Source: Streptomyces sp. L2 (lineage in GTDB: Bacteria > Actinomycetota > Actinomycetes > Streptomycetales > Streptomycetaceae). From it: a stretch of 64,000 bases of DNA. The notes under the pieces were generated by a model. That model saw only the letters and a program-made list of their open reading frames with translations, made no database searches and was not told the DNA's origin. The stretch is taken from NCBI RefSeq assembly GCF_004124325.1, contig NZ_QBDT01000001.1, positions 6,510,001-6,574,000 on the forward strand. The letters are read 5' to 3'. This document shows positions 1-64,000 of this stretch, in pieces (within the stretch, counting starts at the first letter, position 1; each line of letters starts with the position of its first letter). The translations under genes were made by a program, and so were the position numbers.

Positions 1-107
1 CGCCGACGCTGCCTGCGCATCGACGTGTCGTCGACCTGAGAGGTCGTGTCCTTTCCGTTGCGATCGTGGCCGAACTTGGCCGGGAAGAGACTGCTGAAGA
101 TCGCCAT
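1..107 (-). CDS. partial small hypothetical protein, N-terminus only
   Basis: An ATG preceded by a good ribosome binding site (GGGAGGA, about 6 nt upstream) opens a frame that runs off the left edge of the window without a stop. The visible 35 residues begin MAIFSSLFPAKFGHDR and turn basic (MRRQRR) at the edge. I do not recognise the protein. The start and the RBS are the main evidence that it is real. It lies downstream of apbE on the same strand, with a 128-bp gap, so it is probably transcribed separately. Confidence 0.45.
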   Translation of the reverse strand, partial: MAIFSSLFPAKFGHDRNGKDTTSQVDDTSMRRQRR

Positions 108-235
108 GGTGTTCCTCCCGAAACATGCGACACCTGTGATACGAGGCAGGAGTGCGCCCGGATGGCCAATCAGGTGAAATTTCGGGAGGAAAATCACAAG
201 ACGCAGGTGAGGGCGGTGTTCGCCTCTCCGCCTGT

Positions 236-1039
236 TCAGCCCAGCCGGTCGGCCAGTCCCGCGGTGCAGCGGACCTCGTCGCCCGCCGTGATCAGCAGGG
301 CCTCCACGTCCGGCAGGGACTCCAGCCAGGCGAGGCCGGCTCGCGACCCCATCGCGAAGGCGGCCGTGGCCCAGCAGTCCACGAAGGTCAGGCGGGGGCC
401 CACCACGGTGACCGAGACCAGGTCCGTGACCGCCGAGCGGCCGGTGCGCGGGTCGACGATGTGGTCCCCGCGCTCCGCCGTGCCCGATGTCGCCACCGAC
501 AACTCGGCCACCCCCGCGGCCGAGATCACCGCCGCCAGCCCGCCCGGCCGGAGCGGATCGGCCACCCCGATCCGCCACGGCCGCTGCGGCTCCGGCGCAC
601 CCAGCATCTGCACATCCCCGCCGCCGTTGACGCTGACCCCGCACACCCCGTCGACCTCGGCCAGCTCCCGCGCGGCCCGCTCCGCGGACCAGCCCTTGAC
701 GATGCCGGTCGGGTCGAGCGAGCCCCGGTACCGGGTGCTGAACCAGCCCTCGCTCAGCCGCTCCGCCTCGGCCGCCAGCTCCAGCACCTCGGTGACGTCG
801 GGGGAGCAGTCGCCCAGAGCCAGTTCGCCCCGGGCGAGCCGGGACACCTCGCTGTCCGGCCGGTAGGTGCTGAACAGCGCGTCGGCCCGGTGCAGGCCCG
901 CGACCGCCTCCTGGAGCGCGGCCCGTACGGCACCGGGTTCCCCGCCGCGGACGTCGAAGGAGAAGACGGTGCCCATGACCTCCTCCGCGTGCCGCACCGC
1001 GACGGGAGTGCCGTCCGGCCCCGCCGCCGGGTCAGACAC
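236..1039 (-). CDS. apbE: ApbE-family FAD:protein FMN transferase
   Basis: Transfers FMN from FAD onto a Thr of an exported acceptor protein, making a phosphoester-linked flavin. The 267-residue product has the family signatures: VMGT at 21-24, YRPDSEVSRL near 59-68, DPTGIVKGW at 109-117, NGGGD at 138-142, TSGTAERGDH at 184-193 and a metal-site stretch DCWATA at 221-226. No clear signal peptide is seen, unlike many ApbE proteins, so it may act inside the cell or the N-terminus may be atypical. It starts with GTG inside the end of the upstream FMN-binding gene (8-nt overlap), so the two are translationally coupled. It is the last gene of the redox operon, and its substrates are most likely the two FMN-binding proteins encoded just upstream. 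Confidence 0.93.
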   Translation of the reverse strand: MSDPAAGPDGTPVAVRHAEEVMGTVFSFDVRGGEPGAVRAALQEAVAGLHRADALFSTYRPDSEVSRLARGELALGDCSPDVTEVLELAAEAERLSEGWFSTRYRGSLDPTGIVKGWSAERAARELAEVDGVCGVSVNGGGDVQMLGAPEPQRPWRIGVADPLRPGGLAAVISAAGVAELSVATSGTAERGDHIVDPRTGRSAVTDLVSVTVVGPRLTFVDCWATAAFAMGSRAGLAWLESLPDVEALLITAGDEVRCTAGLADRLG

Positions 1040-1937
1040 CGGCCTGGTCCAGCGCCGACTGCAGCGACTCCTTGTACCCGTCGCTCGTGTAGGTGGCCCC
1101 GGACACGGCGTCGATGTGCGCGGACCCCGTCGTCACCGCCTCCACGTTGAGCTTCGGCACGGCGAGCGCGGTCTTCTGGTCGCTGATCCCGCCCTTGGGC
1201 GCCTGGAGTGCCTCCGCCCTGACGATCCTGCCCCCGCTGACCGTGATCCGGACCTGCACGGTCCCGTAGTCGGTCCGCACGGCCTTCCCGGTGACGGTAC
1301 GGCCCTGCGCGGAGCCGGAACCTGAACCGGAAGCTGAGCCGGAGCCGGAGCCGGAGCCGGAACCTGAACCGGAAGCTGCACCCGAGCCGGAAGCTGCACC
1401 TGAACCCGAACCGGACTTGGCACCCGACCCTGAAGGCGACCCCGCACCGGACCCGGACGAGGCCGGCTTCACCTTGTCCAGCGCCGACTGCAGCGACTCC
1501 TTGTACCCGTCGCTCGTGTACGTCGCCCCGGACACCGCGTCGATCCGCGCGCTCTGGGCCGTCACCGCCTCCTGGTTGAGCTTCGGCACGGCGAGCGCGG
1601 TCTTCTGGTCGCTGATCCCGCCCTTGGGCGCCTGCACCGCCTCCGCCTTGGTGATCTTCCCGTCGCTGACGGTGAGCCGCACCTGCACGGTCCCGTACTG
1701 GGTCTGCGTCGCGTCCCCCGTGACCGTCCCGGTGCCGCCGGGCCGTACCCCGCCCTGGGCTCCGCCCTGCGGTGACTCCTGCCCGGCCGCCGAGCGCTGC
1801 GGGGCCCCGCCGGCCGCCGTCGCCGGGGCCGCGTTGCCCGCGGGCTTCAGCGACAGCAGCAGCACGACCCCGGACACGGTGGCGGCGCCGGCCAGCACGA
1901 CACGCCGGAGGGGGTGGCTCTTCCTCATCTCTTCCAA
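1032..1937 (-). CDS. exported FMN-binding protein with two flavinylation domains
   Basis: The 301-residue protein has an N-terminal membrane anchor or signal (basic [12 protein letters not shown], then hydrophobic 12-30) and two FMN-bind domains, about 75-157 and 218-300. Each ends in a [13 protein letters not shown] motif, with SGAT at 136-139 and 279-282. The Thr of SGAT is the residue flavinylated by ApbE in this family. The two domains are nearly identical over long stretches ([19 protein letters not shown] occurs in both), so one arose by recent internal duplication. They are joined by a Ser/Gly/Ala linker (about 160-211) encoded by short GC-rich repeats. It probably carries electrons outside the membrane, received from the oxidoreductase encoded just upstream. 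Confidence 0.92.
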
Positions 1938-1956
1938 GCTCCCGTTCGTCCGTCGC

Positions 1957-3339
1957 TCACATCTCGAACGACTCGTGATGGATGCGGCGGGCGGGAACCC
2001 CCGCGCCGCGCAGTGCCTCGTACACCGACTGCGCGAAGCCGGGCGGCCCGCACAGGAAGACGTCGTGCCGGTCGATGTCCGGGATCTTCCGCTCCAGGTT
2101 CTCCGCGGAGATGTCCGGCCGCTCGCCCTCCGGGCTGTTCACCGCGTACATCAGCCGGGCGCCCCGCTCCTCGGCGATCGCCGCCAGCTCGTCCCACAGG
2201 GCCAGGTCCTGCGTGGTGTTGGCCCGGTACAGCAGCGTGATGTCACCGGCCGCCCCGGGCAGCGTCTCGAACAGCGCCCGCATGGGCGTGATGCCGACCC
2301 CGCCCGCGACCAGCAGCACCTTGCCGCGGCTGCGGCGCTGCGCGGTCAGCGCCCCGTACGGCCCCTCCGCCCACACCCGGGTGCCCGGCTCCAGCTCCCG
2401 CAGCCGGGCGCTGTGGTCGCCGATCGCCTTCACCGTGATCCGCAGCATGTCCGGGCGGGGCGCCGCCGACAGCGAGTACGGGTGCGAGCTGAACCGCATG
2501 CCGGGGGAGAGGAACCGCCAGCGGAAGAACTGGCCCGCCTCCGCGCCCATCCGGTGCAGCCTCCGTCCGCCGATCAGCACCGACACGATGCCCGGCGTCT
2601 CCTCGACGACGGCCTCCACCCGCATCCGGTGACGCAGGTTCAGCCGGACCGGGGTGAGGATCCGGTACCACACGACCAGCGCGGTGACCGAGCCGTAGAG
2701 GCCGTACCAGAAGGTCTTCGCGACCGGGGTCAGCGCGAAGTCGTTGCCCGTGCTGATCTGGTGCCAGAACGTCAGGAACACCGCCGCGTACGTCATCAGG
2801 TGGACGTGGTACCAGCCGTCGTAGGGCAGCCGGCGGCGGACCACGCCGACCGAGGTCAGCCCGATCACCAGCAGCAGGCCCGTGCCGATCGCGGCCTTGC
2901 CCATGTCCGGCAGCTGTTCGACGGAGTCGACGGTCTGCCCGACGATGTCGCCGAGCGACTTGCCGGCCTGGAGCGCGTACCCCCACATGATGAGGAAGAC
3001 GTGCGCGAGGACCAGGCACAGGGTGTACCGGCCGCTCATCGCGTGCCAGCGGGCCACCCGGTCGGAGCCGACGCGCCGCTCCAGGGCGGGCACGCGCGCC
3101 ATCTGGAGCACGACCAGGGCCATCAGGTAGCCCGCCAGCAGGCCGGTGATCCGGCCCGCGTTGAGGATTCTCCCGTTGTCGTCGGCGATGGACGGCGTGT
3201 TCTGCCACCAGAGCCACAGCACGGCCGCCGCGCCCGCCCATACGGCGATCAGCAGCGGGACGGCCGGGGAGCGGCGTGGGCGGATGCGGCGCATCGTCTG
3301 TCGTCGGGCGGCACGTCCGCCCGCGAGCGTGGTGGTCAC
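1957..3339 (-). CDS. ferric-reductase-like transmembrane oxidoreductase with FAD/NAD(P)-binding domain (copy 1)
   Basis: About 460 residues. The N-terminal half has around six membrane helices with conserved histidines ([28 protein letters not shown]) of the ferric-reductase-like type, likely haem ligands. The C-terminal half is an FNR-type module: FAD motif [12 protein letters not shown](P) motif [11 protein letters not shown] and [10 protein letters not shown] near the end. It should move electrons from cytoplasmic NAD(P)H across the membrane. The GTG at 3339 is chosen because GGAGG lies 4 nt upstream and the protein then begins MTTTLAGG just before the first helix. An in-frame extension upstream would run into the preceding gene. 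It ends with HHESFEM, almost the same as its paralogue at 3931-5283. Confidence 0.92.
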
Positions 3340-3398
3340 GGTTCCTCCGTGGGGACTTGACCCATGGCCCACTGATACGCACCGGCCCCGCTCCGTGT

Positions 3399-3869
3399 TC
3401 AGACGCCCGCCGAGTCCAGCGCGGACTGGAGTGACTGGCGGTAACCGTCGCTGGTGTAGGTCGCCCCGGACACCGTGTCGATCCGCGCGCTCTGCGCCGC
3501 CAGCGCCTCGCGCCGCAGCTGGGGCAGGGCGTAGCTGTTGATCTCCTGGTCGCGCGGGTTGTCCTCCGGGTAGCTGACGGCCGTGACGTCGGTGAGCCGC
3601 CCGTTCGTGAGGGTCACCCGCACACGGACCGGTCCCCAGCGGGTCTGGACCGTCTCGCCGGTGGCGGTCTTCGTCCCCGAGGCGGCGGCCGGGGAGTCGT
3701 CCGCACCGGTGGCCGAACTGCTCGACGAGGAAGGCGGCTTGGCGTTCGCCGTCACCACCGTCGGTGTCGTGTGCGGCTTCAGTGACAGCAGCAGCACCAT
3801 CCCGGAGACGGTGGCCGCGCTCGCCAGCACGATGCGGCGGAAGGGACGGTTCTTGTTCAACGCGTGCAC
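3399..3869 (-). CDS. exported FMN-binding protein, single domain
   Basis: A 156-residue protein with a basic N-terminus and hydrophobic segment (11-30), a Ser-rich linker (about 40-70) and one FMN-bind domain with [10 protein letters not shown] (SGAT 134-137, Thr137 the expected flavin site). Its first 30 residues ([22 protein letters not shown]) are very close to those of the two-domain paralogue at 1032-1937, showing common origin. The GTG at 3869 has GCGAGG upstream and puts the anchor at the very N-terminus. It lies 62 bp after the end of oxidoreductase copy 2 and 59 bp before copy 1, so it is likely the electron acceptor for one of them. Confidence 0.88.
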   Translation of the reverse strand: MHALNKNRPFRRIVLASAATVSGMVLLLSLKPHTTPTVVTANAKPPSSSSSSATGADDSPAAASGTKTATGETVQTRWGPVRVRVTLTNGRLTDVTAVSYPEDNPRDQEINSYALPQLRREALAAQSARIDTVSGATYTSDGYRQSLQSALDSAGV

Positions 3870-3930
3870 AGCGGGCCTCGCACCTCTCGCAGGACACTCA
3901 TGATGAGGACGGTCATGACGCGCGGCGCCC

Positions 3931-5283
3931 TCACAGCTCGAACGACTCGTGGTGGATACGGCGGTCGGGCACCCCCGCCGCCCGCAGCGCCCCGTACACC
4001 TCCTGGGCGAAGCCGTGCGGGCCGCAGACATAGACGTCGTGGCCGGACAGCCCCGGGAAGGCCGCGCGCAGCGACTCCGCGGTGATCGGCGGGCGCTGCC
4101 CCCGCGGCCCGTTGAGCGCGTACCGCACCTGCGCGCCGCGCCAACGGGCGATCGCCTCCAGCTCACCGCCCAGCGCCAGGTCCTCCGCACCCCGCGCCCG
4201 GTACAGCAGGGTGACCTCGCCGGGCAGGGTCTCGAACAGGGCCCGCAGCGGGGTGATGCCCACCCCGGCGGCGATCAGCAGCGTGCGGTGACTCGATATC
4301 CGGTCCGCGGTGAGGGAGCCGTACGGCCCCTCCGCCCACACCCTGGTGCCGGGCCGCAGGAGCGGCACGGCCGCGCTGTGGTCGCCGAGCGCCTTGACGG
4401 TGATCCGCAGCAGGTCCGGGCGCACCGGCGCCGACAGCGAGTACGGCGTCGACGTCCAGCGCATCCCCTCCCCGAGGAACCGCCAGCGGAAGAACTGTCC
4501 CGGCCGCGCCCCCAGTTCGTCCAGGTGCCGCCCCCGCACGACGACGGAGTACACACCCGGCGCCTCCCGGTGCACCGACTCCACGCGCAGCCGGTGCCGC
4601 CGGTTCAGCCGGACCGGCGCCAGCACCCGGAACCACAGCACCAGGGCCGCGGCCCCCAGGTACAGGGCGTACCAGACGGCGGTCGCCACCGGCTCGCCGT
4701 TGAACTCGTCCCCCAGGGTCAGCTGGTGGAAGAAGGCCAGGAACACCGCCGCGTACGTCAGCAGGTGGACGTAGTACCAGAACTCGTGACGGGTGCGGCG
4801 GCGCACGGCCCGCGCCGAGGTGATGCCGACGGCGAACAGGATCAGCGTGCCGGCGGTGGCCTTGAGCATGTCCGGGTAGTCCAGGACGACGGTCACCGCC
4901 TCGTGCCACAGCGAGGCACCGTCCTGCGCGGCGTACCCGGAGAGGATCAGTGTGATGTGCGCCACGAGCAGACAGACCGTGTACCGGCCGGCCATGGCGT
5001 GCCAGCGCGCGACCCGGTCCGAGCCGATCCGGTTCTCCAGCAGCGGAGCCCGCGCCATCAGGGCGACCAGCACCGCGCACGCGTAGCCGCACAGCAGCCC
5101 GGCGATCCGGCCGGCACCGGTCAGCACGCCCGCCGTCCCCACCACGGACCCGGTGTCCGCCCACCACAGCGCGACCACGCCCGCCGCCCCCGCCCACAGC
5201 AGCGCCAGCACCGGCCCTGCCGGGGAACGCCGTACGGCCGGGGGCAGCGGCGGGGCCGCCCGCCTCGCGTCCACGGTGGTCAT
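3931..5283 (-). CDS. ferric-reductase-like transmembrane oxidoreductase with FAD/NAD(P)-binding domain (copy 2)
   Basis: 450 residues, paralogous along its whole length to the protein at 1957-3339. It has about six N-terminal helices with histidines in ARWHAMAGRY, VAHITLI, YYVHLLTY and FFHQL, then an FAD site (TPYSLSAPV), a nucleotide site (AGVGITPLRAL) and CGPHGFAQEV. It ends HHESFEL. It begins MTTVDARR, again like its paralogue. It is the first gene of a five-gene minus-strand operon (oxidoreductase, FMN protein, oxidoreductase, FMN protein, apbE) and faces a divergent two-component system across a 153-bp promoter region. Confidence 0.92.
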   Translation of the reverse strand: MTTVDARRAAPPLPPAVRRSPAGPVLALLWAGAAGVVALWWADTGSVVGTAGVLTGAGRIAGLLCGYACAVLVALMARAPLLENRIGSDRVARWHAMAGRYTVCLLVAHITLILSGYAAQDGASLWHEAVTVVLDYPDMLKATAGTLILFAVGITSARAVRRRTRHEFWYYVHLLTYAAVFLAFFHQLTLGDEFNGEPVATAVWYALYLGAAALVLWFRVLAPVRLNRRHRLRVESVHREAPGVYSVVVRGRHLDELGARPGQFFRWRFLGEGMRWTSTPYSLSAPVRPDLLRITVKALGDHSAAVPLLRPGTRVWAEGPYGSLTADRISSHRTLLIAAGVGITPLRALFETLPGEVTLLYRARGAEDLALGGELEAIARWRGAQVRYALNGPRGQRPPITAESLRAAFPGLSGHDVYVCGPHGFAQEVYGALRAAGVPDRRIHHESFEL

Positions 5284-5334
5284 CAGTCGTCGTTCCCTTC
5301 GTCCGTCGGCCCTGCCACTGTGCGGCGCGCAGCT

Positions 5335-5350
5335 CTGAGGAACCTCTCAG
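5335..5350. promoter_or_regulatory. candidate response-regulator site in divergent promoter region
   Basis: The 153-bp gap between the redox operon and the response-regulator gene contains CTGAGGAACCTCTCAG, an imperfect inverted repeat (CTGAG/CTCAG arms). About 30 bp further on is the A-rich stretch ACAACAAACTCAGAAG, which repeats ACTCAG. This is the natural place for the adjacent regulator to bind and control both directions. The assignment is inference from position and symmetry only. Confidence 0.35.
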
Positions 5351-5436
5351 CGGACCCGTCCGGAGCACATTCACAACAAACTCAGAAGGGGCCCCGGCGA
5401 CCCCCGCCACCCCGCAGGAGCGATGCTGGAGACGCG

Positions 5437-6174
5437 ATGAACACGACCCGCTCCGGCCGCCCGGCCCTCACCCGACCCGACGGCACCCCGCTCCGCGTCC
5501 TCGTCGTCGACGACGACCCCGACCTCGCCGAGGTGCTCACCGGGGCCCTGCGCTACGAGGGCTGGGAGGTGCGCGGGGCCGGCGACGGCGTCTCGGCGGT
5601 CGCCACCGCGCGCGAGCTGCTGCCCGACGCCGTCGTCCTGGACGTGATGCTCCCCGACACCGACGGCTTCACCGTGCTGCGCCGGCTGCACGAGGTGCGG
5701 CCCGGCGTCTGTGTGCTCTTCCTCACCGCCCGGGACGCGGTCGAGGACCGCATCGCCGGCATCACCGCGGGCGGCGACGACTACGTCACCAAACCCTTCA
5801 GCTTGGAGGAGGTCGTCGCCCGGCTGCGCGGCCTCCTGCGCCGCGCCGGCATGGCCCGCCAGGCGGAGGAGGGGCCGCGGCTGGCCGTCGGCGACCTGGT
5901 CATGGACGAGGAGGCCCGCGAGGTGACCCGCTCCGGCGAGCTGATCGAACTCTCCCCGACCGAGTTCGAACTCCTGCGCTTCCTCATGCGCAACCCCCGC
6001 CGTGTCCTGAGCAAGGCCCAGATCCTCGACCGCGTCTGGTCGTACGACTTCGGCGGCCGGGCCCATGTCGTCGAGCTGTACATCTCCTACCTGCGCAAGA
6101 AGGTCGACGCCGGCCGCGAACCCATGATCCACACGGTGCGCGGCGCCGGCTACGTCCTGAAGCCGGCGGCCTGA
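5437..6174 (+). CDS. OmpR/PhoB-family response regulator
   Basis: 245 residues. The receiver domain (about 19-135) has the acidic pocket VVDDDPD (24-30), phospho-acceptor Asp69 in VVLDVMLPDTDG, and TKPF. The winged-helix DNA-binding domain (about 150-243) has LSPTEFELLRFLM, RVLSKAQILDRVW and HTVRGAGYVLKP. ATG at 5437 has GGAG upstream; a nearby ATG at 5423 is out of frame. It overlaps the kinase gene by one base (TGATG), so both are coupled. It is divergent from the flavin redox operon, which it may regulate. Confidence 0.95.
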   Translation: MNTTRSGRPALTRPDGTPLRVLVVDDDPDLAEVLTGALRYEGWEVRGAGDGVSAVATARELLPDAVVLDVMLPDTDGFTVLRRLHEVRPGVCVLFLTARDAVEDRIAGITAGGDDYVTKPFSLEEVVARLRGLLRRAGMARQAEEGPRLAVGDLVMDEEAREVTRSGELIELSPTEFELLRFLMRNPRRVLSKAQILDRVWSYDFGGRAHVVELYISYLRKKVDAGREPMIHTVRGAGYVLKPAA

Positions 6175-7649
6175 TGCGCTCCGTACGGCACCTGCCCCGC
6201 CCCCGCACCCTGCGCGCCCGCCTCACCTTCGGCCTGGTGGTGCTGCTCGCCGTGAGCTGCGCCGCCGTCGGCCTGGCCGCGGTCGTGGAGCTGAACGGCT
6301 TTCTCACCCAGCGCCTCGACGAACAGCTCGTCCAGGTCGGCACCCGGTTCCCGGAGAGCCTGGAACACCAGGGCCTGGTCCCGGACGACCACGACGGCGA
6401 CGAGTACGGCGACACCCGCCGCCAGGCCACCGGCACCTTCGGCGCACGCCTGGTGCACGGCGTCATCACCAACAAGGGCCTGATCCGCTCCGGCGACCCG
6501 TCCGCCGACCTCGGCGTGAACCTCACGGCCACCGACCGCGCGCGCCTCGCCGCCCTGCCCGCCGACAGCAGACCGCACACGGTCGAACTGTCCGCCCTCC
6601 ACGACTACCGGGTCCTCGCCCGCCCCGGCCGCGACGGGGACGTCCTGATCGTCGGCCTCCCCCTGGAGTCCGTGCAGGCCGCCGTCCACCGGCTGGAACT
6701 GGTGGCCGGGATCGTCTTCGGCCTCGCCCTGGTGGTGGCCGGCGTGGCCGGTGCCGGCTGGGTCCGCTGGTCGCTGCGCCCGCTGAGCCGGGTCGCGGCC
6801 ACCGCCACCCGGGTCAGTGAACTCCCGCTCGCCAGTGGGGAGGTCGCGCTGCCCGCGCGGGTGCCCGAGTCCGACCCGCACGGTGAGGTGGGCCGGGTGG
6901 CCGCCGCCGTCAACCGCATGCTCGGCCACGTCGAGGACGCCCTGACCAAGCGGCACGCGAGCGAGGAGCGGCTGCGCCGGTTCGCGGCCGACGCCAGCCA
7001 CGAGCTGCGCACCCCGGTCGCGTCGGTGCGCGGCCACGCCGAGCTGGCGTTGCTGCATCCGGGGCCGGTGCCGCCGGAGGTCACGCGGGCGCTGGAGCGG
7101 ATCACGGCCGAGTCGGCCCGGATGGGGGAGATGGTCGACGACCTGCTCCTGCTGGCCCGCCTGGACGCCGGCCGCCCGCTGGAGTCCCTGCCGGTCGACC
7201 TCACCCGCCTGGTGCTGGACGCGGTCACGGACGCGCGTGCGGCGGGCCCCGGGCACGGCTGGACCCTGGACCTCCCCGAGGAACCGGTCACGGTCACCGG
7301 CGACGCCCACCGCCTGCACCAGGTGTTGGCCAACCTGTTGGCCAACGCCCGTTTGCACACACCCGTGGGCACCAAGGTGACGGTGACCCTGGACTCCGGC
7401 CCGGAGGGGGCCCGCCTCGTCGTGCACGACGACGGTCCCGGCGTCCCGGAGGACATCCGGCCCCACGTCTTCGAACGCTTCACCCGCGCGGAACACCGCC
7501 GCCGCCCCCACGCCCCGGGCGGCGGAGCGGGCCTGGGCCTGTCGATCGTGGCGGCGGTGGCGGAGGCGCACGGGGGGAGCGTGGAGCTGGAGAGCAGCCC
7601 GGGCGCGACGACGTTCACCGTTGAACTTCCGACCAGTGAACCCACGTAG
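6174..7649 (+). CDS. two-component sensor histidine kinase
   Basis: 491 residues. There are two membrane helices (about 17-40 and 174-198) around a 130-residue extracytoplasmic sensor region of no recognised family. HAMP follows (about 199-260), then HisKA with His276 in ASHELRTPVASVRG, and an HATPase with N box NLLANARLH, DDGPGVPED and GAGLGLSIV. It is the partner of the response regulator with which it overlaps. The extracellular sensor and the neighbouring exported flavoproteins suggest an envelope or redox signal, which is inference. A copy of the dispersed repeat begins at its stop codon. Confidence 0.95.
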   Translation: MRSVRHLPRPRTLRARLTFGLVVLLAVSCAAVGLAAVVELNGFLTQRLDEQLVQVGTRFPESLEHQGLVPDDHDGDEYGDTRRQATGTFGARLVHGVITNKGLIRSGDPSADLGVNLTATDRARLAALPADSRPHTVELSALHDYRVLARPGRDGDVLIVGLPLESVQAAVHRLELVAGIVFGLALVVAGVAGAGWVRWSLRPLSRVAATATRVSELPLASGEVALPARVPESDPHGEVGRVAAAVNRMLGHVEDALTKRHASEERLRRFAADASHELRTPVASVRGHAELALLHPGPVPPEVTRALERITAESARMGEMVDDLLLLARLDAGRPLESLPVDLTRLVLDAVTDARAAGPGHGWTLDLPEEPVTVTGDAHRLHQVLANLLANARLHTPVGTKVTVTLDSGPEGARLVVHDDGPGVPEDIRPHVFERFTRAEHRRRPHAPGGGAGLGLSIVAAVAEAHGGSVELESSPGATTFTVELPTSEPT

Positions 7650-7667
7650 GGGCGCGGGGAACCGCGC
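7649..7667. repeat. dispersed intergenic repeat, short copy
   Basis: The sequence GGGGCGCGGGGAACCGCGC overlaps the kinase stop codon. It is a shortened, slightly changed copy of the element also found near 10341, 11865, 15179, 18615, 33991, 34063 and 52207. Here it sits between convergent genes and could form part of a terminator. Confidence 0.6.
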
Positions 7668-7675
7668 ACAGAGGC

Positions 7676-8377
7676 TCAGTACCGGGTGACCGCCGTAGCC
7701 CCGCCGGCCGTCCCGACGGCGATGTGCGGCTCCTTGGAAGGTTCGGCCCACTGGACAATCCGCCGCATGTCGGAATAGGGCACCGACACACACCCCGCCG
7801 TCGCCCCCCGCCCGTTGACGTGCAGAAAGATCCCGGCCCCCCGCCCCCGCACGGGCCGCTGGTAGTTGAACCCGATGGCGAGCCCGTACGAGTACTGCGG
7901 CCGGTAGGACACCAGGTGCTCGGACTCGGCGCCCCGGCAGTCCGACGGCAGCGGATCGACCCAGCGGTTGTAGGCGCGGGACGCGGTGTCCTCGCACCAC
8001 CACGAACTCTCCAGCACCGGCCGGTACTCGACGGTCGTACCGCTCGGCGGCGCCTCGATGCCGAAGCCGAACGGAATGTCGTAGAGCCCGGTCGGTGTGG
8101 TGTTCGTGCCCTGCTTGCGTGACGTGCCCTCGACCAGCCCGTTGGCCCCGAACCGCGCCGGTGCCGATCCGGCGCGTACCCACCGGCCGTCACGCAGGTC
8201 CCACCAGCTGACCGTGCCGGACGTCGAGTCGGTTCGCGGGGCCTGGGCGACGATCAGCTGGGTTCCGCCCCCGGTGTTCGCCAGCCGCTCCGGCAGTGGC
8301 GGTTCCGCCCCCGGCGCCGCACCGAGCAGGCAGGCGACGGACGCGGAGACGAGGGCGAGGGCGAGACCGGGGCGCAT
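7676..8377 (-). CDS. secreted L,D-transpeptidase (YkuD domain)
   Basis: 233 residues with an N-terminal signal sequence (hydrophobic 4-22). The catalytic region reads HVNGRGATAGCVSVP, with His186 and Cys196, matching the H-x-x-G-x(6)-GC signature of YkuD enzymes that make 3-3 peptidoglycan cross-links or attach proteins. Upstream TPTGLYDIPFGFG fits the substrate-binding part of the fold. Two further cysteines (C128, C147) may form a disulphide. It follows the flavoprotein gene at 8381-8968 by 3 nt, so the two share a transcript. It would act in the cell wall. Confidence 0.88.
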   Translation of the reverse strand: MRPGLALALVSASVACLLGAAPGAEPPLPERLANTGGGTQLIVAQAPRTDSTSGTVSWWDLRDGRWVRAGSAPARFGANGLVEGTSRKQGTNTTPTGLYDIPFGFGIEAPPSGTTVEYRPVLESSWWCEDTASRAYNRWVDPLPSDCRGAESEHLVSYRPQYSYGLAIGFNYQRPVRGRGAGIFLHVNGRGATAGCVSVPYSDMRRIVQWAEPSKEPHIAVGTAGGATAVTRY

Positions 8378-8380
8378 GGC

Positions 8381-8968
8381 TCAGACGCTAGAGGGCGGCA
8401 GGGGGAGCGGCAGCCCGGGTAGGCCATCCAGGCTCGTCGCGACGTGCTCCTTCTTCTCGAAGTAGGCGTTCAGCGATGCGTCGTCCTCCCGCGCGAACCG
8501 CTTCCCGTGCAGATCGCGGTCCTCCTCGTACGCCATGAAGGGCAGGGTGTAGCCACACGTGTCCCGCACCAGGCCGGCGTGCACCACGATGACCGCGCGC
8601 AGCCCGTGCGTGCCGGCGTCGATGCCGGGGAAATGACTCAGCAGCTCCGGGAAGCGCGGGTCGTCGCGGAAGACCGGCTCTCCCCGGCCGTGCACGCGCA
8701 CGATGTTCGGCGGCCCCTGGAAGGCGCACCACATGAGGGTGATCCGCCCGTTCTCCCGCAGGTGCGCGATCGTCTCGGCGTTGGAGCCGGCGAAGTCGAG
8801 GTAGGCGACGGTGAGTTCGTCGAGGACGGCGAAGGAGCCCTTGAGGCCCTTGGGCGAGAGGTTGACCGTGCCGTCGCCGGACAGCGGTGCGGTGGCTGTG
8901 AAGAAGAGGGGCTGCTCCTCGATGAAGGTCCGGAGCCTGCCGTCTATGCGCTCATAGGTCTTTCCCAT
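8381..8968 (-). CDS. pyridoxamine 5'-phosphate oxidase-like flavoprotein
   Basis: A 195-residue protein of the PNPOx-like split-barrel type. It begins with the typical segment ERIDGRLRTFIEEQPLFFTATAP, followed by NLSPKG and then ITLMWCAFQGPPNIVRVHGRGEPV, features of FMN/F420-binding members. The substrate is not predictable. The ATG at 8968 has no Shine-Dalgarno sequence. A strong promoter (TAGACA, 17 bp, GATAAT) ends 8 nt before it, so the mRNA is probably leaderless. It is followed after 3 nt by the L,D-transpeptidase gene. Confidence 0.85.
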   Translation of the reverse strand: MGKTYERIDGRLRTFIEEQPLFFTATAPLSGDGTVNLSPKGLKGSFAVLDELTVAYLDFAGSNAETIAHLRENGRITLMWCAFQGPPNIVRVHGRGEPVFRDDPRFPELLSHFPGIDAGTHGLRAVIVVHAGLVRDTCGYTLPFMAYEEDRDLHGKRFAREDDASLNAYFEKKEHVATSLDGLPGLPLPLPPSSV

Positions 8969-8976
8969 GGCAGGTG

Positions 8977-9005
8977 ATTATCGGCGGAGATCCTTCGCCT
9001 GTCTA
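8977..9005 (-). promoter_or_regulatory. promoter of the PNPOx-like gene (leaderless)
   Basis: On the minus strand TAGACA (9000-9005) and GATAAT (8977-8982) are separated by 17 bp. Transcription should begin at or next to the ATG at 8968. This is among the best consensus promoters in the window. Confidence 0.65.
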
Positions 9006-9043
9006 AGTAAATATCGTGCGGGAGACTCCCGGGCGCGCCCTGA

Positions 9044-9072
9044 TTGACGAATCATGCGGAGTTCTGCATACT
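9044..9072 (+). promoter_or_regulatory. argG promoter
   Basis: TTGACG (9044-9049) and CATACT (9067-9072) are separated by 17 bp, placing the start of transcription near 9079, about 30 nt before the GTG of argG. The -10 is covered by the ARG box. Confidence 0.65.
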
Positions 9073-9080
9073 CATGCATG
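9062..9080 (+). promoter_or_regulatory. ARG box, ArgR operator
   Basis: The stretch TTCTGCATACTCATGCATG has the palindromic TGCAT...ATGCA layout of Streptomyces ARG boxes. It overlaps the -10 and the likely transcription start, which fits repression of argG (and argH) by ArgR plus arginine. A weaker half-like sequence, ATCATGCGGA, lies just upstream (9051-9060). Confidence 0.7.
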
Positions 9081-9108
9081 TCAGCGAATGCACTGTGAGG
9101 AGAAACCC

Positions 9109-10302
9109 GTGACCGAGCGCGTCGTACTCGCCTACTCAGGCGGTCTGGACACCTCCGTCGCCATCGGCTGGATCGCCGAGGAGACGGGCGCCGAGGTCAT
9201 CGCCGTTGCGGTCGACGTCGGCCAGGGCGGCGAGGACCTGGACGTCATCCGCAAGCGCGCCCTCGCGTGCGGCGCCGTCGAGGCCGAGGTCGCCGACGCC
9301 AAGGACGAGTTCGCCGACGAGTACTGCCTCCCGGCGATCAAGGCCAACGCCCTGTACATGGACCGCTACCCGCTGGTCTCCGCCCTCTCCCGGCCGACGA
9401 TCGTCAAGCACCTCGTCGCCGCCGCCAAGAAGCACGGCGCCACCACGGTCGCCCACGGCTGCACCGGCAAGGGCAACGACCAGGTCCGCTTCGAGGCCGG
9501 CATCGTCGCCCTCGCCCCCGACCTGAAGTGCATCGCCCCCGTCCGCGACTACGCGATGACCCGGGACAAGGCGATCGCCTTCTGCGAGGCCAAGCAGCTC
9601 CCGATCGCCACCACCAAGAAGTCCCCGTACTCCATCGACCAGAACGTCTTCGGGCGTGCCGTCGAGACGGGCTTCCTGGAGGACATCTGGAACGCCCCGA
9701 TCGAGGACATCTACGAGTACACCTCCAACCCGGCCACCCCGCGCGAGGCCGACGAGGTCGTCATCACCTTCAAGGAAGGCGTCCCGGTCGCCGTCGACGG
9801 CAAGCCCGTCACCGTGCTCCAGGCCATCCAGCAGCTCAACGAGCGGGCCGGCGGCCAGGGCATCGGCCGGATCGACATGGTCGAGGACCGTCTCGTCGGC
9901 ATCAAGTCCCGCGAGGTCTACGAGGCCCCCGGCGCGATCGCCCTGATCACCGCCCACCAGGAGCTGGAGAACGTCACCGTCGAGCGCGAGCTGGCCCGCT
10001 ACAAGCGGCAGGTCGAGCAGCGCTGGGGCGAGCTGGTCTACGACGGCCAGTGGTTCTCCCCGCTCAAGCGCGCCCTGGACGGCTTCATCAACGAGGCCAA
10101 CCAGCACGTCTCCGGCGACGTCCGGATGACCCTGCACGGCGGCCGCGCGGTCGTCACCGGCCGGCGCTCGGAGTCGTCGCTGTACGACTTCAACCTGGCC
10201 ACGTACGACACGGGCGACACGTTCGACCAGGCGGCGGCGAAGGGGTTCATCGACATCTACAGCCTGTCGTCGAAGATCGCCGCCAAGCGGGATCTTGCCT
10301 GA
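9109..10302 (+). CDS. argG: argininosuccinate synthase
   Basis: Joins citrulline and aspartate with ATP to form argininosuccinate, the penultimate step of arginine synthesis. The 397-residue length is typical. The PP-loop AYSGGLDTS is at 8-16, followed by [16 protein letters not shown] and SPYSIDQN, all family signatures. The GTG at 9109 is chosen because GAGGAG lies 8 nt upstream and the protein then begins [12 protein letters not shown]. An upstream in-frame start at 9016 would lie within the promoter. argH follows 108 bp downstream, and an ARG box controls the promoter. Confidence 0.98.
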
Positions 10303-10340
10303 GAGTTCCGTTGCGGCGCGGTGAACGGTGCGGGTCGTAT

Positions 10341-10380
10341 GTGGCTGGTCGCGCCGTTTCCCGCGCCCCTTCGGGGCGCT
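10341..10380. repeat. dispersed intergenic repeat
   Basis: The argG-argH gap contains a copy in the reverse orientation, with GTTTCCCGCGCCCC and the hairpin GCGCCCC-TTC-GGGGCGC. It could attenuate or process the argGH transcript. Confidence 0.6.
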
Positions 10381-10398
10381 GACATCACCCTTTTCTGA

Positions 10399-11844
<1,446 letters not shown>

Positions 11845-11864
11845 TCCAACACCGCTGAGTTGCA

Positions 11865-11956
11865 GCGCCCCAAAAGGGGCGCGGGGCTGTATCGATGTGC
11901 GGCTCCGCCGCGTGGGCGCGAGAAGCACAACGCACCCGCACTCGCCAAAGGCACCG
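11865..11956. repeat. dispersed intergenic repeat, long form
   Basis: Starts 20 nt after the argH stop with GCGCCCC-AAAA-GGGGCGC, continues GGGGCTGT, and then has CGGCTCCGCCG-CGTGGGCGCGA. This long form resembles the 93-bp units at 52207-52392, so the two loci share a subtype. It can fold and may end argGH transcription. Confidence 0.65.
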
Positions 11957-12049
11957 CACGAACCACCCCCGTAGGCGCAACCCAAGGGCATCGCGGGCTT
12001 ACGTTGGTCGAACCGAACCCGTACCGGATCCGACCGAACGGAGCCCGCG

Positions 12050-13021
12050 ATGCCCTTCGCCCGCCTGGCGACAGCGACAACCCCCACCTGCCACCTGGGC
12101 CTGGGCCTCGCCGCAGTCGGCCGCCCCGGCTACATCACGCTGGGCCGGGACGAGGACCTCGGAGCGAACCGCAGCGCGGACGCGCTCCGCACCCGTACCC
12201 ATGAACTCCTCGACGCCGCCTACGCCCAAGGCGTCCGCTACGTCGACGTCGCCCGTTCCTACGGCCGTTCTGAGGAGTTCCTCGCCGACTGGCTGGCCGC
12301 CCGCCCCGGCCTCGACGACGTGGTCGTCGGCAGCAAGTGGGGCTACACCTACACCGCCGGCTGGTCGGCGGACGCCGAGACGCACGAGGTCAAGGACCAC
12401 GGCCTCGCCACCTACGAGCGCCAGCGCGCCGAGACCGGCGAACTGCTCGGCGACCGGCTCGACCTCTACCAGATCCACTCGGTGACCCCGGACAGCCCGG
12501 CGCTCACCGACAAGGAACTGCACGCGCGGCTCGCCGAGGCCGCCGCCGGGGGCCTGACCATCGGCTTCTCCACCAGCGGCCCCGCCCAGGCCGACGCGAT
12601 CCGCGCGGCCCTCGCCGTGACCGTCGACGGCGCGCCCCTCTTCCGTACCGTCCAGTCGACCTACAACGCCCTGGAGACCTCGGCGGGGCCCGCTCTCGCC
12701 GAGGCGCACGACGCCGGGCTCACCGTGATCGTCAAGGAGGGCATGGCCAACGGCCGGCTCGCGGCACCGCACGCACCGGAAGCCCTGAGGGCCGTGGCCG
12801 ACGAGACCTCCCTCGGCTGCGACGCCGTAGCCCTCGCCCTTGTCCTGCGCCAGCCGTGGTCGGGCGTCGTCCTCTCCGGCGCCGCGACCGTCACCCAGCT
12901 CGCCTCCAACCTCCACGCACCCGCCGTGGACCTCGACGACGGCCATCTGGAGCGCCTCGCCGGCCTCGCGGAGGACCCGCACGTCTACTGGGAGCGGCGG
13001 GCACAGCTGCCCTGGCACTGA
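12050..13021 (+). CDS. aldo/keto reductase
   Basis: 323 residues of the AKR superfamily, a (beta/alpha)8 NADPH-dependent carbonyl reductase. The catalytic tetrad can be placed at Asp66, Tyr71 (DVARSYGRSE), Lys96 (SKWGY) and His143 (QIHS). The C-terminal half has the expected SGAATVTQLASN cofactor-binding stretch. ATG at 12050 follows GGAGCCCGCG. The substrate is unknown. It stands alone, upstream of but 80 bp away from the TetR gene. Confidence 0.88.
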   Translation: MPFARLATATTPTCHLGLGLAAVGRPGYITLGRDEDLGANRSADALRTRTHELLDAAYAQGVRYVDVARSYGRSEEFLADWLAARPGLDDVVVGSKWGYTYTAGWSADAETHEVKDHGLATYERQRAETGELLGDRLDLYQIHSVTPDSPALTDKELHARLAEAAAGGLTIGFSTSGPAQADAIRAALAVTVDGAPLFRTVQSTYNALETSAGPALAEAHDAGLTVIVKEGMANGRLAAPHAPEALRAVADETSLGCDAVALALVLRQPWSGVVLSGAATVTQLASNLHAPAVDLDDGHLERLAGLAEDPHVYWERRAQLPWH

Positions 13022-13044
13022 AAGACACCGCGAACACCCCACCA

Positions 13045-13102
13045 TGAGACGCGCACGCCCATCGTGAGACAAAGATGTCTCACATGCGCTACGCTTGTCT
13101 CA
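13045..13102 (+). promoter_or_regulatory. TetR operator array overlapping a leaderless promoter
   Basis: A perfect inverted repeat TGAGACA-AAGA-TGTCTCA spans 13065-13082. Another left half (TGAGAC, 13045) lies exactly 20 bp before the first arm. Another right half (TGTCTCA, 13096-13102) lies exactly 20 bp after the second. The promoter (GAGACA 13067-13072, 17 bp, TACGCT 13090-13095) lies inside the array. Binding would block transcription of the TetR-MFS operon. Confidence 0.7.
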
Positions 13103-13653
13103 TGGCCGTCGATCGTGACCACGTGCTGCGCAGCGCCGCGGCCCTCCTGACCCGCAAGTCCACCGCGACCATGGACGAGGTCGCCAGGGCCGCCGGCATC
13201 AGCCGGGCCACGCTGCACCGGCACTTCGCCGGGCGTGACGCGCTCGTCCGCGCCCTGGAGGCGCTCGGCATCGCGGAGTGCGAGGCGGCGCTGGACGCGG
13301 CCCGCCTGGACGAGGGGCCCGCGAGCGAGGCCGTACGGCGGCTGGTGCGGGAACTGGAACCCGCGGCCGGGCTGCTGTCCTTCCTCTACACCGAGAACCA
13401 GCTGTTCGAGGGGGACGGGCAGCACGCGGGCTGGGCCCGCCTCGACACCCGCATCGCCGCGCTGTTCCGGCGCGGCCAGCAGGGCGGCGAGTTCCGCATC
13501 GACCTCACGCCCCCCTGGCTGACGGAGGCCCTGTTCGGACTGATGGCCTCGGCCGCCTGGGTCGTACAGAGCGGCAAGGTCGCCCCCAACGACTTCCACC
13601 ACATGATCGTCGAGCTGCTGCTCGGCGGCGCACTACGGAGAGAGGAACCATGA
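13102..13653 (+). CDS. TetR-family transcriptional regulator
   Basis: 183 residues. The helix-turn-helix (about 8-50) reads ATMDEVARAAGISRATLHRHFAGRDAL and is followed by a ligand-binding domain rich in Trp and Phe near the C-terminus. The ATG at 13102 is preferred over an in-frame ATG at 13075. The latter lies within the operator palindrome, while the -10 TACGCT ends 6 nt before 13102 and no RBS precedes either, so translation is probably leaderless. Its stop overlaps the start of the MFS gene (ATGA). It likely represses itself and that exporter. Confidence 0.9.
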   Translation: MAVDRDHVLRSAAALLTRKSTATMDEVARAAGISRATLHRHFAGRDALVRALEALGIAECEAALDAARLDEGPASEAVRRLVRELEPAAGLLSFLYTENQLFEGDGQHAGWARLDTRIAALFRRGQQGGEFRIDLTPPWLTEALFGLMASAAWVVQSGKVAPNDFHHMIVELLLGGALRREEP

Positions 13654-15173
13654 CCAGCACCCTGCAGCCGGCCGGCACGGTCGAGACGGAGAAGCGCCCG
13701 GGCCGCTGGCTCGCGCTGTCCGTCCTCGTCCTGGCCGTGCTGCTGGTGGCCGTCGACGCGACCGTCCTCGGCCTGGCGACCCCGTACATCAGCGAGGACC
13801 TGCGCCCCACCGGCACGCAGCTGCTGTGGATCGGCGACGTCTACTCCTTCGTCATCGCCGGACTGCTCGTCTCCATGGGCAGCCTCGGCGACCGCATCGG
13901 CCGCAAGCGGATCCTGCTCGTCGGCGCCACGGCGTTCGGCGCGATATCGGTCCTCAACGCCTACGCGACGACACCCGAACTGATGATCGCGGCACGGGCG
14001 CTGCTCGGCGTCGCCGGCGCGACCCTGATGCCCGCCACCCTCGCCCTGATCCGCAACATCTTCCACGACCCGCGCGAGCGCAGCCTCGCCGTCGGCATCT
14101 GGGGTGCCACCGCGTCCGCCGGCACCGCCGTCGGCCCGATCGCGGGCGGCTTCCTGCTGGAGCACTTCTGGTGGGGGTCGGTCTTCCTGATCAACCTGCC
14201 GGTGATGGCGGTCCTGGTCCTCGTCGGCGTCCGCACCCTCCCCGAGTCCAGGAACCCCGCCCCAGGCCCCTGGGACCTGACCAGCGTGCTGCTGTCCCTG
14301 GTCGGCATGATCGCCGTGGTCTACGCGGTCAAGGAGACGGCGACCCACGGGTTCGCCCTGCCCAGCCTCGCCGTGGGCCTGCTGGGAGCGGCGGCCCTGT
14401 ACGGCTTCGTGCACCGCCAGCTGACCATGCCCATCCCGCTGCTCGACATGCGGCTGTTCCGCAGCCGTGGCTTCAGCGGGGCGGTCCTGGCCGACCTGCT
14501 GACCGTGCTCGGCATGTCCGGCCTGGTGTTCTTCCTCTCCCAGTACCTGCAACTCGTCCAGGGCAGGCACCCCTTCGAGGCGGGCCTGGCGGAACTGCCC
14601 GCCGCCGTCGGCGCGGTGGCCGCGGGCCTGGTCGCGGGCCGTGCGGCCCGCCGCTTCTCGGTCCGCGCGGTGGTCTCCGGCGGCCTGGCCGCGGTGGGCC
14701 TGGCCCTGGCCGTCCTCACCACCCTGGACCGCTCGACGGGCTACCCGCTCCTCGGCGCCGCCCTCCTCGTCGTCGGAATCGGCGCCGGCTTCTCCTTCAC
14801 CGTCACGGCCGACGTCATCCTCTCCAGCGTCCCCAAGGACCAGGCGGGCGCGGCCTCAGCGGTCTCCGAAACGGCCTACGAACTCGGCGCCGCCCTGGGC
14901 ATCGCCCTGCTCGGCTCCATCGTCACAGGCGTCTACCGCGACTTCACGGGCCCGACGGGCACCCCCGAAGCGGCCCACGAATCCCTGGGCGCGGCGGTGG
15001 AGGCGTCGAAGACCATGCCGACCGCCCCCGCCCAGCACATGCTGGAAGCAGCCCGCACCTCATTCGTCGACGGCCTGCAACTCGCCTCGGCAGCGGGAGC
15101 AGCGGTACTCCTGGCAACGGCCCTGGCGGCCTGGTTCCTACTGAAGCAACAGAAACTGGAAAACGAGGTCTGA
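13650..15173 (+). CDS. MFS multidrug exporter, DHA2 family (14 helices)
   Basis: 507 residues with about 14 hydrophobic segments. Motif A reads GSLGDRIGRKRILL after helix 2. Motif C-like glycines occur in GTAVGPIAGGFLL, typical of drug:H+ antiporters. AVDATVLGLATPYISEDL is the usual helix-1 signature of the EmrB/QacA group. GAGAGGAAcc precedes the ATG at 13650, which overlaps the stop of the TetR gene. The pair is a standard regulated efflux unit; the drug is unknown. Confidence 0.93.
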   Translation: MTSTLQPAGTVETEKRPGRWLALSVLVLAVLLVAVDATVLGLATPYISEDLRPTGTQLLWIGDVYSFVIAGLLVSMGSLGDRIGRKRILLVGATAFGAISVLNAYATTPELMIAARALLGVAGATLMPATLALIRNIFHDPRERSLAVGIWGATASAGTAVGPIAGGFLLEHFWWGSVFLINLPVMAVLVLVGVRTLPESRNPAPGPWDLTSVLLSLVGMIAVVYAVKETATHGFALPSLAVGLLGAAALYGFVHRQLTMPIPLLDMRLFRSRGFSGAVLADLLTVLGMSGLVFFLSQYLQLVQGRHPFEAGLAELPAAVGAVAAGLVAGRAARRFSVRAVVSGGLAAVGLALAVLTTLDRSTGYPLLGAALLVVGIGAGFSFTVTADVILSSVPKDQAGAASAVSETAYELGAALGIALLGSIVTGVYRDFTGPTGTPEAAHESLGAAVEASKTMPTAPAQHMLEAARTSFVDGLQLASAAGAAVLLATALAAWFLLKQQKLENEV

Positions 15174-15178
15174 GCGAA

Positions 15179-15230
15179 GCGCCCCGTCAGGGGCGCGGGG
15201 AACTGCGCGAACAACCACAACGCACCCGCA
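15179..15230. repeat. dispersed intergenic repeat
   Basis: GCGCCCC-GTCA-GGGGCGC starts 6 nt after the stop of the exporter gene. GGGGAACTGCGCGA and CCACAACGCACCCGCACC follow, the same order as in the copy at 18615. It lies between convergent genes. Confidence 0.65.
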
Positions 15231-15259
15231 CCCGAAACGCGACCGAACCGCCGGCGGCC

Positions 15260-15931
15260 CTACGCGGCCTTGGCCTTAGTCGCGTACATATCCACATACT
15301 CCTGCCCAGACAACCGCATAACCTCAGCCATCACAGAATCGGTGACCGCCCTCAGCACGTACCGGTCCCGATCCATCCCCTCGTACCGGGAGAACTCCAT
15401 CGCCTCACCGAACCGCACCGTCACCTTCCCGGGACGCGGCATCCCCGCACCCCCCGGCTGCAGCTTGTCCGTACCGATCATCGCGAACGGCACCACCGGC
15501 GCCCCCGTCATCAGCGTCAGCCGCGCGATGCCGGTACGGCCCCGGTACAGCCGGCCGTCGGGGGACCGGGTCCCCTCGGGGTAGATCCCGAACACCCGGC
15601 CCTCCTCCAGCACCCGGCGCCCGGTCATGAGCGCGGCGACCCCGCCCCGGCCGCCGTCGCGGTCCACGGGGATCATGCCGACGCCGGTGAAGAACCAGGC
15701 CATGAGCCGGCCCTTGAGGCCCTTGCCGGTGACGTACTCGTCCTTGCCGATGAAGAAGACCTGACGGTCGCAGACGATCGGCAGGATGATCGAGTCGATG
15801 AACGTCAGATGGTTGCCCGCCAGGATGACGGGACCGTCACCCGGGATGTTCTTCGCACCCTCCACCTGTGGGCGGAACATCAGGCGCATGATCGGTCCGA
15901 GCACTGCCTTGATGAGCGCGAAGCGGGACAA
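15260..15931 (-). CDS. 1-acyl-sn-glycerol-3-phosphate acyltransferase (PlsC family)
   Basis: 223 residues. Both PlsC motifs are present: NHLTFID (40-46; His41 and Asp46 catalytic) and EGTRS (119-123), plus VPFAMIGTDKLQP. It acylates lysophosphatidate or a related lipid at the membrane. TTG at 15931 is chosen because GGAGG lies 5 nt upstream and the protein then begins MSRFALIKAV, a conserved opening. A longer in-frame start at 15982 would add about 17 poorly conserved residues. It is a single gene that converges on the MFS gene. Confidence 0.88.
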   Translation of the reverse strand: MSRFALIKAVLGPIMRLMFRPQVEGAKNIPGDGPVILAGNHLTFIDSIILPIVCDRQVFFIGKDEYVTGKGLKGRLMAWFFTGVGMIPVDRDGGRGGVAALMTGRRVLEEGRVFGIYPEGTRSPDGRLYRGRTGIARLTLMTGAPVVPFAMIGTDKLQPGGAGMPRPGKVTVRFGEAMEFSRYEGMDRDRYVLRAVTDSVMAEVMRLSGQEYVDMYATKAKAA

Positions 15932-16279
15932 CGGGTCCTCCGATGTCGAGTGAGCGATATGTGTCTGTGCAGGTGAGGACATTACTCGCGGCTCCCGGGG
16001 AAGCGCACATCGGGTACGCCCGGTTCACCGATGTCTTACGCACTGTTGACACGGGTTTACCTGCGGCGGCACCCCCTTGCCCCCCGTGGCCCCTCGACGG
16101 GCGGTGTGACGGACATCGCGCCGCCACCGCGCCGAGGGGGGCCGACGGGCCGTCAGGTCCCGCCGCTCAGCGGACACTCGGCGTCACCCGCGTGTTCGGC
16201 ACGCGGTCTCCCGCCCGTCATGCCCACGCCCCTACGATCGGCCGCGCGTAGACGCACCGACGGCAGGCAGGAGGCGCTC

Positions 16280-17458
16280 ATGCACAGGGACGATCAGGTG
16301 AACGGGACGGCGCGGGGCACGGGACGGCGGGCGCTGCTCGGCGCCGCCGTGCTCGGCGCGGGCGGGGCGGTCCTCGGGCTTCCCGGAACGGCGGGAGCGG
16401 CGCAGGCCCGGCCGGCCGGACACGGCGGCCGGGGGCTGGGAAGCCTGCCGGTGCCGACGGTCATCGGTCACCGGGGCGCCGCCGGCTACCGCCCCGAGCA
16501 CACCTTCGGGTCGTACGAACTCGCCCTCGACCTGGGGGCCGACGTGGTGGAGGCCGGGGACCTGGTGCCCACCCGGGACGGTCACCTCGTCTGCCGGCAC
16601 GAGCCGGAGATCGGCGGCACCACCGACGTCGCCGACCACCCGGAGTTCGCCGGCCGCAGGACCACCAAGACCCTCGACGGGGTGCCCACCACCGGCTGGT
16701 TCACCGAGGACTTCACCCTCGCCGAACTGAAGACCCTCCGGGCCGTCGAGCGCATCCCCGCCAACCGGCCGCACAACACCCTCTACGACGGGCGCTGGGA
16801 GATCCCCACCTTCGAAGAGGTGCTGAGATGGCAGGACGAGCAGACCCGCAAGCGGGGCAAACAGGTCTTCATCTACCCCGAGACCAAGCACCCCACCTAT
16901 TTCCGGGCGCTCGGCCTCGGCCTGGAGGAGCGGGTCGCGAAGGCGCTGCGCAGACACGGCAAGGACGGCCGGCACGCACCCGTCATCCTGCAGTCCTTCG
17001 AGCCGACCAGCATCCAGCGGCTGAACCGGCTCGTCGGCAACCCGCTCGTGGTCCTGCTCTCCTCCGCGGACAGCCGCCCGTACGACTTTGTCGTCTCGGG
17101 CGACCCGCGCACGGTTGCCGACCTGATCACCCCCGAGGGCCTCAGGGAGATCGCCGGCTACGCACAGGGCATCGGACCGACCCTGGACCTCGTCATCCCC
17201 AAGAAGGCCGACGGCACCCTCGGCACACCGACCACGCTGGTCGCCGACGCGCACGAGGCGGGCCTGGTCCTGCACCCCTACACGATGCGCAACGAGAACC
17301 CCTTCCTGCCCGCCGAGTTCCGCAAGGGCGACGCGCCCGACGGCTACGGAGACGCCTTCGGCGCCTTCCGGACCTACTTCGCCACCGGCATCGACGGCGT
17401 CTTCACCGACAACGCCGACACCGCCGTACTCGCCCGCGCCGACTTCCTCGACGGCTGA
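16280..17458 (+). CDS. secreted glycerophosphodiester phosphodiesterase
   Basis: 392 residues. The N-terminus has a twin-arginine export signal (TGRRALLGAAVLGAGGAV, then AAQA). The GDPD barrel begins GHRGAAGYRPEHT (catalytic His near 62) and continues VVEAGDLVPTRDGHLVCRHEPEIGG. FIYPETKHP, VILQSFEP and GIDGVFTDN are also typical. It hydrolyses glycerophosphodiesters to glycerol-3-phosphate and an alcohol outside the cell. The metal-binding Glu and Asp are spaced E-A-G-D here, one residue more than the usual E-x-D. ATG at 16280 has GGCAGGAGG upstream. Confidence 0.9.
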   Translation: MHRDDQVNGTARGTGRRALLGAAVLGAGGAVLGLPGTAGAAQARPAGHGGRGLGSLPVPTVIGHRGAAGYRPEHTFGSYELALDLGADVVEAGDLVPTRDGHLVCRHEPEIGGTTDVADHPEFAGRRTTKTLDGVPTTGWFTEDFTLAELKTLRAVERIPANRPHNTLYDGRWEIPTFEEVLRWQDEQTRKRGKQVFIYPETKHPTYFRALGLGLEERVAKALRRHGKDGRHAPVILQSFEPTSIQRLNRLVGNPLVVLLSSADSRPYDFVVSGDPRTVADLITPEGLREIAGYAQGIGPTLDLVIPKKADGTLGTPTTLVADAHEAGLVLHPYTMRNENPFLPAEFRKGDAPDGYGDAFGAFRTYFATGIDGVFTDNADTAVLARADFLDG

Positions 17459-17515
17459 CCCGGCCCATCCGCGTCAACCACCTGTCCGCTGCGCCCCTCC
17501 TTCGGGGTGTCTCGC

Positions 17516-17547
17516 CGCCGCCCCGGCAACTCTCCGCCGGGGCGGCG
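17516..17547. terminator. GC-rich hairpin between the GDPD and sigma-factor genes
   Basis: A 12-bp perfect stem, CGCCGCCCCGGC / GCCGGGGCGGCG, with an 8-nt loop. It ends 13 nt before the ATG of the sigma-factor gene, so it may end the upstream transcript or hide the downstream translation start. Confidence 0.5.
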
Positions 17548-17560
17548 CGTCGTTCCGCAT

Positions 17561-18067
17561 ATGACGCCCGACCTGGTAGCCGCGCTGCGCCCCCTGCTCA
17601 CCGCCGAGGCCTCCGCCGAGGCATATGCCTCCGGTGACGAGCCGAGCGATCTGGAGCAGGCGGTCTGGCTCCGCCTTCTGGAGCGCCTGGAGGCGGACGG
17701 TCCGCCCCGGGACCCGGAGGGCTGGCTGCGCAAGGCCGTACGCGCGGAGGCCCGCCGCAGCCGTCGTACGACCCGAGTCGAACGGCCCTACGGCGTCGAG
17801 CCTCCCCGTGACACCCGGCCCGGCCCCGAGCAGATCGTCCTCACGGCCGCCCGGCACCGGGCGCTGCGCGACGCCGTCCGCCGCCTCCCCGGCCGCTGCC
17901 CCCGCCTGATGGAGGCACTGCTCTCACCGAAGGACCTGACCTACCGGGAGATCGCGGGCGAGTTGGGTATCTCACAGGGCAGTCTCGGACCGGAACGCTC
18001 CAGATGTCTGGGATGTCTCCGGCGATTGCTCACGCCGGAGGTTGCGGCACGCGAAGTGCGGGGATAG
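17561..18067 (+). CDS. small sigma-70-family RNA polymerase sigma factor
   Basis: 168 residues with a sigma-2-like part (about 25-70: DLEQAVWLRLLERLEADGPP...WLRKAVRAEARRSRR) and a sigma-4 helix-turn-helix (about 100-160: LRDAVRRLPGRCPRLMEALL, LTYREIAGELGISQGSLGPERSRCLGCLRRLL). It is ECF-like, and it is shorter and more divergent in region 2 than usual. No anti-sigma gene is adjacent; the next gene is a GNAT. ATG at 17561 is the first start that fits the domain; no strong RBS is seen and a hairpin lies just upstream. Confidence 0.82.
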   Translation: MTPDLVAALRPLLTAEASAEAYASGDEPSDLEQAVWLRLLERLEADGPPRDPEGWLRKAVRAEARRSRRTTRVERPYGVEPPRDTRPGPEQIVLTAARHRALRDAVRRLPGRCPRLMEALLSPKDLTYREIAGELGISQGSLGPERSRCLGCLRRLLTPEVAAREVRG

Positions 18068-18112
18068 GAGTGGGGGACAACAGGTGATCAGGTGAGCGGG
18101 AGGCGTGCGCAC

Positions 18113-18610
18113 ATGGGCATGAGCGTGATCATCTCGGCGGCGACCGAGCAGGACGCGGAGCAGGTCTTCAAGCTCCAGTACCTGTGCTTCCAGAGCGAGG
18201 CGGCGTTGTACGGCAACTACCGCATCGCCCCGCTCGTGCAGACCCTCGACTCGGTCCGCCAGGAGGTCGCCGCGGACTGCGTCTTCGTCGCCCGGCTCGG
18301 TGACGAGGTCGTCGGCTCCGTGCGCGGCCGGCTCACCGAGGACGGCGCGGCCGCCATCGGCCGGCTCTGCGTCCACCCCCGCCTGCAGGGCCACGGCATC
18401 GGAGCCCGGCTGCTGCGCGCGGTCGAGACCGCCCTGTCCGAACAGCGCGGCGCCACCCGCTTCCGCCTGCACGCCGGCCACCGCAGCGAGGGCAACCTCC
18501 GCCTCTACCGCCGAGTCGGCTACGAAACGGTCGGCCGCGCCAAGGGAGCAGACGGCGTGGAAATGATCGTGCTGGAGAAGCAGTCAAACGCCTACGCGGC
18601 GACGGCCTGA
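18113..18610 (+). CDS. GNAT-family N-acetyltransferase
   Basis: 165 residues with the acetyl-CoA signature RLCVHPRLQGHGIGARLLRAVE (about 83-104) and the downstream NLRLYRRVGYETV. It moves an acetyl group to an unknown amine. ATG at 18113 is chosen because GGGAGG lies 9 nt upstream; an in-frame GTG at 18092 lacks such a site. It follows the sigma-factor gene by 45 bp and may be co-transcribed. Confidence 0.88.
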   Translation: MGMSVIISAATEQDAEQVFKLQYLCFQSEAALYGNYRIAPLVQTLDSVRQEVAADCVFVARLGDEVVGSVRGRLTEDGAAAIGRLCVHPRLQGHGIGARLLRAVETALSEQRGATRFRLHAGHRSEGNLRLYRRVGYETVGRAKGADGVEMIVLEKQSNAYAATA

Positions 18611-18614
18611 GGGA

Positions 18615-18682
18615 GCGCCCCCCCGGGGGCGCCCCAAAGGGGCGCGGGGAACTGCGCGACAAGCCACAACGCACCCGCACCC
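18615..18682. repeat. dispersed intergenic repeat with double hairpin
   Basis: Two adjacent hairpins (GCGCCCCCC-CGGGGGCGC and GCGCCCC-AAA-GGGGCGC) are followed by GGGGAACTGCGCGA-CAAGCCACAACGCACCCGCACC. It lies between the convergent GNAT and membrane-protein genes and is the most complete copy of the short subtype. Confidence 0.65.
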
Positions 18683-18694
18683 GCCAACGCGCCC

Positions 18695-19114
18695 TCAGCC
18701 ACCCCGCCCGGACCGCGCCGCCCGAAGCCAGTACATCGCCGACAAAGGCAACAGCACCGGAATGAAGACGTACCCCATCCCGTAGTCCGACCACACGGTC
18801 GCGTCCGGAAACGCCGACGGCTCCACCAGCGTCCACGTCCCCACGACCAGCACCCCCGCCAGCTCGGCGGCACAGCACACCAGTGCCGCCCGGCGCGCCC
18901 GCTCGCCGCCGCGGATCAGCGTGTAGGTGATGAATACGTACACGACACCGGCCACGGCGGACAGGGAGTAGGCGAGCGGCGCCCGCTGGAAGTCCGTCCC
19001 GATCTGGTAGGCGGACCGCGACACCGCGCCGACCACCATCACGCCGTAGAACCAGACGAGCAGCATGCCCGGCCCGCTGATCAACCGGGCCGGCTTCTCC
19101 CGTACGGCCGTCAC
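18695..19114 (-). CDS. small integral membrane protein, four helices
   Basis: 139 residues with four hydrophobic segments (about 15-35, 46-66, 75-95 and 110-130). No enzyme motif is visible, and the family is a conserved actinobacterial hypothetical. GTG start, one base after the stop of the membrane protein at 19116-19475. The two very similar layouts suggest that they work as a heteromeric membrane pair, which is inference. Confidence 0.75.
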   Translation of the reverse strand: MTAVREKPARLISGPGMLLVWFYGVMVVGAVSRSAYQIGTDFQRAPLAYSLSAVAGVVYVFITYTLIRGGERARRAALVCCAAELAGVLVVGTWTLVEPSAFPDATVWSDYGMGYVFIPVLLPLSAMYWLRAARSGRGG

Positions 19115-19115
19115 C

Positions 19116-19475
19116 TCAGCCTCCCCAGATGTCGAAGAGCCGTACTTCCAGCACGGCCAGCACCACGCCGCCGGCGGCGGCCGTCACCGAACCCCAGCGG
19201 GTCCGCTCGGCCAGCGACATGAACCCCGCCGCCGGAACGCACGCGAACGCGCCCAGCAGATACGCCACGAAGATCGTGGTGCTCTGGTCCGGCTTCTCGC
19301 CCCGCGCCAGCTGCACGATCCCGAACCCGAGCTGGACCAGGGCCAGCACGGACACCACGGCCATGCCGATGAGGTGCCAGTCCTTCGTCGGCTGGTCACG
19401 GTAGGCCGCCCAGCCGCACCAGGCGGCGAGCAGCAGCGCGGCGACACCGGTCACCAGCGTCAGGGCATTGAGCAT
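19116..19475 (-). CDS. small integral membrane protein, four helices
   Basis: 119 residues with hydrophobic segments at about 2-22, 35-56, 67-86 and 95-112. Sequences such as WCGWAAYRDQPTKDWHLIGMAVVSVLALVQ suggest a small SPW-like or DoxX-sized membrane protein, but I cannot name a family. It is the first gene of the two-gene operon with 18695-19114. Its ATG at 19475 is 250 bp from the divergent leader peptide of metNIQ. Confidence 0.75.
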   Translation of the reverse strand: MLNALTLVTGVAALLLAAWCGWAAYRDQPTKDWHLIGMAVVSVLALVQLGFGIVQLARGEKPDQSTTIFVAYLLGAFACVPAAGFMSLAERTRWGSVTAAAGGVVLAVLEVRLFDIWGG

Positions 19476-19712
19476 GCGGTGACCTTATTACGGCCGAAAT
19501 GGGCCGACGCCGCCGCCCCCGTCGTACGCCGCCGTGGCGTTGACCACAACCAACGGGCCGCAGAGCCGGGCGCCGACGTGATGGCGCACGACCTGCCGGC
19601 CCTGTCCGCACTGGTCACTGAAGGGGGAGTAGAGGTCTCCGCCCGCGCCTGACGGGTGTCCGCCGCTGTCCAGCATGCGGACAGGAGAGCCGGGTCAGGA
19701 CCGTACGTCTGG

Positions 19713-19718
19713 TTTACT
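19713..19718 (+). promoter_or_regulatory. -10 element of the metNIQ leader
   Basis: TTTACT ends 6 nt before the ATG of the leader peptide, which suggests a leaderless start. No good -35 is visible at 17 bp. Confidence 0.45.
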
Positions 19719-19724
19719 GATCGC

Positions 19725-19811
19725 ATGACCACGACGAGCTGCCGCATCCCTGCGACCGAGGCGACCATGACGCCCGGTGCTCGTCGTATGTGTCGAATGT
19801 GCGCCTTCTAG
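19725..19811 (+). CDS. 28-residue Met/Cys-rich leader peptide of metNIQ
   Basis: The short frame begins MTTTSCRIPATEATM and ends with the clustered MCRMCAF followed by TAG. Two Met and two Cys codons in the last seven residues are far above chance in this proteome. They sit about 300 nt upstream of a methionine importer. This suggests ribosome-mediated attenuation: stalling at Met/Cys codons when these amino acids are scarce would change folding of the downstream RNA. That RNA contains candidate hairpins (19870-19885, CGCCGC-CCCA-GCGGCG) and a 14-bp direct repeat ACCGCCTGATCCGG at 19907 and 19927. Real translation and the mechanism are inference. Confidence 0.55.
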   Translation: MTTTSCRIPATEATMTPGARRMCRMCAF

Positions 19812-20106
19812 AGGGCCCCCGCACCACCCCTGAGCCTCGCGCCCCGAAGCGAGAGCCGTGGCCTGTCCCCGCCGCCCCAGCGGCGTCCCGGACCGCCGCC
19901 GCCCCCACCGCCTGATCCGGACCGATACCGCCTGATCCGGCAGGGGCACCCCGCCGCGCACACGATGTCCTCCCGGCTCCGCCGGTCCCCTCGTGCGGCG
20001 AGAAGCGGCAAGTCCCCGACATCACGCCACGAACGCCACGCACACAAAGAACGCACCCGTGCCCGGGCACACCCGCGCCCGCGCACTCGACAGTGACGGA
20101 AATCCT
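19812..20106 (+). promoter_or_regulatory. structured 5' leader of metN
   Basis: A 295-nt stretch with no gene. It holds short stems (CTCGC-GCGAG near 19833-19851; CGCCGC-GCGGCG at 19870-19885) and two ACCGCCTGATCCGG copies 20 bp apart. I looked for the conserved cores of SAM riboswitches and did not recognise one. It may be the attenuator controlled by the upstream peptide. Confidence 0.4.
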
Positions 20107-21150
20107 GTGATCACCACCTCGGGCCTGACCAAGGTCTACCGCTCGCGCGGCCGTGAGGTCACCGCCCTGGACGGCGTCGACCTGCACGTCCGCGAGGGCG
20201 AGGTCTACGGCGTCATCGGCCAGTCCGGCGCCGGCAAGTCCTCGCTCATCCGCTGCGTCAACCTGCTGGAGCGCCCCACCTCCGGCACCGTGACCGTCGC
20301 CGGGCAGGACCTCACCTCCCTCGCCGGACGCGGACCGCGCGCCGGGAGGGAACTGCGCCGGGCGCGCGGCCGGATCGGCATGGTCTTCCAGCACTTCAAC
20401 CTGCTGTCCTCGCGGACCGTGCAGGACAACGTCGAGCTGCCGCTGGAGATCCTCGGGCACTCCGGGAAGGAGCGCTCGCGCAAGGCCCTGGAACTGCTCG
20501 ACCTGGTCGGCCTCGGCGGCCAGGCCAAGGCGTACCCCGCGCAGCTCTCAGGCGGCCAGAAGCAGCGCGTCGGCATCGCCCGCGCCCTCGCCGGCGACCC
20601 CAAGGTGCTGCTCTCCGACGAGGCCACCAGCGCCCTCGACCCCGAGACCACCCGCTCCGTCCTCCAGCTGCTGCGCGACCTCAACCGGCAGCTCGGCCTC
20701 ACCGTCCTGCTCATCACGCACGAGATGGACGTGGTCAAGTCGGTGTGCGACTCGGCCGCGCTGATGCGCGACGGCAGGATCGTGGAGTCCGGCACGGTCA
20801 GCGAACTGCTGGCCACCCCGGGCTCCGAACTGGCCGGCGCGCTGTTCCCGGTGGGCGGCGAGGCCTCCGGCGCCGACCGCACTGTCGTCGACGTCACCTT
20901 CCACGGCGAGGCGGCGACCCAGCCGGTCATCTCCCAGCTCTCCCGCACCTACAACATCGACATATCGATTCTCGGCGCCGCCATCGACACCGTCGGTGGC
21001 CTCCAGGTCGGCCGGATGCGCATCGAACTGCCCGGCCGCTACGAGGACAACGTGGTGCCCGTCGGCTTCCTGCGCGAACAGGGCCTGCAGATCGACGTCG
21101 TCGGCCCCGAGGGCCAGGAGTCCGCGCTGGTGAAGGAAGGTGCCAAGTGA
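20107..21150 (+). CDS. metN: methionine ABC transporter ATP-binding protein
   Basis: 347 residues. Walker A GQSGAGKSS is at 38-46, signature LSGGQKQR near 147, Walker B VLLSDEATSALDP, and the H-loop in LLITHEMDVV. The C-terminal NIL domain (about 265-340) is the methionine-binding regulatory domain specific to MetN, which allows trans-inhibition by intracellular methionine. It energises uptake through MetI. The GTG at 20107 matches the family start (ITTSGLTKVY). Its stop overlaps the metI start (GTGA). Confidence 0.95.
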   Translation: MITTSGLTKVYRSRGREVTALDGVDLHVREGEVYGVIGQSGAGKSSLIRCVNLLERPTSGTVTVAGQDLTSLAGRGPRAGRELRRARGRIGMVFQHFNLLSSRTVQDNVELPLEILGHSGKERSRKALELLDLVGLGGQAKAYPAQLSGGQKQRVGIARALAGDPKVLLSDEATSALDPETTRSVLQLLRDLNRQLGLTVLLITHEMDVVKSVCDSAALMRDGRIVESGTVSELLATPGSELAGALFPVGGEASGADRTVVDVTFHGEAATQPVISQLSRTYNIDISILGAAIDTVGGLQVGRMRIELPGRYEDNVVPVGFLREQGLQIDVVGPEGQESALVKEGAK

Positions 21151-21884
21151 GCTGGTCCGAGATGTGGGAGCTGCTGGAGCCCGAGTGCTGGAACACCCTC
21201 TACATGGTCGGCTGGTCCACGGCCGTCGCCATCCTCGCCGGACTGCCGCTCGGCGTCCTGCTCGTGCTCACCGAGCGCGGCGGCCTGCTGCAGAACATCG
21301 TGGTGAACAAGGTCATCGGGCAGGTCGTGAACATCACCCGCTCGATGCCGTTCATCATCCTCATGGTCGCGCTGATGACCTTCACCCGCTGGGTCACCGG
21401 GACGAGCATCGGCCGTGACGCCGCCATCGTGCCGCTCGCCATCGGCGCCATCCCCTTCTTCGCCCGGCTCGTCGAGACGGCCGTCCGGGAAGTGGATGGC
21501 GGGCTCGTGGAGGCCGTGCAGTCGATGGGCGGCAGCACCTTCACCATCGTCCGCAAGGTCCTGGTGCCCGAGGCCCTGCCCTCGCTGATCTCCTCCGCGA
21601 CCACCACCCTGGTCGCCCTCATCGGCTACTCGGCGATGGCCGGCACCGTCGGCGCCGGCGGCCTCGGCGACCTCGCCGTCCGCTACGGCTACCTGCGCTT
21701 CGAGACCGAGCTGATGTGGGTGATCGTCGCGATCCTCGCCGTCGTCATCTCCCTCGTCCAGTTCGCCGGCGACCTCACCGCCCGCGCCCTGCACAGCCGG
21801 GGCGCGCGGACCGGCCCGGTGCCCAGGCTCCGCCTGCTCAAGGCCAAGGAGCCGGACACGGCGCACGTCGGCACGGCCGCCTGA
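21147..21884 (+). CDS. metI: methionine ABC transporter permease
   Basis: 245 residues with about five membrane helices and the ABC permease EAA loop (EAVQSMGGSTFTIVRKVLVPEALPSL). NITRSMPFIILMVALMTFTR is typical of MetI. It forms the pore with MetN bound on the inside. GTG overlaps the metN stop, so the two are translationally coupled. The lipoprotein gene follows after 72 bp. Confidence 0.95.
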   Translation: MSWSEMWELLEPECWNTLYMVGWSTAVAILAGLPLGVLLVLTERGGLLQNIVVNKVIGQVVNITRSMPFIILMVALMTFTRWVTGTSIGRDAAIVPLAIGAIPFFARLVETAVREVDGGLVEAVQSMGGSTFTIVRKVLVPEALPSLISSATTTLVALIGYSAMAGTVGAGGLGDLAVRYGYLRFETELMWVIVAILAVVISLVQFAGDLTARALHSRGARTGPVPRLRLLKAKEPDTAHVGTAA

Positions 21885-21956
21885 CCGGCCCGCCGCACCC
21901 CAGAACTCCCCGTCACCCACACGGGGTCGCACCACCCTTAAGGAAAGGCACTTTTC

Positions 21957-22787
21957 GTGCGTAACACCGCCAAGATCACCGCCGCCGTCCTCGCCGCCGG
22001 AGCCCTCACCGCCGGGCTGACCGCCTGCGGCTCCGGCAAGGACTCCGCCTCCCACGACTACAGCGGACCGCTCGTCGTCGCCGCCAGCCCCACCCCGCAC
22101 GCCGACATCCTGAACTTCGTCAAGAAGAACCTGGCGAAGAAGGCGGGTCTGGACCTGGAGGTCAAGGAGTTCACCGACTACGTCACGCCCAACACGGCGA
22201 CCGAGGACGGCTCGGTGGACGCCAACTACTTCCAGAACCAGCCCTACCTCGACGACTTCAACAGTAAGCGCGGCACCCACATCGTGCCCGTCGTCACCGT
22301 GCACCTGGAGCCGCTCGGCCTGTACTCCCACAAGGTCAAGAGCCTCGACGCCCTCAAGAGCGGCGCGACCGTCGCCGTCCCCAACGACACGGTGAACGAG
22401 GCCCGCGCGCTCAAGCTCCTCGCCGACAACAAGCTCATCACCCTCAAGAAGGGCGCTGGCGCCGAGGCCACCCCGCGGGACATCGACGCCAACCCCCGGC
22501 ACCTCGCTTTCAAGGAGGTCGAGGCCGCCCAGACCGCGCGCTCCCTGGACGACGTGGACGCCGCCGTCGTCAACGGCAACTACGCCATCTCCGCCGGCCT
22601 GAAGCCCGCCAAGGACGCCCTCGTCCTGGAGTCCGCGAAGAACAACCCCTACGGCAACTTCCTCGCCGTGAAGAAGGGCAACGAGAACGACCCGCGCGTG
22701 AAGAAGCTGGCCAAGCTCCTCACCTCGCCCGAGGTCAAGAAGTTCATCGAGGACAAGTACCAGGGTTCGGTCATTCCGTCCTTCTGA
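21957..22787 (+). CDS. metQ: methionine-binding lipoprotein
   Basis: 276 residues. The signal peptide ends in the lipobox LTAC (21-24; Cys24 lipidated), then a NlpA/MetQ domain follows: VVAASPTPHADIL, FTDYVTPNTATEDGSVDANYFQNQPYLDDF. It captures methionine at the outer face and delivers it to MetNI. GTG at 21957 has AAGGAAAGG upstream. It ends at a strong hairpin 30 nt downstream. Confidence 0.95.
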   Translation: MRNTAKITAAVLAAGALTAGLTACGSGKDSASHDYSGPLVVAASPTPHADILNFVKKNLAKKAGLDLEVKEFTDYVTPNTATEDGSVDANYFQNQPYLDDFNSKRGTHIVPVVTVHLEPLGLYSHKVKSLDALKSGATVAVPNDTVNEARALKLLADNKLITLKKGAGAEATPRDIDANPRHLAFKEVEAAQTARSLDDVDAAVVNGNYAISAGLKPAKDALVLESAKNNPYGNFLAVKKGNENDPRVKKLAKLLTSPEVKKFIEDKYQGSVIPSF

Positions 22788-22816
22788 TCCCGCACCCGGG
22801 CAACTCACCCGACACG

Positions 22817-22853
22817 CACGGGGTCCGCGCCCTCACCAGGTGTGGACCCCGTG
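22817..22853. terminator. terminator of metNIQ
   Basis: A perfect 10-bp stem, CACGGGGTCC / GGACCCCGTG, with a 17-nt loop begins 30 nt after the metQ stop. No T-run follows, as is usual in Streptomyces. Confidence 0.7.
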
Positions 22854-22942
22854 ATGCGGTTCAGTGCTTTCATGCTGCATGCTGGGCAGTTCAGCAGGCC
22901 CTGCGGGTTCCCGCGGGTTTTCCGAGATTTACGGAGCGGCGC

Positions 22943-23590
22943 ATGACTAGCACCTTCCCCAACGTCTCCATCAGCACGGAGCGGTTGGTGCTGCGCCCCC
23001 TCGACGAGGACGACGTGCCCGCCCTGGCCGAGATGATGAACGACGAGCAGATCGCCGCCTGGACCGACATCCCCCAGCCCTTCACCGAAGCCGGCGCCCG
23101 GCACTGGATCGGCCAGTACGCGCCCGCCGAACGCGCCGCCGGCCGCGGCCTGGACCTCGCCGTCACCGAGTTCCTCACCCAGCGCCTCGTCGGCGTCGTC
23201 CAGCTCACCAAGACCAACTGGCACATCCGCTCCACCGAGTTGTCGTACATCGTCGCCCCCTGGGCGCGCGGCGAGGGCTACGCCTCCGAGGCCTCCCTCG
23301 CCACCGCCCAGTGGGTCCTCGGCGACCAGAAGTTCGAGCGCATCGAGATCCGCACCGCCGCCGACAACACCGCCTCCCAGCAGGTCGCCCAGAAGATCGG
23401 CTGCATCAGCGAGGGCGTGCTCCGCAACGCCTGCATAGCCCACTCGCGCACCGACGACGGCACCTGGACCGACGTGCGCACCGACTTCATCGTCTGGAGT
23501 CTCCTCCCCGAGGACCTGGAAGGCGCCGACGAGCAGCTCGCCGACACCGCCGGCTTCACCTCGTACGCCGAGTACTCCGAGTGGAACTGA
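22943..23590 (+). CDS. GNAT-family N-acetyltransferase, RimJ/RimL type
   Basis: 215 residues. It begins with the RimJ/L pattern ISTERLVLRPLDEDDVPAL and has an acetyl-CoA region ARGEGYASEASLATAQWV (about 112-129) and NTASQQVAQKIGCISEGVLRN. It may acetylate a protein N-terminus or a small amine. ATG at 22943 has CGGAGCGG upstream. The acidic C-terminal tail after 190 is outside the domain. The next gene is cbiET, 114 bp on. Confidence 0.87.
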   Translation: MTSTFPNVSISTERLVLRPLDEDDVPALAEMMNDEQIAAWTDIPQPFTEAGARHWIGQYAPAERAAGRGLDLAVTEFLTQRLVGVVQLTKTNWHIRSTELSYIVAPWARGEGYASEASLATAQWVLGDQKFERIEIRTAADNTASQQVAQKIGCISEGVLRNACIAHSRTDDGTWTDVRTDFIVWSLLPEDLEGADEQLADTAGFTSYAEYSEWN

Positions 23591-23704
23591 CCCCGGCGGA
23601 GGCCCGCCCCGCCGCGCGCACCGCCGGGTGAACCGATACCCTCACGGAGCCCCACCCGGGCACCGCACCCCTGACGACCTGCGAAAACCAGGAGACTGAC
23701 GACG

Positions 23705-25003
23705 ATGGCCGACCGGGTCACCGTGATCGGCTGGGACGGCTCGCCGCTGACCGACACGGCACGCGCCGCCCTCGGCGCCGCCACCCTCGTGGCGGGCGCG
23801 GCCCACCACCTCGCGCTGCCCGAGGTCCCGCACACCGCCGAACGCATCCGCCTGGGCAGCCTCACCCTGGCCGCCCGCCGCATCGCCGCCCACCGCGGCA
23901 CCGCCGTCGTCCTCGCCGACGGCGACCCCGGCTTCTTCGGCGTCGTACGCACCCTGCGCGCACCGGAGTTCGGCCTGGAGGTGGAGGTCGTGCCCGCCGT
24001 CTCCGCGGTGGCCGCCGCCTTCGCCCGGGCCGGCATGCCCTGGGACGACGCCCAGGTCGTCGTCGCCCACCGGCGCACCCTGCGCCGCGCCGTGAACGTC
24101 TGCCGCGCCCACCCGAAGGTCGCCGTCCTGACCTCCCCGGGGGCGGGCCCCGCCGAACTCGGCCTGCTGCTGGAGGGCGTCCACCGCACCTTCGTCATCT
24201 GCGAGGAACTCGGCACCGGCCGCGAACAGGTCACCGTCGTCACCTCCGACAAGGCCCCCGACCACACCTGGCGCGACCCCAACGTCGTCATCGTCATCGG
24301 CGGGCACACCGCCGCCGGGACCGCGCCCGAGGGCGGCGGCTGGATCGCCGGCCGCGACCCCGCCGCCGGCCCCCGCGGCTGGGTCCAGCCGGACGAGCGG
24401 TACGCCGCCCCCGGCGACGCCGGTTCCGGAACCGGCACCGGCTCCGGCCATGGCACCGGCTCCGGCTCCGGCTCCGGCGCGGGTCGCAGGCTCGGTGAAG
24501 GGGAGACGCAACTGCTGCGGGCCGCCCAACTCGCCCGGCTGGGGCCCCGCGTCGGTGACCTCGTCTGGGATATCGGGTGCGGCAGCGGCGCGTTCGCCAC
24601 CGAGGCCGCGAGCGCCGGGGCCGCCGTCATCGCCGTCGACCACGACCCCGGGGCCTGCGCCCGCACCGAGTCCGCCGCGCGCCGCCACGGCGTCCTGCTC
24701 CAGGTCGTGCGCGGCGCCGCGCCCCACGTCCTGGAGAACCTGCCCGAACCGGACGTCGTACGCGTCGGCGGCGGGGGAGCGGCCGTGGTCTCCGCGGTCG
24801 CCGACCGGCGCCCGCAGCGCATCGTCACCCACGCCGCCACCCGCGACGCCGCCGAGCGCGTCGGCCGCGACCTGAGCGAGCACGGATACCGCGTCGAGTG
24901 CGCCCTGCTGCAGTCCGTCGAACTCGACACCCGGGCCTGGACGGAGACCGAGCGGAACGTTGCGTTCCTGCTCACGGGGGTACTGCCCGACCGCGCCCCG
25001 TGA
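23705..25003 (+). CDS. cobL: precorrin-6Y C5,15-methyltransferase (decarboxylating), CbiE-CbiT fusion
   Basis: 432 residues with two domains. The N-terminal CbiE-type tetrapyrrole methylase (about 1-205) has VVLADGDPGFFGVVRTL and VVPAVSAVAAAFARAGMPWDDA. The C-terminal CbiT-type methyltransferase (about 258-430) has the SAM motif VWDIGCGSGAFATEAA. Together they methylate C5 and C15 and decarboxylate the acetate on ring C of precorrin-6Y in cobalamin synthesis. A low-complexity linker of Gly/Ser/Thr (about 238-260) joins them, unusual compared with compact CobL. SD AGGAG lies upstream of ATG 23705. The next cobalamin gene is the BluB-CobT fusion. Confidence 0.93.
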   Translation: MADRVTVIGWDGSPLTDTARAALGAATLVAGAAHHLALPEVPHTAERIRLGSLTLAARRIAAHRGTAVVLADGDPGFFGVVRTLRAPEFGLEVEVVPAVSAVAAAFARAGMPWDDAQVVVAHRRTLRRAVNVCRAHPKVAVLTSPGAGPAELGLLLEGVHRTFVICEELGTGREQVTVVTSDKAPDHTWRDPNVVIVIGGHTAAGTAPEGGGWIAGRDPAAGPRGWVQPDERYAAPGDAGSGTGTGSGHGTGSGSGSGAGRRLGEGETQLLRAAQLARLGPRVGDLVWDIGCGSGAFATEAASAGAAVIAVDHDPGACARTESAARRHGVLLQVVRGAAPHVLENLPEPDVVRVGGGGAAVVSAVADRRPQRIVTHAATRDAAERVGRDLSEHGYRVECALLQSVELDTRAWTETERNVAFLLTGVLPDRAP

Positions 25004-25345
25004 TCGTGTTGTCGTACCGCGCGCGGTAGGCTGGCCGATCGTTGTGCCGCACCGGTGGCCCGGAACTTCGTTCGTCAATGTCCGGAAAACACGCCCGTTT
25101 TGGGTTGGGTGTGGTACGGCGAAACCCGAGGACGCGCAACGTGGCGCAGTCCACAGCGGCCTGTCGCGGATCATGCTGTCGCGACGGCGGAACGACCGGG
25201 ACAATGCCACTGAATGGCTTTGTCGTCTTTTCCATGGGTCGTTCGTGCCGCTGGGCACGCACGCTCGTTCTTCACGGTGGGGCGGTCGGTGCGCCGTTCC
25301 GGGTGAGCTGTTTCAGGAGCACTAACCGATGGGCGAGGGGTACGC
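25004..25345 (+). other. non-coding leader of the BluB-CobT gene
   Basis: 342 bp with no gene I can support. TAGGCT near 25026 is a possible -10. GCCACTG appears at 25206, but the other conserved parts of a cobalamin riboswitch are absent, so I do not call one. GC is somewhat lower than in the flanking genes, and the region contains several short palindromes. A long 5' leader is likely. Confidence 0.4.
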
Positions 25346-28300
25346 ATGACGGACACCGGCCAGGTCCCGGGCGAGGGACTGCCGGAGAGCGCGGGCATGG
25401 TGGAGCAGCCGGGCGTCCCCGCGCACGGCGCGTACACCTACCTCTCCGACGCTCCGGCCGAGGACGAAGAGCTGCTGCTGCCGGGTGCCCAGGGAGCGTG
25501 GGGCAACGAGGTGCCGCCGCCCGCCCCGGAGCCGGTCGTCGAGGCCGTCCACGAGCCGGGGCCGCACGAGACGGCCGGCCGGGACAGCGGCTCCGTCGAC
25601 CTCACCGGAGTCCGGCTGCCCGATTCCGGCCCCGTGTCCGTGACGCCGTCGCCCATCCTCTCCGCGCCGCACGACCCGGGCGCGGCCGTGCAGCAGCCGC
25701 GGCGGCCCCTGCACCTCGGCCCGCCGATCCCGGACACCTCCGCCAGCCCGGTCCGCTCCCTCGCGGACCGGGGCCCGGCGGGCACGCCGGTACGCCAGCC
25801 CGGGCTGCCGACCGGTCCCGAGTACGCCGAGGGCCGGCCCCCTCTGCACGACATGGCCCCGCAGAGCGCGGCGCCCTGGGGTACGGCCCCGGACGCGGCG
25901 GAACAGGCACCGGCGGAACAGGCCGCGGCTCAGGTGCCGGTCGGGGTGGCGCAGGCCCAGGGGCAGGTTCCGGCCGCGGTGGCTCAGGTCGAGGCTCAGG
26001 TGCCGGCTGCGGAAACGGTTGCTCCGGCCGGACCCGCGGCGACCGAGACGCCCGGCGCGGCCGAGGCGGCGGTGGCCCGTCTCACCCACCAGGCGAGCGC
26101 GGCGGCGGCACAGGGGCAGAACGTCGTGCACGGGCACGACGGAATGCAGCCCGCGAACGCTCACGACGGTGTGCAGTCGGTGGAGAGCGCGCAGAGCGCC
26201 GCTCCCGACGCCGTCGCGGTGACCCCGGGCACGCCGGTCGTGGCTCAGGCCCAGGTCGGGGACACCCTGGCCGGGGCCGACGCCGGTTCGCCGGTCCCGG
26301 AGGCAGCCGTGACGAGCGGCCCGGAGCAGGTGACGCAGGGCACGGCGGACGAGCCGGTGCGGATCGCACCGGACCAGATCGCGCAGACGGAGGCCGAGGG
26401 CCAGGCTCAGGTGCCCGTGCCGGCCGACGACGCCGATATCACGGAGCCCGCGCCCGCCGTTCAGGAGCCGGCGGCGCCGGTCGCCCAGGCGCAGCCCGAC
26501 GCCGAGCCGGCGCAGGCCGCGGAGACGGCCGCGGGCACCGGCCAGGCGGAGGCGGCCGAGCCGGTAGCCGCCGCCTCCGTACCCGCCGAGCCGGTGGCCG
26601 AGGCAGCGGCGACCGACGGTGGTGCCGCCGCAGTCCAGCCTGCCGTTGCCGCTGCCGATCAGGTGCCGGTACCCCCGGCGGAGAGCACCGCAGCCGACGT
26701 ACCGGCAGGGGAGACGGCCGCCGCGGACCCGCAGGCGCCGACCCCCGAGCCCGCGGTCGCCGCCGAGCCCGCCCTGGCATCCGATGCCGCCGCCGAACCC
26801 GTTTCCGCCAACCCCGTCCAGGAGGCACCGGTGACCGAGGCCGCCGACTCTCCGGCTCAGGGCGCCGTACCGGCCCAGCCCGCCGGTGATGCCACCGCGA
26901 CGCCCGTCGACGGCACCCCCGAGGCGCACGCCCCGCACCAGGTCCAGGGCCCGCAGCTCGGCAACGCCGTGACCGCCGACGCCGTGCTGGCCCCGCCGCA
27001 GCAGCCGCAGTCCGACGGCCAGGCCCCGCAGGCCGCCACGCCCGCGCCCGCCGGCCCGCAGGGCGAATCGGCCGCCGCCCCCGTCCCCGACCCCGCGGTG
27101 GCCGCGGACGGCACTCAGGCCCCCGGTCCCGAGCAGCCGCTCGGGGAGTTCGTGCCCGTGGAGGGGTCCGTGCCGACCACTCCGCATCTGGCTCCCACCC
27201 CGCCGCACCCGATCGTGCTCCCCGCTCAGGAGACCCCGGGGACCCCGGGGACCCCGGAGACCCCGCAGGTTCCGGAGACAGCGGCGACAGCCGAGACACC
27301 GGAGGTGCCGCAGGGGCCGGTCGCCACCGTGCCCGCGCCCCGCGAGGCGGAAGCCCCCGGCAGCCCTGCCCAGGTCCCGGCCCCGGCGGCCCCGGAGACC
27401 GAGCCGGCCGTCGACGTCGTACAGCAGGCGGAGGACCTGGACACCCGGGGCGCCGAGCCCGAGGAGAGCGCGGCGGCGGTGGCCGAAGCGCAGCAGCCCG
27501 CCGGCCCGGCCGCCCCCGCCTACGGCGACGCCGAGCGCGAGGCGGTGCTGAAGGTCATGCGCGAGCGGCGCGACATCCGCAACGGCTTCCGCGGCGACCC
27601 CATCCCGCACGAGGTGCTGCTCCGCGTCCTGGAGGCCGCCCACACCGCACCCAGCGTCGGCCACTCGCAGCCCTGGGACTTCGTCGTCATCCGTTCCGCC
27701 GACACCCGGCGCACGATGCACGAACTGGCCACGCGCCAGCGCGAGGCGTACGCCAAGTCGCTGCCCAAGGGCCGGGCCAAGCAATTCAAGGAACTGAAGA
27801 TCGAGGCCATCCTCGACACCCCGGTGAACATCGTCGTCACCGCCGACCCGACCCGCGGCGGCCGGCACACGCTCGGCCGGCACACCCAGCCGCAGATGGC
27901 GCCCTACTCCTCGGCGCTCGCCGTCGAGAACCTCTGGCTCGCCGCCCGCGCCGAGGGCCTCGGCGTCGGCTGGGTCAGCTTCTTCGACGAGCGCGAGATG
28001 GTCCGCGCCCTCGGCCTCCCGGAGCACCTGGAGGTCGTCGCCTACCTCTGCGTCGGCTACGTCGACGAGTTCCCGGACGAGCCCGAGCTGATGCAGGCCG
28101 GCTGGTCCAAGCGGCGCCCGCTGTCGTGGGTGGTGCACGAGGAGACGTACGGCCGCAGAGCCCTGCCCGGTGAGGACCCGCACGATCTGCTCGCCGAGAC
28201 CGTCGCGCAGATCCGCCCGCTGGACGCGAAGGCGCTCGGCGAGGCGTGGGAGCGGCAGAAGCGGATGACCAAGCCGGCGGGCGCGCTCGGCATGCTGGAG

Positions 28301-29236
28301 ATCATCTCCGCGCAGCTGTCCGGGCTGTCCCGGCAGTGCCCGCCGCCGATCCCGGAGCCCGCGGCCGTGGCGATCTTCGCCGGTGACCACGGTGTGCACG
28401 CCCAGGGCGTCACCCCGTGGCCGCAGGAGGTCACCTCCCAGATGGTGGCCAACTTCCTCGGCGGGGGAGCGGTCTGCAACGCCTTCGCGAACCAGGTCGG
28501 CGCCGAGGTGTGCGTCGTCGACGTGGGTGTCGCCGGCGACCTTCCGGCCACGCCCGGACTGCTGCCCCGCAAGATCCGCGGCGGCACCTCCGACATGACC
28601 ACCGGTCCCGCGATGAGCCGCGAGGAGGTCAAGCAGGCCATCGAGGTCGGCATCGAGACCGCCCGCGACCTGGTGGCGGCCGGCAACAAGGCCCTGCTCA
28701 CCGGTGAGATGGGCATCGCCAACACGACCGCGTCGGCGGCGCTCATCTCCGTGTTCACCGGCGCCGACCCGGCCGAGGTCACCGGCCGGGGCACCGGCAT
28801 CAACGACGAGACGCTGGCCCGCAAGACTGAGGTCGTCCGGCGCGCGCTGGAGCTGCACCAGCCGGACCCCGCCGACCCGATCGGCGTCCTCGCGGCCGTC
28901 GGCGGCTTCGAACACGCGGCCATCGTGGGCCTGCTGCTCGGTGGTGCGTCGCTGCGTACGCCGGTGATCCTGGACGGCGTCAGCGCCGGTGCCGCCGCGC
29001 TGGTCGCCCGCGCGATCGCCCCCGAGGCCCTCGCGGCCTGCATCGCCGGCCACCGCAGCGCCGAACCCGGGCACGTCGCCGCCCTCAACAAGCTCGGCCT
29101 GCGCCCCCTGGTCGACCTCGACCTCCGCCTCGGCGAGGGCACCGGCGCCCTGCTCGCCCTCCCGCTGGTCCAGAGCACGGCCCGGGCGATGCACGAGGTG
29201 GCGACGTTCGACTCGGCGGGCGTGACAGAGAAGTAG
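25346..29236 (+). CDS. cobT: BluB-CobT fusion with very long low-complexity N-terminus
   Basis: 1296 residues. Residues 1-725 are almost all Ala, Pro, Val, Glu, Gln and Thr with no folded-domain signature. About 727-935 is a nitroreductase-like domain (REAVLKVMRERRDIRNGF, APSVGHSQPWDFVV, GLGVGWVSFFDE) matching BluB, which makes 5,6-dimethylbenzimidazole from FMNH2. About 943-1290 is CobT, nicotinate-nucleotide:DMB phosphoribosyltransferase (FAGDHGVHAQGVTPWPQEVT, TGEMGIANTT; catalytic Glu1264 in LGEGTGAL). One protein thus makes and activates the lower ligand of B12. GAGGGG lies 8 nt before the ATG. The long tail is encoded with no frame break and normal third-position GC, so it is probably translated. 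Its role is unknown. Confidence 0.93.
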   Translation: MTDTGQVPGEGLPESAGMVEQPGVPAHGAYTYLSDAPAEDEELLLPGAQGAWGNEVPPPAPEPVVEAVHEPGPHETAGRDSGSVDLTGVRLPDSGPVSVTPSPILSAPHDPGAAVQQPRRPLHLGPPIPDTSASPVRSLADRGPAGTPVRQPGLPTGPEYAEGRPPLHDMAPQSAAPWGTAPDAAEQAPAEQAAAQVPVGVAQAQGQVPAAVAQVEAQVPAAETVAPAGPAATETPGAAEAAVARLTHQASAAAAQGQNVVHGHDGMQPANAHDGVQSVESAQSAAPDAVAVTPGTPVVAQAQVGDTLAGADAGSPVPEAAVTSGPEQVTQGTADEPVRIAPDQIAQTEAEGQAQVPVPADDADITEPAPAVQEPAAPVAQAQPDAEPAQAAETAAGTGQAEAAEPVAAASVPAEPVAEAAATDGGAAAVQPAVAAADQVPVPPAESTAADVPAGETAAADPQAPTPEPAVAAEPALASDAAAEPVSANPVQEAPVTEAADSPAQGAVPAQPAGDATATPVDGTPEAHAPHQVQGPQLGNAVTADAVLAPPQQPQSDGQAPQAATPAPAGPQGESAAAPVPDPAVAADGTQAPGPEQPLGEFVPVEGSVPTTPHLAPTPPHPIVLPAQETPGTPGTPETPQVPETAATAETPEVPQGPVATVPAPREAEAPGSPAQVPAPAAPETEPAVDVVQQAEDLDTRGAEPEESAAAVAEAQQPAGPAAPAYGDAEREAVLKVMRERRDIRNGFRGDPIPHEVLLRVLEAAHTAPSVGHSQPWDFVVIRSADTRRTMHELATRQREAYAKSLPKGRAKQFKELKIEAILDTPVNIVVTADPTRGGRHTLGRHTQPQMAPYSSALAVENLWLAARAEGLGVGWVSFFDEREMVRALGLPEHLEVVAYLCVGYVDEFPDEPELMQAGWSKRRPLSWVVHEETYGRRALPGEDPHDLLAETVAQIRPLDAKALGEAWERQKRMTKPAGALGMLEIISAQLSGLSRQCPPPIPEPAAVAIFAGDHGVHAQGVTPWPQEVTSQMVANFLGGGAVCNAFANQVGAEVCVVDVGVAGDLPATPGLLPRKIRGGTSDMTTGPAMSREEVKQAIEVGIETARDLVAAGNKALLTGEMGIANTTASAALISVFTGADPAEVTGRGTGINDETLARKTEVVRRALELHQPDPADPIGVLAAVGGFEHAAIVGLLLGGASLRTPVILDGVSAGAAALVARAIAPEALAACIAGHRSAEPGHVAALNKLGLRPLVDLDLRLGEGTGALLALPLVQSTARAMHEVATFDSAGVTEK

Positions 29237-29245
29237 CCGTCACGG

Positions 29246-29288
29246 ACGGGTGGCGGGTGGTCCGGCGTCCAGCTGCCGGGCCACCCGT
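29246..29288. terminator. possible terminator after the BluB-CobT gene
   Basis: ACGGGTGG and CCACCCGT arms (8 bp) flank a 27-nt loop that itself contains a second GGGTGG copy, so alternative pairings are possible. It lies 10 nt after the stop. Confidence 0.45.
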
Positions 29289-29309
29289 GCCCTCTGCCCT
29301 GCCCACAGC

Positions 29310-29315
29310 TAAAAT
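29310..29315 (+). promoter_or_regulatory. -10 element of the cysG-like gene
   Basis: TAAAAT stands out in the GC-rich gap. Transcription would begin near 29322, giving a 5' leader of about 63 nt. The -35 is weak. Confidence 0.4.
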
Positions 29316-29384
29316 TCGCACGTCAGGGCCGCTCCGAAGGTGCAGCGCGCCCCCATCGCAGAGCTGCACGAGGAGCCGTCCCTC

Positions 29385-30617
29385 ATGGCCGAACACCCCG
29401 CCTACCCCGTAGGCCTCCGCCTCACCGGCCGCCGCGTGGTCGTCCTCGGCGGCGGCCAGGTCGCCCAGCGCCGCCTCCCGGCCCTCATCGCGGCCGGCGC
29501 CGACATCCTCCTCGTCTCCCCCGAGGCCACCCCCTCCGTCGAGGCCATGGCCGACGCCGGCGAGCTGACCTGGCACCGGCGGCCGTACGCCGAAGGCGAC
29601 CTCGCCGACGCCTGGTACGCCCTCATCGCCACCAGCGACCCCGAGGCCAACACGGCCGCCTCCGCCGAGGCCGAGAGCCACCGCGTCTGGTGCGTCCGCT
29701 CCGACGACGCCGACCGGGCCACCGCCTGGACCCCGGCGACCGGCCACAGCGAGGGCGTCACCGTCGCCGTCCTGACCACCGACGCCCGCGGCCGCGACCC
29801 CCGGCACACCGCCGCGGTCCGGGACGCGGTCGTCGAGGGCCTTCGCGACGGCACCCTCGTCGCCCCGCACCACCGGACCCGCACCCCCGGCGTGGCCCTG
29901 GTCGGCGGCGGTCCCGGCGACCCGGACCTGATCACCGTGCGCGGCCGCCGCCTGCTCGCCGAGGCCGACGTCGTCATCGCCGACCGCCTCGGCCCGCGCG
30001 ACCTGCTCGCCGAACTCCCGCCGCACGTCGAGGTGATCGACGCGGCCAAGATCCCCTACGGCCGCTACATGGCCCAGGAAGCCATCAACAACGCGCTCAT
30101 CGAGCACGCCAAGCAGGGCAAGTCCGTCGTACGTCTCAAGGGCGGCGACCCCTTCGTCTTCGGCCGGGGCATGGAGGAGGTCCAGGCGCTCGCCGAGGCC
30201 GGGATCGCCTGCACGGTCGTCCCCGGCATCTCCAGCTCGATCTCCGTGCCGGGCGCGGCCGGCATCCCGGTCACCCACCGCGGTGTCGCCCACGAGTTCA
30301 CGGTCGTCAGCGGTCACGTCGCCCCCGACGACGAGCGCTCCCTGGTCGACTGGCCGTCCCTGGCCAAGCTGACCGGCACCCTCGTCGTCCTCATGGGCGT
30401 CGACAAGATCGGCAAGATCGCGGACACCCTCGTCGCCCACGGCAAGCCCGCCGACACGCCGGTCGCGCTGGTCCAGGAGGGGACGACGGCGGCGCAGCGC
30501 CGGGTCGACGCCACCCTCGCGACGGTCGCCGAGACCGTCCGGGCCGAAGAGGTGAAGCCCCCCGCGGTGATCGTCATCGGAGCGGTGGTGGACGCCGGAC
30601 CGGCCAACTTGGCTTGA
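29385..30617 (+). CDS. cobA: uroporphyrin-III C-methyltransferase fused to precorrin-2 dehydrogenase-like domain (CysG-like)
   Basis: 410 residues. The N-terminal Rossmann domain (about 1-150) has VVVLGGGQVAQRRLPAL and resembles the precorrin-2 dehydrogenase/ferrochelatase part of CysG. The C-terminal SUMT domain (about 165-405) has LVGGGPGDPDLITVRGRRLL, GGDPFVFGRGMEE and VVPGISSSISVPGAAGIPVTHRG. It methylates uroporphyrinogen III at C2 and C7, the branch point to cobalamin and siroheme. The ATG at 29385 is preferred because CGAGGAG lies about 10 nt upstream; an in-frame start at 29340 would overlap the leader. It continues the cobalamin block. Confidence 0.93.
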   Translation: MAEHPAYPVGLRLTGRRVVVLGGGQVAQRRLPALIAAGADILLVSPEATPSVEAMADAGELTWHRRPYAEGDLADAWYALIATSDPEANTAASAEAESHRVWCVRSDDADRATAWTPATGHSEGVTVAVLTTDARGRDPRHTAAVRDAVVEGLRDGTLVAPHHRTRTPGVALVGGGPGDPDLITVRGRRLLAEADVVIADRLGPRDLLAELPPHVEVIDAAKIPYGRYMAQEAINNALIEHAKQGKSVVRLKGGDPFVFGRGMEEVQALAEAGIACTVVPGISSSISVPGAAGIPVTHRGVAHEFTVVSGHVAPDDERSLVDWPSLAKLTGTLVVLMGVDKIGKIADTLVAHGKPADTPVALVQEGTTAAQRRVDATLATVAETVRAEEVKPPAVIVIGAVVDAGPANLA

Positions 30618-30655
30618 TCACGCGTAACCCCGAGTAACCCAGTCGTTCCGAGCCG

Positions 30656-30684
30656 TTGGCACCACACCCAGGACAAGGCAGTAT
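30656..30684 (+). promoter_or_regulatory. promoter of the SpoU methyltransferase gene (leaderless)
   Basis: TTGGCA (30656-30661), 17 bp, CAGTAT (30679-30684). The -10 ends 6 nt before the GTG at 30691 and no RBS is seen, so transcription probably starts at the initiation codon. Confidence 0.6.
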
Positions 30685-30690
30685 CACCCT

Positions 30691-31509
30691 GTGGCCGATC
30701 TCATCACCGTTGAGGATCCAGAGGACCCCCGCCTCTCCGACTACACGGGCCTGACCGACGTCGAGCTGCGCCGCAAGCGCGAGCCGGCCGAGGGCCTCTT
30801 CATCGCCGAGGGCGAGAAAGTCATCAGACGGGCGAAGGACGCGGGCTACGAGATGCGCTCCATGCTGCTCTCGGCCAAGTGGATCGACGTCATGCGCGAC
30901 GTCATCGACGAGCTGCCGGCCCCCGTGTACGCGGTCAGCCCGGACCTCGCCGAACGGGTCACCGGCTACCACGTGCACCGCGGCGCCCTCGCCTCCATGC
31001 AGCGCAAGCCGCTGCCGACGGCGGCCGAACTGCTCCGCTCGGCCCGCCGGGTGGTGGTCATGGAGGCCGTCAACGACCACACCAACATCGGCGCGATCTT
31101 CCGTTCGGCCGCCGCGCTCGGCATGGACGCCGTGCTGCTCTCGCCCGACTGCGCCGACCCGCTGTACCGGCGCAGCGTCAAGGTCTCCATGGGCGCCGTG
31201 TTCTCGGTGCCGTACGCCCGCCTGGAGACCTGGCCGAAGGGGCTCGAACAAGTCAGGGAGGCCGGCTTCCCGCTGCTCGCCCTCACGCCGGACGACAAGG
31301 CCCGCACCCTCGACGAGGCGGCCCTGCACCGCATGGACAGGGTGGCCCTGATGCTGGGCGCCGAGGGCGACGGCCTGTCCACCCAGGCCCTGGTCGCCGC
31401 CGACGAATGGGTCCGCATCCCCATGTCCCACGGCGTCGACTCGCTGAACGTGGGCGCGGCGGCGGCGGTCGCCTTCTACGCGGTCGCCACGGGCCGCCCG
31501 GAGGCCTGA
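30691..31509 (+). CDS. TrmH/SpoU-family RNA 2'-O-methyltransferase
   Basis: 272 residues. An N-terminal substrate-binding part (about 1-110; EGLFIAEGEKVIRRA) precedes the knotted SPOUT domain with its three motifs: NIGAIFRSAAALGMDAVLL (from 130), LMLGAEGDGLS (from 220) and IPMSHGVDSLNVGAAAAVAF (from 243). It methylates a ribose 2'-OH in rRNA or tRNA using SAM; the target cannot be told from the sequence. GTG start, apparently leaderless. A 26-bp imperfect direct repeat follows the stop (31500-31550). Confidence 0.92.
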   Translation: MADLITVEDPEDPRLSDYTGLTDVELRRKREPAEGLFIAEGEKVIRRAKDAGYEMRSMLLSAKWIDVMRDVIDELPAPVYAVSPDLAERVTGYHVHRGALASMQRKPLPTAAELLRSARRVVVMEAVNDHTNIGAIFRSAAALGMDAVLLSPDCADPLYRRSVKVSMGAVFSVPYARLETWPKGLEQVREAGFPLLALTPDDKARTLDEAALHRMDRVALMLGAEGDGLSTQALVAADEWVRIPMSHGVDSLNVGAAAAVAFYAVATGRPEA

Positions 31510-31550
31510 CCCGCCCCGGCGGTCAGGAGGCCCGACCCGCCCCGGCCGTC
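31500..31550. repeat. 26-bp direct repeat after the methyltransferase stop
   Basis: GGAGGCC(T/C)GACCCGCCCCGGC(G/C)GTC occurs twice in tandem. The first copy includes the end of the gene. It lies between convergent genes. Confidence 0.55.
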
Positions 31551-31630
31551 CGGTCGCCGGACCCGGGCTCTCGCCGTGAAGCCGTCGAACGCCGGCCCTG
31601 CCGACAAGTCGTCGGACCGCGGCCCGGCCG

Positions 31631-33031
31631 TCACCCGTGCCGGAGGGTCGAGTGGTAGCGCTCGGAGGCCGGCAGCGCCTCGTTCGCCGGGGCGAAAGCC
31701 GTGGCCGCGTGCTGCTGGTGCCGGCGTACGACGCCGTGCCGGTCGCCGAGGCCGCGGGCCGGGCCCTGGCAGCCCTGGGCCACGGCGATGCCCAGCGCCA
31801 CCAGTAGCGTCACCACCACGAACACGAACAGCCGCTGCCGCAGCAGGCGCGGATTGGCCGGGCGCCGTCCGGTGCCCGTCGGCCGCGGCGTCGGCCGGCC
31901 GCCGGCACCGCGCGGCGCGGGACGGCTGCCGCCGCCGGACCGCGGGCCACCGCCGCGCGGGGCCGGGGCCGGGGTCGGACGCGGTCCGCCCGGCCGCGAG
32001 CCGGCGCCACCGGCGCGCGTGGAACCGCCGCTTCGGGGAGTCACCCCGCCCCGGGCGGGCGCGCCGCCGCGCGGTACCGGGGTGCCCGGCGACGTACGCC
32101 GCTGGGCGCCGCGCTGCGATTCCGGATAGGTGTCGACGAGCGGGCCCGTGGGCCGGTCCGCCTCGGCAGCGCGCGGCGCGGGCGGCCGTACGTCGGTCAG
32201 GCCCTGCGCCTCCCGGGCCGCGATCTCCTTCAGCCGCAGCGACAGCTGCAGCGTGCTGGGCCGGTCCTCGGGATCCTTCGCCAGGCAGGCCCGCACCAGC
32301 GGGGCGAGCGCGTCCGGCACTCCGCTCAGCTGGGGCTCCTCGTGCACCACCCGGTACAGCATCACCTCGGAACTGCCGTGGCCGAACGGCGAGTCGCCGG
32401 CCGAGGCGTAGGCGAGGGTCGCGCCGAGCGAGAAGACGTCGGTGGCCGGGGTGACGGCGGCGCCGCGCACCTGCTCGGGCGCGAGGAAGCCGGGGGAGCC
32501 GACCGCCGTACCGACGTGGGTGAGGGTGGAGGCGCCGGTCGCCCAGGCGATGCCGAAGTCGATGATCCGCGGCCCCTTCGGGGACAGCAGGATGTTGGAG
32601 GGCTTCAGGTCCCGGTGCACCACGCCGGCCTCGTGCACGGCGACGAGCCCCTCGGACAGGGCCGCGCCGATCGCCGCCGCGTCGGCCGCCCCGAGCGGCC
32701 CCTCGTCGGCGACCTTGTCGTGCAGGGACGGCCCGGGAACGTACTGCGTGGCGAACCACGGGCGGTCGGCCTCCAGATCCGCCGCGACCAGCCGGGCCGT
32801 GCACCCGCCCCGGATGCGCCGGGCCGCCGACACCTCACGGGCGAACCGGGAGCGGAACTCCTGGTCCTCCGCGAGATCGGGCCGGATCACCTTCAGCGCG
32901 ACCCGCTGTCCCTTCTTGTCGGAACCGAGATAGACCACGCCCATCCCGCCCGCGCCGAGCCGTCGGTGAAGCCTGAACGAGCCGACGGCACGCGGGTCCT
33001 CGCGCCTCAGGCGCATCATCGCCATGTTCAT
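31631..33031 (-). CDS. membrane Ser/Thr protein kinase (PknB-like, no sensor domain)
   Basis: 466 residues. The kinase domain (about 19-280) has a Gly-rich loop LGAGGMGVV (25-33), Lys47 in ALKVI, catalytic HRDLKPSN (139-146), DFG at 158-160, and APEQVRG. A long Pro/Arg/Gly-rich segment (about 300-395) leads to one membrane helix (about 400-418; LFVFVVVTLLVALGIAVA). Only about 46 extracytoplasmic residues follow, and no PASTA or other sensor domain. ATG at 33031 has AGCGGGG upstream; an ATG at 33025 is an alternative. It could respond to partner proteins rather than a ligand. It stands alone. Confidence 0.92.
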   Translation of the reverse strand: MNMAMMRLRREDPRAVGSFRLHRRLGAGGMGVVYLGSDKKGQRVALKVIRPDLAEDQEFRSRFAREVSAARRIRGGCTARLVAADLEADRPWFATQYVPGPSLHDKVADEGPLGAADAAAIGAALSEGLVAVHEAGVVHRDLKPSNILLSPKGPRIIDFGIAWATGASTLTHVGTAVGSPGFLAPEQVRGAAVTPATDVFSLGATLAYASAGDSPFGHGSSEVMLYRVVHEEPQLSGVPDALAPLVRACLAKDPEDRPSTLQLSLRLKEIAAREAQGLTDVRPPAPRAAEADRPTGPLVDTYPESQRGAQRRTSPGTPVPRGGAPARGGVTPRSGGSTRAGGAGSRPGGPRPTPAPAPRGGGPRSGGGSRPAPRGAGGRPTPRPTGTGRRPANPRLLRQRLFVFVVVTLLVALGIAVAQGCQGPARGLGDRHGVVRRHQQHAATAFAPANEALPASERYHSTLRHG

Positions 33032-33643
33032 CCCCGCTGCCCGGTCCCTGTGACGTGGCACAGCTTACGTTTCCCCGGCCGCCTGCGCGCAGAGGCCGCG
33101 CCCTCTCACGCGGATGGATTGTGCGTGCCGGGTGCGGGAAGTGAGACGGGGTCAGGAAGCCGTACGGCTCGGTGCCCTTGGGGCGGCGCGTGCGTCAATC
33201 CGCCGTAGGGGCAGCGTTGTTGAACGCTCGAACAGTGGCCGGAGCGGCGGTGGGGCGCCTGTTGCGGACCGGCCGTGGGCGGACGCGGGCACATCGGGAG
33301 CGCTGGATCACTTCTCACGCGGGACCCCGCTTCCGGACGCCGGACAAGTGATCGAACTCACTCGAAGCGGCGCGAAGTGGCTCACCGCCGGTCCGGACAT
33401 GGCGGGACACCGCGGGCGCCCCCTCCGGGAAGACCCCGAGACCGGTGACCGGGTCTCCACCCAGGGGAGTAGAGCCCAGGTCACACCTCATCCTCCGGGA
33501 GGCCCGTCATTCGGTACGAGGGCATGACGCCCGCCGGACGGCCCCCGCCTAGATTTGAGGTCAAGCGGCGGGTGCAGCACTCGTCCCCCGAGGTCAGGCA
33601 CCCGCCGCTGCCAGGACAGACCAAGACGGTCAGGAGAGGGACC
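33032..33643. other. 612-bp intergenic region, kinase and small membrane gene promoters
   Basis: No gene is supported here. A short inverted repeat GAGACC/GGTCTC lies near 33439-33460. A good -10 (TAGATT, 33551-33556) would start the downstream transcript near 33563, giving an 80-nt leader for the 58-residue protein. Confidence 0.4.
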
Positions 33644-33820
33644 ATGGCCCACACGGCACCGCGACACACCGCGTTCGCTCCGTGCCGGACGGGACGCCGC
33701 CACCCCCTGGTGGCGACGCTCATGGCCCTTCCCCTGGCGGCCCTGCTCCTCCTCGTCTTCGACGGCTGGGAGACAGTGGCCACACAGGCGTCGTCCGTGG
33801 GTGTGATGCTGGGGCGCTGA
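33644..33820 (+). CDS. 58-residue single-pass membrane protein
   Basis: Begins MAHTAPRHTAFAPCRTGRRHP, has one hydrophobic helix (about 22-40; LVATLMALPLAALLLLVF) and a short outer tail ending SSVGVMLGR. CAGGAGAGGG lies just upstream of the ATG, a strong RBS that makes translation likely. No family is recognised. It is monocistronic, between the kinase and a perfect 15-bp hairpin. Confidence 0.65.
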   Translation: MAHTAPRHTAFAPCRTGRRHPLVATLMALPLAALLLLVFDGWETVATQASSVGVMLGR

Positions 33821-33907
33821 GCGGCGACCCCAGGCCCGGAAGAGCGGTCCGGGCGGGGACATCCACCCATGAAACCCCGTGGGGACGGGGGTACGGCGGA
33901 CGGCACA

Positions 33908-33941
33908 AATGCCGGCGCAGCTGGGGAGCTGCGCCGGCATT
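33908..33941. terminator. perfect 15-bp hairpin
   Basis: AATGCCGGCGCAGCT, loop GGGG, AGCTGCGCCGGCATT. It is one of the strongest hairpins in the window and lies 88 nt after the stop of the 58-residue protein gene, which it probably terminates. Confidence 0.7.
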
Positions 33942-33990
33942 GGCCGTTTCCCCCGGGCCCTCTCGACCCCGGGCCCCGGGGAGGCGGATC

Positions 33991-34010
33991 GCGCAGTTCC
34001 CCGCGCCCCT
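33991..34010. repeat. dispersed intergenic repeat, reverse copy
   Basis: GCGCAGTTCCCCGCGCCCCT, the reverse complement of the core seen after other genes. Confidence 0.6.
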
Positions 34011-34062
34011 TGGAGTGCTGCCCGGCCTGCACCGTCCTCGCCTGCGGGCGCGCGGTGGCCGT

Positions 34063-34092
34063 TCGCGCAGTTCCCCGCGCCCCTGACGGGGC
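34063..34092. repeat. dispersed intergenic repeat, reverse copy
   Basis: TCGCGCAGTTCCCCGCGCCCC followed by TGACGGGGC, a second reverse copy 70 bp after the first. Confidence 0.6.
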
Positions 34093-34380
34093 ACGTTGCA
34101 GCCGCGCGCCGCCCCCACCCAGCTGCGGGCATGAGTGCCGCCAAGGGCGGCACGGGTGGGCGCAGCGGCACCCCGGCAGCGCCGGTGAGCGACCCGACCC
34201 CCGGCCCGCACCAGTGCCCGCGCTGTGCAGTTGGCCTCGCGGGAGCGGCCCGTACCAGTGCCCGCGCCGTGCTGTCGGCCTCGCGGAGCGGCCCGCGCCA
34301 GTGCCCACGCCGGGGCAGCCGGCCTCGTGGGGCGGCCTGGGCCAGTACGCTCGCCCTACAGTCCACCCCCCGAGGCCCCC

Positions 34381-35367
34381 GTGACGTCAGACACCTCCGC
34401 TCTGCTCCCCGCCCTCGCGGCGCGTGCCGCGCACCCGGAAGGCGGCGCCGGAGTCTGCCGGTGCGGCCCCGCCCAGACCCTCGCCGACCGCCCCGACGCC
34501 ACAGTCGTCCGGCACGCCGGCACCGTCGCGAAGGCGCACGCCCCGGAGACGGAGGAGGCCGAGCTGGGTCGGCGCCTGGCCACCGCCGCAGCGCTGCCGG
34601 ACGTCCTCCTCGCCCCCCTCGCGCCGACCGCCACCCCCCTGCACGGCCGCCTGGTGACCCTCTGGCCCTACGGCGCCCCCGTGGACCCGGACGACCCCGA
34701 CGCCGCCCCCTGGGAAGCCGCCGCCACCCTCCTCGCCCGGCTGCACCGCACGCCCCCGCCCACCGGCCTGCCCCCGATGCGCGGCCCCGCCAAGGCCGCC
34801 CGGGCCGTAGCCCGCCTCCGCGCGGCCGCCACCGATGGCGAAGACCCGGGCGCGGCCGCCACCGATGGCGAAGATCGGGCCAGCGCCATGGCCCCCATAC
34901 TCCGGGCCTGGGCCGCCCTCCCCGCCTGGGCCCGCGCCGAGGCCCCCATGCCCGGCCCCCCGACCCTCTGCCACGGCGACCTCCACCTCGGCCAGCTCGT
35001 CCGCCACCCCGCGCCCGACGGCCCCTGGCGGCTGATCGACGTGGACGACCTCGGCGTCGGCGTCCCCGCCTGGGACCTCGCCCGCCCCGCGGCCTGGTTC
35101 GCCTGCGGACTTCTCCCGCCCGACGAGTGGACCCGTTTCCTCGCCGCCTACCGGAACGCCGGCGGCCCCGCCGTACCCCCGGACGGCGACCCGTGGCCCG
35201 CCCTGGACGTCGCGGCCCGCGCCCTGACCGTACAGACGGCGGCCACCGCCCTCGCCAAGGCGGTCACCGCCCGCCGTCCGCTGGACGAGGTCGAACAGGA
35301 CGTCGTGGACGCCTGCGCGCGGATGACTTCCGTCCCCGCGCAGTTGACGCACGGATTCCCGAAGTAA
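34381..35367 (+). CDS. aminoglycoside-phosphotransferase-like kinase (APH family)
   Basis: 328 residues of the APH/choline kinase fold. The catalytic loop is LCHGDLHLGQL and the metal-binding stretch is LIDVDDLGVGVPAWDLARP. The N-terminal lobe is short (VRHAGTVAKAH probably holds the ATP-binding Lys). Two 10-codon direct repeats (30-bp period, 34821-34875) duplicate AATDGED in a linker. The substrate is unknown; antibiotic resistance is not implied. GTG at 34381 gives an N-terminus MTSDTSALLPALAAR without repeat-derived sequence. The zinc-ribbon gene follows after 80 bp. Confidence 0.85.
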   Translation: MTSDTSALLPALAARAAHPEGGAGVCRCGPAQTLADRPDATVVRHAGTVAKAHAPETEEAELGRRLATAAALPDVLLAPLAPTATPLHGRLVTLWPYGAPVDPDDPDAAPWEAAATLLARLHRTPPPTGLPPMRGPAKAARAVARLRAAATDGEDPGAAATDGEDRASAMAPILRAWAALPAWARAEAPMPGPPTLCHGDLHLGQLVRHPAPDGPWRLIDVDDLGVGVPAWDLARPAAWFACGLLPPDEWTRFLAAYRNAGGPAVPPDGDPWPALDVAARALTVQTAATALAKAVTARRPLDEVEQDVVDACARMTSVPAQLTHGFPK

Positions 35368-35447
35368 GGTGCAACCGACCAGGCGCGGACGGAGTCTGTC
35401 CTGGGGAAACACGAAGCAGGACCAACCGGCGAGGAGTTGAGCCGACC

Positions 35448-35750
35448 ATGCAGTGTCCGAAGTGCCATGCGCCGATGCACACCTACAACCGCAGCGGCGT
35501 CCAGATCGAGCAGTGCAGCGGCTGTCGCGGCATCTTCCTCGACTACGGCGAACTGGAGTCGCTGACCCAGCTGGAGTCCCAGTGGGCCAAGCCCGCCCCG
35601 CCGGCGCCGCCCGCCCCGCAGGCGTACCCGGCCCCGCCCGCGCCCGCCTGGGGCGCTCCGCACGGCGGCGGCCACGGCGGCGGTCACTACGGCGGCCACG
35701 GCCACCACCACCGCCACAAGAGCTTCGGCCACATGCTGTTCTCCAGCTGA
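35448..35750 (+). CDS. TFIIB-type zinc-ribbon protein with His/Gly-rich tail
   Basis: 100 residues. The zinc ribbon (CPKC 3-6, CSGC 23-26, then RGIFLDYGELESL) is the zf-TFIIB pattern found in many small bacterial proteins. A Pro/Ala linker (about 49-68) leads to a tail of HGGGHGGGHYGGHGHHHRH, which could bind metal, ending SFGHMLFSS. GAGGAG lies 11 nt upstream of the ATG. Function unknown. Two hairpins follow. Confidence 0.85.
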   Translation: MQCPKCHAPMHTYNRSGVQIEQCSGCRGIFLDYGELESLTQLESQWAKPAPPAPPAPQAYPAPPAPAWGAPHGGGHGGGHYGGHGHHHRHKSFGHMLFSS

Positions 35751-35753
35751 CGG

Positions 35754-35781
35754 CTGCCAGCTGCCAGCCGACAGCTGGCAG
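35754..35781. terminator. hairpin after the zinc-ribbon gene
   Basis: CTGCCAGCT / AGCTGGCAG arms (9 bp) around a 10-nt loop that repeats GCCAGC. It starts 4 nt after the stop. Confidence 0.5.
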
Positions 35782-35800
35782 CGAGAGCTGATCCGACGCG

Positions 35801-35837
35801 AGGAGCCCCCGGCCGTACGAGACGGCCGGGGGCTCCT
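35801..35837. terminator. bidirectional terminator between the zinc-ribbon gene and the tRNA cluster
   Basis: A perfect 16-bp stem, AGGAGCCCCCGGCCGT / ACGGCCGGGGGCTCCT, with a 5-nt loop. It lies 8 nt past the 3' end of the last tRNA gene, so it probably ends the minus-strand tRNA transcript and also stops read-through from the plus strand. Confidence 0.75.
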
Positions 35838-35844
35838 GTGTGTG

Positions 35845-35916
35845 TGGACGATACTGGGATTGAACCAGTGACCTCTTCCGTGTCAGGGAAGCGCTCTCCC
35901 GCTGAGCTAATCGTCC
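35845..35916 (-). tRNA. tRNA-Val (GAC)
   Basis: A full cloverleaf can be drawn: acceptor GGACGAT/ATCGTCC, anticodon stem CTTCC/GGAAG and loop CTGACAC (anticodon GAC), T arm CTGGTTCAATCCCAG. CCA is not encoded. Last of five tRNAs on this strand. Confidence 0.95.
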
Positions 35917-35950
35917 TCGGGGCCGTGACCACACGGTCACGGGCTGTGCG

Positions 35951-36022
35951 TGCGCGATACTGGGATTGAACCAGTGACCTCTTCCGTGTCAGGGAAGCGC
36001 TCTCCCGCTGAGCTAATCGCGC
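35951..36022 (-). tRNA. tRNA-Val (GAC)
   Basis: Identical to its neighbours except for the acceptor stem, which is GCGCGAT/ATCGCGC. Anticodon loop CTGACAC. Confidence 0.95.
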
Positions 36023-36045
36023 GGGTGGAAGCCCGAGGGCTTCAG

Positions 36046-36117
36046 TGGACGATACTGGGATTGAACCAGTGACCTCTTCCGTGTCAGGGAAGCGCTCTCC
36101 CGCTGAGCTAATCGTCC
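36046..36117 (-). tRNA. tRNA-Val (GAC)
   Basis: Same sequence as the copy at 35845, with acceptor GGACGAT/ATCGTCC. Anticodon loop CTGACAC. 23 bp from the next copy. Confidence 0.95.
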
Positions 36118-36121
36118 TTGG

Positions 36122-36192
36122 AGGTGGAGACGGGATTTGAACCCGTGTAGACGGCTTTGCAGGCCGTTGCCTCGCCTCTCGGCCACTCCACC
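36122..36192 (-). tRNA. tRNA-Cys (GCA)
   Basis: Acceptor GGTGGAG/CTCCACC, anticodon stem ACGGC/GCCGT and loop CTGCAAA (anticodon GCA), T loop GGGTTCAAATCCC. It is only 4 bp from the adjacent tRNA-Val, so the cluster must be processed from one transcript. Confidence 0.95.
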
Positions 36193-36230
36193 AGGAGTGT
36201 AGGGGATCGGGAAGACCCCTTCTTCCTTCG

Positions 36231-36303
36231 AGCGGACGACGAGGCTCGAACTCGCGACCTCAACCTTGGCAAGGTTGCGCTCTACCAACTGAGCTACGTC
36301 CGC
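36231..36303 (-). tRNA. tRNA-Gly (GCC)
   Basis: Acceptor GCGGACG/CGTCCGC, anticodon stem CAACC/GGTTG and loop TTGCCAA (anticodon GCC), T arm CGAGTTCGAGCCTCG. First tRNA of the cluster, so the promoter should lie to its right. Confidence 0.95.
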
Positions 36304-36445
36304 CTGTCGTTTCGGTCCGCTTGCGCGTCCCGGCGACGTGTTGAACTCTAGCGGATTCCCGGGCCAGCACAAAAACGCGTTTACGCAGCGTGCTGCGCTG
36401 CACCCGACGGAGCACCCGGTCACGGCCGGCCGAGGGCGCCGCCAT

Positions 36446-36474
36446 GACCACATGCCGGACACCCGACCTACACT
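36446..36474 (+). promoter_or_regulatory. promoter of pabB (leaderless)
   Basis: GACCAC (36446-36451), 17 bp, TACACT (36469-36474). The -10 ends 7 nt before GTG 36482. ATGACC at 36444-36449 is an alternative -35 with longer spacing. Confidence 0.5.
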
Positions 36475-36481
36475 CGACCAC

Positions 36482-37552
36482 GTGCTCGACCTCCCGTCCC
36501 GGCCCCTGAGCCTGCCGCCCCTGGCCCGCTTCGGCGACCGCGTCGCCACCGGCCTCCTCGACGTCACCAGCGATCCCGCCGCCCTGGACTCCACCGGCTT
36601 CTGGGCCGTCGCCGCCGACTTCGAGGGCGGCCTGACCTGCGCGCGCTTCGCGGACGTACGGAAGCAGCCCGTGCCCGCCCCGGTGCCCGGCGGCTGGCAC
36701 GGACCGGCGGTCGACGCCTGGACGTCGTCCCTGGACCGGGCCGCGTACACCGCCGGAGTCCACCGCATCCGCGAGCACATCGCGGCCGGCGAGGTCTACC
36801 AGGCCAACCTCTGCCGGGTGCTCGCCGCCCCCATCACCCCCGACGCCGACGTGGACGCCCTGACCGCGCTGCTCGCCCGCGGCAACCCGGCGCCGTACGC
36901 CGGCACGATCCGGCTGCCCGGACACGGCGTCGAGATCGCCACCGCCTCGCCCGAGCTGTTCCTGCGCAGGGACGGCCGCACCGTCGAGTCCGGCCCCATC
37001 AAGGGCACCGGGCGCACCGAGGCGGACCTCCTGGAGAAGGACTACGCGGAGAACGTGATGATCGTGGACCTGGTCCGCAACGACCTCGGGCGGGTCTGCG
37101 TCACCGGCAGCGTCGGCGTCCCCGACCTGTGCGCCGTCGAGAAGCACCCGGGCCTGGTCCACCTCGTCTCCACCGTCCGCGGTGAGCTGCGCTCCGGCGC
37201 CGGCTGGCCCGCACTCCTCGCCGCCGCCTTCCCGCCCGGCTCGGTCACCGGCGCGCCCAAGTCGAGCGCCCTGCGGATCATCGAAGCCCTGGAACCCGTG
37301 CCGCGCGGCCCGTACTGCGGCGGCGTCGGCTGGGTGGACGCCGACCGCGGCACCGGTGAGCTGGCCGTCGGCATCCGCACCTTCTGGATCGACCGCGAGG
37401 CCGGTCTGCTCCGCTTCGGCACCGGCGCCGGCATCACCTGGGGATCCGACCCCGAGGGGGAGTGGCGGGAGACCGAACTGAAGGCGTCCCGGCTGCTCGC
37501 GGTAGCGTCGGGTGCGTACGACGACGGCGAACAGCGAGGGATGGACCGGTGA
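36482..37552 (+). CDS. pabB: chorismate-binding enzyme, aminodeoxychorismate synthase component I-like
   Basis: 356 residues. The chorismate-utilising domain fills most of it: GEVYQANLCR near 102, ETASPELFL-type ATASPELFLRRDGRTVES, PIKGTGR near 170, VDLVRNDLGRVC, and GSVTGAPKSSALRIIEALE near 253. It aminates chorismate at C4 towards p-aminobenzoate and folate. The TrpE-like N-terminal domain is short, about 90 residues. GTG 36482 is preferred because the -10 TACACT ends just before it; an in-frame ATG at 36452 lies within the promoter. GTGA overlap with the lyase gene supports the function. No glutaminase gene is adjacent. Confidence 0.9.
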   Translation: MLDLPSRPLSLPPLARFGDRVATGLLDVTSDPAALDSTGFWAVAADFEGGLTCARFADVRKQPVPAPVPGGWHGPAVDAWTSSLDRAAYTAGVHRIREHIAAGEVYQANLCRVLAAPITPDADVDALTALLARGNPAPYAGTIRLPGHGVEIATASPELFLRRDGRTVESGPIKGTGRTEADLLEKDYAENVMIVDLVRNDLGRVCVTGSVGVPDLCAVEKHPGLVHLVSTVRGELRSGAGWPALLAAAFPPGSVTGAPKSSALRIIEALEPVPRGPYCGGVGWVDADRGTGELAVGIRTFWIDREAGLLRFGTGAGITWGSDPEGEWRETELKASRLLAVASGAYDDGEQRGMDR

Positions 37553-38370
37553 AGATCTGGCTGGACGGCGGGCTGCGGGACGTGGAGTCCGCTCGTGTCT
37601 CCGTGTTCGACCACGGACTGACCGTGGGCGACGGCATCTTCGAGACGGTGAAGGCGGCCCACGGCAGCCCCTTCGCGCTCACCCGGCACCTCGACCGGCT
37701 GACCCGCTCCGCCCGCGGCCTCGGCCTGCCCGACCCGGACCACGACGAGGTCCGGCGTGCCTGTACGGCGGTGCTCGACGCCAACCCGATGCCGCTCGGC
37801 CGGCTGCGCATCACCTACACCGGGGGCCACGGCCCGCTCGGCTCCGACCGGGGCGAGCACGGCCCCACCCTGGTCGTCGCCCTCGGCGGGACCACCCGCC
37901 GGCCGGACACCACCGCCGTGATCACGGTGCCCTGGACCCGCAACGAGCGGGGCGCCCTCACCGGCCTGAAGACCACCTCGTACGCCGAGAACGTCGTCGC
38001 CCTCGCCCGCGCCCACGAGCACGGCGCCTCCGAGGCCCTGTTCGGCAACACCGTCGGGCAGCTCTGCGAGGGCACCGGCTCGAACGTCTTCGTCGTCCTG
38101 GACGGCGAGATCCACACCCCGCCGGTCGCCTCCGGCTGCCTGCCCGGCATCACCCGCGCGCTGACCGTCGAGTGGACCGGCGCGAAGGAGACCGACCTGC
38201 CGCTGGACGTGCTGGAGCGCGCCGACGAGGTCTTCCTGACCTCCACCCTCCGGGACGTCCAGGCCGTGCACCGGATCGACGACCGGGAACTCCCGGGCGT
38301 GCCGGGACCGGTGACGGCGAAGGCGATGCGCGTCTTCGACGAACAGGCAGGGGCGGACCTCGACCCCTGA
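37549..38370 (+). CDS. pabC: class IV aminotransferase, aminodeoxychorismate lyase
   Basis: 273 residues, PLP-dependent fold type IV. It opens WLDGGLRDVESARVSVFDHGLTVGDGIFETV, has the PLP lysine Lys141 in GLKTTSYAENVVALARA, and continues ALFGNTVGQLCEGTGSNVFVV and SGCLPGITRAL. It removes pyruvate from aminodeoxychorismate to give p-aminobenzoate. A branched-chain or D-amino acid aminotransferase cannot be fully excluded, but coupling to pabB (GTGA) favours the lyase. Confidence 0.9.
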   Translation: MKIWLDGGLRDVESARVSVFDHGLTVGDGIFETVKAAHGSPFALTRHLDRLTRSARGLGLPDPDHDEVRRACTAVLDANPMPLGRLRITYTGGHGPLGSDRGEHGPTLVVALGGTTRRPDTTAVITVPWTRNERGALTGLKTTSYAENVVALARAHEHGASEALFGNTVGQLCEGTGSNVFVVLDGEIHTPPVASGCLPGITRALTVEWTGAKETDLPLDVLERADEVFLTSTLRDVQAVHRIDDRELPGVPGPVTAKAMRVFDEQAGADLDP

Positions 38371-38454
38371 GGGCCGTCCCCGGGTCCCCGGAGATACCCC
38401 TGAGATCGCGGTATCCGGTCGGTCCGGCGGCGCGGGCTGGGTAGAACACCTGTG

Positions 38455-39285
38455 ATGACCACGACCCTGCGGCCGACCGAGCCGCTCCAGCGCGCCGCCG
38501 ACGGCACCCTGTCGCGGCACTACCAGGTGTGTGTCAACAGCCGTCCCGTGGGCGCGATCCACCTCGGCACGTCCGCGTCGCTCGGCGACTCGGTCGCCCG
38601 GATCATCGACCTGCGGATCGACGAACCCGACCGCGGCCGGGGGAGGGCCACCGTGGCCGCGCTCGCCGCCGAGGAAGTGGCCCGCGGCTGGGGCTGCACC
38701 CGGATCGGCACCGTGGTGCCGGGGGGCGCGGAACCGGCGCTGCGCCTGGTCCGGGCGCTCGGCTACGTCGTCACCAACCGCGGCATGCGCAAGTCCCTCG
38801 GCGCCGTCCCGCCCGCCCTGCCCCCGGGCAGCCGGGCCCGGCCCATGACCCCGGAGGAGTTCGGCGCCTGGCAGGAGTACGAGAGCGAGCACTACGCCCG
38901 GACCTGGACGGAACGGGGCCTGCCCGAGGAGGCGGCCCGGGAGAAGGCCCGCCGGGACCACGAGCGGATGCTGCCACGTGGGCTCGCGACCGACGGCATG
39001 TGCTTCAGCGTCCTGGAGCACGAGGGGACCAGGGTCGGCCACCTGTGGCTGGCCCTGGACCTGCGGGACGGCGAGGGGTTCGTCTTCGACGTCGAGGCCG
39101 ACGGCGCCCACCGGGGCCGGGGGCACGGCCGGACGCTGATGCTGCTCGCCGAACGCCAGACCGCGGACGCCGGACTCGGATTCCTCGGGCTCAATGTGTT
39201 CGCGGGCAACACCCCGGCCGAGCGGCTCTACGACTCGCTCGGCTACGAGACGACCCAGTACTCCCTGCTGAAGCACCTGGTCTGA
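38455..39285 (+). CDS. double GNAT-domain acetyltransferase
   Basis: About 276 residues with two GNAT-like halves. The N-terminal half (about 15-125) has IIDLRIDEPDRGRGRATVAALAAEEV but is degenerate after it. The C-terminal half (about 135-275) has VFDVEADGAHRGRGHGRTLMLLAERQ and NTPAERLYDSLGYE, a full acetyl-CoA site. ATG 38455 follows TAGAAC by 7 nt with no RBS, so it is probably leaderless; GTG 38452 is just before it. Substrate unknown. Confidence 0.88.
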   Translation: MTTTLRPTEPLQRAADGTLSRHYQVCVNSRPVGAIHLGTSASLGDSVARIIDLRIDEPDRGRGRATVAALAAEEVARGWGCTRIGTVVPGGAEPALRLVRALGYVVTNRGMRKSLGAVPPALPPGSRARPMTPEEFGAWQEYESEHYARTWTERGLPEEAAREKARRDHERMLPRGLATDGMCFSVLEHEGTRVGHLWLALDLRDGEGFVFDVEADGAHRGRGHGRTLMLLAERQTADAGLGFLGLNVFAGNTPAERLYDSLGYETTQYSLLKHLV

Positions 39286-39378
39286 CCCATGGGCGTGCCG
39301 AGGGGCGCCCCGTTCCGGGGGCCGGGCCGCCGAGGGGTGCCCTGGCCGGGGGCCCGGGCCGGGGACGCCCCGGCCGGC

Positions 39379-39900
39379 TCAGGGCTGTCCGGCGAGCAGC
39401 CGGTCGGCGATCTCCTCGACGCGCTCGCGCAGCCCCTCCTGGCTCTTGCCGCCGTCCAGACGTTCGCCGCCGATCACGTACGTCGGCGTGCCGGTGACGC
39501 CGATCGCCTTGCCCTCGGCCTGGTCGGCGTCGACGATCAGGATGTGCCGGCCGTCGATCAGCGCGGTGTCGAACTCCTCGGCGTCCAGCCCCAGTTCCCG
39601 GGCCACCTCGACCAGCAGGGGTTCCCCCTTACGGTCCAGCTCCTCGACCCGCGCCAGCACCGCCTCCACGTAGGGCCAGCCCTTGCCCTGCTCCAGGGCC
39701 TCCTCGGCGGCCTGCGCGGCGGCGAACGCGTGCTTGTGCTTCTCCAGCGGGAAGTGCCGCAGCCGCAGCTCCAGCCGGTCGCCGTACCGGGCGCGCAGGG
39801 CGCTGACGTCGGCCAGGGCGCTACGGCAGTCGGGGCACTGGAGTTCGCACCACACGTCGAGGACGACGGGCTCGGTGCCCGCGGGGGAGGAGTCGCTCAT
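39379..39900 (-). CDS. DsbA-family thiol-disulphide oxidoreductase (FrnE-like)
   Basis: 173 residues with a thioredoxin fold carrying an inserted helical domain. The redox motif is CPDC (22-25, with an extra Cys18 just before) and the cis-Pro loop is VTGTPTYVIGGERL. There is no signal peptide, so it acts in the cytoplasm, like FrnE. ATG at 39900 is preceded by CTGGGGGC. It is monocistronic and converges on the double-GNAT gene. Confidence 0.9.
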   Translation of the reverse strand: MSDSSPAGTEPVVLDVWCELQCPDCRSALADVSALRARYGDRLELRLRHFPLEKHKHAFAAAQAAEEALEQGKGWPYVEAVLARVEELDRKGEPLLVEVARELGLDAEEFDTALIDGRHILIVDADQAEGKAIGVTGTPTYVIGGERLDGGKSQEGLRERVEEIADRLLAGQP

Positions 39901-40122
39901 GCCCCCAGTCTTCCAGGCCGGACGCGGGCGACCCAATCGGGACGCGAGGACACCGGCGTCGACCGGCGCCCGCTCCGACCGGCACCCGAGGAGGAGGCGA
40001 CCCGGAGATCTCCCTGATGTCGCGGCGAGGCATGGCATCGCGGGGAACGGACGGTGCAGGATGGAAGGGACGAAGCGCTGCCGGCCCGGCCGCGCACCCG
40101 CCCGGACCGCCAGGAGGACCGG

Positions 40123-40569
40123 ATGATTGCCGAGACCGTCTGCTCCGCCGTGTCCGCGGCGGGCCTGGGCATCGCGGTGGTCACGGCCTACCGCAAGCGA
40201 TTCCTGTCCGCGGCCCGCATCGCGGCGTACGCGCTGGTGCCCGTCGGCCTGGTCATGACCGGGGTCGTCGGCTGGCTCGCCGACACCGCCTTCAGCCCCA
40301 CCGCCTGGGCGGGCTTCGGTGTGCTGGGCGTGGCCTGGCTGCTGTTCATGACCACCAGGGCGGTCGAGCGCCGGCGGGGCGGGGGCACCCGCGCCGAGCG
40401 GAGAGCGGCGGAGCGCGGCGGCTCCGACCCGGTGGCACCCACGGCCTCGGCGCCCTCGCTGGGGCAGGGCAGCCGTCCCGCGGCCCGGCCCGCCCCGTCG
40501 CCCCGCGCCGGCGGGTCCGGCGACGACTTCAGCGACATCGAGGCCATCCTCAAGAAGCACGGGATATGA
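40123..40569 (+). CDS. small membrane protein with charged C-terminal tail
   Basis: 148 residues. Three hydrophobic segments (about 5-22, 30-50, 63-83) are followed by an Arg/Ala/Pro-rich tail and the end motif DDFSDIEAILKKHGI, which looks like a conserved interaction peptide. AGGAGG lies 6 nt before the ATG. The family is a Streptomyces conserved hypothetical that I cannot name. The divergent DsbA-like gene starts 222 bp away. Confidence 0.75.
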   Translation: MIAETVCSAVSAAGLGIAVVTAYRKRFLSAARIAAYALVPVGLVMTGVVGWLADTAFSPTAWAGFGVLGVAWLLFMTTRAVERRRGGGTRAERRAAERGGSDPVAPTASAPSLGQGSRPAARPAPSPRAGGSGDDFSDIEAILKKHGI

Positions 40570-40740
40570 CCGGTCCGAGGGCTTGACGCGCGGAAACGAC
40601 ACAGGTGATCCCCCCGTCGGCCGGAACCGTTCACAACCCGAAGCGACACGGACGGCTCGCTGCTGAATTCGACGAACTCCCGCACGTTACGTGCGTGTTG
40701 ATCGCGCCCGGGGGCCCGGGTGGGTCATCATCACGGCGAG

Positions 40741-40893
40741 ATGCTGGACACGACCGAGAGCGAGGCCGCGCCGCCGAAGGACGAGCCGCGCGGGTGCCTC
40801 TTCGCCCTTTCCCAGCCACCGCTGATGATCTTCCTTGCGGTGATCGGGTGTCTGCTCCTCGCGGCCGCGCTGCACGATCTGCTCTGGCTGTGA
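40741..40893 (+). CDS. 50-residue membrane protein
   Basis: MLDTTESEAAPPKDEPRGCL leads into one hydrophobic helix (PPLMIFLAVIGCLLLAAAL) and ends HDLLWL. The acidic, soluble N-terminus followed by a helix fits a small tail-anchored protein. GGCGAG precedes the ATG directly, a weak RBS. Codon third positions are GC-rich as in neighbouring genes. Not recognised. Confidence 0.55.
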   Translation: MLDTTESEAAPPKDEPRGCLFALSQPPLMIFLAVIGCLLLAAALHDLLWL

Positions 40894-40957
40894 GACGTAC
40901 ACGTCCGTCCCGGCGCCACCCGCCGGGACCGGCGTCGGCCCGGCCCCGTCAGCCGGC

Positions 40958-41518
40958 TCAGCCGGCCGCCTCCTTGCGGCGCGCCCGGTAGGCGGCCACG
41001 TGCAGCCGGTTCCCGCAGGTCCGGCTGTCGCAGTAGCGGCGGGAACGGTTGCGTGAGAGGTCGACGAAGGCGCGGCGGCAGTCCGGCGCCTCACAGCGCC
41101 GCAGCCGCTCCTGCTCCCCGGCGACCACGAAGAACGCGAGCGCCATCCCGCAGTCGGCGGCGAGGTGGTCGGCCACGGAGGCGCCGGGCGCGAAGTAGTG
41201 CACGTGCCAGTCGTAGCCGTCGTGGTCCGTGAGGCGGGGAGTGGTACCGGCCGCGGCGACGAGGTCGTTGATCATGCCGGCCGCCGCCAGCGCGTCCGGC
41301 GCGGCGAAGATCGAGGCGAAGCGCCCGCGCACCTCGCGCACAGCGGAGAGATCGAACTCGCCGAGCACCCCGACATCGCTGATCTCGTGGTTTCGTACGA
41401 AATCCGCGAGGGCCGCGACGTCGGCCAGCCCGTCGGCCGCCGTGTCGTCCTCCGGCACGGTGTTCACCAGATCCACCACAGTGTCGAGTGCGCACCGGGT
41501 GTCGTGGGTGATCAGCAC
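40958..41518 (-). CDS. CGNR zinc-finger protein with ABATE-like N-terminal domain
   Basis: 186 residues. The C-terminal zinc finger reads CEAPDCRRAFVDLSRNRSRRYC then CGNR, the signature of the family, predicted to bind DNA. The N-terminal part (about 8-130) is the stress-linked ABATE-like domain: LVNTVPEDDTAADGLADVAALADFV. GTG at 41518 has AGGGAG upstream and begins MLITHDTRCALD. Probably a transcription regulator; the target is unknown. Confidence 0.88.
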   Translation of the reverse strand: MLITHDTRCALDTVVDLVNTVPEDDTAADGLADVAALADFVRNHEISDVGVLGEFDLSAVREVRGRFASIFAAPDALAAAGMINDLVAAAGTTPRLTDHDGYDWHVHYFAPGASVADHLAADCGMALAFFVVAGEQERLRRCEAPDCRRAFVDLSRNRSRRYCDSRTCGNRLHVAAYRARRKEAAG

Positions 41519-41750
41519 GTTTCGCTCCCTGGCCTGAGGTTCGGGCGAACGCCCGCCGATGCAGGCCGATGGTAGCGACACCCCGTCGGCGGCAGGCGCC
41601 CCCGTACACCGGGCAGAGGGAGACCGGCACACACCGACGCCGCCCCGTGACCACTCACAGTGACGGCGTCGGTCAATCCCGTATGAGATTGTCCTGGCCC
41701 GAGCCGTCTCCCCGAGTGGACGGCGCCGGGCGGCTTCGGGGGGCCGCGGC

Positions 41751-42164
41751 CTAGCTCTCCGCCAGGATGTGCGAGAGCTCCTGATCAAGATCGAAATGCC
41801 GGTGTTCCGTGCCGGGCGGCACGGCCGCGTCCGTTCGCTTCAGGAAGGACTCCAGGGCCCGCGCCGGGGCCTCGAGCAGAGCCTCACCCTCCGGGGAGCT
41901 GAGGGCGATGCACACGACGCCCTGACCATGGCTGCGTGAGGGCCAGACGCGGACGTCGCCGGTGCCGGTGGGCCGGTGCAGCCCCTCGGCGAGGAGGTCG
42001 CGGGCGAACACCCACTCGACGGTCTCCTCGGCTCCGGTGTGGAAGGTGGCGTGCACGGCGTAGGGGTCGGCCGTGTCGTACCGCAGGCCTGCGGGGACAG
42101 GCAGGGAGGACTCGCTCGACACAACGAGGCGCAGGTGCAGCTCGCAGCTGACCGTGGTGTTCAT
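41751..42164 (-). CDS. ssgB: SsgA-like sporulation protein SsgB
   Basis: 137 residues, recognised as SsgB: MNTTVSCELHLRLVVSS, LPVPAGLRYDTADPYAVHATFHTG, EWVFARDLLAEGL, GDVRVWPSRSHGQGVVCIALSSPEGEALLE. SsgB is a small soluble protein confined to morphologically complex actinomycetes that, with SsgA, positions FtsZ at sporulation septa in aerial hyphae. It is the best proof that this is Streptomyces. Known expression depends on stress and development factors (sigma-H and BldD in S. coelicolor). The long 190-bp upstream region is rich in possible operators. Confidence 0.97.
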   Translation of the reverse strand: MNTTVSCELHLRLVVSSESSLPVPAGLRYDTADPYAVHATFHTGAEETVEWVFARDLLAEGLHRPTGTGDVRVWPSRSHGQGVVCIALSSPEGEALLEAPARALESFLKRTDAAVPPGTEHRHFDLDQELSHILAES

Positions 42165-42225
42165 AAGCGCCAGGGCCTTTCGCTCAGTGTGCGCTCGGGG
42201 ATTCGCACGTCGGCGAAATCGACAT

Positions 42226-42249
42226 GCCACCTACGGTGCCGTTGTAAAC
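42226..42249 (-). promoter_or_regulatory. possible sigma-H-like promoter of ssgB
   Basis: On the minus strand GTTT (42246-42249) and GGTGGC (42226-42231) are separated by 14 bp, loosely like the GTTT-N14-GGGTAT pattern of stress sigma factors. It would start the ssgB transcript about 50 nt before the ATG. The match in the -10 is partial. Confidence 0.35.
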
Positions 42250-42336
42250 CCCTCTGAGGGTTTTGCGTGCGTTTACGTAACTCTTCCGGCCGAGAACTCG
42301 TACGTGACCTACGACCATTTCAGTGACTGATTCACT
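42246..42336. promoter_or_regulatory. palindromes in the ssgB / PGPGW-gene divergent region
   Basis: Three inverted repeats occur within 90 bp: AAACCC-CTCTGA-GGGTTT (42246-42263), TTACGTAA (42273-42280) and AGTGA-CTGAT-TCACT (42322-42336). They lie between the two start codons and could bind developmental regulators. Which proteins bind is unknown. Confidence 0.4.
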
Positions 42337-42354
42337 CCGGTAGGGTTTCGCCGT

Positions 42355-42807
42355 ATGAATACGGGGAGTGACGAGCCACGGGAGGTCGCCGTGGCACCGG
42401 ACAAGGCGGAGGCGGACGGGGAGCGCACTGAGCGGGCGCTCGGGTCCAGGGCGCCGGAATTCATCAAGGCCCGCCGTCTGCTGCACCTGAGCTGGCAGGT
42501 GGGCGTCTTCGTGGTCGGCCTCGCGGTCGTGGCGGCCGGCATCGTCATGCTGCCGCTTCCGGGGCCCGGCTGGGTGGTGATCTTCGGCGGCATGGCGATC
42601 TGGGCGACCGAGTTCGTCTGGGCGCAGCTCGTGCTCCGCTGGACCAAACGCAAGGTCACCGAGGCGGCCCAGCGGGCTCTCGATCCGAAGGTGCGGCGCC
42701 GCAACATCACGTTGACGGCGATCGGCCTGGTGGTCGTGGGGGTGCTCGTGGGGATCTACGTGTGGAAGTTCGGCGTCGTGATGCCTTGGAAGATCAAGGA
42801 TCAGTGA
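42355..42807 (+). CDS. PGPGW-motif transmembrane protein
   Basis: 150 residues. A charged N-terminus (1-45) precedes two close helices with the family motif LPLPGPGWVVIFGGMAIWATEF (about 61-82), a basic loop, and a last helix (about 118-140). This is the PGPGW/TIGR02611 family of actinobacterial membrane proteins of unknown function, conserved beside ssgB. TAGGGT ends 8 nt before the ATG and no RBS is seen, so it may be leaderless. Confidence 0.88.
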   Translation: MNTGSDEPREVAVAPDKAEADGERTERALGSRAPEFIKARRLLHLSWQVGVFVVGLAVVAAGIVMLPLPGPGWVVIFGGMAIWATEFVWAQLVLRWTKRKVTEAAQRALDPKVRRRNITLTAIGLVVVGVLVGIYVWKFGVVMPWKIKDQ

Positions 42808-42862
42808 TCCGGCGCGTGGTCGGAGGCACCCCCTGACATGGGGTAATGTTCTTCCTGCACCC

Positions 42863-42934
42863 GGGCGATTAGCTCAGTGGGAGAGCGCTTCGTTCACACC
42901 GAAGAGGTCACTGGTTCGAACCCAGTATCGCCCA
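42863..42934 (+). tRNA. tRNA-Val (CAC)
   Basis: Acceptor GGGCGAT/ATCGCCC, anticodon stem CTTCG/CGAAG and loop TTCACAC (anticodon CAC), T arm CTGGTTCGAACCCAG, discriminator A. Identical to the copy at 43855. Confidence 0.96.
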
Positions 42935-42941
42935 CCCGGAC

Positions 42942-42977
42942 CGACGGCCCACCTGCGAGAAGGCAGGTGGGCCGTCG
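42942..42977 (+). terminator. terminator of tRNA-Val (CAC), copy 1
   Basis: A 15-bp perfect stem, CGACGGCCCACCTGC / GCAGGTGGGCCGTCG, with a 6-nt loop starts 8 nt after the tRNA. No T-run. Confidence 0.7.
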
Positions 42978-43368
42978 TCGTGCGTGCGGGCCGTCGCCGT
43001 GCGTGCCCGCACATGGTGACAGATCGTCACTTTCGGCGGATGTCGCGGAGCGGGCCCGGAAGCCACAACCGGACGATCGCGCTCCGAGAACAGGTACGAG
43101 AAGTTCCGGAACCCGGGCCGCGGGCGGAAATCCCCGGGGTGTTTTCCAGAACTCCGTCACTTTTCTTCGGAAGTACGACAAGCGAGGAATTCCGTACCCC
43201 TCCAAGTGCGGGCACCCGCAAGCAATCTGAGCACTGGTCACTTCCGGAAATCGGGTGAGCGCCGTCGCACGGGCGGCGGCGCTCGCTTTCCAGTGTCGTC
43301 CGCACCCGGGCGGCCCACATGAGTACGCGTACTCATGCGCCCCGCTCCACCAGGGCAGACTCAAGTCC
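42978..43368. other. 391-bp non-coding segment of lower GC
   Basis: Between the first tRNA-Val and the SRPBCC gene. GC drops clearly in 43070-43250 compared with the flanks. It holds the palindrome GTTCCGGAAC (43103-43112), three related GTCACTT-CGG strings near 43027, 43156 and 43239, and the 20-bp palindrome at 43318. No reading frame looks coding. Confidence 0.5.
43318..43337. promoter_or_regulatory. perfect 20-bp palindrome upstream of the SRPBCC gene
   Basis: CATGAGTACG / CGTACTCATG, with no spacer, ends 31 nt before the ATG at 43369 and overlaps the -35 region. It is probably an operator for an unknown dimeric regulator. Confidence 0.55.
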
Positions 43369-43815
43369 ATGGACTGGTCCCACCACCGCTTCCACAGCCT
43401 GTGGCCCCTGCCCGCCCCGCCCGCCGCCGTCTACGCGGTGCTCCAGCGGCCCGAGGACTACCCCCGCTGGTGGCCCCAGGTGCGGTCGGTGACCCGGCTC
43501 GATGACACCACCGCCGTCTTCACCGTCCGGTCCCTCCTGCCGTACGACCTCAGCTTCACCGCACGCGAGACGCGCCGCTCCCCGGCCGCCGGCGTCCTGG
43601 AGATCGCCATGTCGGGAGACCTGCACGGCTGGGCCCGCTGGACCCTCACCGCCGGCGGCCCCGGCACCCTCGCCCGCTACGACCAGGTCGTCGACGCCGA
43701 CAAGCCCCTGCTCAGACGGCTCGCCGTCCCCGGCCGCCCCCTCTTCAGGGCCAACCACCGACTGATGATGCGCTCCGGGCGACGCGGACTACTGCGCCGG
43801 CTCGAAGCGGTTTGA
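43369..43815 (+). CDS. SRPBCC-family (START-like) protein
   Basis: 148 residues. The polyketide cyclase/SRPBCC pattern is clear: HHRFHSLWPLPAPPAAVYAVLQRPEDYPRWWPQVRSV at the N-terminus, then strands TTAVFTVRSLLPYDLSFTARETRR and the long C-terminal helix. Such proteins bind hydrophobic ligands in a helix-grip pocket. ATG 43369 follows CAGACT by 7 nt with no RBS (leaderless); longer frames cover the palindrome. It sits alone between two identical tRNA-Val genes. Confidence 0.85.
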   Translation: MDWSHHRFHSLWPLPAPPAAVYAVLQRPEDYPRWWPQVRSVTRLDDTTAVFTVRSLLPYDLSFTARETRRSPAAGVLEIAMSGDLHGWARWTLTAGGPGTLARYDQVVDADKPLLRRLAVPGRPLFRANHRLMMRSGRRGLLRRLEAV

Positions 43816-43854
43816 ACTCCGGGCGCGGGGACCTGTATTGTTCAGTGCGTTCCC

Positions 43855-43926
43855 GGGCGATTAGCTCAGTGGGAGAGCGCTTCGTTCACACCGAAGAGGT
43901 CACTGGTTCGAACCCAGTATCGCCCA
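43855..43926 (+). tRNA. tRNA-Val (CAC)
   Basis: Identical over all 72 bases to the gene at 42863: acceptor GGGCGAT/ATCGCCC, anticodon loop TTCACAC. Confidence 0.96.
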
Positions 43927-43932
43927 CCAGGG

Positions 43933-43965
43933 AAAGCCGGTCTGCACACGCAGACCGGCTTTTTT
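43933..43965 (+). terminator. canonical intrinsic terminator of tRNA-Val (CAC), copy 2
   Basis: AAAGCCGGTCTGC, loop ACAC, GCAGACCGGCTTT followed by further T residues. A stem plus T-run is rare in this genome. Confidence 0.85.
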
Positions 43966-43998
43966 CATCCCCGTCGTACGTCCGTGGGGGGGCACGTC

Positions 43999-45813
43999 AT
44001 GAGTGGTGGGACAGACGGCAGACGGCCGAAGAGTCCGAAGTCGGTACGACGGCGCCGGGGATGGTCACTGATCATCATCCTCGCCGTCCTGGCGGTGTGC
44101 GCCTCGGTCGCCGCCATCGCCCAGGCCCTGGCGAACAAGGAACGGGTCGACGCGATGTGGGTCGGCGCCGAGATCCGGGCCGACGGCAGCGCCCGGATCA
44201 CCGAGGTCATCGACTACGACTTCGGGCACTCGGGAGACTCGCACGGCATCTACCGCGACGTGCCGGACGCCGACTTCGACGACGAACAGGTCCGCGCGAC
44301 CATGGACGGCCACAAGGTCCCCTTCGAGAGCATGATCGGCGACTCCTACCGCGACGTGAACGGCAGGCAGAGCTACGCCGAGCGCCTCCGGGTGGGCGAC
44401 CCCCGGCACACAGTCAGCGGCGTGCACCGCTACCGCGTCCAGTACACGCTCCCGGAGGTGGTGAAGGGCGGCAAGCTCGCCTGGGACGCGGTCGGCACCG
44501 GCTGGAAGGTGGACCGGGCACACGTGGAGGTCCACGTCGTGGACGACCACGCGTTCACCGGCCTCCGCTGCGCGCACGGCACATGGGACGCCGGCAAACC
44601 CTGCGCCGTCCGGCAGAGCGAGCCCGGCCACCTGGTCGTCCGGCTGGACCGGCTCCAGGGGCACGAGGGCCTCACCCTGTACGCCACCGCCGCGAAGGCG
44701 AAGACCGCCGCCCCGGCCGCGCTGCCGTCGCCGCCGGACGGCGCGGCGCTCGGCACGACCCTGCCGCACCCGATGCGCAACGGCGGCCTCTGTCTCGCCG
44801 TCGCCGTGGCCTGCGCGGCACTGACCGTCTGCGGCCTCCGGTTCGCCGGTCGCGACAGCGTCCGCGGGGACGCCCGCCGGGAGCGGCGCGTCGAGATCGA
44901 GCGGCTCGCCCGCTCGGTCACCCCGTCCGCCACACCGCCTGACGACCTGACACCGGTCCAGGGCGGCCTGCTGCGCCTCGAACGGGTCGCGGACGAACAC
45001 AAGGTGGCCTGGCTGCTCACCGCCGCGGCCGACGGCCATATCTCCATCGCGGGGAACGAGCAGCGCCCCATCCTCCACAGGCGTGACGAGTCCGAGGACC
45101 GCCGGGCGGACCGCGAGACCCGCGACGTACTGGACAAGATGTTCGGCGGCCGCGACAGCCTGGTCCTCGGAACGCGCGACCACTGGTTCCGGGAGAGCTG
45201 GAGCGACCTCGAGTGGAAACTCCAGAACTGGATCAACACGAGCGACCTCTGGGACGGGGCCGCCGCCCGGCGCGGCGAGAAGTCCGGGATGGCCGGACTC
45301 GGCGGGGCGCTGCTCGGTCTGGTCCTCGCGATCACCGGCGGCATCCTGAACGGCCGGCGCCTCGGGGCCGGGCCGCCCCTCCTCCTCGCCGGCGCCGTCG
45401 CCGCCGGCATCGGCGCCGCCCTGCTGGTCCGCGGGTGGGAGCTGGGCAGGCGCACGCCCCGCGGCACAGAGAGCTGGCTCCGGGTCGAGGCCTTCCGGCG
45501 CTACCTGCTCGACCCCGCCGCCTGCTCCGGTGAACCGCTCGACGAGGAACGGCTGCAGCGGTACACGGCCTGGGCGGTGGCCCTCGGCGTCCAGGCCGCG
45601 TGGGAGGAGGCAGCCGCCGCTTCCTCGTCATCGGCGCCGAGGCCGCCGCTGCGCTCCTCCCCCGACCTCGGCGACGTCCTGCTGGCCGCCACCGTCCTGT
45701 CCAGCGCCTCATCGCCCTCCAGTTCGGGTGGCTCCAGCAGCGGCGGTGGCGGCGGTTCGTCGAGCGGCGGAGTCGGCGGCGGCGCGGGAGGCGGAGGCGG
45801 CGGCTCCTGGTGA
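43999..45813 (+). CDS. DUF2207-type membrane protein with Gly/Ser-rich C-terminus
   Basis: About 604 residues. One N-terminal helix (about 22-42) is followed by an extracytoplasmic beta-rich DUF2207 domain (about 50-230; VGAEIRADGSARITEVIDYDFGHSGDSHGIYRDVP). Helices near 265-285 and in 435-475 follow, and a tail of Ser and Gly repeats ends GGGGGGSW, typical of the family. Function unknown, possibly envelope-related. ATG 43999 is preferred over in-frame GTG 43984 because the G-rich run GGGGGGG in between can serve as RBS. Confidence 0.85.
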   Translation: MSGGTDGRRPKSPKSVRRRRGWSLIIILAVLAVCASVAAIAQALANKERVDAMWVGAEIRADGSARITEVIDYDFGHSGDSHGIYRDVPDADFDDEQVRATMDGHKVPFESMIGDSYRDVNGRQSYAERLRVGDPRHTVSGVHRYRVQYTLPEVVKGGKLAWDAVGTGWKVDRAHVEVHVVDDHAFTGLRCAHGTWDAGKPCAVRQSEPGHLVVRLDRLQGHEGLTLYATAAKAKTAAPAALPSPPDGAALGTTLPHPMRNGGLCLAVAVACAALTVCGLRFAGRDSVRGDARRERRVEIERLARSVTPSATPPDDLTPVQGGLLRLERVADEHKVAWLLTAAADGHISIAGNEQRPILHRRDESEDRRADRETRDVLDKMFGGRDSLVLGTRDHWFRESWSDLEWKLQNWINTSDLWDGAAARRGEKSGMAGLGGALLGLVLAITGGILNGRRLGAGPPLLLAGAVAAGIGAALLVRGWELGRRTPRGTESWLRVEAFRRYLLDPAACSGEPLDEERLQRYTAWAVALGVQAAWEEAAAASSSSAPRPPLRSSPDLGDVLLAATVLSSASSPSSSGGSSSGGGGGSSSGGVGGGAGGGGGGSW

Positions 45814-45886
45814 CCCCGGCGGACCCGCCCGCAACGCCTCCATGGCGTGTCTGACCGCAGCGGCACCCGACGCGTCGTCACCGCCC

Positions 45887-46082
45887 GGCGCGTGTGACCG
45901 CGGCCGAATCGCCCGCATCGCCCCGCGGCGCGTGTGACCGCGACCGGCCCGCCGCATCGCCCCGCGGCGTGTGACCGCGACCGGCCCGCCGCATCGCCCT
46001 GCGGCGTGTGACCGCGACCGGCCCGCCCGCATCGCCCCCGCGGCGCATGTGACCCCGCCGGGCCCGGCCGTATCGCCTCGCC
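45887..46082. repeat. minisatellite, five units of 37-40 bp
   Basis: Five head-to-tail units of the pattern GGCG(CG)TGTGACCGCGACC then GGCCCGCCGCATCGCCCCGC lie between the convergent DUF2207 and exonuclease genes. The middle units are nearly identical and the outer ones have diverged. GTGAC recurs in each unit. Confidence 0.75.
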
Positions 46083-46087
46083 GCCCG

Positions 46088-46816
46088 TCACGCCGCCGCG
46101 GGCAGGTCCGGGCGTAGTGGCCAGTCCGTGCAGACCGTCTCCTCCGTGCCCGTGCGGGCGAACCAGGCCTGCAGGCCACGCGCCTGTGCCGCGTGCCACG
46201 TCGTCTGCAGCGTGTGCAGCTCGGCGGGGGAGAGGCGCTCCAGGCGGGCGGCGAAACAGCGGCCCAGGGCCCGTACGACGTCCAGCGCGGCCAGCGCGTC
46301 GGCCGCCGCGTCATGTGCGCCCTCCAGCGTCACCTCGTAGTGCGCGCACAGGTCCGTCAGTGTGCGCCGGCCCTTGCGGTAGCGGTCCAGGTGCTTGTCC
46401 AGGACGCGCGGGTCCAGCACCCGCAGCGGAGTCGCCTCGAACCAGCGGTCCAGCGAGGACGCCCGGTGCCGGCGCAACTCCCGGTCCAGGAGCGTCAGAT
46501 CGAAGGGCGCGTTCATCACCACCAGCGGCCGGCCCATCGCCGCGTGCTCCGCCAGCTGCTCGGCTATCTCGTACACCACGGGCGCCGGCCAGCGCCCGTG
46601 GTGCTGCAGGTGTTCGTCCGTCAGCCCGTGCACCGCCGTCGCCGCCGCGGGCACCGGCACACCCGGGTTCACCAGCCAGCGCGTCACCCGCGGCCGGGTG
46701 CCCGGCGCGTCCTGGACGACGACGGCGGCCGACACGATCCGGTCGGTCTCGACGTCCACGCCCGTCGTCTCCGTGTCGAAGGCGGCCAGCGGCCCCTCGT
46801 ACCAGCACGTCGTCAT
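46088..46816 (-). CDS. DnaQ-like 3'-5' exonuclease (DEDDh)
   Basis: 242 residues. ExoI FDTETTGVD (Asp14, Glu16), ExoII VVMNAPFDLTLLDREL and ExoIII GAHDAAADALAAL form the DEDDh active site. The last 50 residues (LHTLQTTWHAAQARGLQAWFARTG) are an added helical tail. It resembles the exonuclease of the DNA polymerase III epsilon chain, but as a stand-alone enzyme it may act in repair or RNA turnover. ATG start at 46816. It is divergent from the DUF4365 gene, 168 bp away. Confidence 0.9.
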   Translation of the reverse strand: MTTCWYEGPLAAFDTETTGVDVETDRIVSAAVVVQDAPGTRPRVTRWLVNPGVPVPAAATAVHGLTDEHLQHHGRWPAPVVYEIAEQLAEHAAMGRPLVVMNAPFDLTLLDRELRRHRASSLDRWFEATPLRVLDPRVLDKHLDRYRKGRRTLTDLCAHYEVTLEGAHDAAADALAALDVVRALGRCFAARLERLSPAELHTLQTTWHAAQARGLQAWFARTGTEETVCTDWPLRPDLPAAA

Positions 46817-46984
46817 ACCGGCCCAACTCCTCGCTCACCCCTGGCGGGTGACGTCCCGTCTTCTCCCAGTTCGGTGATACCCGGGCTGTTTGCGCGGTAC
46901 GCCGGAAGGACACAACAGGAGTACGGGTCTTTGCAGTTCAGCGGCCCGCAGCGGGGAAACATTTGGCACGGAAGGCTGTTGGTC

Positions 46985-47551
46985 ATGGCCATTGCGCAGC
47001 CCGAGCGGGGCGGGCTGCTGCCCGAACGCGCGGGCCCCCTTCGCGGCACACTCGCCACGACCGCGTGCATGGAGACACTGCAGGTCGGCTATCTGCACGC
47101 GGTCGCCGCCGCGGCCGGCTGCTCGCTGTCCCAGCCCTTCCCGGACAACGGCATCGACTGGCACGTCAGCCACAGCGCGCCCGGCCACACCGTCGACGAC
47201 GAGGTCACCATCAAGGTGCAGCTGAAATGCACCTACCAGATCGCGCCGAACCCCCCGGGCCGCTCCTTCTCCTTCACGCTGGACAACGACCACCTGCGCA
47301 AACTGGCCCGCACCCCGGTCTCCGTGCACAAGATCCTGGTCGTCATGATCGTCCCGCGCGCCCAGGACGACTGGCTGCGCGCCGGCCACGACCGGCTCGA
47401 CCTGAGGCACTGCTGCTACTGGGTCAACCTCGCCGGTCACCCCCTCACCGGCCGGACCCGTACCACCGTGCGGATACCGACCTCGCGCATCTTCGACGAC
47501 CGGGCGCTCTGCGAGATCATGACGCGCGTCGGAACGGGAGGCAGGCCATGA
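46985..47551 (+). CDS. DUF4365-domain protein, PD-(D/E)XK-like
   Basis: 188 residues. METLQVGYLHAVAAAAGCSLSQPFPDNGIDWHVSH is the start of the DUF4365 pattern. Asp58 in NGIDW and Gln79-x-Lys81 in KVQLKCT resemble the D...QxK core of restriction-endonuclease-like folds, so a nuclease is possible; this is inference. ATG 46985 has GGAAGG 9 nt upstream; TTG 46931 with AGGAG is an alternative giving 18 more residues. Its stop overlaps the next start (ATGA), so both proteins are made together. Members of this domain are often linked to defence genes. Confidence 0.82.
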   Translation: MAIAQPERGGLLPERAGPLRGTLATTACMETLQVGYLHAVAAAAGCSLSQPFPDNGIDWHVSHSAPGHTVDDEVTIKVQLKCTYQIAPNPPGRSFSFTLDNDHLRKLARTPVSVHKILVVMIVPRAQDDWLRAGHDRLDLRHCCYWVNLAGHPLTGRTRTTVRIPTSRIFDDRALCEIMTRVGTGGRP

Positions 47552-48768
47552 GAAGCCGTCCGTACGAGGAGCTCCCGCGGCAGGTCCGCCCGCACCCCGA
47601 CGACCTCGCCCGGCACCAGCCCCCCGACCCCGCCGAGGTCGACCCCGCCGTCCTCGGCGCCCTCCTGCACCGGCACGGCTGGCAGCGGCGCGGCGGAGCG
47701 CCGGGCCGCTACGGCCGCTGGACCCCGCCCGGCCCGGGCGGCGCCGGCACCAGCCTGCTCGTCCCCGAGAGCCGCGCCTTCCCCGACAGCGACGACCTGC
47801 TCGGTGAGGCCCTGCTCGCCCTCACCCGCAGCGACACCCCGGCCGCCCGCGAGGTGCTGATCTCCCTCGCCGTCCCCAGCGACGAGATCCACTGGTGGCG
47901 GGACACCCCCGGCCGCACCGCCGGGGCCACGCCCTGGACGGCCGACGCCCACCTGCGCACCGCCGCCCGGCAACTCCTCCTCGCCGCCGCCCTCGCCACC
48001 CGCGCCCGCACCGGCTACCACGGCGCCCGGCACCGGCGTACGGCCACCGCCCTGCTCGACGACGTCCTCGTCGGCCCGGCCGCCGACGACCGCCGGCTCA
48101 CCGCCTACGTGCCCGTCGGCACCGGCCGCCCGCTCGCCGTCCGCCTCCACCAGGCCCTGTGCGCCGCCCGCGAGGCCATCGACTACCAGCGGGCCACCGC
48201 CTCCATGGACGCCTTCGACAGCGCCGTGGAAGCAGGCGTCAGCCGCGAACTGGCCGAGGCGCTCACCACCCTCGTCCAGGGCACCGAAGGTGCCCGCGTC
48301 GCCGTCGCCTGGGCGCCCGCGGCCGGCGTCCCGGAGGGCTGCGCCGCCTCCGCCGAACCCGTCGAGTTCTCACCCGGCGACCTGCCCGTGCTGCGCGCGG
48401 CCGGCGTCCGCTACCTGCGCGAGGAGCCGTCCGTGCCCGTCCGGATCACCGGCACGGTCGTCCGCATGCGCCGCTCCGGACCGCGCGGCGAGGGCACCGT
48501 ACGGCTCCGGGTCCTCACGGGCGCCGAGGTCCCGCACATCCGCGTCACCCTCGGCGAGGAGGACTACCGCGTCGCCGGCCACGCCCACCTCGTCGGCCTC
48601 CCCGTGCGCGTGCACGGCCGGCTGGAGAGCCGGGGCGGCTTCCGCCGGCTCACCGGCGCCTCCGGGGTCGTCCCCGTACAGGTCGACGACGCCGAACGGG
48701 ACCGGCTGATGAAGTCCCTGTACGAGAACCTCGACTACATCGAGGAGGCGTGCGCGGGCGAGGACTGA
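47548..48768 (+). CDS. conserved hypothetical protein with OB-like C-terminus, partner of DUF4365
   Basis: 406 residues. It begins MRSRPYEELPRQVRPHPDDLA. A central helical part (about 90-240) includes LRTAARQLLLAAALATRARTG and holds no known motif. The last 100 residues (VPVRITGTVVRMRRSG, GTVRLRVLTG, DYRVAGHAHLVGLPVRVHGRLESRGGFRRL) have the strand pattern of an OB fold, which would bind nucleic acid or another ligand. It is translationally coupled to the DUF4365 protein. Not recognised otherwise. Confidence 0.78.
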   Translation: MRSRPYEELPRQVRPHPDDLARHQPPDPAEVDPAVLGALLHRHGWQRRGGAPGRYGRWTPPGPGGAGTSLLVPESRAFPDSDDLLGEALLALTRSDTPAAREVLISLAVPSDEIHWWRDTPGRTAGATPWTADAHLRTAARQLLLAAALATRARTGYHGARHRRTATALLDDVLVGPAADDRRLTAYVPVGTGRPLAVRLHQALCAAREAIDYQRATASMDAFDSAVEAGVSRELAEALTTLVQGTEGARVAVAWAPAAGVPEGCAASAEPVEFSPGDLPVLRAAGVRYLREEPSVPVRITGTVVRMRRSGPRGEGTVRLRVLTGAEVPHIRVTLGEEDYRVAGHAHLVGLPVRVHGRLESRGGFRRLTGASGVVPVQVDDAERDRLMKSLYENLDYIEEACAGED

Positions 48769-48867
48769 GGGTAACCGTTTAGCGGTCGGGCGGGCCGGGT
48801 CGGTACGATCCCTTGTGCGCGCGCTCCTGGTATGGCGCCGCACCCCACCTTCAGTCAGGAGAGACCG

Positions 48868-50844
48868 GTGTCAGACGTCCGTGTGATCATCCAACGCGAT
48901 TCCGAGCGGGAAGAACGCGTGGTGACGACGGGCACTACGGCCGCCGACCTCTTCGCGGGCGAGCGCTCGATCATCGCCGCGCGCGTGGCCGGCGAGCTGA
49001 AGGACCTCGCGTACCCGCTCGCCGACGGTGACGAGGTCGAGGGCGTCGAGATCACCTCCGAGGACGGCCTCAACATCCTGCGCCACTCCACCGCGCACGT
49101 CATGGCGCAGGCCGTGCAGGAGATCTTCCCCGAGGCCAAGCTGGGCATCGGCCCGCCCGTCAAGGACGGCTTCTACTACGACTTCGACGTCGAGAAGCCG
49201 TTCACGCCCGAGGATCTCAAGGCCATCGAGAAGAAGATGCAGGAGATCCAGAAGCGCGGGCAGAAGTTCGCCCGCCGCGTCGTCACCGACGAGGCCGCCC
49301 GCGAGGAACTGGCGGACGAGCCGTACAAGCTGGAGCTGATCGGCCTCAAGGGCTCCGCGTCCTCCGACGACGGCGCGGACGTCGAGGTCGGCGCCGGCGA
49401 GCTGACGATCTACGACAACCTGGACGCCAAGACGGGCGACCTGTGCTGGAAGGACCTCTGCCGCGGTCCCCACCTGCCCTCGACCCGCCTGATCCCGGCG
49501 TTCAAGCTGATGCGCAACGCCGCCGCCTACTGGCGGGGCAGCGAGAAGAACCCGATGCTCCAGCGCATCTACGGCACCGCCTGGCCGTCCAAGGACGAGC
49601 TGAAGGCGTACCTGGAGTTCCTCGCCGAGGCCGAGAAGCGCGACCACCGCAAGCTCGGCAACGAACTCGACCTGTTCTCCATCCCCGAGCAGATCGGCTC
49701 CGGCCTCGCCGTCTTCCACCCCAAGGGCGGCATCGTCCGCCGGGTCATGGAGGACTACTCGCGCCGCCGGCACGAGGAAGAGGGCTACGAGTTCGTCTAC
49801 ACCCCGCACGCCACGAAGGGGAAGCTCTTCGAGACGTCCGGGCACCTGGACTGGTACGCCGACGGCATGTACCCGCCCATGCAGCTCGACGAGGGCGTGG
49901 ACTACTACCTCAAGCCCATGAACTGCCCGATGCACAACCTGATCTTCGACGCGCGCGGCCGCTCCTACCGCGAACTGCCGTTGCGCCTCTTCGAGTTCGG
50001 GACCGTGTACCGGTACGAGAAGTCGGGCGTCGTGCACGGCCTGACCCGCGCCCGCGGCTTCACCCAGGACGACGCGCACATCTACTGCACCCGTGAGCAG
50101 ATGTCCGAGGAACTGGACAAGACGCTCACCTTCGTCCTCGGCCTGCTGCGCGACTACGGCCTGACCGACTTCTACCTGGAGCTGTCCACCAAGGACCCGG
50201 AGAAGTTCGTCGGCTCCGACGACGCCTGGGAGGAGGCCACGGAGACCCTCCGCCAGGTCGCCGAGAAGCAGGGCCTGCCCCTCGTCCCGGACCCGGGCGG
50301 CGCCGCCTTCTACGGTCCCAAGATCTCCGTCCAGGCCAAGGACGCCATCGGCCGCACCTGGCAGATGTCGACCATCCAGCTCGACTTCAACCTGCCCGAG
50401 CGGTTCGACCTGGAGTACACCGGCCCCGACGGCGCCAAGCAGCGGCCGGTCATGATCCACCGCGCCCTGTTCGGCTCCATCGAGCGCTTCTTCGCGGTCC
50501 TGCTGGAGCACTACGCGGGCGCGTTCCCGGCGTGGCTGGCACCGGTGCAGGCGATCGGCATCCCGATCGGCGACGGACACGTGGAGTACCTCCAGAAGTT
50601 CGCCTCGGCGGCGAAGAAGAAGGGCCTGCGCGTCGAGGTGGACTCCTCCTCGGACCGCATGCAGAAGAAGATCCGCAACGCCCAGAAGCAGAAGGTGCCC
50701 TTCATGGTCATCGCGGGCGACGAGGACATGTCGAACGGCTCGGTGTCCTTCCGCTACCGCGACGGCTCGCAGGAGAACGGCATCCCGTTCGACGAGGCCA
50801 TCGCGAAGATCATGAAGGTCGTGGAGGAGCGGACCCAGGTCTGA
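48868..50844 (+). CDS. thrS: threonyl-tRNA synthetase
   Basis: 658 residues. TGS domain (1-62), editing domain with HSTAHVM near 71-78, and class II catalytic core with [11 protein letters not shown] (zinc Cys), motif 2 [36 protein letters not shown], and motif 3 [19 protein letters not shown]. The C-terminal anticodon-binding domain follows (about 555-655). GTG at 48868 has AGGAGAG upstream. A -10 (TACGAT, 48804-48809) starts a leader of about 50 nt, too short for a T-box. It ends at a perfect hairpin. Confidence 0.98.
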
Positions 50845-50856
50845 CCCCCGTCGTCC

Positions 50857-50889
50857 AGGGCCCCCGGGGATCACGTCCCCGGGGGCCCT
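50857..50889. terminator. bidirectional terminator between thrS and the K+ channel gene
   Basis: A perfect 14-bp stem, AGGGCCCCCGGGGA / TCCCCGGGGGCCCT, with a 5-nt loop. It begins 12 nt after the thrS stop and overlaps the last codons of the convergent channel gene. Confidence 0.78.
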
Positions 50890-51566
50890 TCGCCGTCCTC
50901 GGGGAGACCCGGCCCGTCCTCGCCCCGGGCGAAACGCTGGAGCAGCAGTGACGAGAACGAGCCCGTCACCGCGCCGAGCAGGGCGACGCCGCACAGCATC
51001 AGGCCCACCGCGATCAGCCGGCCCCAGAACGTCACCGGGGCGACATCGCCGTAGCCCACCGTGGTGAGCGTGGAGCAGGTCCACCAGACGGCGTCCCCGA
51101 AGGTCCGGATCGTCGCGTGCGGCGCGCCGCGCTCCTGGTGGTAGACGGACAGCGCCCCGGCGAAGCCGAGCAGGCCCGCGGACAGGCTCGTGTAGGCCAT
51201 CACGCGCGCGTGCAGGCTCAGCCGCCGGTGGCCGTGCCGCCGCTCCACCGTCTCGTACGTGTGCACGATCCGCACCGGTCGCAGCAGGGGCAGCAGGACG
51301 ACCGCGGTGTCCAGCAGATGGCGCCGGACGAACCGGGGTCCCTGGCCGCTGAGCCGCCAGCGCACGGCGTAGTCCAGGGCGAACAGCGCCCAGCAGGTGT
51401 ACGCCAGCGACAGCAGCGTCACGTGTACGGCCCCGGGCAGGGCGTGGGCGAGGACGTGGACGGCGTAGGCGCCGAGGAAGACCAGCGAGGCGATGGCGAG
51501 GGGGATGTCCGTCCGTTCCTCCCAGCGCAGCTTGCGGCTGAACTCGTGCACCGGCTCGTCGTCCAC
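50871..51566 (-). CDS. potassium channel protein (two-pore-helix filter, six helices)
   Basis: 231 residues from GTG 51566. Helices at about 22-42, 47-68, 84-100 and 120-145 resemble a voltage-sensor-like region (RPVRIVHTYETVERR has spaced arginines). A pore then carries the K+ selectivity filter TLTTVGYGDVAP and a last helix (LIAVGLMLCGVALLGAVTGSFSSLLL). Longer in-frame starts would overlap the divergent HIT gene, so GTG 51566 is preferred; the RBS is poor. Confidence 0.9.
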   Translation of the reverse strand: MDDEPVHEFSRKLRWEERTDIPLAIASLVFLGAYAVHVLAHALPGAVHVTLLSLAYTCWALFALDYAVRWRLSGQGPRFVRRHLLDTAVVLLPLLRPVRIVHTYETVERRHGHRRLSLHARVMAYTSLSAGLLGFAGALSVYHQERGAPHATIRTFGDAVWWTCSTLTTVGYGDVAPVTFWGRLIAVGLMLCGVALLGAVTGSFSSLLLQRFARGEDGPGLPEDGEGPPGT

Positions 51567-51632
51567 CGTCCAAGCTTGGCCGGTGCCCGGCCTCCGCGCG
51601 CCCCGGCGACACGCCGCGAACGGGCGAAGCCA

Positions 51633-51638
51633 TATGCT
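51633..51638 (+). promoter_or_regulatory. -10 element of the HIT gene (leaderless)
   Basis: TATGCT ends 7 nt before the ATG at 51646 and no RBS lies between. No convincing -35. Confidence 0.45.
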
Positions 51639-51645
51639 GCCTTGC

Positions 51646-52194
51646 ATGACGCGTGAGCCGGAGCAGCAGATCGGAGTGGGGACGCAGGACGCGTTCCAGC
51701 GCCTGTGGACGCCCCATCGGATGGCCTACATCCAGGGCGAGAACAAGCCGAGCGGCCCGGGGTCCGGCGACGGCTGCCCCTTCTGCTCGATACCGGCCAA
51801 GTCCGACGAGGACGGTCTGATCGTCCGCCGCGGTGAGCACGTCTACGCCGTTCTCAACCTCTACCCGTACAACGGCGGCCACCTGATGACCGTGCCCTAC
51901 CGGCACGTGGCCGACTACACCGATCTGACGGGCCCGGAGACCACCGAGCTGGCCGAGCTGACCAAGCAGGCGATGACGGCCCTGCGTACCGCCTCCGGCG
52001 CGCACGGCTTCAACATCGGCATGAACCAGGGCACGGTGGCCGGCGCCGGCATCGCCGCCCACCTCCACCAGCACATCGTCCCCCGCTGGGGCGGCGACAC
52101 CAACTTCATGCCGGTGGTGGGCCACACCAAGGTCCTCCCCCAACTCCTGGCAGACACCAGAGAAATGCTGTCAGCCGCCTGGCCAAACAACTGA
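51646..52194 (+). CDS. HIT-family hydrolase / AP4A phosphorylase-like protein
   Basis: 182 residues. The HIT motif is HLHQHIVPRW near 138-147, with the catalytic histidines. CPFCSIP near the N-terminus is part of the zinc site with a downstream His. LYPYNGGHLMTVPYRHVADYTDLT is typical. It splits dinucleoside polyphosphates or adenylylated compounds. It belongs to the actinobacterial subfamily encoded near the phosphatidylinositol phosphate synthase gene, as here, although two other genes now lie between. Leaderless start likely. Confidence 0.9.
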   Translation: MTREPEQQIGVGTQDAFQRLWTPHRMAYIQGENKPSGPGSGDGCPFCSIPAKSDEDGLIVRRGEHVYAVLNLYPYNGGHLMTVPYRHVADYTDLTGPETTELAELTKQAMTALRTASGAHGFNIGMNQGTVAGAGIAAHLHQHIVPRWGGDTNFMPVVGHTKVLPQLLADTREMLSAAWPNN

Positions 52195-52206
52195 CCCCAC
52201 GACACC

Positions 52207-52441
52207 GCCCCTGAAAGGGGCGCGGGGCTGTGTCAACATGCGGCTCCGCCGCGTGGGCGCGACAAGCACTGCGAACCCCACAGCCAACGGCACGGCAGCG
52301 CCCCTGAAAGGGGCGCGGGGCTGTGTCAACATGCGGCTCCGCCGCGTGGGCGCGACAAGCACTGCGAACCCCACAGCCAACGGCACGGCAGCGCCCCTGA
52401 AAGGGGCGCGGGGAACTGCGCGACAAGCCCCCACTCACCCG
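52207..52441. repeat. 93-bp tandem repeat built on the dispersed intergenic element
   Basis: Units begin with GCCCCTGAAAGGGGCGC at 52207, 52300 and 52393. The first two are essentially identical over 93 bp (GGGGCTGTGTCAACATGCGG, CTCCGCCGCGTGGGCGCGAC). The third switches after GGGGCGCGGGG into the AACTGCGCGACAAGC form seen elsewhere. It lies after the HIT gene and before the convergent membrane-protein gene. Confidence 0.85.
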
Positions 52442-52511
52442 CAGTCGAACGCGAACCCAGGCATCCCCCCAGACTCACCCGCACCAACAAACCGGTCGAA
52501 CCGCCGGAGGC

Positions 52512-54158
52512 TCACGCGTCGTAGACGTCCGCCTTCCGCGGCGTAGGATCCTGCACCGCCCCGCTCAGGAACGCCGACCGCGTACCGAACTTCTCCGTGT
52601 TCACCCCGTTCTCGTCGAGGACGCGGATCGCCGCCGCGTGTACCACCCGCAGCACCGGCGTGGCCGCGCGCAGCGCGTCGTCGGCCATGAAGCGGTGCCG
52701 CCAGGGCTGGTCGGCCCAGGAGTGCCGCAGCCCGAACGGCTCGGGCAGGACGATGGAGCCGCCGAGCCAGTTCAGCGCGGGCGGGTACCAGGTCAGCGGG
52801 GCGCGCGCGGCGAGCCGTACCACCTCGTCGGTGCCGATCAGCGGCAGCGCGACCGTGCGGGTCTCCCAGGGCTTGAGGGACTTGGAGACCTCCTTGGTCG
52901 GCGCCTCCGGCTTGGTGGTGAACAGCGGGTTCACCGGGCCGAGGGCGTGACCGGTGACCTCGATGCGGAGCGTCTCGTGCAGCACGGTCACCGTGATCAG
53001 CATGGTGATGACCAGCTGCCCGTCCCACAGGGTCCACTGCACGCCCAGGTAGTGCCGGTCGCCGCTGCCGAACTGCTGCTTGTTGCAGATGTCCTGTATC
53101 GCGTGCGTCTTGACCTGGAACGCGTCGACGTCGGTGCCCTCGGGCCGGGACACGGCCTTGGCGTTCTCGCCGATCGGTGTGACGATCCAGTGCCGTATGG
53201 AGGGCCGGGGGAAGCCGCCGGTGTTCAGCGGGCCGCGCTCCAGCATGCGCAGCTGGTCGTGGATCGCCTTGATGACGTCCCAGCTGCGGAAGGGGTGGAT
53301 CTCCCGGTCGGGGGCGGCCGGCACGAGGTCCTCGGCGAGCTGCCAGGAGCCCCAGCGGGTGCCCATGCCGAGTATGCCCTTGGGGCCGGCGTAGAAGACG
53401 GAGTTGGACTGCTGTTCGGCGCTGAGCCGGGCCAGTGACTGGCGCAGCTGTTCGGCGGCGGTCTCGCCGGGGCTGCGCGGCACGGCCTCGGGGACCTTGG
53501 CGCCGACGCTGGTGCCGGACAGCAGGCCGTCCCAGCGGGCGCGCAGGTCCCCGGCGGTGCGTTCGCAGATCTGTTTGGCCCAGAACCAGCCGAGGACGGG
53601 GACGACGACGGCCGCGCGCGCGTACCACCCCCAGAACCCGCCGAAGGGCATCTTCAGCAGGAAGAGGGCGGCGAGCACGCCGACGCCGAGGAGCAGGGCG
53701 GTGGCCAGCGTCCCGGCCCGCTTGTCGTCGCGTTTGGCGACGAGGGTGCGCAGCTGGAAGACGAGGAGCCAGCCCAGCATGCCGGGCAGGAAGAGCAGTC
53801 CGCAGAGCACGGTGACGGCGGTGAGCCGGTTGTCGCGTTCGCGGCGGATGTTGTTGGCGGCCAGGCAGTGCTCGACGACCACCTGGGGTTCGGCGCCGAA
53901 GGACTGGATGAGCGGTTTGCGGCCGGGGCCGAGCATGCGGTCGGCGACCGCGCGGGAGAACGCCTCGCCGAGGTTCGGCTTCAGCAGGTTCAGCCGGCCG
54001 GGCTTGACGGTCGACTCGTGCCATTCGTTGTCGGCCTTCTTGATCTCCTCGAAGGCGTTGTCCCGGTAGGCCGCCGACGCCAGCGCGAAGGTGGCCGCCT
54101 GGCCCTCGTCGCCGGAGACGGGCACCTGCGGCCCGTCCCACTCGGTTGAAAACGACAT
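52512..54158 (-). CDS. large integral membrane protein of unknown function
   Basis: 548 residues. An N-terminal soluble part (1-105; SAVADRMLGPGRKPLIQSFGAEPQVVVEHCLAANNIRRERD) precedes three helices (about 112-135, 148-168, 177-195). A long soluble C-terminal half with a further hydrophobic stretch LVITMLITVTVLHETLRI follows. The family is a Streptomyces conserved hypothetical. ATG 54158 has GGGGGCGGGA upstream. It converges on the 93-bp repeat and is not obviously in an operon. Confidence 0.82.
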   Translation of the reverse strand: MSFSTEWDGPQVPVSGDEGQAATFALASAAYRDNAFEEIKKADNEWHESTVKPGRLNLLKPNLGEAFSRAVADRMLGPGRKPLIQSFGAEPQVVVEHCLAANNIRRERDNRLTAVTVLCGLLFLPGMLGWLLVFQLRTLVAKRDDKRAGTLATALLLGVGVLAALFLLKMPFGGFWGWYARAAVVVPVLGWFWAKQICERTAGDLRARWDGLLSGTSVGAKVPEAVPRSPGETAAEQLRQSLARLSAEQQSNSVFYAGPKGILGMGTRWGSWQLAEDLVPAAPDREIHPFRSWDVIKAIHDQLRMLERGPLNTGGFPRPSIRHWIVTPIGENAKAVSRPEGTDVDAFQVKTHAIQDICNKQQFGSGDRHYLGVQWTLWDGQLVITMLITVTVLHETLRIEVTGHALGPVNPLFTTKPEAPTKEVSKSLKPWETRTVALPLIGTDEVVRLAARAPLTWYPPALNWLGGSIVLPEPFGLRHSWADQPWRHRFMADDALRAATPVLRVVHAAAIRVLDENGVNTEKFGTRSAFLSGAVQDPTPRKADVYDA

Positions 54159-54366
54159 TCCCGCCCCCTCGCCGCCGGTGCTTCTGCGGCCTTCCCGACT
54201 TCCCCGCCCCGCACACCTGTTGACCGGTCCGTCGTACCGGTGTCGCACGAGTACGGCACCATCGCGGCACGACGTGATCAGGTGATCAGCGTATCCGCAG
54301 CCGCTGACAGTCCGTCGGCGGACGGCCGAAGCCGCCCGCCCACGGGACACATCAGGCCGCGCCCGG

Positions 54367-56568
54367 CTACGGGTTCTCGCCCGCCTGTTCGCGGATCCGT
54401 TCGGCGATCTGCGGCGGCATGGGTTCGTGCCGCGCGTAGGACCGGCTGAAGCGGGCGGTGCCGTGCGAGATCGACCGCAGGTCGACGGCGTACCGGCCGA
54501 TCTCGAACTCGGGCACCTCGGCCCGTACGAGGGTGCGCCCCGAGCCCACCTGTTCGGTGCCGAGCACGCGGCCGCGCCGGCCGGACAGGTCGCTCATCAC
54601 CGCGCCGACGTAGTCGTCGCCCACCAGCACGGACACCTCGGCGACCGGTTCCAGCAGGTGGATCCGGGTGTCCGCCGCCGCCTCGCGCAGGGCGAGCGCG
54701 CCCGCGGTCTGGAAGGCGGCGTCGGAGGAGTCCACCGAGTGCGCTTTGCCATCGAGCAGGGTGATCCGCACGTCCACGAGCGGGTAGCCGGCGGCGACCC
54801 CCTTGGCGGCCTGGGCGCGCACACCCTTCTCCACGGAGGGGATGAACTGCCGGGGCACCGCGCCGCCGACGACCTTGTCCACGAACTCGATGCCGGACCC
54901 GCCGGGCAGCGGCTCCACCTCGATCTCGCAGATCGCGAACTGCCCGTGCCCGCCGGACTGCTTGACGTGCCGGCCGCGGCCCGCCGCCTTGTGCGCGAAC
55001 GTCTCCCTGAGGGAGACCCGGTGGGGTACGACGTCGACCTGGACGCCGTAGCGGCTGCGCAGCCGTTCCAGGGCCACGTCCGCGTGGGCCTCGCCCAGGC
55101 ACCACAGGACGACCTGGTGGGTGTCCTGGTTCTGTTCCAGGCGCATCGTCGGGTCCTCGGCGACCAGCCGCCCGAGCCCCTGGGAGAGCTTGTCCTCGTC
55201 GGCCTTGCTGTGGGCCTGGATGGCGAGCGGCAGCAGCGGGTCGGGCATCTGCCAGGGCTCCATCAGCAGCGGGTCGTCCTTGGCGGAGAGGGTGTCCCCG
55301 GTCTCGGCGCGGCTCAGCTTGGCCACGCACACCAGGTCGCCGGCGACGGCGTGGGTGACGGGGCGCTGCTGCTTGCCGAAGGCCATGGACAGCGCGCCGG
55401 TCTTCTCGTCGACGTCATGGTCCTCGTGGCCGCGGTCGGCGAGCCCGTGCCCGGAGACGTGCACCGGCTGGTCGGGGCGCAGGGTGCCGGAGAAGACGCG
55501 GACCAGGGAGATGCGGCCGACGTAGGGGTCGGAGGAGGTCTTGACGACCTCGGCGACGAGGGGGCCGTCGGTGTCGCACGCCTTCAGTTCGCGCCGTTCG
55601 CCGTCGACGGTGGTGACGCCGGGCATCGGGTGCTCGAACGGGGTGGGGAAACCGCCGGTGACCAGTTCCAGCAGTTCGACGGTGCCGAGGCCCTGCCGGC
55701 CGCCGTCGGCGGCGGGGGCGGCGGCCAGCACGGGGAAGAAGGTGCCGCGCGCCACGGCCCGTTCCAGGTCCTCGACGAGCGTCTTGACGTCGACCTGTTC
55801 GCCGCCGAGGTAGCGGTCCATGAGGGTCTCGTCCTCGCTCTCGGCGATGATCCCCTCGATGAGCCGGTCGCGGGCCTCCGCGATGCCGGGCAACTGGTCC
55901 TCGCCGGGTTCGGACTCCTTGCGCTCGCCGGTCGAGTAGTCGAACAGGCGCTGCGAGAGCAGTCCGATCAGCCCGGTCACGGGCGCGTGCCCGTCGGGTC
56001 CCTGGGGGCCGTGCAGCGGCAGGTAGAGGGGGAGGACGGCGTCGGGGTCGTCGCCGCCGAACGCCTCCGCGCAGATCCGGGTCATCTCCTCGAAGTCGGC
56101 GCGGGCCGCCTCCAGGTGCGTGATGACGATCGCCCGGGGCATGCCGACGGCCGCGCACTCCTCCCACACCATGCGGGTCGAGCCGTCCACACCGTCCGAG
56201 GCCGAGACGACGAAGAGGGCCGCGTCCGCGGCGCGCAGACCGGCCCTCAGCTCCCCGACGAAGTCGGCGTATCCGGGGGTGTCGAGCAGGTTGATCTTGA
56301 TGCCGTCCGACTCGACCGGCACCAGGGAGAGCTGTACGGAGCGCTGCTGCCGGTGCTCGATGTCGTCGTAGTCGGAGACGGTGCCGCCGTCCTCCACGCG
56401 GCCCGCCCGGTTCACCGCGCCCGCGGTCAGCGCGAGCGCCTCCACCAGGGTCGTCTTGCCCGCTCCGGAGTGGCCGACCAGCACCACATTCCGTACGGAC
56501 GCGGGCCGGTCGGCCGTCAGAGCCCTGCCGGCGGCCCCGGGGTGGTGTGTCTGTGCCTTGTCGCCCAT
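54367..56568 (-). CDS. elongation factor G-like GTPase (EF-G2 type)
   Basis: 733 residues with EF-G domain order. G1 is GHSGAGKTT (32-40) and G3 is DTPGYADF near 95-102. The G4 position reads ITHLEAARADF rather than NKxD, so guanine recognition is altered. Domains IV and V (KQSGGHGQFAICEIEVEP, GRRGRVLGTEQVGSGRTLVRAEVP) are intact. It corresponds to the second, non-essential EF-G-like protein of actinobacteria (FusA2-like), whose role is unclear. The first 25 residues are a species-specific extension. GGAGGCAGGA lies upstream of ATG 56568. Confidence 0.9.
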   Translation of the reverse strand: MGDKAQTHHPGAAGRALTADRPASVRNVVLVGHSGAGKTTLVEALALTAGAVNRAGRVEDGGTVSDYDDIEHRQQRSVQLSLVPVESDGIKINLLDTPGYADFVGELRAGLRAADAALFVVSASDGVDGSTRMVWEECAAVGMPRAIVITHLEAARADFEEMTRICAEAFGGDDPDAVLPLYLPLHGPQGPDGHAPVTGLIGLLSQRLFDYSTGERKESEPGEDQLPGIAEARDRLIEGIIAESEDETLMDRYLGGEQVDVKTLVEDLERAVARGTFFPVLAAAPAADGGRQGLGTVELLELVTGGFPTPFEHPMPGVTTVDGERRELKACDTDGPLVAEVVKTSSDPYVGRISLVRVFSGTLRPDQPVHVSGHGLADRGHEDHDVDEKTGALSMAFGKQQRPVTHAVAGDLVCVAKLSRAETGDTLSAKDDPLLMEPWQMPDPLLPLAIQAHSKADEDKLSQGLGRLVAEDPTMRLEQNQDTHQVVLWCLGEAHADVALERLRSRYGVQVDVVPHRVSLRETFAHKAAGRGRHVKQSGGHGQFAICEIEVEPLPGGSGIEFVDKVVGGAVPRQFIPSVEKGVRAQAAKGVAAGYPLVDVRITLLDGKAHSVDSSDAAFQTAGALALREAAADTRIHLLEPVAEVSVLVGDDYVGAVMSDLSGRRGRVLGTEQVGSGRTLVRAEVPEFEIGRYAVDLRSISHGTARFSRSYARHEPMPPQIAERIREQAGENP

Positions 56569-56864
56569 GATCCTGCCTCCCGTGCACGGTGAGGTCACTG
56601 TGGGCGCGGACGCACTGGCTCCGCGGCGGTGCGGCTCCGGCGACGCCCGCGGTCCTTCGAGCTTTCCACTCCCGTCACGCCCCGTCCATACGACGGACGC
56701 CGGCCGCGTCGCGCCCCGCCCGGGTACGGGGGACGCGGAGCGCCGCGTGTGCCGCCCCGTCCGGCGGCTTCGGGTGCCCGGCGGCCGGTCACGCGCGCGC
56801 GTGGCTACGATGGGCCAGCCAGTGGCCACCAGGGGCCGCGGCGACACCGACCGTCGGGAAGGCC
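56569..56864. other. 296-bp divergent promoter region, EF-G2 / pgsA
   Basis: TACGAT at 56806-56811 is a likely -10 for the pgsA operon, giving a leader of about 47 nt. No small gene or repeat is seen. Confidence 0.4.
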
Positions 56865-57599
56865 ATGCTGAACAAGTACGCGCGTGCATTCTTCACGCGT
56901 GTCCTCACGCCGTTCGCCTCGTTCCTCATCCGCAGAGGCGTCAGCCCCGACACGGTCACCCTCCTCGGTACGGCAGGCGTGGTCGCGGGCGCGCTGGTCT
57001 TCTACCCCATGGGTGAGTTCTTCTGGGGCACGGTCGTCATCACCCTGTTCGTCTTCTCCGACCTGGTCGACGGCAACATGGCCCGTCAGCTGGGCCGGTC
57101 CAGCCGCTGGGGCGCCTTCCTGGACTCCACGCTCGACCGGGTCGCCGACGGAGCGATCTTCGGCGGCTTCGCCCTGTGGTACGCGGGCCGGGGCGACGAC
57201 AACCTGCTGTGCGCGGTGTCGATCTTCTGCCTGGCCAGCGGCCAGGTGGTGTCGTACACGAAGGCGCGCGGCGAGTCGATCGGGCTGCCGGTCGCCGTCA
57301 ACGGGCTCGTCGAGCGGGCCGAGCGGCTGGTGATCTCGCTGGTCGCGGCCGGTTTCGCGGGCCTGCACAAGTTCGGTGTCCCGGGCATCCAGTGGCTGCT
57401 GCCGATCGCCTTGTGGATCGTCGCCGTCGGCAGCCTGGTCACGCTGGTCCAGCGGGTGGTCACGGTGCGCCGCGAGTCCGCCGAAGCGGAGGCGGAGGCC
57501 GAGGCGCAGGCGGAGGCCGAGGCGCAGGCAGAGGCGGAGGCCGGGGGAGAGCCGGGGGCGGCCGGGCAGGCGTCGCGGGGGAGTGAGGCGGCGAAGTGA
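56865..57599 (+). CDS. pgsA: phosphatidylinositol phosphate synthase (CDP-alcohol phosphatidyltransferase)
   Basis: 244 residues. The CDP-alcohol signature is complete: Asp66, Asp69, Gly70, Ala73, Arg74, Gly83, Asp87, Asp91 in FSDLVDGNMARQLGRSSR and WGAFLDSTLDR. Six helices. It joins CDP-diacylglycerol and inositol phosphate (actinobacterial type), the first step of phosphatidylinositol mannoside synthesis. The C-terminus carries an Ala/Glu repeat (about 206-228) encoded by short repeats. Its stop overlaps the acyltransferase start (GTGA). Confidence 0.93.
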   Translation: MLNKYARAFFTRVLTPFASFLIRRGVSPDTVTLLGTAGVVAGALVFYPMGEFFWGTVVITLFVFSDLVDGNMARQLGRSSRWGAFLDSTLDRVADGAIFGGFALWYAGRGDDNLLCAVSIFCLASGQVVSYTKARGESIGLPVAVNGLVERAERLVISLVAAGFAGLHKFGVPGIQWLLPIALWIVAVGSLVTLVQRVVTVRRESAEAEAEAEAQAEAEAQAEAEAGGEPGAAGQASRGSEAAK

Positions 57600-58504
57600 G
57601 CACCGCCGAACGGCTCACCGACACGCTGTACGGGCTCGGCTGGAGCACCGTCAAGAAGCTTCCCGAGCCGGCCGCCGTGCGGCTGGGCACCACCATCGCC
57701 GACCTGGCTTGGAAACGCCGCGGCAAGGGCGTCCTGCGGCTGGAGGCGAACTACGCGCGCGTGGTGCCCGACGCCGGCCCCGAGCGGCTCGCCGAGCTCT
57801 CGCGCGCGGGCATGCGCTCCTACCTGCGCTACTGGATGGAGTCCTTCCGGCTGCCGGCCTGGAGCGCCGAACGGGTGCGCACCGGCTTCGACCCCAAGGA
57901 CGTCCACCACCTCACCGACGGCCTCGCCTCCGACCGGGGCGTGATACTCGCCCTGCCCCACCTGGCCAACTGGGACCTGGCCGGCGCCTGGGTCACCACC
58001 GCGCTGGAGACGCCGTTCACCACGGTCGCCGAGCGCCTGAAGCCCGAGACGCTGTACGACCGGTTCGTCGCCTACCGCGAGGGACTCGGCATGGAGGTCC
58101 TCGCGCACAGCGGCGCCTCCGCGTTCGGCACGCTGGCCCGGCGGCTGCGCGACGGCGGCCTGGTCTGCCTCGTCGCCGACCGCGACCTGTCCGCGTCCGG
58201 CGTCGAGGTCGACTTCTTCGGCGAGCGCGCCCGGATGCCCGCCGGACCGGCGCTGCTCGCCCAGCAGACCGGCGCGCTGCTCCTGCCGGTCACCCTCTGG
58301 TATGACGACTCACCCGTCATGCGGGGACGCGTGCATCCCCCGATCGAGGTACCCGAGTCAGGTACGCGGGCCGAGCGGACGTCTGTCATGACACAGGCGC
58401 TGGCCGACGCCTTCGCCACCGGGATCGCCGACCATCCGGAGGACTGGCACATGCTCCAGCGGCTGTGGCTCGCCGACCTCGATCCGGCGAAGGGACCCTC
58501 GTGA
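57596..58504 (+). CDS. phosphatidylinositol mannoside acyltransferase (lauroyl/PatA family)
   Basis: 302 residues of the LpxL/HtrB-like family. The catalytic HxxxxD is HLANWD near 120-125, and VADRDLSASGVEVDFFGE is the second conserved block. It acylates a mannose of phosphatidylinositol mannosides at the inner face of the membrane, as PatA does in mycobacteria. It lies between pgsA and pimA with start/stop overlaps on both sides, which supports the function. Confidence 0.92.
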   Translation: MSTAERLTDTLYGLGWSTVKKLPEPAAVRLGTTIADLAWKRRGKGVLRLEANYARVVPDAGPERLAELSRAGMRSYLRYWMESFRLPAWSAERVRTGFDPKDVHHLTDGLASDRGVILALPHLANWDLAGAWVTTALETPFTTVAERLKPETLYDRFVAYREGLGMEVLAHSGASAFGTLARRLRDGGLVCLVADRDLSASGVEVDFFGERARMPAGPALLAQQTGALLLPVTLWYDDSPVMRGRVHPPIEVPESGTRAERTSVMTQALADAFATGIADHPEDWHMLQRLWLADLDPAKGPS

Positions 58505-59664
58505 GAATCGGGATCGTCTGCCCGTACTCCTGGGACGTGCCCGGCGGCGTCCAGTTCCACATCCGCGACCTCGCCGAGTACTTCATCCGCCTCGGCCACG
58601 AGGTGTCCGTGCTCGCCCCGGCCGACGACGACACCCCGCTGCCGCCGTACGTCGTCTCGGCGGGACGCGCGGTCCCGGTGCCGTACAACGGCTCGGTGGC
58701 CCGGCTGAACTTCGGGTTCCTGTCGGCCGCGCGGGTGCGCCGCTGGCTGCACGAGGGCAAGTTCGACGTGATCCACATCCACGAGCCGACCTCCCCGTCC
58801 CTGGGCCTGCTGAGCTGCTGGGCCGCGCAGGGGCCCATCGTCGCGACGTTCCACACGTCCAACCCGCGCTCGCGCGCGATGATCGCCGCCTACGCCATCC
58901 TGCAGGCGGCCCTGGAGAAGATCAGCGCGCGGATCGCGGTGAGCGAGTACGCCCGCCGCACCCTGGTCGAGCACCTCGGAGGGGACGCGGTGGTCATCCC
59001 CAACGGCGTCGACGTCGACTTCTTCGCGAAGGCCGAGCCGAACCCCGACTGGCAGGGCGACACCATCGGCTTCATGGGGCGGATCGACGAGCCCCGCAAG
59101 GGCCTGCCCGTCCTGATGCGGGCCCTGCCGACGATCCTCGCCGCCCGTCCGGGGACCCGGCTGCTGGTCGCAGGGCGCGGCGACGAGGAGGAGGCCGTCG
59201 CCTCGCTGCCCGCCGAGCTGCGCCCGCGCGTGGAGTTCCTCGGCATGATCAGCGACGAGGACAAGGCGCGCTTCCTGCGCAGCGTCGACCTGTACGTGGC
59301 GCCCAACACCGGCGGCGAGAGCTTCGGCATCATCCTGGTCGAGGCGATGTCGGCGGGCGCCCCCGTCCTCGCCTCCGACCTGGACGCGTTCGTCCAGGTG
59401 CTCGACCAGGGCGCGGCCGGCGAGGTCTTCGCCAACGAGGACGCGGACGCGCTCGCCGACGCGGCCGTACGCCTCCTGGAGGACCCGGCGCGGCGGGCCG
59501 AACTGCGCGCGCGGGGCAGCGCGCACGTCCGTCGGTTCGACTGGTCGACGGTGGGCGCGGACATCCTCTCGGTCTACGAGACGGTGACCGCCGGAGCGGC
59601 GGCGGTCGCCACGGACGAACGGGGCCCGGGCCTGTGCGCCCGCTTCGGCCTGGCCCGGGACTGA
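58501..59664 (+). CDS. pimA: phosphatidyl-myo-inositol mannosyltransferase PimA (GT4)
   Basis: 387 residues. The N-terminal Rossmann half begins MRIGIVCPYSWDVPGGVQFHI, the donor half has RIDEPRKGLPVLMRALP, VAPNTGGESFGIILVEAMSAGAPVLAS, with the GT4 E-x7-E motif in ESFGIILVE. It adds the first mannose from GDP-mannose to phosphatidylinositol. GTG 58501 overlaps the preceding stop (GTGA); an in-frame start at 58465 is within the acyltransferase gene and less likely. Confidence 0.94.
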   Translation: MRIGIVCPYSWDVPGGVQFHIRDLAEYFIRLGHEVSVLAPADDDTPLPPYVVSAGRAVPVPYNGSVARLNFGFLSAARVRRWLHEGKFDVIHIHEPTSPSLGLLSCWAAQGPIVATFHTSNPRSRAMIAAYAILQAALEKISARIAVSEYARRTLVEHLGGDAVVIPNGVDVDFFAKAEPNPDWQGDTIGFMGRIDEPRKGLPVLMRALPTILAARPGTRLLVAGRGDEEEAVASLPAELRPRVEFLGMISDEDKARFLRSVDLYVAPNTGGESFGIILVEAMSAGAPVLASDLDAFVQVLDQGAAGEVFANEDADALADAAVRLLEDPARRAELRARGSAHVRRFDWSTVGADILSVYETVTAGAAAVATDERGPGLCARFGLARD

Positions 59665-59739
59665 CCGCCGGGACCGCCCCGCCGGGACGGGGCGAGGGCG
59701 TGACCGGCGCCCCGTCCCGCCCCGGTAGCCTTGCCGCCC

Positions 59740-60282
59740 GTGACCGCAACCCTCATCTGGATCCTCGTCGCGCTCGTGGCCATCGGGGTGTACCTCAGCT
59801 GGACGGCCGGGCGGCTGGACCGGCTGCACGTGCGGATGGACGCCGCGCGGGCCGCGCTCGACGCCCAGCTGCTCAGGCGGGCCTCCGTGGCGCAGGAGCT
59901 GGCGACGTCCGGGGTGCTCGACCCGGCCGCCTCGATCGTGCTGTACGAGGCCGCGCACGCCGCACGGCAGGCCGAGGAGGAGCACCGGGAGGTGGCGGAG
60001 AGCGAGCTGAGCCAGGCCCTGCGGGCGGTGTTCGAGGACCCGCGCCAGGTGGAGTCCGTCCGGGAGGCCCCGGGAGGCGAGGAGGCGGCCCGTGAGCTGG
60101 CCGAGGCGGTCCGCAGGGTCCCCATGGCCCGCCGCTTCCTGAACGACGCCGTGGGGGCCGCCCGCAGGCTCCGCGAGCACCGCAAGGTCCGCTGGTTCCG
60201 GCTGGCCGGCCACGCCCCGTTCCCGCTGGCCTTCGAGATGGACGACGAGCCCCCCACAGCCCTGGCGGAACGCGCCACCTGA
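59740..60282 (+). CDS. LemA-like membrane-anchored coiled-coil protein
   Basis: 180 residues. An N-terminal helix (about 3-22; TLIWILVALVAIGVYLSW) precedes LDRLHVRMDAARAALDAQLLRRASVAQELA, which resembles the first LemA repeat, and further Ala/Glu/Arg-rich helices. It ends in a charged tail. Function unknown. GTG 59740 follows TAGCCT (59726-59731) by 8 nt with no RBS, so probably leaderless; an in-frame TTG at 59731 is within the -10. It is 75 bp after pimA with its own promoter. Confidence 0.78.
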   Translation: MTATLIWILVALVAIGVYLSWTAGRLDRLHVRMDAARAALDAQLLRRASVAQELATSGVLDPAASIVLYEAAHAARQAEEEHREVAESELSQALRAVFEDPRQVESVREAPGGEEAARELAEAVRRVPMARRFLNDAVGAARRLREHRKVRWFRLAGHAPFPLAFEMDDEPPTALAERAT

Positions 60283-60590
60283 GCCGCTGACCGCGTCGCC
60301 TGAGCCGCCTGACCGGGCCGCTGAGCGCCCTGGCCGCCTCGCCTGGGCCGCCTGGCCGCGCGGCGCGGCCTGAGCCCTCTGACCCGGGCTGCTGCCTGAG
60401 CCCCTGACCACGTGGCCTGAGCCCGCTGACCGCGCCCCTTGAGTCCCCCTCCCCGCGCCGCCTGTGCCCCTGACCGGCCACGGTGCGCAAAACGATCCAC
60501 CGGCTTGTCATTGGCCCTTGCTGTGGCCTGGTCCTCTCGCGTTTCCTCGGTGGTGCAGAAAACCCTCTTTTCCCACCAGTGAGGTCACCC
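60283..60590. repeat. degenerate CCTGAGCC / CTGACCG repeats before pdxS
   Basis: Between 60283 and 60475 the strings CTGAGCC, CTGACC and CCTGGCCGC recur at 12-25 bp spacing about a dozen times, a decayed minisatellite. The following 110 bp hold the pdxS promoter and are clearly less GC-rich (AAAACGATCC, AAAACCCTCTTTTC). Confidence 0.6.
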
Positions 60591-61496
60591 GTGTCCACCA
60601 CCGAATTCCAGGCTCCCGAGACCGGCACCGCCCGTGTGAAGCGCGGTATGGCCGAGCAGCTCAAGGGCGGCGTGATCATGGACGTCGTCACGCCGGAGCA
60701 GGCGAAGATCGCCGAGGACGCGGGCGCCGTCGCCGTCATGGCGCTGGAGCGGGTCCCGGCCGACATCCGCAAGGACGGCGGCGTGGCCCGCATGTCCGAC
60801 CCCGACATGATCGAGGGCATCATCGAGGCCGTCTCGATCCCGGTCATGGCCAAGTCCCGCATCGGTCACTTCGTCGAGGCCCAGGTGCTGCAGTCCCTCG
60901 GTGTCGACTACATCGACGAGTCCGAGGTCCTCACCCCGGCCGACGAGGTCAACCACTCCGACAAGTGGGCCTTCACCACCCCCTTCGTGTGCGGCGCCAC
61001 CAACCTCGGTGAGGCCCTGCGCCGCATCGCCGAGGGCGCGGCCATGATCCGCTCCAAGGGCGAGGCCGGCACCGGCAACGTCGTCGAGGCCGTCCGCCAC
61101 CTGCGCCAGATCAAGGGCGAGATCGCCAAGCTCCGCGGCTGCGACAACAACGAGATCTACGCCGCCGCCAAGGAGCTGCGCGCCCCGTTCGAGCTGGTCA
61201 AGGAGGTCGCCGAGCTCGGCAAGCTGCCGGTCGTGCTGTTCTCCGCCGGTGGCGTGGCCACCCCGGCCGACGCCGCGCTGATGCGCCAGCTCGGCGCCGA
61301 GGGCGTCTTCGTCGGCTCCGGCATCTTCAAGTCCGGCGACCCGGCCAAGCGCGCCGCCGCCATCGTGAAGGCCACCACCTTCTACGACGACCCGAAGATC
61401 ATCGCGGACGCGTCCCGCAACCTCGGCGAGGCCATGGTGGGCATCAACTGCGACACCCTGCCCGAGGCCGAGCGCTACGCCAACCGCGGCTGGTAG
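60591..61496 (+). CDS. pdxS: pyridoxal 5'-phosphate synthase subunit PdxS
   Basis: 301 residues, very highly conserved: [44 protein letters not shown]. The substrate lysines lie in VMAKSRIGH and [23 protein letters not shown] holds the phosphate site. It builds PLP from ribose 5-phosphate, glyceraldehyde 3-phosphate and ammonia, forming a 12-mer with PdxT. GTG at 60591 has GAGG 8 nt upstream. pdxT follows after 7 bp. Confidence 0.98.
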
Positions 61497-61503
61497 TCCC
61501 CTC

Positions 61504-62112
61504 ATGCCGAACGAAGTCCCTGTCATCGGCGTCCTGGCCCTCCAGGGCGACGTACGGGAGCACCTCGTCGCCCTGGCCGCGGCCGACGCCGTGGCCAGGC
61601 CGGTCAGGCGCCCCGAGGAGCTCGCCGAGGTCGACGGCCTCGTGCTGCCCGGCGGCGAGTCCACGACGATCTCCAAGCTGGCCGTCCTCTTCGGCGTGAT
61701 GGAGCCCCTCCGCGCGCGCGTGCGCGACGGCTTGCCCGTCTACGGCACCTGCGCCGGCATGATCATGCTCGCCGACAAGATCCTCGACCCGCGCTCGGGC
61801 CAGGAGACCGTCGGCGGGATCGACATGATCGTGCGCCGCAACGCCTTCGGCCGGCAGAACGAGTCCTTCGAGGCCGCGGTCGACGTCCGGGGCGTCGAGG
61901 GCCGTCCTGTGGAGGGCGTCTTCATCCGCGCCCCCTGGGTGGAGTCCGTGGGCGCCGCGGCCGAGGTGCTCGCCGAGCACGACGGCCACATCGTCGCGGT
62001 CCGCCAGGGCAACGCGCTCGCCACGTCGTTCCACCCGGAACTCACCGGCGACCACCGCGTGCACGGCCTCTTCGTCGACATGGTGCGCGCGAACCGGACG
62101 CGGCAGTCCTAG
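61504..62112 (+). CDS. pdxT: pyridoxal 5'-phosphate synthase glutaminase subunit PdxT
   Basis: 202 residues, a class I glutaminase. Cys83 in GTCAGM is the nucleophile and FHPELT near 178-183 completes the triad. [13 protein letters not shown] is the oxyanion/PdxS contact region. It supplies ammonia to PdxS. It lies 7 bp after pdxS on the same transcript. Confidence 0.98.
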
Positions 62113-62163
62113 TAGGATTCTGGGCGTCGAGACAGAGTTTGGTTACGCGAAGGAGACAGGCAG

Positions 62164-62916
62164 ATGTCCGGCCACTCTAAATGGGCCACGACGAAGCACA
62201 AGAAGGCCGTGATCGATGCCAAGCGCGGCAAGCTCTTCGCGAAGCTGATCAAGAACATCGAGGTCGCCGCGCGCATGGGCGGCGTCGACCTGGAGGGCAA
62301 CCCGACGCTCTTCGACGCCGTTCAGAAGGCCAAGAAGCAGTCGGTGCCGAACAAGAACATCGACTCCGCGATCAAGCGCGGCGGCGGCCTCGAGGCCGGC
62401 GGCGCCGACTACGAGACGATCATGTACGAGGGCTACGGCCCGAACGGTGTCGCGGTGCTCATCGAGTGCCTCACCGACAACCGCAACCGCGCCGCCTCCG
62501 ACGTCCGCGTCGCCATGACCCGCAACGGCGGCTCCATGGCCGACCCGGGCTCGGTGTCGTACCTGTTCAACCGCAAGGGCGTCGTCATCGTCCCCAAGGG
62601 TGAGCTGACCGAGGACGACGTCCTCGGCGCCGTCCTGGACGCGGGCGCCGAGGAGGTCAACGACCTCGGCGAGAGCTTCGAGGTGCTCAGCGAGGCCACC
62701 GACATGGTCGCGGTCCGCACCGCCCTCCAGGACGCCGGGATCGACTACGACTCCGCCGAGGCCAACTTCGTCCCGACCATGCAGGTCGAACTGGACGAGG
62801 AGGGCGCCAAGAAGATCTTCAAGCTGATCGACGCGCTGGAGGACAGCGACGACGTGCAGAACGTCTTCGCCAACTTCGACGTCAGCGACGAGGTCATGGA
62901 GAAGGTCGACGCGTAA
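62164..62916 (+). CDS. YebC/PmpR-family protein
   Basis: 250 residues. [40 protein letters not shown] is the conserved start, followed by [21 protein letters not shown] and [17 protein letters not shown] [13 protein letters not shown]. Members act as transcription regulators or help ribosomes through proline stretches. GAAGGAGACAGG precedes the ATG. Its position before ruvC is conserved in bacteria and suggests a link with the ruv genes. Confidence 0.95.
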
Positions 62917-62941
62917 CGCGGCCGAGGGCTGCGCGGGTCTC

Positions 62942-62971
62942 ACGGGCCGACGGGACACCCCGTCGGCCCGT
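62942..62971. terminator. terminator after yebC
   Basis: A 13-bp perfect stem, ACGGGCCGACGGG / CCCGTCGGCCCGT, with loop ACAC starts 26 nt after the stop. It separates yebC from the ruv operon. Confidence 0.72.
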
Positions 62972-63070
62972 CGCCGTGCCGGGCGCGCGCCGTGCCGGGC
63001 ACGGTTGCGGGGCGTTGTCAGTGGCAGCCGATAGCCTGCACGAACAGGCGGTCGACGGGAGGGGACAGCG

Positions 63071-63637
63071 GTGCGGGTGATGGGGGTGGACCCGGGTCTG
63101 ACGCGGTGCGGCGTCGGAGTGGTCGAGGGTGTCGCCGGCCGGCCGCTGACCATGCTCGGCGTCGGGGTCGTCCGCACGCCCGCGGACGCCGACCTCAGCC
63201 ACCGGCTGCTCGCCGTGGAACAGGGTCTCGACGCCTGGCTCGACGAGCACCGCCCCGAGTTCGTCGCCGTGGAACGCGTCTTCAGCCAGCACAACGTGCG
63301 CACGGTCATGGGCACCGCCCAGGCCAGCGCCGTCGCCATGCTGTGCGCAGCCCGGCGGGGCATCCCGGTCGCCCTGCACACCCCCAGCGAGGTCAAGGCC
63401 GCCGTCACCGGCAGCGGCCGCGCCGACAAGGCCCAGGTCGGCGCGATGGTCACCCGGCTGCTCAGGCTCGCCGCGCCCCCCAGGCCCGCCGACGCCGCCG
63501 ACGCCCTCGCCCTCGCCATCTGCCACATCTGGCGCGGCACCGCCCAGAACCGGCTGCAGCAGGCCGTGGCGCACAACCGCCTCCAGCAGGCCGTCGCCCG
63601 GCACACCGCCCATCCCACGAAAGGCCGTACGGCATGA
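63071..63637 (+). CDS. ruvC: Holliday junction resolvase RuvC
   Basis: 188 residues, RNase H fold. [17 protein letters not shown] has catalytic Asp7, [26 protein letters not shown] holds the Glu, and [14 protein letters not shown] supplies the last two Asp residues. It cuts Holliday junctions brought by RuvAB. GTG start. A -10 TAGCCT (63032-63037) lies upstream. The C-terminus has a repeated NRLQQAVA. Its stop overlaps the ruvA start (ATGA). Confidence 0.97.
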
Positions 63638-64000
63638 TCGCCTTCGTCAGCGGCACGGTCGCCGCACTCGCCCCCGACGCAGCGGTCGTCGAGGTCGGCG
63701 GCGTCGGCATGGCCGTCCAGTGCACCCCGGACACCCTGTCCACGCTCCGTCTCGGACAGCCCGCGAAACTCCACACCTCCCTCGTCGTCCGCGAGGACTC
63801 CCTCACCCTGTACGGCTTCGCCGACGACGACGAGCGCCAGGTGTTCGAGCTGCTGCAGACGGCCAGCGGAGTCGGCCCCCGCCTGGCCCAGGCGATGCTC
63901 GCCGTGCACAGGCCGGACGCCCTGCGCCGCGCCGTGGCCACCAGTGACGAGAAGGCCCTCACCGCCGTCCCCGGCATCGGCAAGAAGGGCGCCCAGAAAC
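63634..64000 (+). CDS. ruvA: Holliday junction DNA helicase subunit RuvA, truncated by window end
   Basis: The first 122 residues are visible. Domain I (1-64; [29 protein letters not shown]) is the OB fold. Domain II contains the helix-hairpin-helix pairs [14 protein letters not shown] and [12 protein letters not shown], which bind junction DNA. It pairs with RuvC and RuvB for branch migration. The rest lies beyond the window. Confidence 0.96.

Follow-up and report, generated by a model that had tools for sequence, protein, structure and literature searches.

The genome of Streptomyces sp. L2 carries a locus of seven open reading frames at 236..7649 of the window, by which we mean the whole 64,000-nucleotide stretch that was analysed. 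Reading frame positions and Pfam matches agree with the genes and coordinates that a first-pass annotation of this DNA had given. We distinguish a module A, comprising a two-component system, FRE1 and a one-FMN carrier, from a module B, comprising FRE2, a multi-FMN carrier and apbE. The features, in window coordinates, are as follows.

236..1039, minus strand: apbE, FAD:protein FMN transferase (P0001; Pfam PF02424, 2.7e-44; leader test)
1032..1937, minus: module B carrier with two FMN_bind domains (P0002; Pfam; exported-type N-terminus, RRVVL)
1047..1265, minus: FMN_bind domain 2 of the module B carrier (SGAT Thr282, numbered from the TTG start)
1310..1415, minus: 6-bp/42-bp repeat encoding the Gly/Ser/Ala linker that joins both FMN domains of the module B carrier (TRF)
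1476..1694, minus: FMN_bind domain 1 of the module B carrier (SGAT Thr139, numbered from the TTG start)
1957..3339, minus: FRE2, module B NAD(P)H/haem transmembrane oxidoreductase (P0003; Pfam)
3372..3377, minus: predicted -10 of the module B promoter, TATCAG (pattern match; position read off the sequence)
3396..3401, minus: predicted -35 of the module B promoter, TGAACA, overlapping the module A carrier stop codon (pattern match; position read off the sequence)
3399..3869, minus: module A carrier with one FMN_bind domain (P0004; SGAT Thr137; exported-type N-terminus, RRIVL)
3931..5283, minus: FRE1, module A NAD(P)H/haem transmembrane oxidoreductase (P0005; Pfam; His invariance)
5317..5322, minus: conserved hexamer CACAGT, possible FRE1 -10 (alignment of 50 divergent regions)
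5334..5350, plus: putative operator site 2, 11-bp direct repeat TCTGAG-N5-TCTCAG (conserved pattern)
5370..5386, minus: putative operator site 1, 11-bp direct repeat TCTGAG-N5-TGTGAA, facing site 2 (conserved pattern)
5437..6174, plus: OmpR/PhoB-family response regulator (P0006; Pfam, NCBIfam)
6174..7649, plus: sensor histidine kinase (P0007; predicted PAS/PDC-like extracytoplasmic domain with an acidic loop)

Pfam places two FMN_bind stretches in P0002 and one in P0004, ApbE in P0001, Ferric_reduct and NAD_binding_1 in FRE1 and FRE2 alike, Response_reg and Trans_reg_C in P0006, and HAMP/HisKA/HATPase_c in P0007. A search of the 8.07 Mb genome found FMN_bind (three domains) and ApbE at this locus only, confirming the single transferase that the annotation had proposed. 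The start of apbE and the end of the module B carrier gene overlap at the latter's stop codon. Relatives of the two-domain carrier keep the start motif M-[RK]-K-[SN]-[HR]-P; this suggests that translation more likely begins at ATG 1928 than at TTG 1937, whereupon the SGAT threonines become Thr136 and Thr279, although in the annotation's own numbering its threonines 137, 139 and 282 are correctly placed. The operator, the module B promoter and the leaderless ApbE, all described below, are absent from that annotation.

Between regulator and FRE1 lie two facing sites with the consensus TCTGAG-N5-TCTGAG. Two separate facing sites with at most two mismatches are present in 48/50 distinct A-type gaps and in 0/1000 shuffles, and with at most three in 50/50 and 2/1000 respectively. 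Sites within the regulator-FRE gap are likewise found in 13/13 D loci (counts not given as distinct, here and throughout, include species present in both collections) and also outside Streptomyces (L241, L242 and L251), the kinase type and the operator being common to A and D. In the rest of the genome the operator shows no clear enrichment (28 matches versus 19 with the reversed pattern), so that a wider regulon is unsupported. The domain set of P0006 and P0007, a receiver with a winged helix and HAMP-HisKA-HATPase respectively, fits an OmpR-family two-component system. Most likely, to judge from the sequence, this divergent pair controls the module A promoter through the paired putative operators, FRE1 and the one-FMN carrier being transcribed from it. 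Module B is predicted to have a conserved promoter of its own, from which FRE2, the two-FMN carrier and apbE would be transcribed: the pattern TGAAC[AG]-N18-TA[TC]C was matched in 95/108 loci, and the spacing was 18 in every locus found where 14-21 was allowed.

The two modules also differ in their flavin pockets. A-type domains have Trp14 (53/55) and Asp42 (53/55), and B-type domains Tyr14 (250/250) and Ser42 (248/251 ungapped), which supports differently built flavin sites in the two branches that the annotation had suggested; given the residue roles taken from the SaFMN3 paper (PMC10339131), the fixed Trp/Asp and Tyr/Ser pairs should set different carrier potentials. SaFMN3 of Streptomyces azureus has three domains and binds FMN covalently (Tong et al. 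2023, PMC10339131; PDB 8p2a). The module B carrier of the window, with a [ST]GAT threonine in each of its two FMN_bind domains, is predicted to be a multi-flavinylated protein of the same type. P0002 matches 8p2a with E 5.7e-34, and the solved SaFMN3 domain is identical to the two window domains at 67/87 and 61/87 positions and shares 98.9% identity with domain 2 of L044, a B carrier with three domains; by these matches SaFMN3 is a module B carrier. The earlier remark that no role had been assigned in Streptomyces stands for physiology, within the literature searched, but a module B carrier had already been purified and flavinylated and one of its domains crystallised (PMC10339131).

Where the carriers acquire their flavin is suggested by the transferase. 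An ApbE that acts outside the membrane would be expected to bear a membrane anchor at its N-terminus, a lipobox or a signal peptide. An export leader of this kind, scored as a hydrophobic N-terminal segment, was found on 0/176 ApbE ORFs, window included; the same measure was positive in 8/20 control ApbEs, although several of the 12 negative controls appear to be misframed, and class and control, each being a phylogenetic block, are not independent tests. Both window carriers have RRx-hydrophobic-L ahead of a hydrophobic segment, the motif of Tat substrates, and may accordingly be Tat-dependent. RR occurs in 73/73 distinct A/B-type N-termini, sequences that were selected by a pattern made for A/B-type anchors, and position -6 varies (R42/K23/N8). 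RR is found in 0/26 distinct type C carriers, though the type C ApbE is also leaderless, and in 9/21 carriers of the more distant X loci; RK replaces it in 2/17 D carriers, and RH or RN in 1/5 E carriers and in one carrier without an FRE. Tat is therefore no rule for the whole class. For types A, B, D and E we propose, tentatively and a little short of calling it probable, that a single leaderless ApbE attaches FMN to every carrier in the cytosol, the compartment that contains FAD, and that the holo-carriers, already folded, are subsequently exported through Tat via the RRxVL signal, while the copy number of the flavin domain (1 to 5) and the presence of the sensor-controlled second module are tuned by repeated domain expansion and module loss. 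If this is true, no FAD need be secreted in Streptomyces and relatives with these types.

The alternative that ApbE is exported by a route invisible in the sequence, whether non-classical or piggy-back with a carrier, so that flavinylation takes place outside, the way it does in other bacteria, and RR is only a topogenic charge cluster by an FRE-contacting membrane anchor, seems to us unlikely, if not strikingly so. It would accommodate the C-type and many X-type carriers that lack RR beside a leaderless ApbE, as well as an A/B-type anchor conserved beyond RR (K at -5 in 70/73, P at -2 in 73/73), but it sits badly with a leader missing from 176/176 ORFs, with an RR that stays fixed while position -6 swaps R, K and N, and with RRxVL, which is compatible with the Tat consensus.

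Both FREs match PF01794 (6e-19 and 2.9e-16) and, at the C-terminus, the NAD-binding domain PF00175 (6.4e-11 and 3.9e-07). Four histidines are invariant in 203 FREs, at 100% in each of groups A, B, C, D and E (n=51, 108, 27, 13 and 4), and are the predicted haem ligands (His95, 109, 173 and 186 in FRE1; His99, 113, 180 and 193 in FRE2), in support of the first-pass architecture of NAD(P)H to haem to covalent FMN. In each module, NAD(P)H would reduce the FAD domain of the FRE, electrons would traverse the membrane via two haems held by the four histidines, and covalent FMN on the membrane-tethered carriers outside would then be reduced; both gene sets would in this way export electrons on covalently attached flavin. 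For the final acceptor, the first candidates are O2, with which SaFMN3 reacts in vitro, or some metal outside the cell.

The first of these raises the prospect of a bacterial NADPH oxidase, in which FRE and flavin carriers give electrons to O2, forming surface peroxide or superoxide or scavenging oxygen. We consider this doubtful: FRE1 and FRE2 do match chains 8qt6/8qq7/8qta, which we take to be Streptococcus NOX, but the covalent carriers would be superfluous if haem itself reduced O2, and reactivity with O2 is common among free reduced flavoproteins. In its favour, O2 reoxidises reduced SaFMN3 in vitro at a rate of 1.2 per s (PMC10339131). A still less probable role is that of an assimilatory iron reductase, in which the carriers would prepare iron for uptake by reducing it in ferric form or in ferric siderophores. 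VIT1 is present in 153 MsrQ-like clusters (PMC8238504) and twice in this genome, and P0007 scores best with the NCBIfam model 'heavy metal sensor histidine kinase', though under the cut-off of that model, but the two VIT1 genes lie about 278 and 506 kb from the locus and no transporter is among the nine proteins scanned with Pfam at 236-8968.

The annotation had described a duplicated operon, which the phylogeny contradicts. In a quick FRE tree, where A, B and C each occupy one side of a branch and type E does not, FRE2 and the B group join type E (SH-aLRT 99) with FRE1 and A outside; tandem duplicates should be mutual nearest relatives. Identical gene order in both modules and 60% identity between FRE1 and FRE2 are what would be left if one module had simply been duplicated in tandem not long ago, but with B grouped with E, and A apart and having its operator and kinase type in common with D, such an event is hardly credible. 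Each module is, besides, found in places where the other is missing. The annotation had also named homologues with unlinked and differently distributed genes as a finding that would refute its reading, and these exist in part: module A is absent beside 61/108 distinct B loci, and four A loci (L070, L093, L112 and L270) have no neighbouring apbE. Because 47 loci with distinct FRE2 sequences, window included, have the A+B composite, the arrangement goes beyond chance. FRE1 and FRE2 distances across these AB loci are correlated (Mantel r 0.655; 0/2000 permutations as high), which we count as support for co-inheritance of the modules. The A+B state looks ancestral and A repeatedly lost, since in 27/53 testable B-only loci a degraded 3' part of the A carrier gene can still be recognised upstream of FRE2 (shuffle p<0.05; 22/53 in the best register); translated remnants were found in L172 and L194. 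About half of the 53 carry no clear remnant, and so their history rests on the tree. One locus (L118) is missing FRE2 and its carrier, and its ApbE is placed in the B clade. On these comparisons the locus looks like a composite of two old, separable, non-sister electron-export modules on one apbE.

Taken as a whole, the gene content, phylogeny, operator and promoter elements, A remnants, absent leader and pocket residues that can be read from the sequence are best explained, we think probably, by separable modules, of which B has its own promoter and A is operator-controlled, with cytosolic flavinylation and Tat export; beyond what is read from the sequence, we infer the donor, the haem route, control by the two-component system and the Tat step. 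Several elements look new: modules A and B that are not sisters, with a promoter belonging to B and repeated loss of A; paired facing operators between regulator and FRE1; different fixed residues near the flavin; and a leaderless ApbE beside exported-type RRxVL carriers. A broad class label thereby becomes a testable system with a defined operator and regulator, in which the two carriers are predicted to differ in potential and for which there are natural strains that have both modules, only B or only A. Should cytosolic flavinylation and Tat export hold, they would explain how monoderm actinobacteria load flavoproteins that lie outside the cell without exporting FAD or ApbE.

PhoB/OmpR-type regulators use 11-bp direct-repeat boxes, and the window has the same family and 11-bp head-to-tail repeats, but its box sequence, CTCTGAG-N4-CTCTGAG, differs, and our search of titles and abstracts found no description of it. 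'MsrQ-like' flavinylation clusters are a known class, broadly conserved in Actinobacteria (Meheust et al. 2021, PMC8238504), and the window has their parts: a PF01794 membrane protein with two predicted haem sites and a C-terminal PF00175, an FMN_bind gene whose product is taken to be exported on the strength of its hydrophobic N-terminal segment, and apbE. A pair of non-sister modules served by one apbE, a kinase and regulator in divergent orientation with a conserved putative operator, and a leaderless ApbE are not described in the part of that paper drawn on here (PMC8238504). SaFMN3 has three domains against two in the window carrier, and its electron donor, called unknown by Tong et al. 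2023 (PMC10339131), has an adjacent candidate in FRE2. NqrC-type carriers, and others that depend on an ApbE outside the membrane, share with the window covalent FMN on the threonine of [ST]GAT, here predicted, but the ApbE of Salmonella and Vibrio carries a lipid anchor as well as a signal peptide (PMC12052999) and that of the window neither. The ApbE of Klebsiella pneumoniae, like that of the window, is without a signal peptide; it is cytosolic and serves a soluble cytosolic fumarate reductase (PMC12052999), whereas the window carriers are of exported type. Cytosolic loading followed by Tat export would thus lie outside the published picture of ApbE, as far as the account in PMC12052999 used here presents it.

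The interval 236-7649 is filled by seven genes, five on the minus strand and two on the plus strand, as identified by ORF reading and Pfam:

3931-5283, minus strand, FRE1, a ferric-reductase-like oxidoreductase (module A), transcribed first
3399-3869, minus strand, one-domain FMN_bind carrier of module A, transcribed second
1957-3339, minus strand, FRE2 (module B), transcribed third
1032-1937, minus strand, two-domain FMN_bind carrier of module B, transcribed fourth
236-1039, minus strand, apbE, transcribed last
5437-6174, plus strand, response regulator
6174-7649, plus strand, histidine kinase

The minus-strand genes are separated by 61, 59 and 19 bases and then overlap by 8 bases, a TTG start being taken for the two-domain carrier. 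The first-pass annotation had numbered three SGAT threonines in the carriers, and residue counts on the translated proteins bear this numbering out. Genome searches returned FMN_bind and ApbE at no place other than this locus, and FREs of this family (E 1e-40) only here. The genes at 7676-8968, for a YkuD L,D-transpeptidase and a PPOX-type flavoprotein, flank most B and A+B loci, and are probably fixed chromosomal neighbours of the flavin modules rather than their partners.

Of 121 genomes sampled from the genus, 61 have FMN_bind, that of the window among them. Loci were typed by FRE score as A (FRE1), B (FRE2), C, D or E, the window being A+B; among the matches listed for the 87 places retrieved, FRE loci were typed in at least 55 genomes besides the window, leaving aside five genomes with one further match each and possibly some weaker places. 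A second set comprised 80 named loci from an ApbE query, the best 80 of 395 relatives. In a tree of 103 FREs, built by a quick method, A, B and C each occupy one side of a branch, and B and E are joined (support 99) with A apart; L071 is a D locus by score, yet is placed near A and B. The 108 distinct FRE2 sequences derive from 47 A+B loci and 61 B-only loci. Among the best 80 ApbE relatives, A is never seen without the regulator, nor the regulator without A, both being present in 35 loci and neither in 43 B-only loci, while two loci have no FRE within the retrieved stretch. All 13 D loci contain regulator, kinase, FRE, one-domain carrier and apbE. Across the sampled class, members of the FRE family turned up in 121 of 296 genomes, spread over 58 of 114 genera, Streptomyces included, and four loci of other genera (L240, L241, L242 and L251) have the same divergent regulator and kinase adjoining FRE, carrier and apbE. 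L254, from another family of the class, is a second kind of two-module locus, in which a single kinase/regulator pair stands between two FRE-FMN-ApbE modules that each have an apbE. Extra ApbE copies (L323, L324, L329) lie away from the listed FMN_bind places in two Streptomyces genomes (G091, G110).

The gap between the regulator and FRE1 contains two 11-bp direct repeats, TCTGAG-N5-TCTGAG, facing one another. After identical or out-of-range gaps were dropped, 54 loci gave 50 distinct A-type gaps; counting separate, non-overlapping sites, both are present with at most two mismatches in 48 and with at most three in all 50, counts matched by 0 and 2 of 1000 shuffles respectively. With a matrix built from these sites, a score above 12 was obtained in 51/51 A+B loci and 6/66 B loci (best 16.4), both counts including duplicates between the two collections, and in 4/4 A, 13/13 D, 0/4 E and 5/27 C loci. 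The best match falls inside the regulator-FRE gap in every one of the 13 D loci, and likewise in L241, L242, L251 and, weakly, L240. The window's sites are at 5370-5386 and 5334-5350; nothing else in the 64 kb exceeds the scan threshold of 9. Elsewhere in the genome, L277:4336-4354 (G000:C1:2304336) is a second operator-like site scoring like the window's own; it lies upstream of a spermidine-synthase-like ORF and could be a target in trans or a chance match. Another element, TGAAC[AG]-N18-TA[TC]C, lies upstream of FRE2: 95 of 108 loci have it with the same spacing (42/47 A+B, 53/61 B), and the remaining 13 differ in letters, as read by eye; in A+B loci its -35 overlaps the stop codon of the A carrier. 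From these two conserved elements, module A is predicted to be regulated and module B to be served by a separate promoter. Neither element was found in the literature searched. The stretch from the FRE2 -10 to the start codon (3339-3371; consensus GGGCCAAGGGTCAAGTCCCCACGGAGG in A+B loci) is conserved nearly as strongly as the promoter element in both A+B and B loci, and translational control is possible there.

Traces in these loci point to repeated loss of modules. B and E share one chromosomal place, next to the YkuD and PPOX-type genes; where loci were compared, genes that read from their sequences as arg genes lie there as well. Within A+B loci, FRE1 and FRE2 distances are correlated (r 0.655; 0 of 2000 permutations as high), and the FRE2 tree has 15 changes between A+B and B labels, at least seven on well-supported branches. 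Their direction, loss of A, is given by B-only loci that retain the A carrier's 3' end upstream of FRE2 in the correct register. In 53 testable B-only loci (8 of the 61 could not be anchored), this register was the best of 38 in 22 and the shuffle p was below 0.05 in 27, counts of non-independent events since the loci are related; in about half of the 53 the remnant was not clear. Short translated remnants occur in L172 and L194. L118 shows the reverse: alongside the PPOX gene, kinase and regulator it has FRE1 with its carrier and a B-clade ApbE, B parts having gone while A stays. Four solo A loci (L070, L093, L112, L270) have no adjoining apbE; an apbE is present somewhere in all five genomes bearing these loci and L118.

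Four histidines (FRE1 95, 109, 173 and 186; FRE2 99, 113, 180 and 193) are 100% conserved in groups A to E and likewise across 70 sequences of several genera, and would fit two haems across the membrane. In the carriers, flavin-stacking residue 14 (SaFMN3 numbering) is Trp in 53/55 A carriers and Tyr in 250/250 B domains, and residue 42, hydrogen-bonded to N5, is Asp in 53/55 A and Ser in 248/251 B (gaps left out, A rows including duplicates); these differences support distinct potentials for the two modules' carriers. B carriers have one to five FMN domains, and near-identical middle copies in L148 and L169 indicate recent in-frame expansion. An array of 6-bp repeats at 1310-1415 encodes the Gly/Ser/Ala linker of the two-domain carrier, and is likely a substrate for domain-number change through slippage or recombination. 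In L124, L130 and L154 one FMN domain is in frame with ApbE and another in a different frame, so the linker region carries frame changes, perhaps through sequencing indels in GC-rich repeats; L113, with split FMN ORFs and no ApbE called, is possibly the same case.

The window's ApbE starts 21 residues ahead of its first conserved motif (MGT), leaving no room for a leader. Up to 70 residues upstream of this motif, read stop to stop, no hydrophobic 16-mer above 1.8 was found in any of 176 ApbE ORFs (51 A+B, 65 B, 16 D, 23 C, 4 E, 1 A and 16 of other genera, species in both collections counted twice); two further ORFs had no motif. Distinct ApbE sequences from L035-L201 and the window number 45 A+B, 59 B, 13 D, 24 C, 3 E and 1 A. 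The same measure was positive in 8 of 20 control ApbEs, which came from other genomes or were other copies; of the 12 negatives, several appear misframed. In A/B carriers the membrane segment follows an N-terminal M-[RK]-K-[SN]-[HR]-P-[LIV]-R-R-x-V-L-A; 73 distinct N-termini found by pattern have RR in 73, Leu at +4 in 72, and R (42), K (23) or N (8) at -6. Among distinct segments, RR is present in 83/83 A+B, 37/37 B, 5/5 A, 4/5 E, 15/17 D, 0/26 C, 9/21 from other genera and 0/1 from a locus without FRE; it was absent from all 25 carriers found in 26 control places, and from the carrier examined in each of the eight leader-positive genomes. Most ApbEs seem to be secreted, and one cytosolic ApbE serves a soluble fumarate reductase, according to a review (PMC12052999). 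The simplest account hinted at by these sequences is that FMN would be attached inside the cell and the folded holo-carriers then exported via Tat; C-type carriers, having no RR, argue for another route besides.

The kinase's extracytoplasmic part is modelled with moderate confidence (pLDDT 77, pTM 0.55) as a long first helix followed by two strands, a helix and three strands, with a disordered acidic loop at residues 67-77; the model is similar, at modest Z, to PAS/PDC-type sensor domains. Away from this locus the genome has two VIT1 iron-transporter genes, and the system may therefore have a role in iron.

Among 1468 genomes, 1797 'MsrQ-like' flavinylation clusters, broad in Actinobacteria and with an NAD-binding domain in 1437, are described by Meheust et al. 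2021 (PMC8238504). SaFMN3, a three-domain carrier purified from Streptomyces azureus, has FMN covalently on threonine, a single potential of -184 mV for its three flavins and is reoxidised by O2; the same account describes its natural electron donor as unknown (Tong et al. 2023, PMC10339131). Both window carriers find their best PDB match in the solved domain of SaFMN3 (PDB 8p2a). That domain shares 98.9% identity with domain 2 of L044's three-domain carrier. L044 being a module-B locus, SaFMN3 most likely belongs to the module-B carriers; its likely donor is FRE2, which is found upstream of the carrier in every one of the 108 distinct B loci. The locus is a real system of a known kind, in a new composite form.
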